A DNA stretch of 33,171 bases from contig JALONU010000009.1 in assembly GCA_025454775.1 (NCBI GenBank), forward strand, positions 1-33,171, in the 5' to 3' direction. The first letter of the stretch is position 1. Each line of letters begins with the position of its first letter. This document shows, in pieces, positions 1 through 33,171 of the stretch. Origin of the DNA: Bacteroidales bacterium (GTDB lineage Bacteria > Bacteroidota > Bacteroidia > Bacteroidales > VadinHA17). The notes below the pieces were generated by a model. It searched no databases and was not told where the DNA came from. It worked only from the letters and a program-made list of their open reading frames with translations. Position numbers and translations under genes: made by a program.

Positions 1-68
1 TAGTCAAGATAAATTCTCATCGAAGTAAAGTTAATAAATCCTTGCCTCCCTTGCTACCGCTGGCGCGG

Positions 69-86
69 TCCCGATAACTATCGGGA
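69..86. repeat. Short palindrome TCCCGATA-AC-TATCGGGA in a repeat-rich intergenic region
   Basis: Perfect 8-2-8 inverted repeat read directly from sequence. Confidence 0.6.
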
Positions 87-90
87 TGCA

Positions 91-232
91 ATCCGTGCCC
101 CCCGTGCAATCCGTGGTTAAACTCTTTCAATCTCAGAGACCTCCCTCTTTCACCACAAAGGCACACGAAGTTCACACGAAGGAACACAAAGGGTTGAATT
201 CATTAAACCACGGATCACACGGATTAACACGG
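91..232. repeat. Degenerate CACGGATT / CACAAAGG-type periodic repeats; arms 91-120 and 203-232 are inverted relative to each other
   Basis: 91-120 atccgtgccccccgtgcaatccgtggttaa is close to the reverse complement of 203-232 ttaaaccacggatcacacggattaacacgg; between them lies accacaaaggcacacgaagttcacacgaaggaacacaaaggg. Confidence 0.6.
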
Positions 233-309
233 AGGCTTACCTGAACCAACTCTTGTATGTATGCATGTTAAAAAAGTTAATTTTATCACAGCATTATTAA
301 TAATATGTA

Positions 310-409
310 CATTTAAGGCCTTAACAGATAGTACATAACATAAAATATCCGTCCTGACTCATTTAAGGCCTTAACAGATAGTACATAACATAAAATATCC
401 GTCCTGACT
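310..409. repeat. Perfect 50-bp tandem duplication (310-359 and 360-409), each copy with the 12-bp palindrome TTAAGGCCTTAA
   Basis: Two identical consecutive copies of catttaaggccttaacagatagtacataacataaaatatccgtcctgact. Confidence 0.95.
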
Positions 410-455
410 GAGCGTAACCTGGATTTCCAAAAACAATAAATAAACCTATAAAACC

Positions 456-1940
456 ATGGCAGAAAAACTAACAAGACTCAATTTCCTGAAAACGGCAGGG
501 CTTGCAGCGTCCGGTGTCGTTATAACCCAGGGCGCAGCCGCAAAGACAGTGGCCCCCGAGATAGTTCCCCCGGAAGCTGTGACCGGTTCTGCAAGAAAAG
601 TTAACCTGGCCATCATCGGTGCCGCCAACCAGGGCGGATCGGATGCACGTTCATTTAACAACTCCAAGCTGGCTAACATTGTTGCAATATGCGATGTGGA
701 CCTCGACTCCCAGGGATGTCAGGAAACCATCAAGCTGGCCCCGAAGGCAAAACAGTTCAGAGATTTCAGGGTGATGTTCGACACGATGGCCGGCGACATA
801 GATGCAGTCCAGGTTGCAACAGCCGACTTCTCACATTTCCCGATCTGCATGGCCGCCCTTCAGCTTGGCAAGCATGTCTTTACTGAAAAGCCTATGACAA
901 GGACTTTCCTTGAAGCCGAGCTCCTCGCCAAGATGGCAGAGAAGAATCCCAAGCTTGTAACACAGGTAGGAAACCAGGGTCATTCCGGAGAACAGTATTT
1001 CCAGTTCAAGGCATGGAAGGATGCAGGAATAATAAAGGATGTCACTGCCGTTACGGCCTTCATGAACGGAACCCGCAGGTGGCACCCGTATGATCCCAAC
1101 ATCAAAAAATTCCCTGATGCTATGCCTTATCCCAAGGGCATGACAGACCAGGACTGGGATACATGGCTGACTACTGCAGCATGGCACGATTTCAATGAAA
1201 AATATCATCCGGGCAACTGGCGCGGCTGGTACGACTTCGGTCTGGGAGCTCTCGGTGACTGGGGAGCTCACATTCTCGATACCATCCATGAATTCCTCGA
1301 TCTTGGCCTTCCCTACGAGATAGAACCTGTTCACATCAAAAACCTCAACGATTATTTCTTCCCTCTCGAAACCACACTTAAATTCAGGTTCCCGAGCCGC
1401 GGCGACATGCCTCCCGTTGATATCACATGGTACGACGGCGTTGCCAACCTGCCTCCTGTTCCTGAAGGCTACGACACTGTAACCGCAACTGTCGATAATA
1501 CCATTCCGCCTCCGGGAGGAGTTCAGCAGCAGGCTCCGCAGCGGCCGCAGGGAGGCCAGCCCAGGAGACCCCAGTCGGGAAAGATCATTTACAGCAAAGA
1601 GTTGACTTTCAAGGGCGGAACCCATGCAGCTCCGTTGTTTATCATCCCCGAGGCAAAAGCAAAGGAAATGGCTCCGAAGCTGCCTGAAGTACCTGAAAGT
1701 CCTTCGAACCACTACGAAAACTTCCTCAAGGGTTGTATGGGTCTTGAAAAGACACGTTCACCATTCCCGACATTCGCGCCGCTGGCACAGATATTCTCGC
1801 TTGGCATCATTGCCATGCGCAGGAACAAGAAGCTGGTCTTCAACCGCGACACAAAGGAAATAGTCAACGATCCCTTTGCCAATTCGCTGCTCACCGACAA
1901 GCCTCCCAGGAAAGGCTGGGAAAGCTACTACAATATTTAA
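456..1940 (+). CDS. Gfo/Idh/MocA family oxidoreductase with N-terminal export-like signal
   Basis: Rossmann-like KVNLAIIGAANQGGSDA, GKHVFTEKPMTRTFLEAELL, LGDWGAHILDTIHEFLDLG; N-terminus RLNFLKTAGLAASGVVI. Confidence 0.9.
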   Translation: MAEKLTRLNFLKTAGLAASGVVITQGAAAKTVAPEIVPPEAVTGSARKVNLAIIGAANQGGSDARSFNNSKLANIVAICDVDLDSQGCQETIKLAPKAKQFRDFRVMFDTMAGDIDAVQVATADFSHFPICMAALQLGKHVFTEKPMTRTFLEAELLAKMAEKNPKLVTQVGNQGHSGEQYFQFKAWKDAGIIKDVTAVTAFMNGTRRWHPYDPNIKKFPDAMPYPKGMTDQDWDTWLTTAAWHDFNEKYHPGNWRGWYDFGLGALGDWGAHILDTIHEFLDLGLPYEIEPVHIKNLNDYFFPLETTLKFRFPSRGDMPPVDITWYDGVANLPPVPEGYDTVTATVDNTIPPPGGVQQQAPQRPQGGQPRRPQSGKIIYSKELTFKGGTHAAPLFIIPEAKAKEMAPKLPEVPESPSNHYENFLKGCMGLEKTRSPFPTFAPLAQIFSLGIIAMRRNKKLVFNRDTKEIVNDPFANSLLTDKPPRKGWESYYNI

Positions 1941-1954
1941 TATCAGTTGAATCA

Positions 1955-1996
1955 AAACAGGATACCGCCGGAAAACAGGGCGGTATCTTGTTTTTT
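1955..1996 (+). terminator. Rho-independent terminator after the oxidoreductase gene
   Basis: Stem 1955-1969 aaacaggataccgcc / 1979-1993 ggcggtatcttgttt (one G-U pair), 9-nt loop, then a T-run. Confidence 0.85.
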
Positions 1997-2042
1997 CATA
2001 ATCAATGATTTCTCTCCCCGGAACATCATATCACTTATAAAA

Positions 2043-2927
2043 ATGGCGAAAAGAAAATGCACCCAGATCATACGAGGCCAGCATACTGTAGATGGTGCCG
2101 GCGTTCGTCTCCGAAGGGTCCTTGGGATAAGGACTATCCGGGATTTTGATCCATTTCTTATGCTCGACGGCTTTGACTCATCGAATCCCGCCGATTATAT
2201 CAAAGGATTCCCCTGGCACCCTCACCGCGGGATCGAAACAGTAACCTACCTTATAAAAGGGAATATAGAACACGGCGACAGCCTGGGCAACAGTGGTGTT
2301 ATCCGTGACCTTCAGTGCCAGTGGATGACAGCCGGATCGGGAATAATCCACCAGGAAATGCCGCAGGCCTCCGACAGGATGCTTGGCTGCCAGCTGTGGG
2401 TCAACCTGCCTGCAAAAGACAAGATGACAATCCCCGCATACCGCGATATACAGCAAAAGGATGTGTCGGTCGTTAAAGAAGAGAATGCGGTCGTCAGGGT
2501 AATCTCCGGAAATTACCGCGACCTGAAGGGCGCCGTGAAGGGAGAATATGTGAAAGTGCAATACCTTGACATAGACCTGAAGCCCGGCCAGGTCTGGACA
2601 TATACGGAAACACCAAACAACGAGACCCTGTTCCTGTACCTTATAGACGGAACGCTTGCCGCTGATGAGGATTTGTCGAAATACGAAGAAAAAGCCTGTG
2701 CCATGCTCATGACAGCATCCACGGAAAACGAGGCCGATTACGATGGGGTAATTGTAAAGGCCGGCCCCGCAGGGGCAAGGTTCCTGCTTGCTGCAGGCAC
2801 CCCGCTGAAGGAACCCGTAGCCTGGGGCGGACCTATCGTAATGAACACCGACGAGGAGCTCGACGAGGCATTCAGGGAGCTTGATAATGGTACTTTCATT
2901 AAACATGAAAAGCCGCTGGAATATTAA
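2043..2927 (+). CDS. Pirin family protein
   Basis: HPHRGIETVTYLIKGNIEHGDSLGN..., GMTAGSGIIHQEMP-like motif (WMTAGSGIIHQEMP). ORF is open from 1947, but that region is the terminator hairpin; ATG at 2043 (MAKRKCTQIIRG) is preferred. Confidence 0.9.
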   Translation: MAKRKCTQIIRGQHTVDGAGVRLRRVLGIRTIRDFDPFLMLDGFDSSNPADYIKGFPWHPHRGIETVTYLIKGNIEHGDSLGNSGVIRDLQCQWMTAGSGIIHQEMPQASDRMLGCQLWVNLPAKDKMTIPAYRDIQQKDVSVVKEENAVVRVISGNYRDLKGAVKGEYVKVQYLDIDLKPGQVWTYTETPNNETLFLYLIDGTLAADEDLSKYEEKACAMLMTASTENEADYDGVIVKAGPAGARFLLAAGTPLKEPVAWGGPIVMNTDEELDEAFRELDNGTFIKHEKPLEY

Positions 2928-2965
2928 AAAAATGTAAATTGTATCCTGAATAAAAAACTTATATA

Positions 2966-3373
2966 ATGGCATTAAAGATTTTACGGGGAACCATTTTGGG
3001 AGGGATAGCATATTTCCTCCTTGGCTGGCTGGTTTACGGGGTCCTTTTAATGGATTTCTTCTCAGCCCGGATCAATCAGTGTGCCAACAAGCCGGATGGA
3101 GAGATGATCTGGTGGGCAATGATCGTCTCCAATCTTGCGCTGGCATTGCTTCTTACCCTTATCCTCAACTGGAAAAAGGCAGCAGGTATCGTCGACGGCC
3201 TGGTGACCGGGGCCATATTCGGCGCCCTGTTCACGATCATGATGGACTTTTCGTTCTGGTCGATGACGACAATGTACGGCAGCATTTCGACCATCCTTGT
3301 CGAAATTGTTGTGTCGGCAGCCTTGTATGGAGTTATCGGAATGGTGATAGTGCTTACCTGGGGCCGGAAGTAA
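2966..3373 (+). CDS. Small integral membrane protein, function unknown
   Basis: 135-aa ORF with several hydrophobic segments. Confidence 0.65.
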   Translation: MALKILRGTILGGIAYFLLGWLVYGVLLMDFFSARINQCANKPDGEMIWWAMIVSNLALALLLTLILNWKKAAGIVDGLVTGAIFGALFTIMMDFSFWSMTTMYGSISTILVEIVVSAALYGVIGMVIVLTWGRK

Positions 3374-3713
3374 GAGCCTCTTCCATAGAGGATACAAAAG
3401 TTATTATCCCTGTCCTGTTGCTTTCGCGGATGAAGTCGCGAAGGCTTTTACTATTTATATCCGAGAAATCTCCTATGATGGAGAGCTTCATCCTGTAATT
3501 GGAGAATTTCTGAAGGATCTCCCCTGCCAGCTTTGTCTTCAGGTCGAAGAAATCAGGGTGCAGCGATCCCGAGTGAATTACGAGTTTGCTGCAGTCGTTC
3601 ATCCCGGCTTCCGCCATAAGGTCGAGGATGTCTCCCGGTTCGCTGATAAGAATATGACCCGGCCTTATCTCAGCAATCTTTTCTGCTGACGATATCGTGT
3701 GATACTTTATCAC
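3354..3713 (-). CDS. DUF4180-like protein
   Basis: Pattern ...GHILISEPGDILDLMAEAG..., LHPDFFDLKTKLAGEILQKFSNYRMKLSIIGDFS typical of DUF4180; converges on the preceding gene with a 20-bp overlap. Confidence 0.75.
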   Translation of the reverse strand: MIKYHTISSAEKIAEIRPGHILISEPGDILDLMAEAGMNDCSKLVIHSGSLHPDFFDLKTKLAGEILQKFSNYRMKLSIIGDFSDINSKSLRDFIRESNRTGIITFVSSMEEALTSGPR

Positions 3714-3779
3714 TTATGTAAATGGTTTTAATAAAAATGAAGCCAAATATAATAAGAAAGAAAACACTAACTTTCCGTC

Positions 3780-4838
3780 ATGTCAAGGCTCTTTACTCCT
3801 CTCAGCATAGGCAAGGTGACCCTGCGCAACAGGATAGCCATGTCGCCCATGTGCCAGTATTCTGCAAAGAATGGCTTTACAAATGACTGGCATATGGTTC
3901 ATTACGGCTCCAGGGCTGCAGGCGGCGCCGGGCTGATAATTATAGAAGCAAGCGCTGTAATGCCTGAAGGACGGATAACTCCGGGAGATATTGGGATCTG
4001 GAGCGACGACCATATCGAAGGTTTTGCGAAGATAGCTTCGTTCATTGCCGGGCAGGGTTCTGTGGCAGGTATTCAGCTTGCTCACGCCGGAAGAAAAGCA
4101 TCATGTGCCATACCTACTGCCGGGGGCAGACAGCTTGACCTTAATAATGGCGGATGGATCACACATGCTCCTTCAGAAATTCCCTTCCAGCCGGGCGACA
4201 GGATACCGCAGCAGCTCGGCAGGGATGGAATTGAAAAAGTAAAAGCCGCATTCAGGAACGCAGCCGTCAGGGCAGCGGAAGCAGGCTTCAGCATAATCGA
4301 GATCCATTCTGCCCATGGATATCTGCTCCAGGAGTTCCTGTCTCCGCTAAGCAACCACAGGGATGATGAGTACGGAGGTTCTTTTGAAAACCGTACCAGA
4401 CTTCTGCTTGAAGTTGTCTCGGCTGTAAGGTCCGTCTGGACTTCAGAGAATCCCCTTTTTGTAAGAATATCCTGCACGGAATGGACCGATGGCGGCTGGA
4501 CTCCGGAAGAAAGCGTCAGACTTGCGAAACTATTGAAAACAGCCGGGGCCGATCTTGTCGACTGTTCTTCAGGAGGAAATATTTACAATGCCGTCGTTCC
4601 CGCAGTTCCCGGCTACCAGGTCGTGTTTGCAGAGTCAGTGAGAAAATCCGGTATTCTCACATCTGCCGTAGGTCTCATTACCTCAGCAACACAGGCTGAA
4701 TCAATATTGCAGGAAGAAAAAGCCGATCTCATCCTCCTGGGCAGGGAGCTTCTCAGGAATCCTTATTTCCCTATCCGGGCAGCGGCGGAGCTGGGAGATG
4801 AAATAAACAGACCTTTTCAGTACCTGCGGGCTAAATAA
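3780..4838 (+). CDS. NADH:flavin oxidoreductase / Old Yellow Enzyme family (YqjM-like)
   Basis: LFTPLSIGKVTLRNRIAMSPMCQYSA, IQLAHAGRKAS, IHSAHGYLLQEFLSPLSNHRDDEYGGS. Confidence 0.93.
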   Translation: MSRLFTPLSIGKVTLRNRIAMSPMCQYSAKNGFTNDWHMVHYGSRAAGGAGLIIIEASAVMPEGRITPGDIGIWSDDHIEGFAKIASFIAGQGSVAGIQLAHAGRKASCAIPTAGGRQLDLNNGGWITHAPSEIPFQPGDRIPQQLGRDGIEKVKAAFRNAAVRAAEAGFSIIEIHSAHGYLLQEFLSPLSNHRDDEYGGSFENRTRLLLEVVSAVRSVWTSENPLFVRISCTEWTDGGWTPEESVRLAKLLKTAGADLVDCSSGGNIYNAVVPAVPGYQVVFAESVRKSGILTSAVGLITSATQAESILQEEKADLILLGRELLRNPYFPIRAAAELGDEINRPFQYLRAK

Positions 4839-4886
4839 AGATTTCGAATATCCCTTATTATTGTATTAAATCCCGATTTATTGGTG

Positions 4887-4894
4887 TAAATTTG
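4887..4894 (+). promoter_or_regulatory. Bacteroidota-like -7 element TAAATTTG upstream of a short ORF at 4921
   Basis: Matches TAnnTTTG; no well-spaced -33 element was confirmed. Confidence 0.35.
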
Positions 4895-4920
4895 ATTTCC
4901 TACATGTCTTCCGGGGAAAA

Positions 4921-5088
4921 ATGAACATCTCAGGGAAATTTTTCGGGTTGTTTTTTTCAATCGTGCTTGTAATTTGTTCCCGGTACTCTCCTGCTCAGCA
5001 ACTTTTTCATAATGATGTCCCTAAGGTGCGCCAGGTTGTACTAAGTTTTTCGCGGGGTATAAAGGAGCCGGGAAGAGGCATGGAATAG
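4921..5088 (+). other. 55-codon ORF with signal-peptide-like N-terminus, antisense to the 3' end of the acyltransferase gene; possible gene remnant or small secreted peptide
   Basis: Manual translation MNISGKFFGLFFSIVLVICSRYSPAQQLFHNDVPKVRQVVLSFSRGIKEPGRGME*. Confidence 0.35.
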
Positions 5089-5888
5089 ACGGTCTCCCGG
5101 AGAAATCTGCCGAGCAATTCCGGGCTGCCGAACTTATCCTGTTCGCTGACACTTATGATGTTGCCTATTGCAATACGGGGAGCTGCCCCCCTCTTGTTGA
5201 AGACTTCCGAGGGAAGCCTCAGCGAACGTATCCTCCAGCTGATCAGGCCCAGCAGGTAGAAAAATGCCGAGTTCACATCGAAAAAACGTATCGGAAGCAC
5301 AGGTACCCTGGCATGTTTTATCAGGTGGATAATTCCGGATTGCCAGTTCCTGTCCCTTATCTTCATATCGCGTAGCCTGAAATCCGATACTGCCCCTGAA
5401 GGAAAGAATCCTACGGGGTGACCTTCCTTCAGGTGTGCAATCGTTTCCCTGACAGCATGAAGGTTTGTTCCCCTGATATCTTCTTTTCTGTTCCCCGTGG
5501 GCACCACCGAGATGAAGTTTTCCTGCATGGTTTTCACCAGGGATATGATCTTGTTTACCATCAGCCTGTAGTCGGCACGCAGCCCGGCCATAAGGTCGAT
5601 GAGAATAATTCCGTCGAGCCCTCCGTAGGGATGATTTGAGACTGTTATGAATGCTCCATCAGGAACCTGCCGGAGGCGTTCGGCATTGCCAACGACATAT
5701 CTCACGCCCAGGTCTTCCAGCAGGCTCCCGGCAAACTTTGGCCCCCTTAAATCTCCTGAATTGCGGTAAACCTGGTTTACCTTGTCGATCGCCAGGAGCT
5801 TCAGAACAAACCTGCCGCGCTTTTTCCCCCGTTCACCCCTGAAGAAGGGCGACATTCTCCCCAGATCCGATTCGTCGAATACCTTCAT
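5007..5888 (-). CDS. Lysophospholipid/1-acylglycerol-phosphate acyltransferase family protein
   Basis: VSNHPYGGLDGIILIDLMAG (NHxxxxD-like), VGFFPSGAVSDF. Confidence 0.85.
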   Translation of the reverse strand: MKVFDESDLGRMSPFFRGERGKKRGRFVLKLLAIDKVNQVYRNSGDLRGPKFAGSLLEDLGVRYVVGNAERLRQVPDGAFITVSNHPYGGLDGIILIDLMAGLRADYRLMVNKIISLVKTMQENFISVVPTGNRKEDIRGTNLHAVRETIAHLKEGHPVGFFPSGAVSDFRLRDMKIRDRNWQSGIIHLIKHARVPVLPIRFFDVNSAFFYLLGLISWRIRSLRLPSEVFNKRGAAPRIAIGNIISVSEQDKFGSPELLGRFLRETVYSMPLPGSFIPREKLSTTWRTLGTSL

Positions 5889-5946
5889 GGCAATGACGAA
5901 ATTAGTAAATACTTCCTTAAAATTTCGCCGGTTGTCTGAATTAATC

Positions 5947-5978
5947 TATTTTTGTCAAACGATTGAACATTTGTTCAA
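5947..5978 (+). promoter_or_regulatory. Promoter -7 element (TATTTTTG, 5947-5954) followed by palindromic ArsR-type operator TTGAACA-TT-TGTTCAA (5963-5978)
   Basis: Perfect 7-2-7 palindrome just downstream of a TAnnTTTG element, upstream of the ArsR gene. Confidence 0.75.
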
Positions 5979-5990
5979 ATGTACAATTAA

Positions 5991-6356
5991 ATGAAAAAAC
6001 AGGGAAAAGAAGTATCGGCATCATCCTTCATTGAAAAGGAAAAGGTGAAATCGATAATGAAGAAGATGAAGAACGACAGGTTCTTCCATTCTCTTTCAGA
6101 AACTTTCCGCGCTATGAGCGACCCTACCAGGACGAAGATCATTTTTGCACTTTGCCAGGAAGAGGAGCTCTGCGTATGTGATATTGCCTCGATAATAGGG
6201 ACAACCAGTTCCACCATTTCCCACCAGCTCAGGATCCTCAGAAATATGAACCTGGTGAAATACAACAAGATAGGGAAGGTTGCCTTCTACTCCCTCGACG
6301 ATATTCACATCAATAACCTGTTTGCAGAGGGATTAAGGCATGTCCAGGAAAAATGA
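5991..6356 (+). CDS. ArsR/SmtB family metal-responsive transcriptional repressor
   Basis: ELCVCDIASIIGTTSSTISHQLRILRNMNLVKYNKIGKVAFYSLDDIHINNLFAEGLRHVQEK: wHTH plus alpha3 CxC and alpha5 DxHx10Hx2E ligand motifs. Confidence 0.93.
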   Translation: MKKQGKEVSASSFIEKEKVKSIMKKMKNDRFFHSLSETFRAMSDPTRTKIIFALCQEEELCVCDIASIIGTTSSTISHQLRILRNMNLVKYNKIGKVAFYSLDDIHINNLFAEGLRHVQEK

Positions 6357-6373
6357 TTTTTTTAAGGAGACAA

Positions 6374-6396
6374 TTGAATATGTGTTCATATATTTA
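6374..6396 (+). promoter_or_regulatory. Second ArsR-type operator TTGAATA-TG-TGTTCAT (6374-6389) overlapping a -7-like TATATTTA (6389-6396), upstream of feoA
   Basis: Same motif as 5963-5978 with two changes; lies 21 bp before the feoA ATG. Confidence 0.65.
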
Positions 6397-6410
6397 AGTC
6401 AAACCGGTTT

Positions 6411-6656
6411 ATGAGCGACAGGAAATCCATAGTATGCCTCACCGATCTAAGGGACGGGGAATCAGGAAACATCGTTTCCATAGCCGGAGGCAAGGGAGCA
6501 TTAAAGAGACTGGCTGATCTGGGCCTTTCAACAGGCACCTGGGTAACCGTGGTCAGCAGGACGCTCTTTAACGGACCGGTACAGATAGAGGTCTGCGGCT
6601 CGCGGCTGGTGATCGGACAAGGCCTTGCCGCCAAGATCATGGTGGAACAAAAATGA
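6411..6656 (+). CDS. feoA: FeoA family ferrous iron transport protein
   Basis: 81-aa SH3-like FeoA pattern (LTDLRDGESGNIVSIAGGKGALKRLADLGLSTGTWVTV); overlaps feoB start by 4 bp. Confidence 0.9.
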   Translation: MSDRKSIVCLTDLRDGESGNIVSIAGGKGALKRLADLGLSTGTWVTVVSRTLFNGPVQIEVCGSRLVIGQGLAAKIMVEQK

Positions 6657-8584
6657 ACAACGGGAAAAAACTCAATATAGCTCTTGCCGGCCAGGGAAAC
6701 GCCGGGAAATCTTCCGTGTTCAACTTCCTTACCGGCCTGCACCAGCATATCGGCAACTGGGCAGGAAAAACAATTGAAAAAAGGGAAGGCACCCTTTTTT
6801 ACAAGGGTTATACCATCGACGTCCTCGACCTGCCGGGAATTTACTCCCTGACCACATTTTCAGTCGAGGAGCAGATCGCACATGAACACATTATCAGGCA
6901 AAAGCCCGATTATGTAATAAATGTTGTCGATTCCACAAACCTTGAAAGAAACCTGATCTTCACTCTGCAGCTTCTTGAGCTTGAGTGTCCTATAATACTG
7001 GCCCTCAACAGGTTCGACCTTGCTGCAAAAAAGGGGATGTCTGTCAGCACAAAAAAACTGCAGAAGATCCTTGGCGTTCCTGTTGTGGCAACCATTGCCT
7101 CCAGGGGATCAGGGCTTACCAGCGTAATCGACAGGATCATCGAGCACAGGGAAAAATACACGTATTATAAACCGCCCTCTTACGGGAAGGAAATAGAATC
7201 CGCAATATCAGAGCTGAATGAACTTCTGAATAACACCGGTCTTCCATATCCTGTCAGGTGGCTGTCAATAAAGCTTATTGAAAAAGACCCGGAAATTTCA
7301 AAGATCATAGCAGAAAAAAGACCGGAGGCTGTTGAAAAGGCGGTTGCCCTGGGGAAGAAGCTTGAAGAGATACATGGCCATGATTCTTCAATAATAATAT
7401 CCGACGAGAGAAGTCACCTGGCAGCCCAGATCACCAGGGACATAGTAAGGCTCGATCCTCTGAGAAAGATCTCCCTGAAAGAAAAACTTGAGGCTCTTAC
7501 AACGCATAAATTTTCAGGATATCTTATAATGATCCTTATCCTTGGGGGTATGTTCCTGACTGTGTTCAAGCTGGGCAACTGGCTGTCGGGTATCCTCGAT
7601 ACACTTTTTGGCAGCCTCCATCTATGGTGGAACGACAGTGTCGGAACCGGTGCCGCCGCTGCACTTGGCTGGTCGGCAGTCGAAAGCGTTCTTGCCCTTA
7701 TGCAGATAGCCTTTCCATATATCCTTCCTTTTTACATACTGCTTTACATTCTTGAAGACTGGGGTTATATTGCAAGGATCTCATTCCTCATGGACAAGTT
7801 TATGCACAAGATGGGAATACACGGCAAAGGCTGCATTTCCTTCATCATCGGGTTCGGATGCAATGTTCCGGGCTGCCTTTCGTGCCGTATAATGGAATCG
7901 AGGCGTGAAAGGTTTATAACTGCAGTTCTTGTAACCCTTGTACCCTGTTCTGCAGTTTCCGTGATAATTTTCGGCCTTGTTGGAAAATATGTGGGGTTGT
8001 GGTGGGCGTTTGGCCTCTATGCTTTTGCACTTATTATTATCTTCATTGCCGGCAAATTATCTTCAAAGCTCCTTCTGGGAGAACCTGTCGAGCTTATCAT
8101 GCCGATGCCGGACTACAAGACACCCAGTCCGAAAACAATTATGGTTCAGACCTGGGATGCACTCAGGGAATTCATTTATATAGCCGCACCGATAGTCATA
8201 ATTTCGGGTGTTGTCATCCAGGCAATAAATCTTGCAGGATGGATGCCGGCCATTTCTTCAATACTCAGTCCGGTAACGGTCACATGGCTCGGCCTTCCCT
8301 CAATAACAGGCATCCTGCTTATATTCGGTATTTTACGAAAAGAGCTTATTCTTGTTATGCTTGCAGCTTACCTTGGCACTACGGAATTTGCAACCGTTCT
8401 CTCTCCTCAGCAGATGATCACACTGGCGGTAGTCAGCATGTTCTATGTACCCTGCGTGGCCACAATTTCGGTGCTGTGGAAGGAATACGGCTGGAAAAAA
8501 GCCCTTGCAGTATGCCTGCTTGAAATCCTCTTTGCAATTGTTCTGGCAGGCATTGCTAAAAGGCTGCTGGACCTTGTTTTCTGA
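6653..8584 (+). CDS. feoB: FeoB-family ferrous iron (metal) transporter with N-terminal G domain
   Basis: G1 AGQGNAGKSSVFNFLTG, G3 DLPGIYSL, GFGCNVPGCLSCR, multiple TM segments. Confidence 0.93.
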   Translation: MNNGKKLNIALAGQGNAGKSSVFNFLTGLHQHIGNWAGKTIEKREGTLFYKGYTIDVLDLPGIYSLTTFSVEEQIAHEHIIRQKPDYVINVVDSTNLERNLIFTLQLLELECPIILALNRFDLAAKKGMSVSTKKLQKILGVPVVATIASRGSGLTSVIDRIIEHREKYTYYKPPSYGKEIESAISELNELLNNTGLPYPVRWLSIKLIEKDPEISKIIAEKRPEAVEKAVALGKKLEEIHGHDSSIIISDERSHLAAQITRDIVRLDPLRKISLKEKLEALTTHKFSGYLIMILILGGMFLTVFKLGNWLSGILDTLFGSLHLWWNDSVGTGAAAALGWSAVESVLALMQIAFPYILPFYILLYILEDWGYIARISFLMDKFMHKMGIHGKGCISFIIGFGCNVPGCLSCRIMESRRERFITAVLVTLVPCSAVSVIIFGLVGKYVGLWWAFGLYAFALIIIFIAGKLSSKLLLGEPVELIMPMPDYKTPSPKTIMVQTWDALREFIYIAAPIVIISGVVIQAINLAGWMPAISSILSPVTVTWLGLPSITGILLIFGILRKELILVMLAAYLGTTEFATVLSPQQMITLAVVSMFYVPCVATISVLWKEYGWKKALAVCLLEILFAIVLAGIAKRLLDLVF

Positions 8585-8592
8585 ATAGTTTT

Positions 8593-8886
8593 TCAGGTTT
8601 CGATCTTTGCCATCCTGAAAGGCCTGATCTCAATTTTCTCCCAGACCTTATCCCGGATATACGGTTCTTTCTCCAGGAGCCTGTCGAGGCTCTGCCTGTC
8701 CTCAGCTTCATAGAGTATCATCGACCCTATCATTTTCCCTTCATCGTCGAGGATCGCTCCTCCGCAAAGAAAATTTCCGGCTTTCTTGACTGCCGCGATC
8801 TTTTCAAGGTGCTCGGGGCGGCTCTTCATCCTCCTTTCAAAAGCATCCTTGTCGGTACCATCATAGGCTAAAAGTAAAAACTGCAT
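8593..8886 (-). CDS. YciI-like / dimeric alpha-beta barrel protein
   Basis: MQFLLLAYDGTDKDAFERRMKSRPEHLEKI...GGAILDDEGKMIGSMILYEAEDRQSLDRLLEKEPYIRDKVWEKIEIRPF; internal ATG preferred because the upstream extension crosses a repeat. Confidence 0.85.
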   Translation of the reverse strand: MQFLLLAYDGTDKDAFERRMKSRPEHLEKIAAVKKAGNFLCGGAILDDEGKMIGSMILYEAEDRQSLDRLLEKEPYIRDKVWEKIEIRPFRMAKIET

Positions 8887-8936
8887 AGTCTGGTATATAT
8901 TAAATTTTAAAATTAGTATCTGAAATTGTACCCATA

Positions 8937-9119
8937 AAATCGCGGATCGCTTGAAAATCAATTTATTTACCCCATCCCCAAGGGGAGTAAATTGATTTTC
9001 TTCGCTCCCCTTGGGGTCGGGGTATACGAAGAAAATCAATTAAGTTTTCTAATTGGTACCTGATATTCATAATAGTTTATAAAGATCCCATAAACAAAAA
9101 TACCAAACATCCGCGATTT
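8937..9119. repeat. Candidate MITE-like element: 11-bp terminal inverted repeats AAATCGCGGAT...ATCCGCGATTT with nested internal hairpins (8953-9041)
   Basis: TIR 8937-8947 / 9109-9119 perfect; internal arms 8953-8965, 8988-9000 (13 bp perfect) and 8990-9004 / 9027-9041 (15 bp perfect). Confidence 0.55.
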
Positions 9120-9138
9120 CCTTCATCCCTTATTTATT

Positions 9139-9146
9139 TATATTTG
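9139..9146 (+). promoter_or_regulatory. -7-like element TATATTTG directly upstream of the NRAMP start codon
   Basis: Matches TAnnTTTG; only 5 bp separate it from the ATG at 9152. Confidence 0.4.
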
Positions 9147-9151
9147 CAATA

Positions 9152-10444
9152 ATGCTGAAAATTAGCAAGATATTCAATCCGCTCAGGATATTCGGGGATC
9201 TGAAGAGAAAAGACCACAAACCTGTTTTCGGGGCTCTTGATATCTTTAAATATATAGGCCCCGGCCTGCTTGTAACGGTAGGATTTACCGATCCCGGCAA
9301 CTGGGCTGCCAATATTGCCACGGGATCCGGTTACGGCTATACCCTTCTCTGGATAGTGACCCTTTCCACAATAATGCTTGTCCTGCTGCAGCATAATGTC
9401 GCCCATCTTGGAATTGCAACCGGCTACTGCCTTGCCGAAGCTGCAACAATACATATCAACAAGAAGGTTTCGCGGGGTGTGCTTTCCTTCGCAACGCTGG
9501 CTTCCGTAGCTACCTCTCTTGCCGAAATCCTTGGCGGCGCGATAGCCCTGGAAATGCTATTCAGGGTGCCTGTGAAAATCGGTTCGGTGCTTGTAACCAT
9601 ATTTGTCCTGATAATGCTGTTTACCAACTCATACAGGAAAATTGAAAAGTGGATTATAGGCTTTGTTTCCATAATTGGTCTTTCGTTTTTATACGAATTA
9701 TTTCTTGTAGATGTGGATTGGCCTCTTGCGATTGTTTCGTGGGTAAAACCTTCTATTCCCGAAGGTTCAATGCTGCTTCTGATGAGCGTGCTTGGCGCCG
9801 TGGTAATGCCTCATAATCTTTTTCTTCATTCGGAGGTGATCCAGAGCCGCCAGTGGAACCTCGAAAATGACACTGTTATAAGGAAACAGCTGAAATTCGA
9901 ATTTGCAGATACTCTCTTTTCCATGATAATCGGATGGGCAATCAACAGCGCCATGATTTTGCTTGCAGCAGCAACATTCTTCAGGAATAATATAAAGGTA
10001 GATGAGCTTCAGCAGGCAAAAAGCCTTCTTGAACCGCTGCTGGGGTCAAATGCCGCAGTGATATTCGCTGTAGCACTTCTCTTCTCCGGAATAGCCTCAT
10101 CAATAACCTCGGCAATGGCGGGCGGATCAATTGTATCAGGCATGTTCAGGGAACCTTACGATATTAAAGACAGCCATACCCGGACAGGCGTCCTGGTTTC
10201 CCTTCTTGGGGCTCTCGCCATAATTTTCTTCATCAGCGACCCTTTCAAGGGACTTATTCTCTCACAGGTATTTCTCAGTATTCAGCTGCCTTTCACGGTG
10301 GCCATCCAGGTATACCTTACTTCTTCAAGAAAAGTGATGGGTGAATACGTAAACACAAGGTTTATGGTCGTTTTACTCTCAATAATTGCCGCTGTGGTAA
10401 TATTCCTTAATCTCAAGCTTCTGTTCGACATCATATTCAGATAA
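9152..10444 (+). CDS. NRAMP family divalent metal transporter (Mn/Fe)
   Basis: TM1 DPGN motif (GFTDPGNWAANIATGSGYGY) and TM6 MPHN motif (VVMPHNLFLHSEVIQSR). Confidence 0.93.
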   Translation: MLKISKIFNPLRIFGDLKRKDHKPVFGALDIFKYIGPGLLVTVGFTDPGNWAANIATGSGYGYTLLWIVTLSTIMLVLLQHNVAHLGIATGYCLAEAATIHINKKVSRGVLSFATLASVATSLAEILGGAIALEMLFRVPVKIGSVLVTIFVLIMLFTNSYRKIEKWIIGFVSIIGLSFLYELFLVDVDWPLAIVSWVKPSIPEGSMLLLMSVLGAVVMPHNLFLHSEVIQSRQWNLENDTVIRKQLKFEFADTLFSMIIGWAINSAMILLAAATFFRNNIKVDELQQAKSLLEPLLGSNAAVIFAVALLFSGIASSITSAMAGGSIVSGMFREPYDIKDSHTRTGVLVSLLGALAIIFFISDPFKGLILSQVFLSIQLPFTVAIQVYLTSSRKVMGEYVNTRFMVVLLSIIAAVVIFLNLKLLFDIIFR

Positions 10445-10461
10445 TCAACCACCCGACAGCA

Positions 10462-11253
10462 ATGCCAGAAGAAAAATACAGAATCGGATTGGTTCTCAGC
10501 GGAGGTGGCGCAAGAGGATTTGCGCATCTCGGCGTAATGCAGGCTTTTACGGAAGAGGGTATCCTTCCCGATATCATCTCTGGAACAAGCGCGGGATCGC
10601 TTGCCGGAGCTCTTTATTGCGACGGTCATAGCCCGAAGGAGATACTGGCGATCATGAAGCCTGAAAGCAAGCTCTCCCTGATGCGCCCTGTACTTCCCCG
10701 CGACGGACTGCTCGAAATTTCAGGTATTGCAAGAATACTGGAAGCACACCTGACGGCCAGAAGGTTTGAAGACCTTAAGATTCCTCTCATTGTCTGTGCC
10801 ACAGATATCAACAACGCAAAACCGGTGTATTTCTCCAAAGGCGAGCTTATTACTTCACTGATCGCTTCATCGAGCATCCCGGTTTTATTCAAACCGGTAA
10901 AAATCAACAATATACAATTTCTGGACGGTGGCGTTCTCGATAATTTCCCGGTTAAGCCTATTGAAAACAAGTGCAGGTTCCTTATAGGTTCCTTTGTCAA
11001 TCCCGTAGGATATGAAGCTGCAACATCAGGGCTTATTACAATAGCTGTCAGGACTTTCATGCTCGACCAGGCAAAGGAGGTTGAACAGAAGGGCGGCAAA
11101 TTTGACATACTGATAGCTCCTGCCGAGCTGACAAAATTCAGTATCCTCGGCGTGGAAAAAGCCGATGCGCTTTATGAGCTGGGATATAAAAAAACAAAGG
11201 AAAAACTTAGAGACCCGGAAATTCAGAAGGTCATCAGAATGAAGCTGGGGTGA
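10462..11253 (+). CDS. Patatin-like phospholipase family protein
   Basis: GLVLSGGGARGFAHLGV, GTSAGS nucleophile motif, FLDGGVLDNFP. Confidence 0.93.
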   Translation: MPEEKYRIGLVLSGGGARGFAHLGVMQAFTEEGILPDIISGTSAGSLAGALYCDGHSPKEILAIMKPESKLSLMRPVLPRDGLLEISGIARILEAHLTARRFEDLKIPLIVCATDINNAKPVYFSKGELITSLIASSSIPVLFKPVKINNIQFLDGGVLDNFPVKPIENKCRFLIGSFVNPVGYEAATSGLITIAVRTFMLDQAKEVEQKGGKFDILIAPAELTKFSILGVEKADALYELGYKKTKEKLRDPEIQKVIRMKLG

Positions 11254-11280
11254 GGCAGGTAGCACACCCTGCATCTCCAA

Positions 11281-11330
11281 CCCCCCAACCCCCCCTGTTT
11301 ACCTACCCCCCAACCCCCCTAAAGGGGGGC
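11281..11330. repeat. C/G-run intergenic repeat with hairpin CCCCCCT-AA-AGGGGGG (11314-11329)
   Basis: Repeated ACCCCCCAACCCCCC units and a perfect 7-bp inverted repeat. Confidence 0.65.
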
Positions 11331-11405
11331 TATAGACCCAATTCTCGGCGATTGCACACCTTCTCCCCTTCCCCCCATCTTCTCTTCCTTCTTTGGTCTT
11401 TGGTC

Positions 11406-12809
11406 TTAAAAATATGAGCTTCCGTCCCAGCAATGCGTGCACAGCTTTTCCTTCGGAAGGCCGATAGCTTCAACGAGGTCGTCGAGGCGCTGGTACAGGA
11501 GTGAGTCCAGGTCAAGCTTTTCGGCAATCTTAGCAACCATTTTCCTGTATTTCTCATTGTCGGGATCTGAGAATTCCTTAAGGTCCTTTTCGGTTCCGCC
11601 AAGCTCGCTGACGGCTCTGCGGGCAGCAAGTTCCATCGGGGAGCGGGACTGTGTGAAGTTCAGGAAATCACAGGAATACAATAATGGAGGACAGGCGATC
11701 CTCATATGAATCTCGGCGGCTCCGTTCTTTCTCATATCGTTGGTATTATCCTTCAGCTGGGTTCCCCTGACTATGCTGTCGTCGAGAAAGACCATTTTCT
11801 TACCTTCTATAGCGGCCTTGTTGGGAATGAGCTTCATCCTTGCAACAAGATCCCTCTGTTCCTGGAATGATGGAAGGAAGCTTCTCGGCCATGTTGCCGT
11901 ATATTTGGAATATGGTCTCATGGTCGGAATTCCCTTTTCATTTCCGTAGCCTATCGAATGGCCTACTCCGGAATCGGGTATTCCGCATACGATGTCAGCC
12001 TCAACATTATCCCTCTTTGCAAGACAGGCTCCGCACCTGTACCGGCATTCGTCGACGTTTATTCCTTCATAATAGGAAGGAGGATATCCGTAATAAACCC
12101 ACAGGAAGGAGCATACCTGCATCTTATCTCCTGGTTTTCGCAGCTGTCTGAATCCGTCCGCATTTACATGCAGTATCTCGCCGGGGCCCAGATAATATTC
12201 TATTTCAAAGCCTGTATTTGGAAATGCGCATGTCTCTGATGCCACCGCCATGGAGCCGTCTTTCTTTCCTATCACTACAGGGGTTCTGCCGAGCTTATCC
12301 CGGGCAGCTAAAATTCCTTCTTCGGTAAGGATCATCAGCGAACATGATCCTTTTACATTTTCATATACATTTTCTATCCCGTCAACGAAATTGTCTTTCT
12401 CGCATATCAGGTTCGCAACTACTTCCGTAGGGTTAATGTTCCCCTGAAAGTTCTCGGTGAGATGCATTTTCCGACCTAGTATCCTGGCTTCCAGCTCGTC
12501 AATGTTAACGAGGCGGCTTACGGTCACAATTGCAAAACGGCCCAGGTGAGAATTAAAAAGAAGCGGCTGGGGATCCGTGTCACTTATTATTCCCATACCT
12601 GAAAATCCCCTGAATTCCTTCAGCTCATCTTCAAATTTGGTCCTGAAATATGCATTTTCAAGAGTGTGTATGGATCTTCTGAACCCCTTTTCAGGTACAA
12701 TAAATACCAGGCCTGCACGTTTAGTTCCAAGATGAGAATGATAATCGGTCCCGTAAAAAACATCTTTTACGCAATCCTGTTTGGACACAACACCAAAAAA
12801 ACCACTCAT
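11406..12809 (-). CDS. PurF-family amidophosphoribosyltransferase-like protein lacking the N-terminal catalytic Cys
   Basis: PRTase motif MVFLDDSIVRGTQLKDNTNDMRKNGA; N-terminus MSGFFGVVSKQDC instead of (M)CGI; C-terminal CTHCWDG. Confidence 0.88.
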   Translation of the reverse strand: MSGFFGVVSKQDCVKDVFYGTDYHSHLGTKRAGLVFIVPEKGFRRSIHTLENAYFRTKFEDELKEFRGFSGMGIISDTDPQPLLFNSHLGRFAIVTVSRLVNIDELEARILGRKMHLTENFQGNINPTEVVANLICEKDNFVDGIENVYENVKGSCSLMILTEEGILAARDKLGRTPVVIGKKDGSMAVASETCAFPNTGFEIEYYLGPGEILHVNADGFRQLRKPGDKMQVCSFLWVYYGYPPSYYEGINVDECRYRCGACLAKRDNVEADIVCGIPDSGVGHSIGYGNEKGIPTMRPYSKYTATWPRSFLPSFQEQRDLVARMKLIPNKAAIEGKKMVFLDDSIVRGTQLKDNTNDMRKNGAAEIHMRIACPPLLYSCDFLNFTQSRSPMELAARRAVSELGGTEKDLKEFSDPDNEKYRKMVAKIAEKLDLDSLLYQRLDDLVEAIGLPKEKLCTHCWDGSSYF

Positions 12810-12935
12810 ATCGTTGATTATTAATAAATTGAAATATATATTGATAATTGTAAATTTAATGATTGAATCGGGATTTCATTATGTTGGGGGATATTATTAT
12901 TTTTGCAATCCATTATCTTACTAAAAATCACATAA

Positions 12936-13841
12936 ATGGCAGAACAAATAACTAATTCTGGGAAGATCCCTGAAATAAAGAAAGGTGCTCCTATCGGAAT
13001 GATAGCGCTTTCAATCATCCTGACAGCCGCACTTGTATTTCTTGTCGTAATGTATTTTGACCAGAAGAACAAAATGGTCGAAATGGAAACAGCCCTTACG
13101 CAGGAAAAAGATTCCCTGGCTAATGAGCTGCGCCTGATGATGCATGCCTATGATACTCTCAAGACAGACAACGACAGCCTCAATGCAGGACTGGAAAGGC
13201 AGAAACAGAGAATCGCACAGCTGCTCTCGGTAAATGCCTCCAACGTTCAGCTCATCAGGAAATATAAAGCTGAGATTTCAACCATGAGAGAAATAATGAA
13301 GAGCTATATCGTCCAGATAGACTCCCTGAATACCAGAAACAAGATCCTGGTGGCAGAAAACACCCAGATAAAGCAGCAGATAACAGAAGTTCAGAATGTC
13401 AATACCGAACTTGAAAAAGTCCGCGATGCCCTTACCGAGAAGGTAGAGGTTGCATCTGTGATCCAGGCAAAGAACATTTCGGCTGTCGCCGTGAACAAGA
13501 AGAACAAGGAAACCTCCAGGCTTAGTCTTATGTCGAAACTCCGGGTAGGGTTCACCCTGAGGGAGAATCCCATCGCTTCGGCAGGACAGAAACAGGTCTA
13601 CCTCAGGGTAATAAGGCCCGATTCGCTTGTAATAACAACCAGCCCCGACAATCTCTTTGAGTTTGAAGGCAACAGGATAATTTTCTCTGCAACCCGTACC
13701 ATTGATTACATGAATCAGGACATCGAGGTGACCATCTGGGTTGACAACACCGGTGATTTTATAGTGGGTAATTATCTTGCCGAAGTTTATCTCGACGGCG
13801 TAATGATAGGAAAAACGACTTTCGTGCTTACCAAAAGGTGA
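12936..13841 (+). CDS. Hypothetical protein: single TM plus coiled-coil plus C-terminal beta-rich region
   Basis: N-terminal TM segment (GMIALSIILTAALVFLVVMYF), then long heptad-like region; -7-like TATTTTTG at 12898-12905. Confidence 0.75.
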   Translation: MAEQITNSGKIPEIKKGAPIGMIALSIILTAALVFLVVMYFDQKNKMVEMETALTQEKDSLANELRLMMHAYDTLKTDNDSLNAGLERQKQRIAQLLSVNASNVQLIRKYKAEISTMREIMKSYIVQIDSLNTRNKILVAENTQIKQQITEVQNVNTELEKVRDALTEKVEVASVIQAKNISAVAVNKKNKETSRLSLMSKLRVGFTLRENPIASAGQKQVYLRVIRPDSLVITTSPDNLFEFEGNRIIFSATRTIDYMNQDIEVTIWVDNTGDFIVGNYLAEVYLDGVMIGKTTFVLTKR

Positions 13842-14975
13842 TCACGTCCCGGGCATCATAAACTCTGAGATTATATTATCGGATATCATCTTACCCTGGT
13901 TCGTCAGAGCCAGGGTATTGTTTTCCTGTTTCATCAGGCCGTATCCGATGAATTTGCCTGCCAGGTTTACCACATAATCATAGCCTTCCTTCTCGAAGGT
14001 TCTTTCCACGTATTCAAGATCAATACCCCACATCGTTCTAAGCGATGTCATGACATATTCATTGAATTTAGTCTTGAGGCCCAGTTCCTCCCTTTCATAA
14101 TATTCATGAGCGCTCCCGGCATATTTAATGTACTTCCTTACATCCCTTACATTCCATTGCCTTGAATACCTGTTGAATGAGTGTGCCGAAGGGCCCAGTC
14201 CCAGATAAGGAACCTGCTTCCAGTAGTTTGTGTTATGTATTGAAAAATATCCGGGTTTACCGAAGTTTGATATTTCGTATTGTATGAATCCTGCCGATTC
14301 CGTCATCTCAATTAGCAGGTTGAACTGGGCATTGCTTTCATCTTCATCTATTTCCTGGAGAAGACCTTTTTCCTTCATTTTTCCAAAAACCGTTCCGGGT
14401 TCAATGGTCAGATGATATGCGGAAAGATGCGTGATTTCCGTTTTCAGCGATCTTCTCAGGTTCTCTTCCCACCTGTCCAGGCCCAGGCCGGGAATACCAT
14501 AGATCAGGTCGATGGTTATATTTTTGAATCCCGCGCCGGAAGACATTTCAATTGCCTGGAGTGCCTGCGCGGCGGTATGCCTCCGGTTCAGCATTTTCAG
14601 ATCTTCGTCGTACCACGACTGAACGCCGAGGCTTATCCTGTTTATGCCGATGGCTGCAAGATCCTTCATGTAAGCGGCATTGACGTCGTCGGGATTAAGC
14701 TCAAAGGTGATCTCTGCCTTTTCATCCACCGTGAAGTTCTCTCTCAGGAATTCAAGTATCATGCCTGCTTCCCCGCCCTTAAGCACCGAAGGTGTGCCTC
14801 CCCCTAAGTATATGGTTGAAACCGGTTCGCTTCCCAGGTAGCTTTTCCTGTCTGATGCTTCTTTCAGAAGCGCCCGGATGAACTCGTTGTTGTTGTCGTT
14901 GGCTGTGACATGGTAGAAATCACAGTAATTGCACAACTTCCTGCAATAGGGAATATGTATGTAGATGCCTGCCAT
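13842..14975 (-). CDS. hemW: Radical SAM family heme chaperone HemW
   Basis: GIYIHIPYCRKLCNYCDFY (CxxxCxxC), TIYLGGGTPSVL, GVQSWYDEDLKMLNRRHTAAQA. Confidence 0.93.
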   Translation of the reverse strand: MAGIYIHIPYCRKLCNYCDFYHVTANDNNNEFIRALLKEASDRKSYLGSEPVSTIYLGGGTPSVLKGGEAGMILEFLRENFTVDEKAEITFELNPDDVNAAYMKDLAAIGINRISLGVQSWYDEDLKMLNRRHTAAQALQAIEMSSGAGFKNITIDLIYGIPGLGLDRWEENLRRSLKTEITHLSAYHLTIEPGTVFGKMKEKGLLQEIDEDESNAQFNLLIEMTESAGFIQYEISNFGKPGYFSIHNTNYWKQVPYLGLGPSAHSFNRYSRQWNVRDVRKYIKYAGSAHEYYEREELGLKTKFNEYVMTSLRTMWGIDLEYVERTFEKEGYDYVVNLAGKFIGYGLMKQENNTLALTNQGKMISDNIISEFMMPGT

Positions 14976-15025
14976 TATATCAGATTGCAATCGATAAAAG
15001 TATAAATATTTAAGATACTAATTGC

Positions 15026-15033
15026 TACATTTG
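15026..15033 (+). promoter_or_regulatory. -7-like element TACATTTG upstream of the VanZ-family gene
   Basis: Matches TAnnTTTG. Confidence 0.4.
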
Positions 15034-15049
15034 CGCCAAACATCCGCAT

Positions 15050-15427
15050 ATGATCAGAAAGAATAAATTCACCATACTTACAACGCTGCTGATTATCTAC
15101 CTGAGCCTTGCGGGATCGCAGACCTTTGGATCAGGTGGTTTCATCAATATACCTTATATTGACAAAATAGGCCATTTCGGACTGTATTTCATTCTGATGG
15201 CAGTAATAATCCTTGAGCACAGGAACAGGTTCCGCGATACAAGGCATCTGCTTCTTATAGCCCTGATACCATTCTCGCTCGGGATCCTGATGGAACTTAT
15301 GCAGATGGCCATAACCTCTGACCGAAGGGGAGAAATTCTCGATGCACTGGCTGACTCGGCAGGTATCGTGGCAGCTGTTTATCTGTGGCTTGTTTTCAGG
15401 CCATACTACCGCGAGCCTGTTAAATAA
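15050..15427 (+). CDS. VanZ family membrane protein
   Basis: YIDKIGHFGLYFILMAVI...ILMELMQMAITSDRRGEILDALADSAGIVAAVYLW. Confidence 0.88.
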   Translation: MIRKNKFTILTTLLIIYLSLAGSQTFGSGGFINIPYIDKIGHFGLYFILMAVIILEHRNRFRDTRHLLLIALIPFSLGILMELMQMAITSDRRGEILDALADSAGIVAAVYLWLVFRPYYREPVK

Positions 15428-15860
15428 GGATCTTGCCTGAGCTGTCGGCCTTGACCACAAGGTCGTGAACTGTTGTTGTCTCGAAAAGTCCTATAAGCTC
15501 GCCTCTCACTTTTGCATAATCATCATGCATCGGACAGGGTTCTTTAGTTTCGTCCACACAGGTGCATGTGGTATTGTGGATAATGCAGTTCGTGAAGATC
15601 TCTTCCCCGTCAATGATCCTGACAATATCAAGCATTGTAATTTTTTTCGGGTCTTTCAGCAGAGAAAATCCGCCATGCGGACCTTTGAGGGATTTAAGGA
15701 TCTTCTGTTTAGCAAGCTGCTGCAGTATTTTTGCCAGAAAGGGCGTGGGAAGACCCAGGTCGCCGGCAATCGTCCTTATTCCCGTTTTTTTGTCTCCCTT
15801 CTGCCGGCTTGCAATATAAATTATGGCTCTTATCCCGTATCTGCAGGAATTGGAAAGCAT
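15420..15860 (-). CDS. Rrf2 family transcriptional regulator
   Basis: YGIRAIIYIASRQKG...LPTPFLAKILQQLAKQKILKSLKGPHGGFSL; Cys cluster CIIHNTTCTCVDETKEPCPMHD. Confidence 0.93.
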   Translation of the reverse strand: MLSNSCRYGIRAIIYIASRQKGDKKTGIRTIAGDLGLPTPFLAKILQQLAKQKILKSLKGPHGGFSLLKDPKKITMLDIVRIIDGEEIFTNCIIHNTTCTCVDETKEPCPMHDDYAKVRGELIGLFETTTVHDLVVKADSSGKILI

Positions 15861-15861
15861 G

Positions 15862-16311
15862 CTAGTAAAATTTTAAAGGTATTTTATCGATTCTTCTTTT
15901 GTGACGTCCTCCTTCAAATGAAGTTTCAAGGAAAGTCTTTACAATAAGGAAAGCTTCAGCTTCATTTATATATCTTGCGGGAAGAGCACATATATTGGCA
16001 TCATTATGGGCTCTGGCCAGCCTTCCTATCTCTTCATTCCAGCAAAGGGCACTTCTTATTCCCTGGTGTTTGTTTACAGTCATATTAATGCCGTTCCCGG
16101 TCCCGCACAGGGAAATACCAAGATCGTATTGGCCGCCTGCAACAGCGTCTGCCATCGGGTGACCGTAATCAGGATAATCAACTATTTCCGGTGAAGAACA
16201 ACCGAAATCCCTTACTTCGTATTTTTCCTTAATCAGGAAGGCAAGAAGCTTCTCTTTCAGGTAAAACCCTGCATGATCTGATACTATTGCCAGCTTTTTC
16301 TTTTTCATCAT
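15862..16311 (-). CDS. rpiB: Ribose 5-phosphate isomerase B
   Basis: IVSDHAGFYLKEKL, SLCGTGNGINMTVNKHQGIRSALC, NDANICALPARYI. Confidence 0.93.
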   Translation of the reverse strand: MMKKKKLAIVSDHAGFYLKEKLLAFLIKEKYEVRDFGCSSPEIVDYPDYGHPMADAVAGGQYDLGISLCGTGNGINMTVNKHQGIRSALCWNEEIGRLARAHNDANICALPARYINEAEAFLIVKTFLETSFEGGRHKRRIDKIPLKFY

Positions 16312-16785
16312 ACTGAAGTATTGTTCAGCCCGTTAAATTAAGAAAAAAATATATTTAACTCTTTTAAGAATAATTACTGTGTGTGTTTACAATCTGTCTG
16401 TATTCTGTTCTTTATATGTTTGCCATTACCGGTTTTTTCAGTTATTCATGGAAATTCCGGCAATCTTAAGCTTTTTTAAATTCTTTTTATCGTACAAACT
16501 GAGTTAATTAACGTATAATGAACATGGAAATCTCTAATTTTGTTCTGTAGTTATTAAAGTTTATATGTTTATAACAGGTGTTAACTTGTGCTTTAAAATA
16601 TTACCTGTCAAAAATTTAATGCAAAAATAGCTGTTGAAAAGCTGTTAATGTGCAGATAATTTCCAGAAGGTCAAGAAAGATGGTTTTTTTATTTCAACAC
16701 AATTAACAGGATAATATCATCATCATAAAAATTAAATTTTAAACTTTTATTATTTATTTACTTTGTTGAAAAGATCCGGTTACAG

Positions 16786-17739
16786 ATGACGGAAAATAAA
16801 TCAAAAGACCTGGTTTCCGAAATACTCAGGATGAAGGGAGAAAAAAATGCCGTCATCCTTGCTCACTATTACCAGGAAGGAAATATACAGGATATTGCTG
16901 ATTTTGTAGGAGACAGCCTTGCACTTGCTCAGAAAGCTGCTGATACAGATGCAGATATTATTCTTTTTGCCGGAGTCAGGTTCATGGCCGAAACAGCGAA
17001 AATACTTTCACCGTCAAAAAAAGTGCTTCTTCCTGACAGAAATGCAGGATGTTCACTTGCAGATTCATGTAAGGCTAAAGATTTCAGGAAGTTCATAAAG
17101 GATAACCCTGGCCGCACCGTAATTACTTATGTTAATACAACAGCCGAAATAAAAGCATTGTCGGATATTTCATGCACTTCATCAAATGCAGTTGAAATAG
17201 TAAATTCATTACCTCCCGGTGAAAAGATAATCTTTGCACCCGACAGGAACCTGGGGAACCATATAATAAACATGACAGGCAGAGATATAGTTGTCTGGAA
17301 CGGAACCTGCCATGTGCATGAAGAATTCTCCCTTGAAGCAATAATTAAAATGAAAGAGGAGAATAAAAATGCAAAAGTTATCGTACATCCTGAATGTGAG
17401 CTTCCTGTAAGGATGATAGCTGATTTCATCGGATCGACGGCTGCATTGCTGAACTTCACAAAAAAGGATAATTCCAACTGCTATATTATTGCAACGGAAC
17501 CCGGGATAATACACCAGATGAAAAAAACCAACCCGGGGAAGATTTTCCTTCCTGTTCCACCAAAGGATTCAACATGTGGCTGCAGTGAATGCAACTTCAT
17601 GAAACTGATCACAATGGAAAAAATATACAGGTGCCTTAAGACTGAAAAACCGGAAATACACGTTAACAGTAAGATTATCGACGATGCCCGTAAACCAATA
17701 ATAAGAATGCTTGAAATATCTCAAAAACAGGGATTATAA
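16786..17739 (+). CDS. nadA: Quinolinate synthase NadA
   Basis: VILAHYYQEGNIQDIADFVGDSLALAQKA, NTTAEIKALSDISCTSSNAVEIV, CGCSECNFMK. Confidence 0.95.
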   Translation: MTENKSKDLVSEILRMKGEKNAVILAHYYQEGNIQDIADFVGDSLALAQKAADTDADIILFAGVRFMAETAKILSPSKKVLLPDRNAGCSLADSCKAKDFRKFIKDNPGRTVITYVNTTAEIKALSDISCTSSNAVEIVNSLPPGEKIIFAPDRNLGNHIINMTGRDIVVWNGTCHVHEEFSLEAIIKMKEENKNAKVIVHPECELPVRMIADFIGSTAALLNFTKKDNSNCYIIATEPGIIHQMKKTNPGKIFLPVPPKDSTCGCSECNFMKLITMEKIYRCLKTEKPEIHVNSKIIDDARKPIIRMLEISQKQGL

Positions 17740-17742
17740 AAA

Positions 17743-19293
17743 ATGAAAAAATTATCGCTGATATTGCTGGCAGCTTATGTATTTATTTCTGCTTCCGGAC
17801 AAACAAATGAAGCAATTAAGGACGGATACCAGGTATTCAGGTATCCCAACGGCAGCATTTCGAGTGAAGGATTGTTCAAAAGCGGCAAACAGGACGGTTA
17901 CTGGAAAACGTATTATGTAACAGGCGTTAAGAGGTCGGAAGGAAAATATTCAAATTTCATGCTCGACAGCATATGGGTCTTCTATGATCAGGCAGGAGAT
18001 ACCACCGATAAAATAAACTACCTGTTCGGCAAGAAGAACGGATATTACTATAAATTCAAAAAAGACCCGGCAGCTGGTCTTTATGTATGGTCCAAAGAAC
18101 TTTATGCGGGTGGGAACAGGGAAGGAACCGGATATATTTATTTTCCTGACGGCAAATTGCAACAGACAATTTCATTCAATGCAGGTAAAAGGGAAGGCCT
18201 GTCAAAGGAATATGACAGGAACGGAAATGTGATTACCCTGATGGAATACAGCAACGATTTTCTTGTGAGCAGGGAAAAGATCAACAGGACAGACAGTGAA
18301 GGGCGGAGACAGGGAGAATGGATGGACTTTTATCCGAACGGAGCAAAAAAAACCGAAAAAAACTATAAGGATGACCAGCTGCACGGATACTATAAGGAAT
18401 ACGATCAGCGCGGAGTGCTTGTTCTTACAATGCTTTATGACAACGGGTCCATAGTTAAATCGAATGTGGAAGACCAGCCCGATATTGAAATAGTGAACCG
18501 TTACGACAGCAATAACAAGCTGATCTATAACGGACCGTTCCGAAATAATATTCCGGTGGGAGTGCACCGGGAATACAGTGACGGTAAAGTAACAAATGCA
18601 TTTATCTATAATGATAATGGCCTGAAGCTTTCGGAAGGCATCGTAGATGAAAGCGGAAGGTATAACGGAAAGTGGAAGGATTTTTATCCTGACGGAAAAG
18701 TGCTGGCAGAAGGTACCTATACCGATAACAGGAGAACAGGACTCTGGAAGTTCTACAGTACTGACGGAAAAACCGAGCAGACAGGGTTTTACAATAACGG
18801 ACGTCCTGACGGGTTATGGAAATGGTACTATGGAAACGGATCCATACTGAGGGAAGAAGAGTATTTCCAGGGAGAAAGGGATGGCGCCTTTACTGAATAT
18901 TCTGAAACCGGTGAAATAATCAGCCAGGGTCAGTATTCTGATGGTGAAAGAAACGGTGACTGGAAATTCAGAACAGGAGATATCACAGAAGAAGGAAAAT
19001 ACATCATAGGGCTGAAAGACGGCCAGTGGAAATCGTGGTACAGCAACGGTACGCTGCGTTTCAGGGGAGATTACATCCAGGGAAACCCCGACGGTCAGCA
19101 TCTTTATTATTATGAAAGCGGTAAAATAAAGGAAGAACAATTCTACAGGAACGGCATAAGGCAGAGAACCTGGAAAAAATTCGATGAGGAAGGAATGCCT
19201 CTTATCACGATTACATACAGGGACGACGTGGAAGTAAGCATCAACGGCGTTAAAATAAACCTTCCCGAAAGCGACACGAAGCTTATAAAATAG
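17743..19293 (+). CDS. Secreted MORN/YwqK-type repeat protein
   Basis: Signal peptide, then many ~23-25 aa repeats of the NGxxxxEGxYxxGxxxGxWKxY type. Confidence 0.88.
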   Translation: MKKLSLILLAAYVFISASGQTNEAIKDGYQVFRYPNGSISSEGLFKSGKQDGYWKTYYVTGVKRSEGKYSNFMLDSIWVFYDQAGDTTDKINYLFGKKNGYYYKFKKDPAAGLYVWSKELYAGGNREGTGYIYFPDGKLQQTISFNAGKREGLSKEYDRNGNVITLMEYSNDFLVSREKINRTDSEGRRQGEWMDFYPNGAKKTEKNYKDDQLHGYYKEYDQRGVLVLTMLYDNGSIVKSNVEDQPDIEIVNRYDSNNKLIYNGPFRNNIPVGVHREYSDGKVTNAFIYNDNGLKLSEGIVDESGRYNGKWKDFYPDGKVLAEGTYTDNRRTGLWKFYSTDGKTEQTGFYNNGRPDGLWKWYYGNGSILREEEYFQGERDGAFTEYSETGEIISQGQYSDGERNGDWKFRTGDITEEGKYIIGLKDGQWKSWYSNGTLRFRGDYIQGNPDGQHLYYYESGKIKEEQFYRNGIRQRTWKKFDEEGMPLITITYRDDVEVSINGVKINLPESDTKLIK

Positions 19294-19305
19294 TTACTTT
19301 GCCCC

Positions 19306-20331
19306 ATGGAGGAAAGCTTCAATATCCGCAAGGAAGATATTTCTCTTGCCGACAGGGAACTGGACAGGCAGTTAAGACCAGCAAGTTTTTCCGATTTCAA
19401 GGGACAGCAGCAGGTGATAGACAACCTGAATGTATTTGTAACTGCAGCAAAGCAGAGAGGCGAAACCCTCGACCATGTCCTGCTTCACGGTCCCCCGGGA
19501 CTTGGAAAGACAACGCTGGCAGCCATTATATGCAATGAGCTTGGTGTGAACATGCGAATTACCTCCGGTCCCGTGCTCGACAAGCCCGGAGATCTTGCGG
19601 GACTGCTGACAAACCTTGAGGAAGGAGATGTTCTCTTCATTGACGAAATACACAGGTTAAGCCCTGTGGTTGAGGAATATCTGTATTCCGCCATGGAAGA
19701 TTTCCAGATCGATATTATGATCGACAAGGGTCCCAGCGCAAGATCAGTTCAACTTACGCTGAACAAATTTACACTTATAGGTGCAACTACAAGGTCGGGC
19801 CTTCTTACAAGTCCGCTCAGGGCAAGGTTCGGGATCAAATTTCACCTGGAATATTACGACCAGGATGTCCTTACAGGAATTGTGCGCAGGTCGGCACGGA
19901 TACTTAACGTTAAAATAGACGATAACGCAGCAGTGGAAATTGGCAGGAGAAGCCGCGGAACCCCCAGGATTGCAAACAACCTGCTCAGGAGGATCAGGGA
20001 TTTTGCCCAGGTAAAAGGATCCGGAAAGATAGATATTGATATTACCAGGTACGGCCTTAAAGCCCTGAACATCGACCAGCATGGACTTGACGAAATGGAC
20101 AACAGGATTCTGACTGCCATTATTGACAAATTCAGCGGAGGACCTGTGGGTCTCAACACAATTGCCACGGCAGTTGGCGAGGAGAGCGGAACTCTCGAAG
20201 AGGTTTACGAGCCTTTTCTTATCAAGGAAGGATTTTTAAAGAGAACTCCCCGCGGCAGGGAAGCCACAGAACATGCATACAGGCATCTGGGGAAGGTATT
20301 CGGAAGCAACTCAGGCGGCAGACTTTTCTAA
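19306..20331 (+). CDS. ruvB: Holliday junction branch migration DNA helicase RuvB
   Basis: [12 protein letters not shown] Walker [10 protein letters not shown] Walker [17 protein letters not shown]. Confidence 0.97.
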
Positions 20332-20347
20332 TCCCTTATCAGGAGGA

Positions 20348-21058
20348 TCAGTTAAATACATTACTGATCTTTTCCAGCCCCTTCTTATTAAGTATTTTTA
20401 TTTTCCTTCCGTTCAGCTCAACAAGCCTGTCGGATTTGAACTCTGAAAGAAGCCTTATTACCGACTCCGTGGCTGTACCTACTATATTGGCCAGCTCTTC
20501 ACGGGTTAGAGAGATCTGAAGATAATCCTGCTCATCGAGACCGAAATCTTCAACCAGGAGGAGGAGAATCTCGGCAAGCCTCTCACGTACTGTTTTCTGT
20601 GCAATGTCGGTGATGAAGGAGTTTGCTTCGCCCAGTTCATGGCATGCCAGCTTAAGAAGCTCGTGGGCAAAAGTGGAATTTGATTTTACCAGGCTTATAA
20701 GTATTTCAGCAGGTATAAAACAGACCTGGCTGTCCTCGATCACCCTTGCTGAGGTACATGCAACTTCATTGCTGAGAACACTCCTGTAGGCAATAATATC
20801 GCCGGGTTTGGCAAACCTGATGATCTGTTCCTTGCCGTCAAGACCGGTCTTGAATACCTTGATAATTCCTTTGTGAATACAGTAGAATCCGCTTATCCGG
20901 CTTCCTTCATTGTAAAGTAATTCTCCTCTTCTGAACTGGCGAAATTCCTTTTCGAAGTTGATTATGTCGGCTTCCTCGTGGCCAAGATGCCTGAATATGG
21001 CTCCTGTTTCAAAAGCGCATTTATCGCAGAAGGGAACAGGTACTTCCTGATGCTTCAT
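20348..21058 (-). CDS. Crp/Fnr family transcriptional regulator
   Basis: cNMP-binding-like domain plus HTH LTREELANIVGTATESVIRLLSEFKSDRLVELNGRKI; N-terminal CDKC. Confidence 0.92.
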   Translation of the reverse strand: MKHQEVPVPFCDKCAFETGAIFRHLGHEEADIINFEKEFRQFRRGELLYNEGSRISGFYCIHKGIIKVFKTGLDGKEQIIRFAKPGDIIAYRSVLSNEVACTSARVIEDSQVCFIPAEILISLVKSNSTFAHELLKLACHELGEANSFITDIAQKTVRERLAEILLLLVEDFGLDEQDYLQISLTREELANIVGTATESVIRLLSEFKSDRLVELNGRKIKILNKKGLEKISNVFN

Positions 21059-21120
21059 GGTACGGTGTTCTGATTAATTGTTAACTGAATAACAATAAAT
21101 TGAAATATTTGTTTAGGTCC

Positions 21121-22161
21121 CTAAAAAGCAGTGTTGAACTGTTCGAGGAATCTTACGTCATTTTCAAAATACAACCTGAGATCATTGACCTGGTATTTAA
21201 GCATTGCAGGTCTTTCAATGCCCATTCCGAAGGCAAAGCCGGTATATTTCCTGCTGTCGATACCGCATGCTTCCAGCACATTGGGATGAACCATTCCGCA
21301 GCCCAGAACCTCCAGCCAGCCGGTGTATTTGCATACATTACAGCCCTTTCCTCCGCATATTGAGCAGCTTACGTCCATTTCAGCCGAAGGCTCTGTAAAA
21401 GGAAAGAAAGAAGGACGCAGCCTGATTTTGATATCCTTGCCGTACATTTCCCTCGCGAAGAACAAAAGCGTCTGTCTCAGGTCGGCAAATGATACATTTT
21501 CGTCAATGTAAAGCCCTTCAACCTGGTGGAAGATACAGTGTGCCCTTGCAGATATAGCTTCGTTTCTGAAGACACGGCCCGGAGAGATAGTCCTGATAGG
21601 CGGCTTCTGGGTCTGCATTACCCTGACCTGGACACTGGATGTATGTGTACGCAGGAGGATATCCCCGGGATTTGAATCTTCAGCTGATATCCTTGAAATA
21701 TAGAAAGTATCCTGCATATCACGGGCAGGATGTTCGGGAGCAAAATTCAACTTCGTGAAATTGTGGTCGTCGTCTTCTATTTCAGGACCTTCAGAGACGG
21801 TAAAGCCTATTCGCTTGAAAATGTCGATTATCTCGTTACGGATAATGGAAATAGGATGCCGCGAACCAAGGACGTAGGGAAAAGCAGGACGCGTGAGATC
21901 CTCATTTCCCGGCTCGCTTCCGGCTGAAGAAATCTCCGACCTGAGAAGATTGTACTTGTCGAGGGCAATCTGCTTGAGATTGTTCAGCTTCACCCCTATC
22001 TCCTTTTTTGCTTCGGGAGCAACGTTCCGGAACTCCTCAAATAATTCCGGTATCTGACCCTTTTTGCTGAGAAACCTGATACGGAATGCTTCCGCTTCTT
22101 CAGCGGTGACAGCTTTCGCTTCAGCTATTTCAGCAAGGAGGGAATTGATTCTTTCAAGCAT
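21121..22161 (-). CDS. pheS: Phenylalanyl-tRNA synthetase alpha subunit
   Basis: GPEIEDDDHNFTKLNFAPEHPARDMQDTFY, LLRTHTSSVQVRVM, GMGIERPAMLKY. Confidence 0.97.
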   Translation of the reverse strand: MLERINSLLAEIAEAKAVTAEEAEAFRIRFLSKKGQIPELFEEFRNVAPEAKKEIGVKLNNLKQIALDKYNLLRSEISSAGSEPGNEDLTRPAFPYVLGSRHPISIIRNEIIDIFKRIGFTVSEGPEIEDDDHNFTKLNFAPEHPARDMQDTFYISRISAEDSNPGDILLRTHTSSVQVRVMQTQKPPIRTISPGRVFRNEAISARAHCIFHQVEGLYIDENVSFADLRQTLLFFAREMYGKDIKIRLRPSFFPFTEPSAEMDVSCSICGGKGCNVCKYTGWLEVLGCGMVHPNVLEACGIDSRKYTGFAFGMGIERPAMLKYQVNDLRLYFENDVRFLEQFNTAF

Positions 22162-22190
22162 TTATTATGAGCTAAAAATATAATATTCAA

Positions 22191-23006
22191 TTATTTACTG
22201 ACGATTTTCATCCTGAGGATCTTCACATCTGTTAGAGGTTTGTCGGCTTCGTCGGTGCTTACCGCAGCAATCCTGTCAACAACATCAAGGCCCTCCACAA
22301 CTTCCCCGAAGACTGTGTAAGTACCGTCAAGACGGGGTACTCCGCCTAATGTTCGGTAAACTTCACGCTGCTCCTCAGGTATGGTATAAGAGGGATTTGA
22401 AGCAAGATAATCATACATTTTCGTGGCAGTTATTTCCTGGATCTCTCCTTCAGGCAATTGTGTACCGGATAATTTTGCACTTTCTGCAGTTTCTCTCATG
22501 ATCCTGTTGAACATGGCCTGTTTTATTCCGCTGTTTATCCTGTTCTCGGCGGCAGGAAATTCCTCATTATTTATCACTGTTCCCTGGACAATGTAAAAAT
22601 GAGTTCCTGAAGACCTCATTTCAGGATTAACTTCATTTCCTTCCCTGGCTGCAGCGAGAGCACCTTTTTTGTGAAAGAGATCCTTTCGGAATTCTGAAGC
22701 TATTGTATAGGTGTTCAGGGAATCGGCCGACGGAGGTATCGGAACTGTCCTGGTGGAAGGATCTCCCGCCTGTATCATGAATCCGTTAATAACCCGGTGA
22801 AACGATATCCCTTCGTAAAAGCCCGAATTGACGAGACGTATGAAATTGTCCCTGTGAAGTGGTGTTTCATCGTAAAGTTTAAGAGTGATATCGCCCAGGG
22901 AAGTTTTCATCTGGACAACAGTATTTTCGCTGCCTGCCGGAGATTTGCAGCCCATAACCGCGAAAACGATCACCATCATTGTAGCCAGGGCAATTACCTT
23001 GTTCAT
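22191..23006 (-). CDS. Cyclophilin-type peptidyl-prolyl cis-trans isomerase, lipoprotein
   Basis: Lipobox VMGCKS; TSLGDITLKLYDETPLHRDNFIRLVNSGFYEGISFHRVINGFMIQAGDP. ATG at 23006 gives a proper signal peptide. Confidence 0.92.
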   Translation of the reverse strand: MNKVIALATMMVIVFAVMGCKSPAGSENTVVQMKTSLGDITLKLYDETPLHRDNFIRLVNSGFYEGISFHRVINGFMIQAGDPSTRTVPIPPSADSLNTYTIASEFRKDLFHKKGALAAAREGNEVNPEMRSSGTHFYIVQGTVINNEEFPAAENRINSGIKQAMFNRIMRETAESAKLSGTQLPEGEIQEITATKMYDYLASNPSYTIPEEQREVYRTLGGVPRLDGTYTVFGEVVEGLDVVDRIAAVSTDEADKPLTDVKILRMKIVSK

Positions 23007-23058
23007 GAAAAAAATCCTTTGGTTAATAATGTATTGTAAATCTGAATGCAAAGATATT

Positions 23059-23066
23059 TAACTTTG
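23059..23066 (+). promoter_or_regulatory. -7-like element TAACTTTG upstream of the flippase gene
   Basis: Matches TAnnTTTG; GTG start at 23086. Confidence 0.45.
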
Positions 23067-23085
23067 CGCGATCCAAAAATAAAAA

Positions 23086-24555
23086 GTGAACGAAGTAAGG
23101 ACCCTTGCGCGGCAGACAGCTGTTTACGGCCTGGGAACAATTGTTCCGAGATTCCTTAATTATGCCATAGTTGCGATATTCTACACGTGGTTCTTCACAA
23201 AGGCAGAATACGGAATTCTTACTGAGCTGTATGCATGGATGGTAATCCTGCTGATAGTTCTTACGTATGGCATGGAAACGGGATTTTTCAGGTTTGCGCA
23301 GAACAGCGACAACTATGAAAAGGTATACAGCACTTCACTGATAAGTCTATTCATTACTTCATCCCTGTTCGTCATCCTGACGGCAATATTCATCAAACCT
23401 GTCTCCACCCTGCTTAAATACAGCGAACACCGGGATTTTGTGATGATGTCGGCTGCAATTATTGCCATAGATGCCTTTACTGCTATTCCCTTTGCCAGGC
23501 TCCGGAAGGAAAACAAACCGGTTGTTTTCAGTATTCTGAAGATTGCCAACGTTGTTATCACTGTTGCTGCAGTACTTTTTCTTCTGCTTGCAGCCCCGGG
23601 AATATGGGAGAGAAGCAGCGGATGGTTCAGGAAGATATATAACCCGGAATACAGGGTTGGTTATGTTTTTGTCGCAAACCTGATCGGGAGCATATCTACT
23701 TTGCTGTTGCTCCTGCCATTCATTGTAAAGGTTAAGCCCGTTTTTGACAAGGCGCTTTGGAACAGGATGATTGTTTATTCCTTCCCGCTGCTGATTGCAG
23801 GACTGGGAGGATCACTGAATGAGGCTCTCGACAAGGTGATAATGCGGAGAGTGCTTGGCGATGAAACAGGACTTGCAACAGTAGGGGTTTACGGGGCAGG
23901 ATACAAAATCGCAGTACTGATGTCACTTTTTATCCAGATGTACAGGTTTGCGGCAGAACCATTTTTCTTCGAAAGGGCAAAACGCGACAACGCAAAGGAA
24001 ACATATGCCTTCGTGATGAAGTATTTCGTGATAGCGATGCTCCTGGTATACCTGCTCTTAAACCTGTATATAAAAGGATTCCAATTCATTATAGGACCAG
24101 TATTTCGCGAATCATTGATAGTTGTGCCGGTTGTGGGCATGGGCTACCTTCTGTATGGAGTTTATATAAATCACAGTATCTGGTACAAGCTTAACGACCT
24201 TACCAGGTATGGTATCTATATTACACTCGCAGGTGCAGTCATTACTGTAATGATAAATATATTCCTGATACCTGTCTATGGTTACATGGCATCAGCCTGG
24301 GCCCATGTAGCATCATATTCCGTAATGATAATACTGTCATTTATATTCGCCGCGAAACATTACAGGATAGATTATAAAATGTTGCAGCTCCTACCCTATT
24401 TTATAACTGCTATAGCGATTGTTGGATTCACAAGACTATTTGACTACAACAGCCTTGCGGAGGAACTGATAATTAATACAATATTGCTGGTTCTGTTCAT
24501 AGTACTGGCCCAGGTGAAGGATAAGACCCTTACAATCTTCTTCAAAAAAACCTGA
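23086..24555 (+). CDS. Oligosaccharide flippase / polysaccharide biosynthesis (Wzx-like) membrane protein
   Basis: Multi-TM MATE/Wzx-like protein beginning at a GTG codon (NEVRTLARQTAVYGLGTIVPRFLNY). Confidence 0.9.
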   Translation: MNEVRTLARQTAVYGLGTIVPRFLNYAIVAIFYTWFFTKAEYGILTELYAWMVILLIVLTYGMETGFFRFAQNSDNYEKVYSTSLISLFITSSLFVILTAIFIKPVSTLLKYSEHRDFVMMSAAIIAIDAFTAIPFARLRKENKPVVFSILKIANVVITVAAVLFLLLAAPGIWERSSGWFRKIYNPEYRVGYVFVANLIGSISTLLLLLPFIVKVKPVFDKALWNRMIVYSFPLLIAGLGGSLNEALDKVIMRRVLGDETGLATVGVYGAGYKIAVLMSLFIQMYRFAAEPFFFERAKRDNAKETYAFVMKYFVIAMLLVYLLLNLYIKGFQFIIGPVFRESLIVVPVVGMGYLLYGVYINHSIWYKLNDLTRYGIYITLAGAVITVMINIFLIPVYGYMASAWAHVASYSVMIILSFIFAAKHYRIDYKMLQLLPYFITAIAIVGFTRLFDYNSLAEELIINTILLVLFIVLAQVKDKTLTIFFKKT

Positions 24556-24721
24556 TTTAATGCTCGCACCGGGAACTTAACAGAAGAGTGTTACGTTAAT
24601 AGGAAGTAAGGTTGTAACATACCTTTTTTATTGAAAAACTGATGAGATTTATACAGTACAGGGACATTGACAGCAAAACGAAAAGCAATAGGAATAAGTT
24701 CAGAACAGCAGGTAAATAATT

Positions 24722-26452
24722 ATGATAAGAAGAAATGCAGCAATCCTTGCGATCCTGGCAGCACTGGCCTTTTCACTTTTCTCGTGCAGGAAAGGGATCA
24801 TACCGGCAGAGATATCGGGAGTAAGGATAAAGCCATATGATACGGCCACGTTCAATTATGTATTCGTAGAGGCAGTGAAGCTTAAGCTGATGGGTAACGG
24901 TGGTGATGCATTGAAGCTCCTTGAACAGGCGGTAAGGATAAATCCGGGAAGCGACGCTGCATATTTCCAGATAGCCCAGATACTACTGGCACAGGATGAT
25001 ATTCGCAACGCAAGGAAATATGCTCTCAGTGCCTGGAATATCGATCAACATAACTTCTGGTATATGATGATGCTTGCAGGCACCTACTACCAGGAAAAAA
25101 TGCTTGACAGCGCAATCTATTTTTATGAAAAGGCTGTTAAAGACTATCCCGAAAGGGAAGGACTTAAGATAACCCTGGCGAACCTTTATTCTGAAGACAG
25201 GAAGTTTGAGAAGGCAGCAGGAATTTTCAATGAACTCGACAAACGTTACGGAATCAATGAAAACTATTCTGCAGGTGTTGTCAAGAACCTTATGTGGGCG
25301 AAGAAATGGGATGAAGCCCTTATTCGGGCACAGGAGCTGCTGAAACAATATCCGGACGTAATACTATTTAACGGACTCCTTGCTGAAATATACAGGGGAA
25401 AGAACCAGCCTGAAAAGGCAATGGAAGTGTACATGACACTGATAGAAAGAAATCCGGACAATCCGGGAATACAGCTTGCTATATGTGACTTCCTGATAGA
25501 AGAAAAAAAGTATGACGACCTTTCGGAAATCCTGAATACTGTACTGATAAATAACAGGATAAATAGGGAAGAAAAAGTATCGCTGTTTGCCAGGATGATA
25601 GAGAACCCTGAAATTGCAATTGCAGGCGGAAACAGGATTATTTTGTCAGTCATGGTTTTGGAGGCAGCGTACCCTGACGATGATTTGATTCTGTTACTAA
25701 GACCTGAGCTCCTTGCCGCACAGGGCAATAAAGAAAGGGCAGCTTCAAGGCTGGAGGAGATCATTACAAAAAGACCGGAAAATTATTATGCATGGGAAAA
25801 GTTGATGTTTTTAGCACTCGAGAAAGGAGAATTCAAAAAGCTGGAAGAGCTCGCTGCCGAATGTTCCTCGCGTTTCAACCGCTCATTCATTGCTAAAATG
25901 CTGTATGCAACAGCTGCCACCGAAAACGGAAAATATGAAGTTGCACTTGAGGAATCCAGGAAAGCAGGAATACTAGCTGGAAGTAACGAAGAAATGCTTC
26001 TTCAGGTGCTGACCCTTGAGGCTGATGTCTACTACAGGACAAAACAATTCGAAAAGGCATTCAGCACGTTCGACAAGGCTCTTGAAAAGAATAAAAGTGA
26101 CATAACCCTGCTTAATAATTATGCCTATTATCTTGCAGAGCAGAATCTAAGGCTTAAGGAAGCTGAAGAAATGTCGAAGCAGGTAATTGAAAAGGAACCC
26201 GGGAACCATACTTTCCTTGATACGTATGCATGGGTGCTTTATAAAAGGGGAAAAGTTAAAGAAGCGGAAAAGATCATGAAAAATATACTCGAAAGCGCAG
26301 AAAAGCCTGATGCTGAATATTATGAACATTATGGATATATAATGAAAAAGAGAAAGAAATGCAAGGATGCAATTGAAAGCTGGCAGAAGGCATTAAACCT
26401 TGACCCTGAAAAAACACAACTTAACAGCGAGATAGAAAATTGCAAAAGGTAA
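24722..26452 (+). CDS. Tetratricopeptide repeat lipoprotein
   Basis: Lipobox LFSCRK; numerous TPR-like units. Confidence 0.93.
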   Translation: MIRRNAAILAILAALAFSLFSCRKGIIPAEISGVRIKPYDTATFNYVFVEAVKLKLMGNGGDALKLLEQAVRINPGSDAAYFQIAQILLAQDDIRNARKYALSAWNIDQHNFWYMMMLAGTYYQEKMLDSAIYFYEKAVKDYPEREGLKITLANLYSEDRKFEKAAGIFNELDKRYGINENYSAGVVKNLMWAKKWDEALIRAQELLKQYPDVILFNGLLAEIYRGKNQPEKAMEVYMTLIERNPDNPGIQLAICDFLIEEKKYDDLSEILNTVLINNRINREEKVSLFARMIENPEIAIAGGNRIILSVMVLEAAYPDDDLILLLRPELLAAQGNKERAASRLEEIITKRPENYYAWEKLMFLALEKGEFKKLEELAAECSSRFNRSFIAKMLYATAATENGKYEVALEESRKAGILAGSNEEMLLQVLTLEADVYYRTKQFEKAFSTFDKALEKNKSDITLLNNYAYYLAEQNLRLKEAEEMSKQVIEKEPGNHTFLDTYAWVLYKRGKVKEAEKIMKNILESAEKPDAEYYEHYGYIMKKRKKCKDAIESWQKALNLDPEKTQLNSEIENCKR

Positions 26453-27192
26453 TTGGCATATTGTTAATCATATACATATTGACAGCCTGCTCCACAACAA
26501 GGAAGGCTGCAACGGCAGATATTGAAAAGAGCCGTGGAATAGTAACATTGGATGACATTGAGAACAATAATTTGCTGGATGTTAATTTTGACATAACAAG
26601 AGCAGATATAAGTTACACCGACAAGGATAATTCTGAAGAACTGATAGCAGGAATAAGTTACAGGAAAGAATCACAATACCTTATTAGCCTTAGAACAAAG
26701 GCAGGATTTGAGATAGGCAGGATATTGATTACAAAAGACACCTTGCTAGCAAACGACAGGCTGAACAGAAAGTTATTTTACGGTTCTCCATTACAGTTTG
26801 CCAGAAAGTACGGCATAATAATGGACTGGCTTCCGATTCTGTTCGGAGACCTGGTGGTAAGTGAGAGCGACAAATCAATTAAATTGGAATGTACAGGAAG
26901 AGAAGCAAAACTGGAGAAAAAGATAAATTCTGACAAGATAGTTTACTACATTGATTGCAGCGAAGAGAAAGTAGGAATGATTGAAATTGTCAGGACCTAT
27001 GGCAACGGGATTGCAATGAATTTTGGTAATTTCGTTGAAACAGGCGGTAAGAAATACCCAACAGAAATTGAAATAACTGATTATGAGAGTAAAACGAATA
27101 TAGGAATCAGGATAAGGAAAACAGAGATTAATGCCGGAAAGATGATAAAATTCATCCCGGGGGCAGGCTACGAAAGGATTATGCTCAGATGA
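26440..27192 (+). CDS. DUF4292-like lipoprotein
   Basis: Lipobox LTACSTTRKAA; overlaps the TPR gene and the following EnvC gene; position and pattern fit DUF4292. Confidence 0.8.
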   Translation: MQKVIGILLIIYILTACSTTRKAATADIEKSRGIVTLDDIENNNLLDVNFDITRADISYTDKDNSEELIAGISYRKESQYLISLRTKAGFEIGRILITKDTLLANDRLNRKLFYGSPLQFARKYGIIMDWLPILFGDLVVSESDKSIKLECTGREAKLEKKINSDKIVYYIDCSEEKVGMIEIVRTYGNGIAMNFGNFVETGGKKYPTEIEITDYESKTNIGIRIRKTEINAGKMIKFIPGAGYERIMLR

Positions 27193-28367
27193 ATAAGCCG
27201 ATTGCCATATTTCTTTTGTCTTTAGTATACATAACTGTTGTTGAGGGACAGACGAGGACAGAGATAGAGGCTCAGAGAAAGAAAACTCTTGAGGAGATTG
27301 AATACGTGGATAACCTGCTGAGCAATACATCAAAGGAAAAAAGTGAAAGCATGAATGCTTTGAAGATCCTTGGAAACAAATTAAGCCTCAGGGAATTGGT
27401 TATTAAAGGAATGAATGAAGAGATTGGGCTGCTTGAAGAAAGAATTGACCTTAACAGGACAGCTATAGATTTAATGGAGGAGGATCTGAGATTATTGCGT
27501 CAGGAGTACACAAATGCAATACTGAATTCCTACAAATCCAAAAAGCTAAACCCGGAAATAGTATATATACTTTCTGCCAGGGATTTCAACCAGGGCTACA
27601 AAAGAATAAAATACCTGCAGCAGGTTTCAAAAATAAGGAGGAATGAATCGGAAATAATATCCGAATTAATCGAGGAAATAGAAAAGTCAAAGGCTAAGCT
27701 GGAAGCTGACCTTGAAAGGATTTCTGATGTACAGAAAAAGGAATTGCAGCAAAAAAACCTGCTTCAGGGAGAGCAGAACCGTAAGCAGAGAATGGTAAGA
27801 AACCTTACTGCAAGGGAGAAACAGCTGCAGAAGGAACTTGAGGAAAAGAAAAGGGTAGCTCAGAAACTTGAAAAGGAACTTGCCAGAATTATTGCGGAAG
27901 AGCGGAAGAAAGCCAGCACTACGTCACTCACACCTGAACAAAAGCTGGTTGGAGAGAATTTTCTGGATAATAAGGGAAAACTGCCCTGGCCGGTAGAGAG
28001 AGGTGTTATAACAAACCACTTTGGTAAACATCAGCACCCTGTTCTGAAATATCTTACAGAAGATAATATAGGGATAGAAATTACAAGTTCCGGAAAAGTC
28101 GATGCGAGAAGCATATTCAAAGGTGAAGTTACAGCGGTATCGGCAATTTCAGGATCAAATATGACAGTCATTGTCCGGCATGGAAATTTTCTGACCGTAT
28201 ACAGTAACCTGGTAAATCTTAAAGTAAAAAAGGGCGATAAAGTCGAAACAAAGGCTATACTGGGTGAAGTTTTCAGGGATCCGGGATCAGGTAATGCATG
28301 TACGTTAAAATTCATGATATTTGAAGGAAAATACCTTGATCCTGAATTATGGATCGCTAAAAACTGA
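27189..28367 (+). CDS. Murein hydrolase activator EnvC-like / M23 peptidase-fold protein
   Basis: Signal peptide, coiled coil, C-terminal LytM-like domain (LPWPVERGVITNHFGKHQHPVLKYL...GNFLTVYSNLVNLKVKKGDKVETKAILGEV). Confidence 0.92.
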   Translation: MNKPIAIFLLSLVYITVVEGQTRTEIEAQRKKTLEEIEYVDNLLSNTSKEKSESMNALKILGNKLSLRELVIKGMNEEIGLLEERIDLNRTAIDLMEEDLRLLRQEYTNAILNSYKSKKLNPEIVYILSARDFNQGYKRIKYLQQVSKIRRNESEIISELIEEIEKSKAKLEADLERISDVQKKELQQKNLLQGEQNRKQRMVRNLTAREKQLQKELEEKKRVAQKLEKELARIIAEERKKASTTSLTPEQKLVGENFLDNKGKLPWPVERGVITNHFGKHQHPVLKYLTEDNIGIEITSSGKVDARSIFKGEVTAVSAISGSNMTVIVRHGNFLTVYSNLVNLKVKKGDKVETKAILGEVFRDPGSGNACTLKFMIFEGKYLDPELWIAKN

Positions 28368-28422
28368 GAAAAACTGAAACAAAAGCAGCTTTTTACAGTA
28401 TAAAGGAAGTTCCGGAAGAATA

Positions 28423-28827
28423 ATGGAGAGGAAAATAAGAATAGAATCAAAGCTGAGCAACCTTGCTGCTGTCGAGAACTCGATAGACGAAATAACAAGG
28501 GATGCCGGAATTAACAAGGATAATTACGGAAAAATTCTGGTTTCAGTCCTGGAAGCCGTAAATAACGCTATTGTACATGGAAATAAGTCAGATGAGACAA
28601 AATATGTTGATATTACCATATTGTTGAAGGACGATGTACTGGAGATAACGGTAGAAGATGAAGGCTTGGGTTTCAAACCGGAAGAAGTGCCAGATCCTAC
28701 AAATCCTGAAAATGTAGAAAGAACAAATGGAAGGGGAGTATTCCTTATGAAGAACCTGGCCGACGAGATACATTTCAACAGGAAGGGAAACAAAGTGAGA
28801 TTGAAATATTTAAATATACATAATTGA
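28423..28827 (+). CDS. ATP-binding protein, anti-sigma-factor (HATPase_c, RsbW-like) family
   Basis: VLEAVNNAIVHGNK, ITVEDEGLGFKPEEVPDP, GRGVFLMKNLAD. Confidence 0.9.
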   Translation: MERKIRIESKLSNLAAVENSIDEITRDAGINKDNYGKILVSVLEAVNNAIVHGNKSDETKYVDITILLKDDVLEITVEDEGLGFKPEEVPDPTNPENVERTNGRGVFLMKNLADEIHFNRKGNKVRLKYLNIHN

Positions 28828-29237
28828 AGATTAAAATATATTACGATGATACGGAATACAGGCTAAGGGGTAGCAGGAATAGCCTGGAAATAATGAAAAA
28901 GGTCATCAGTGGAGAAGGAAAATACACTGGTGACCTTTCCTTTATCATCACCAGCGATAAAAAGCTTATAAAAATAAACAAGGAATTCCTGAACAGGGAT
29001 TATTATACAGATGTTATTGCATTTGACTACGGTAACAAAGGGACAATAAACGGAGAGATTTACATCAGCATTGATGCAATAAAACGAAATGCAATTAACT
29101 ATAAAATTAGTTTAAGAAATGAGCTTCATAGGGTTATGATTCATGGAATACTTCATTTGTGCGGATATACCGACGAGAAAGTTGAGAAGAAGAAATTAAT
29201 GCACAAGAGAGAAGAAAAGTGGCTTAAACTGGTTTAG
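28824..29237 (+). CDS. ybeY: rRNA maturation RNase YbeY
   Basis: DVIAFDYG...GEIYISIDAIKRNA...HRVMIHGILHLCGYTDEK. Alternative (TTG-like) start overlaps the upstream gene. Confidence 0.92.
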   Translation: MKIKIYYDDTEYRLRGSRNSLEIMKKVISGEGKYTGDLSFIITSDKKLIKINKEFLNRDYYTDVIAFDYGNKGTINGEIYISIDAIKRNAINYKISLRNELHRVMIHGILHLCGYTDEKVEKKKLMHKREEKWLKLV

Positions 29238-29244
29238 GGGAGAA

Positions 29245-31119
29245 ATGAAACTTGAGTATGATATAATCGTAGTTGGCGGGGGACATGCAGGGTGCGAAGC
29301 AGCACATGCAGCAGCCAGGATGGGAGCAAGAACTCTGCTGATAACGATTGATATGACAAAGCTCGCACAAATGTCTTGCAATCCTGCAATGGGAGGAATT
29401 GCAAAGGGACAGATAATAAGGGAAATTGATGCATTGGGGGGAATGAGCGGCATTATAACGGACCGCAGCACCATTCAGTTCAGAATGCTTAACAGATCCA
29501 AAGGCCCTGCGATGTGGAGTCCGAGGGCTCAATGTGACAGGGTAAGATTTTCAATAGAGTGGAGGAAATGGTTGGAGAGAACTGAAAACCTGCATATCTG
29601 GCAGGAGCTTGCAGTTAAGATAATTATGAAGGAAGGAAAAGCTGCAGGTGTGGAAACAGCTTTTGGAAACAAAATGTATGCAAAGAAAGTGATTCTGACA
29701 AACGGAACCTTTCTGAACGGTCTGATGCATGTGGGATTTGAAAGAATGCCTGGAGGCAGATCAGGAGACCAGGCATCGACAGGGCTAAGCGACCAGCTGT
29801 CAAAAATTGGCCTTAAGGTTGAAAGATTGAAAACAGGGACAAGCGCGCGGATAGACGGAAGAACGGTAGACTTTAGAAAAATGACCGAACAGAAAGGTGA
29901 TGACGAAGGCAGAACATTTTCTTATTTGGGGGAAAGGAAAAGAAATAGAAAGCAGAAAAGCTGCTTTATAACACATACCAACAGGGAAGTTCACGAGGAG
30001 TTGAGAAAAGGACTAAAATTCAGTCCGCTGTTCCAGGGAATAATTAAAGGAAGAGGACCAAGGTATTGCCCAAGCATTGAGGACAAAATTGTAACTTTTG
30101 GAGATAAGGAAGCACATCAGCTTTTTCTGGAGCCTGAAGGTAAGGATACGATTGAGTATTACGTTAACGGCTTTGCGAGCAGCCTGCCTCTTGAAACACA
30201 GATTAAGGCGTTAAGAAAGGTCCCGGGACTGGAAAAAGTAGAGATATTCAGGCCTGGATATGCAATTGAATACGATTTTTTCCAGCCAACACAATTAAAA
30301 CATACTCTGGAAAACAAGACAATTGAAAATCTGTATTTCGCTGGACAGATAAACGGGACGACGGGATATGAGGAAGCGGCAGCACAGGGGATAATAGCCG
30401 GAATAAACGCAGTAAGGAAGATAAGGGGAGAGGAAGAATTCATTCTTGGAAGGGACGAATCATACATAGGGGTGCTTATTGACGATCTGGTGACAAAGGG
30501 AGTTGATGAACCATACAGAATGTTCACATCGAGGGCGGAATACAGGATTTTACTTCGGCAGGATAACGGTGATGAAAGATTAACCAGGAAAGGATTTGAA
30601 ATAGGTCTTGCAGACAGGTCAAGAATAAGAAAACTTGAAGAAAAGGAGAGGACGGTAAAGAATATAATAGGATACCTTGATGAAAGAAGTGTTGCACCGG
30701 TAGAGATTAATGATTTTCTGAGGGAAAGAAACACTTCTGAGATTAAGCAGGCCGTAAAGGCACTGACACTTGCACTTAGGCCGCAAGTTGAACTGGAGGC
30801 ATTCCTGGAAAGAATAGAAGCAAAAAAGATATTGGAAGCAGAACTGAGAAGGTACAACGATGAAATAATAGAGGCAGCTGAGATAAGAATAAAATACGAA
30901 GGATACATTCAAAGAGAAAAGGCTATTGCTGATAAGATAAGAAGACTCGAGAATGTCAGAATCCCGGTCGATGTTAATTACGGGGAATTATTGTCAATAT
31001 CAACAGAGGGAAGACAAAAGTTATCCAGGCTAAAACCATCAACCATTGGGCAGGCAGGAAGAATCAGCGGTGTTTCTCCATCAGATATAAATATTCTGTT
31101 AATGTACCTGGGCAGATAA
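29245..31119 (+). CDS. mnmG: tRNA uridine-5-carboxymethylaminomethyl(34) synthesis enzyme MnmG (GidA)
   Basis: IIVVGGGHAGCEAAHAAARMGARTLL, CNPAMGGIAKGQI, GQINGTTGYEEAAAQGIIAGINA. Confidence 0.97.
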   Translation: MKLEYDIIVVGGGHAGCEAAHAAARMGARTLLITIDMTKLAQMSCNPAMGGIAKGQIIREIDALGGMSGIITDRSTIQFRMLNRSKGPAMWSPRAQCDRVRFSIEWRKWLERTENLHIWQELAVKIIMKEGKAAGVETAFGNKMYAKKVILTNGTFLNGLMHVGFERMPGGRSGDQASTGLSDQLSKIGLKVERLKTGTSARIDGRTVDFRKMTEQKGDDEGRTFSYLGERKRNRKQKSCFITHTNREVHEELRKGLKFSPLFQGIIKGRGPRYCPSIEDKIVTFGDKEAHQLFLEPEGKDTIEYYVNGFASSLPLETQIKALRKVPGLEKVEIFRPGYAIEYDFFQPTQLKHTLENKTIENLYFAGQINGTTGYEEAAAQGIIAGINAVRKIRGEEEFILGRDESYIGVLIDDLVTKGVDEPYRMFTSRAEYRILLRQDNGDERLTRKGFEIGLADRSRIRKLEEKERTVKNIIGYLDERSVAPVEINDFLRERNTSEIKQAVKALTLALRPQVELEAFLERIEAKKILEAELRRYNDEIIEAAEIRIKYEGYIQREKAIADKIRRLENVRIPVDVNYGELLSISTEGRQKLSRLKPSTIGQAGRISGVSPSDINILLMYLGR

Positions 31120-31121
31120 TG

Positions 31122-31137
31122 TGTTCCACGTGGAACA
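31122..31137. promoter_or_regulatory. parS-like centromere site TGTTCCACGTGGAACA
   Basis: Perfect 16-bp palindrome matching the TGTTYCACGTGRAACA parS family. Confidence 0.75.
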
Positions 31138-31226
31138 ATTTTTATTATTTATTATTTAATTTTAAATTGTTCATATATCTCACAGATTTCATATCCGAAC
31201 AAATATATTAAAATATGTTGTCGCAG

Positions 31227-31246
31227 GGACATTGCATGCAATGTCC
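31227..31246. repeat. Palindromic repeat copy 1: GGACATTGCATGCAATGTCC
   Basis: 20-bp perfect palindrome; second copy at 31299-31322. Confidence 0.85.
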
Positions 31247-31298
31247 ATGTGTGTAAAACATAGGTTTCGTAAGGAAACAAAATTCAAAATATTGTGGT

Positions 31299-31322
31299 AG
31301 GGACATTGCATGCAATGTCCCT
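31299..31322. repeat. Palindromic repeat copy 2: AGGGACATTGCATGCAATGTCCCT
   Basis: 24-bp perfect palindrome. Confidence 0.85.
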
Positions 31323-31410
31323 GCATGAATACCATAACATTTGGATATGGTTGTTAAATACATTAGGTCTGATAAAAAGGAAATGCAATGGTATATCCAA
31401 ACAATAAAAT

Positions 31411-33039
31411 ATGGATAATATGAAAATACAGGGCCGATTAATAGACATATTCAACAGGCAGATATTCGATGCAGAAATCGAAATCGAAAATGGAATGATC
31501 GCTGACATCAAAGAAATATCTGCGTCAGAAAGAAGAGATTATATAATGCCCGGATTAATCGATGCCCATGTCCATATAGAGAGCTCAATGATAACCCCTG
31601 GTTCATTCGCAATGGCAGCTGTTTCACGTGGAACAACCGGCGTTGTTTCGGATCCTCATGAAATAGCCAATGTAATGGGACTGCAGGGAATTGATTTTAT
31701 GATAGAAGATGGCAGGAAAACCCCATTCAGGTTCTGGTTCGGCGCACCATCCTGCGTTCCTGCTACAACGCTGGAAACCTCAGGTGCACGACTGGATGCT
31801 TCAGATACCGAAAAGCTGCTTAAAAGAGATGATATTAAGTTTCTGGCAGAAATGATGAATTTCCCCGGGGTGATCAATGACGATGAGGAAGTATTAAAAA
31901 AAATAGCGGCAGCCAGGAAGCTTGGAAAACCTGTTGACGGTCATGCACCCGGACTCACCGGACCAGGCCTGAGGAAATATATAAATGCCGGGATAACGAC
32001 GGATCACGAATGCAGCTCCATAGAAGAAGCCCTGGAGAAGATATCCCTTGGAATGAAAGTTATTATCCGTGAAGGAAGTGCCGGCAGAAATTTGCAGGCG
32101 CTTAAATCCCTCTATGCTGATTATCCGGAAATGATAATGCTCAGCAGTGATGACATCCATCCTGAAATGCTGAGAGAAAGACATCTCGACAAGCTCCTTG
32201 CCCGGCTCATAGATGATGGTTACGATATGTTCGATGTTATAAGAAGCGTAACGCTTAACCCGGTGCTCCACTACAACCTTAACGCGGGACTCCTGAGGCC
32301 GGGAGATCCTGCCGACTTCATAATTGTGGATGATCCCAGGAAAATGAATATCCTGGAAACATGGATAGGAGGACAGAAAGTCTATGAGAACGGGAATGTG
32401 CTTTTTAAATATGAGCCCGGAGAGCCTGTAAACAAATTCAATTGCAGACCAGTAGGAAGCACAGAGATTGAGGTTCCATGGAAGCCCGGAGAAATAAGGG
32501 TGATCACAGCTTTCGACGGAGAACTCTTTACGAAGGAAACACTTTTTGAACCAGCCCGGGGAACATTCATCGAAACAGATATTTCCGCTGATATCCTTAA
32601 GATCATCGTAAAGGACCGATACAATGATGCTCCGCCGGCCGTGGGATTTATAAAAGGATTCGGTCTTAAACAGGGGGCCTTTGCTTCCTCGGTTGCTCAC
32701 GACAGCCATAATATCATCGCAATAGGCACCAACAATGAGGATATTTTAACAGCTGTAAATGAAGTAGTTAAGTTAAAAGGAGGTCTGGCTGTATGCAGCA
32801 GTGGAAAAGTAGATTCACTGCAGCTTAACATTGCCGGAATAATGTCCGATCGCTCATGCAGTGAGGTCGCCGGAGATTACGTAAGACTGTCAGCATTGGT
32901 AAAAAGCCGGGGCTGCACAATGTCGGCGCCATTCATGACCCTCTCATTCATGGCGCTCCTGGTTATCCCCGAACTCAAGCTCAGCGACCGCGGACTGTTC
33001 GACGGCAACAAGTTTCAGTATATGCCTTTGTTTGTCTAG
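31411..33039 (+). CDS. ade: Adenine deaminase
   Basis: IMPGLIDAHVHIESSMITPGSFAMAAVSRGTTGVVSDPHEIANVMG, DDIHPEMLRERHLD. Confidence 0.95.
   Translation: MDNMKIQGRLIDIFNRQIFDAEIEIENGMIADIKEISASERRDYIMPGLIDAHVHIESSMITPGSFAMAAVSRGTTGVVSDPHEIANVMGLQGIDFMIEDGRKTPFRFWFGAPSCVPATTLETSGARLDASDTEKLLKRDDIKFLAEMMNFPGVINDDEEVLKKIAAARKLGKPVDGHAPGLTGPGLRKYINAGITTDHECSSIEEALEKISLGMKVIIREGSAGRNLQALKSLYADYPEMIMLSSDDIHPEMLRERHLDKLLARLIDDGYDMFDVIRSVTLNPVLHYNLNAGLLRPGDPADFIIVDDPRKMNILETWIGGQKVYENGNVLFKYEPGEPVNKFNCRPVGSTEIEVPWKPGEIRVITAFDGELFTKETLFEPARGTFIETDISADILKIIVKDRYNDAPPAVGFIKGFGLKQGAFASSVAHDSHNIIAIGTNNEDILTAVNEVVKLKGGLAVCSSGKVDSLQLNIAGIMSDRSCSEVAGDYVRLSALVKSRGCTMSAPFMTLSFMALLVIPELKLSDRGLFDGNKFQYMPLFV
31620..31635. 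promoter_or_regulatory. Second parS-like site TGTTTCACGTGGAACA, inside the ade coding sequence
   Basis: Fully matches TGTTYCACGTGRAACA; encodes V-S-R-G-T in ade. Confidence 0.65.
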
Positions 33040-33040
33040 A

Positions 33041-33145
33041 GTCATTCGATTGCTTTGCCATCTGTAGCCTTGGCGAAGGCTGGTCATTCGATAGTCATTC
33101 AATTGCTTTGCCAGCCGAAGTTTCAACGGAGGCTGGTCATTCAAT
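33041..33145. repeat. Two degenerate 52-bp tandem repeats (33041-33092, 33094-33145) followed by an inverted GAATGAC end
   Basis: gtcattcgattgctttgcca...ggctggtcattcgat and gtcattcaattgctttgcca...ggctggtcattcaat; 8-bp inverted repeat gtcattca (33136-33143) / tgaatgac (33156-33163). Confidence 0.8.
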
Positions 33146-33171
33146 GGACTAACAATGAATGACGCCCCGAG

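Follow-up and report, generated by a model that had tools for sequence, protein, structure and literature searches.

Can one stretch of DNA encode part of an enzyme and at the same time serve as part of a centromere? The question is raised by a 33,171-nucleotide stretch of a Bacteroidales genome (contig JALONU010000009.1, lineage VadinHA17; the window in what follows), where a parS-like 16-mer lies inside the adenine deaminase gene ade. Chromosome segregation in Bacteroidota is little studied. Intragenic parS sites occur elsewhere, Bacillus subtilis having one inside spo0J. For Pseudomonas aeruginosa PAO1, nine out of ten parS sites are predicted to lie inside coding sequences (PMC4368675). 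In the literature searched we found no report joining parS and adenine deaminase, and nothing relevant on codon or synonymous constraint at parS.

A probable second parS site inside ade

The 16-mer TGTTTCACGTGGAACA at 31620–31635 is an exact match to the 16-bp parS consensus TGTTNCACGTGNAACA and is palindromic except at positions 5 and 12, which form a hybrid T/G pair. It occupies the last base of codon 70 plus codons 71–75 of ade (31411–33039, forward strand); these codons, GCT GTT TCA CGT GGA ACA (31618–31635, forward strand), read A-V-S-R-G-T, and the site is in frame over V-S-R-G-T, just as the initial annotation had it. The host gene is full-length, with both adenine deaminase domains present (Pfam Amidohydro_1 and Adenine_deam_C), and its product has a solved relative in Adenine deaminase 2 (3nqb). 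The other site, TGTTCCACGTGGAACA (31122–31137), is intergenic and lies 3 bp past the stop codon of mnmG/gidA (29245–31119, forward strand; assigned by Pfam GIDA, E=7.7e-162, and synteny), the conserved neighbour of parS. The separation originally given, 498 bp, holds when measured from start to start (31122 to 31620).

Two sites this close together are hard to obtain by accident. The earlier estimate of about 3e-5 motif occurrences expected in the window is arithmetically right (3.09e-5 on recomputation). When up to two mismatches are allowed, the window holds just two parS sites, those at 31122 and 31620, and dinucleotide shuffles of it give a mean of 0.09 sites at the same tolerance and never two. 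Across the 3.28 Mb draft genome (288 contigs) these are the only exact sites, which places the embedded site 498 bp from the sole other one. One further site with a single mismatch, on contig C103, was rejected as an additional parS as it is at chance level (expectation 0.5 for up to one mismatch). For a single gene that encodes A-V-S-R-G-T with codons used as in these genes, the probability of the 16-mer is 3.5e-4.

The surrounding DNA has other repeated elements. A perfect 20-bp palindrome, GGACATTGCATGCAATGTCC, is present in two copies (31227–31246 and 31301–31320) in the 270-bp spacer between parS and ade, and the contig end after ade (33040–33150) carries the short direct repeats GTCATTCGATTGCTTTGCCA and GTCATTCAATTGCTTTGCCA. 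We found no usable origin marker on the window contig. In the single-contig relative G010 the GC skew is too noisy to place the origin; the positions there are 1.35 Mb for parS, 1.50 Mb for parB and 2.21 Mb for dnaA, dnaA being no reliable marker of the origin (PMC10197239).

The intergenic site and its likely reader

Among the 117 genomes of the family, 89 have an exact parS and 98 an ade homologue, and the usual gene order in the ade-bearing genomes is gidA–parS–ade. The gidA-side position is occupied at 85 gidA-bearing loci, usually 3–10 bp after gidA and in 74 of the 85 with the symmetric C/G form. A parS after gidA is present across the order, even where the fetched flank showed no ade. 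The embedded site shares with this intergenic parS of the Bacteroidales its 14 fixed consensus letters, its tolerance at the outermost pair and its locus. They differ in that the intergenic one is non-coding and almost always symmetric, whereas codons restrict the embedded one. On one side of the palindrome the enzyme's glycine (GGA) would fix a G, while serine (TCA) or proline (CCA) would set T or C on the other, and the T/G hybrid form in this genus would thus follow from the codon constraint. Elsewhere in these genomes, genus g14 has a parS that is slightly degenerate, TTTTCCACGTGGAACA or a variant of it, directly 3′ of the uvrC stop codon, and genome G041 a weaker parS-like site at the same place (loci L100, L105, L108, L109, L112 and L149).

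The genome has one ParA–ParB pair, encoded by adjacent genes on contig C239, and the genome search returned a single ParB_N match. Aligned to Noc structures, this ParB has Arg at the position of Gln173 and Gly at that of Arg201; Arg and Gly at these specificity positions are the parS-specific state, Gln173 and Arg201 that of Noc (PMC7383237), so the Noc-type residues are absent from this protein. Nucleoid occlusion by Noc at NBS sites resembles the present case in that the protein belongs to the ParB family and the palindrome is related; it differs in that the only ParB detected here is of the parS type and the site fits parS, not NBS. When the family's 85 gidA-side and 31 embedded sites are compared with the consensus, departures fall almost only at the outermost bases, the same bases tolerating change in both sets; the exception is a position-9 G to A in embedded sites that encode V-P-H-G-T.

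Codons and residues under the site are constrained

Within the genus the embedded site is found at the same ade codons in 20 exact copies, six differing at the outermost base only and five of the form TGTTCCACATGGAACA, which encodes V-P-H-G-T and has the central position-9 mismatch, a change that may bear on ParB binding. The initial annotation had proposed comparing synonymous conservation at these codons with that of their neighbours. In the 25 congeneric ade genes with SRGT, codons 71–74 (GTT TCA CGT GGA) are invariant (25/25) and ACA is kept in 22 of the 25; codons 69, 76 and 78 are as variable as the remainder of ade. On a genus tree of gidA plus ade, built with the site columns left out, codons 71–74 show 0 changes; the comparison set, 120 other conserved codons that are at least fourfold degenerate, averages 10.6 changes per codon and never falls below 4. 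The frozen arginine codon, CGT, makes up only 7.6% of Arg codons in these genes. In the five V-P-H-G-T genes, the site always begins with T, though the residue encoded there is A, S, S, C or V.

The amino acids are affected as well. SRGT had been taken for a conserved ade segment, which is wrong: most relatives without the embedded site read V-[K/R]-H-G-T at the same codons, and parS would therefore have set the amino acids as well as the codons. The Gly-Thr is common to nearly all ade homologues; the segment belongs to the amidohydrolase domain and ends a short way ahead of the conserved DPHEIAN motif. In this family SRGT was found solely with the parS spelling, so the centromere appears to have changed the protein; judged by these comparisons, SRGT is present on account of parS and not parS on account of SRGT. 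Agrobacterium Ade2 also has Arg at this position (V-A-R-G-V), and the enzyme fold therefore probably tolerates the change. The proposal of a dual-use coding and centromere sequence is thus supported, and extends beyond codon choice to the amino acids, with ParB as the probable reader.

Losses, a pseudogene and unlinked copies of ade

In a nested clade of 17 congeners the embedded site is gone and the ade codons and residues drift, while all 17 keep an exact gidA-side site; three have TGTTCCACGTGAAACA just downstream of ade instead. Free synonymous drift in relatives retaining the 31122-type site had been named beforehand as grounds for abandoning the dual-use proposal. Such drift is literally what this clade has, and it is not seen in the 25 SRGT genes. 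We read the clade as one loss of a site that is useful but dispensable, and which is therefore not essential.

The opposite situation is found in G041, where ade has been cut down to N- and C-terminal remnants and both parS sites are exact. The pseudogene has stop codons and retains the site: its N-terminal remnant is 69% identical to the sister gene outside the site, with 16/16 letters matching inside. Retention in this one genome could partly reflect recent decay. Judged from its sequence, the gene between the remnants (locus L149) is an apparent adenine phosphoribosyltransferase; adenine salvage would then have switched here, beside parS. Three further genomes (G037, G038 and G059) have a broken or deleted ade and still carry the parS after gidA.

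Eleven ade homologues whose fetched flank shows no gidA are without the embedded site; they come from the same genus, the same family, other Bacteroidota, Thermoplasmatales and Cloacimonadota. The four from the same genus are distant copies (49–52% identity) and therefore a limited control.

The same codons carry the site in other families

A first order-wide search with the pattern GCN GTTTCACGTGGAAC found no ade-embedded site other than that in G000. A wider order-wide pattern revealed family f30 and a genome of a third family, G206. A Carboxylicivirga record (Marinilabiliaceae) has a symmetric parS at the same ade offset, an arrangement shared by the g223 genomes of f30; 46 of the 71 f30 genomes match the pattern. 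Among 53 ade loci examined in f30, 42 have the site, encoding V-P-R-G-T in 39, V-S-R-G-T in one and V-P-H-G-T in two. In the 39 V-P-R-G-T genes codons 71–74 again show 0 changes, 94 other codons having a mean of 16.0 and a next lowest value of 1, and all four bases occur at the outermost site base, the third position of codon 75. In both families, then, the DNA letters are under purifying selection beyond that on the protein. G206, a single case, has I-V-S-R-G-T with the site at the same offset. The total is at least 74 Bacteroidota genomes in three families (31 + 42 + 1) with the site at the same codons, a count that admits sites with up to one mismatch in the inner 14 bases. VSRGT, VPRGT and VPHGT occur in different lineages: the letters of parS are preserved, the peptide is not.

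A second place in the gene is also affected. Near the ade C-terminus, where other genera have unrelated residues, the sister genera g8, g10 and g15 have an in-frame mirror image of the one-mismatch form, TGTTCCATGTGGAACA, which encodes V-P-C-G-T (L102, L104, L121 and L137, at codons near 480); its conservation suggests that this one-mismatch form of parS is used.

How the site came to be there is a matter of balance. When the first two families are placed on one tree, the presence of the site changes six times, and within our genus it was probably inherited from one ancestor. We give an even chance to the proposal that parS arose repeatedly at the same ade codons (as V-S-R-G-T in one genus, V-P-R-G-T in the Carboxylicivirga family and I-V-S-R-G-T in the third family), with the C-terminal one-mismatch form (V-P-C-G-T) arising separately in the three sister genera, and that the centromere steered the enzyme sequence. 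Recurrence would come about because ade adjoins the order-wide parS position after gidA. The alternative is one ancient embedded site followed by many losses. Two sister genomes differ widely at this locus: locus L308 of G569 has eight exact parS in an array of ~105-bp repeats, 186–947 bp upstream of ade, in addition to the embedded site, and its sister G570 has no site in the fetched stretch, the embedded one being eroded (AATTCCACGCGGAACT, written by codon).

Discussion

What, then, preserves the 16 letters? A lucky codon combination might simply have been inherited with its DNA letters unselected, and the probable single ancestor of the site in our genus would suit such an account. It would, however, require a near-zero mutation rate at 14 bases only, given four consecutive codons without change on a tree where comparable codons never have fewer than four, and the zero-change pattern repeats in the second family; being already contradicted, it is extremely improbable. 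Nor is there any appreciable probability that the DNA match is a by-product of an enzyme that needs V-S-R-G-T. The location of the segment in the amidohydrolase domain near DPHEIAN and its nearly universal Gly-Thr do speak for constraint on the protein, but such constraint cannot fix third codon positions, that of the rare CGT included, and most homologues have K/R-H-G-T while the site-bearing lineages use three different peptides, which contradicts it as the sole cause.

If the letters themselves are selected, something other than ParB might read them. A regulator of ade is conceivable, since many genomes have the gidA-side site a short way upstream of ade, and ParB itself might also influence ade transcription. 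Yet the letters are those of the textbook parS consensus, ade copies distant from gidA are without both sites, genomes with a lost or broken ade keep the gidA-side site (G041 keeps both), and parS follows gidA throughout the order with or without a detected ade nearby; we consider another DNA-binding protein unlikely. It is very unlikely that the palindrome acts as a hairpin or pause signal in the ade mRNA. The 16-mer is self-complementary, and invariance of codons alone would fit a function in either DNA or RNA, but a stem would permit compensatory pairs where the exact parS letters are kept instead, the embedded site matches an intergenic DNA site down to its pattern of tolerance, and a pseudogene with stop codons retains it.

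Very probably, then, ade carries within its coding sequence a second chromosomal parS, the 16-mer, bound by ParB as the intergenic site most likely is. A ParB dimer would bind the embedded site just as it would the intergenic one 498 bp away; from these two closely spaced loading points ParB clamps would spread and build the partition complex, which ParA would then move. From general knowledge of ParABS, a second entry point would be expected to make the complex more robust. We infer that ParB is the reader, that it loads at the embedded site in vivo and that the cell gains a more robust centromere.

As in P. aeruginosa PAO1, a predicted ParB site lies inside a coding sequence with another parS nearby, and could in principle be mutated by synonymous changes. 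Unlike there, ade is the host, genera and families alike use the same codons, and the peptide differs from the one in relatives that lack the site. Intragenic parS is already known; what is added here is one codon position conserved across families and a shift in amino acids. The locus gives a clear example, from the comparison of genomes, of DNA used both by an enzyme and by an element of chromosome segregation through a long span of evolution, and carries a warning that conserved residues or odd codons in genes near parS may reflect ParB and not protein function. With its site-bearing lineages, one clade of losses, a retaining pseudogene and siteless unlinked copies of ade, it offers a natural experiment on what a second parS does in the Bacteroidota.
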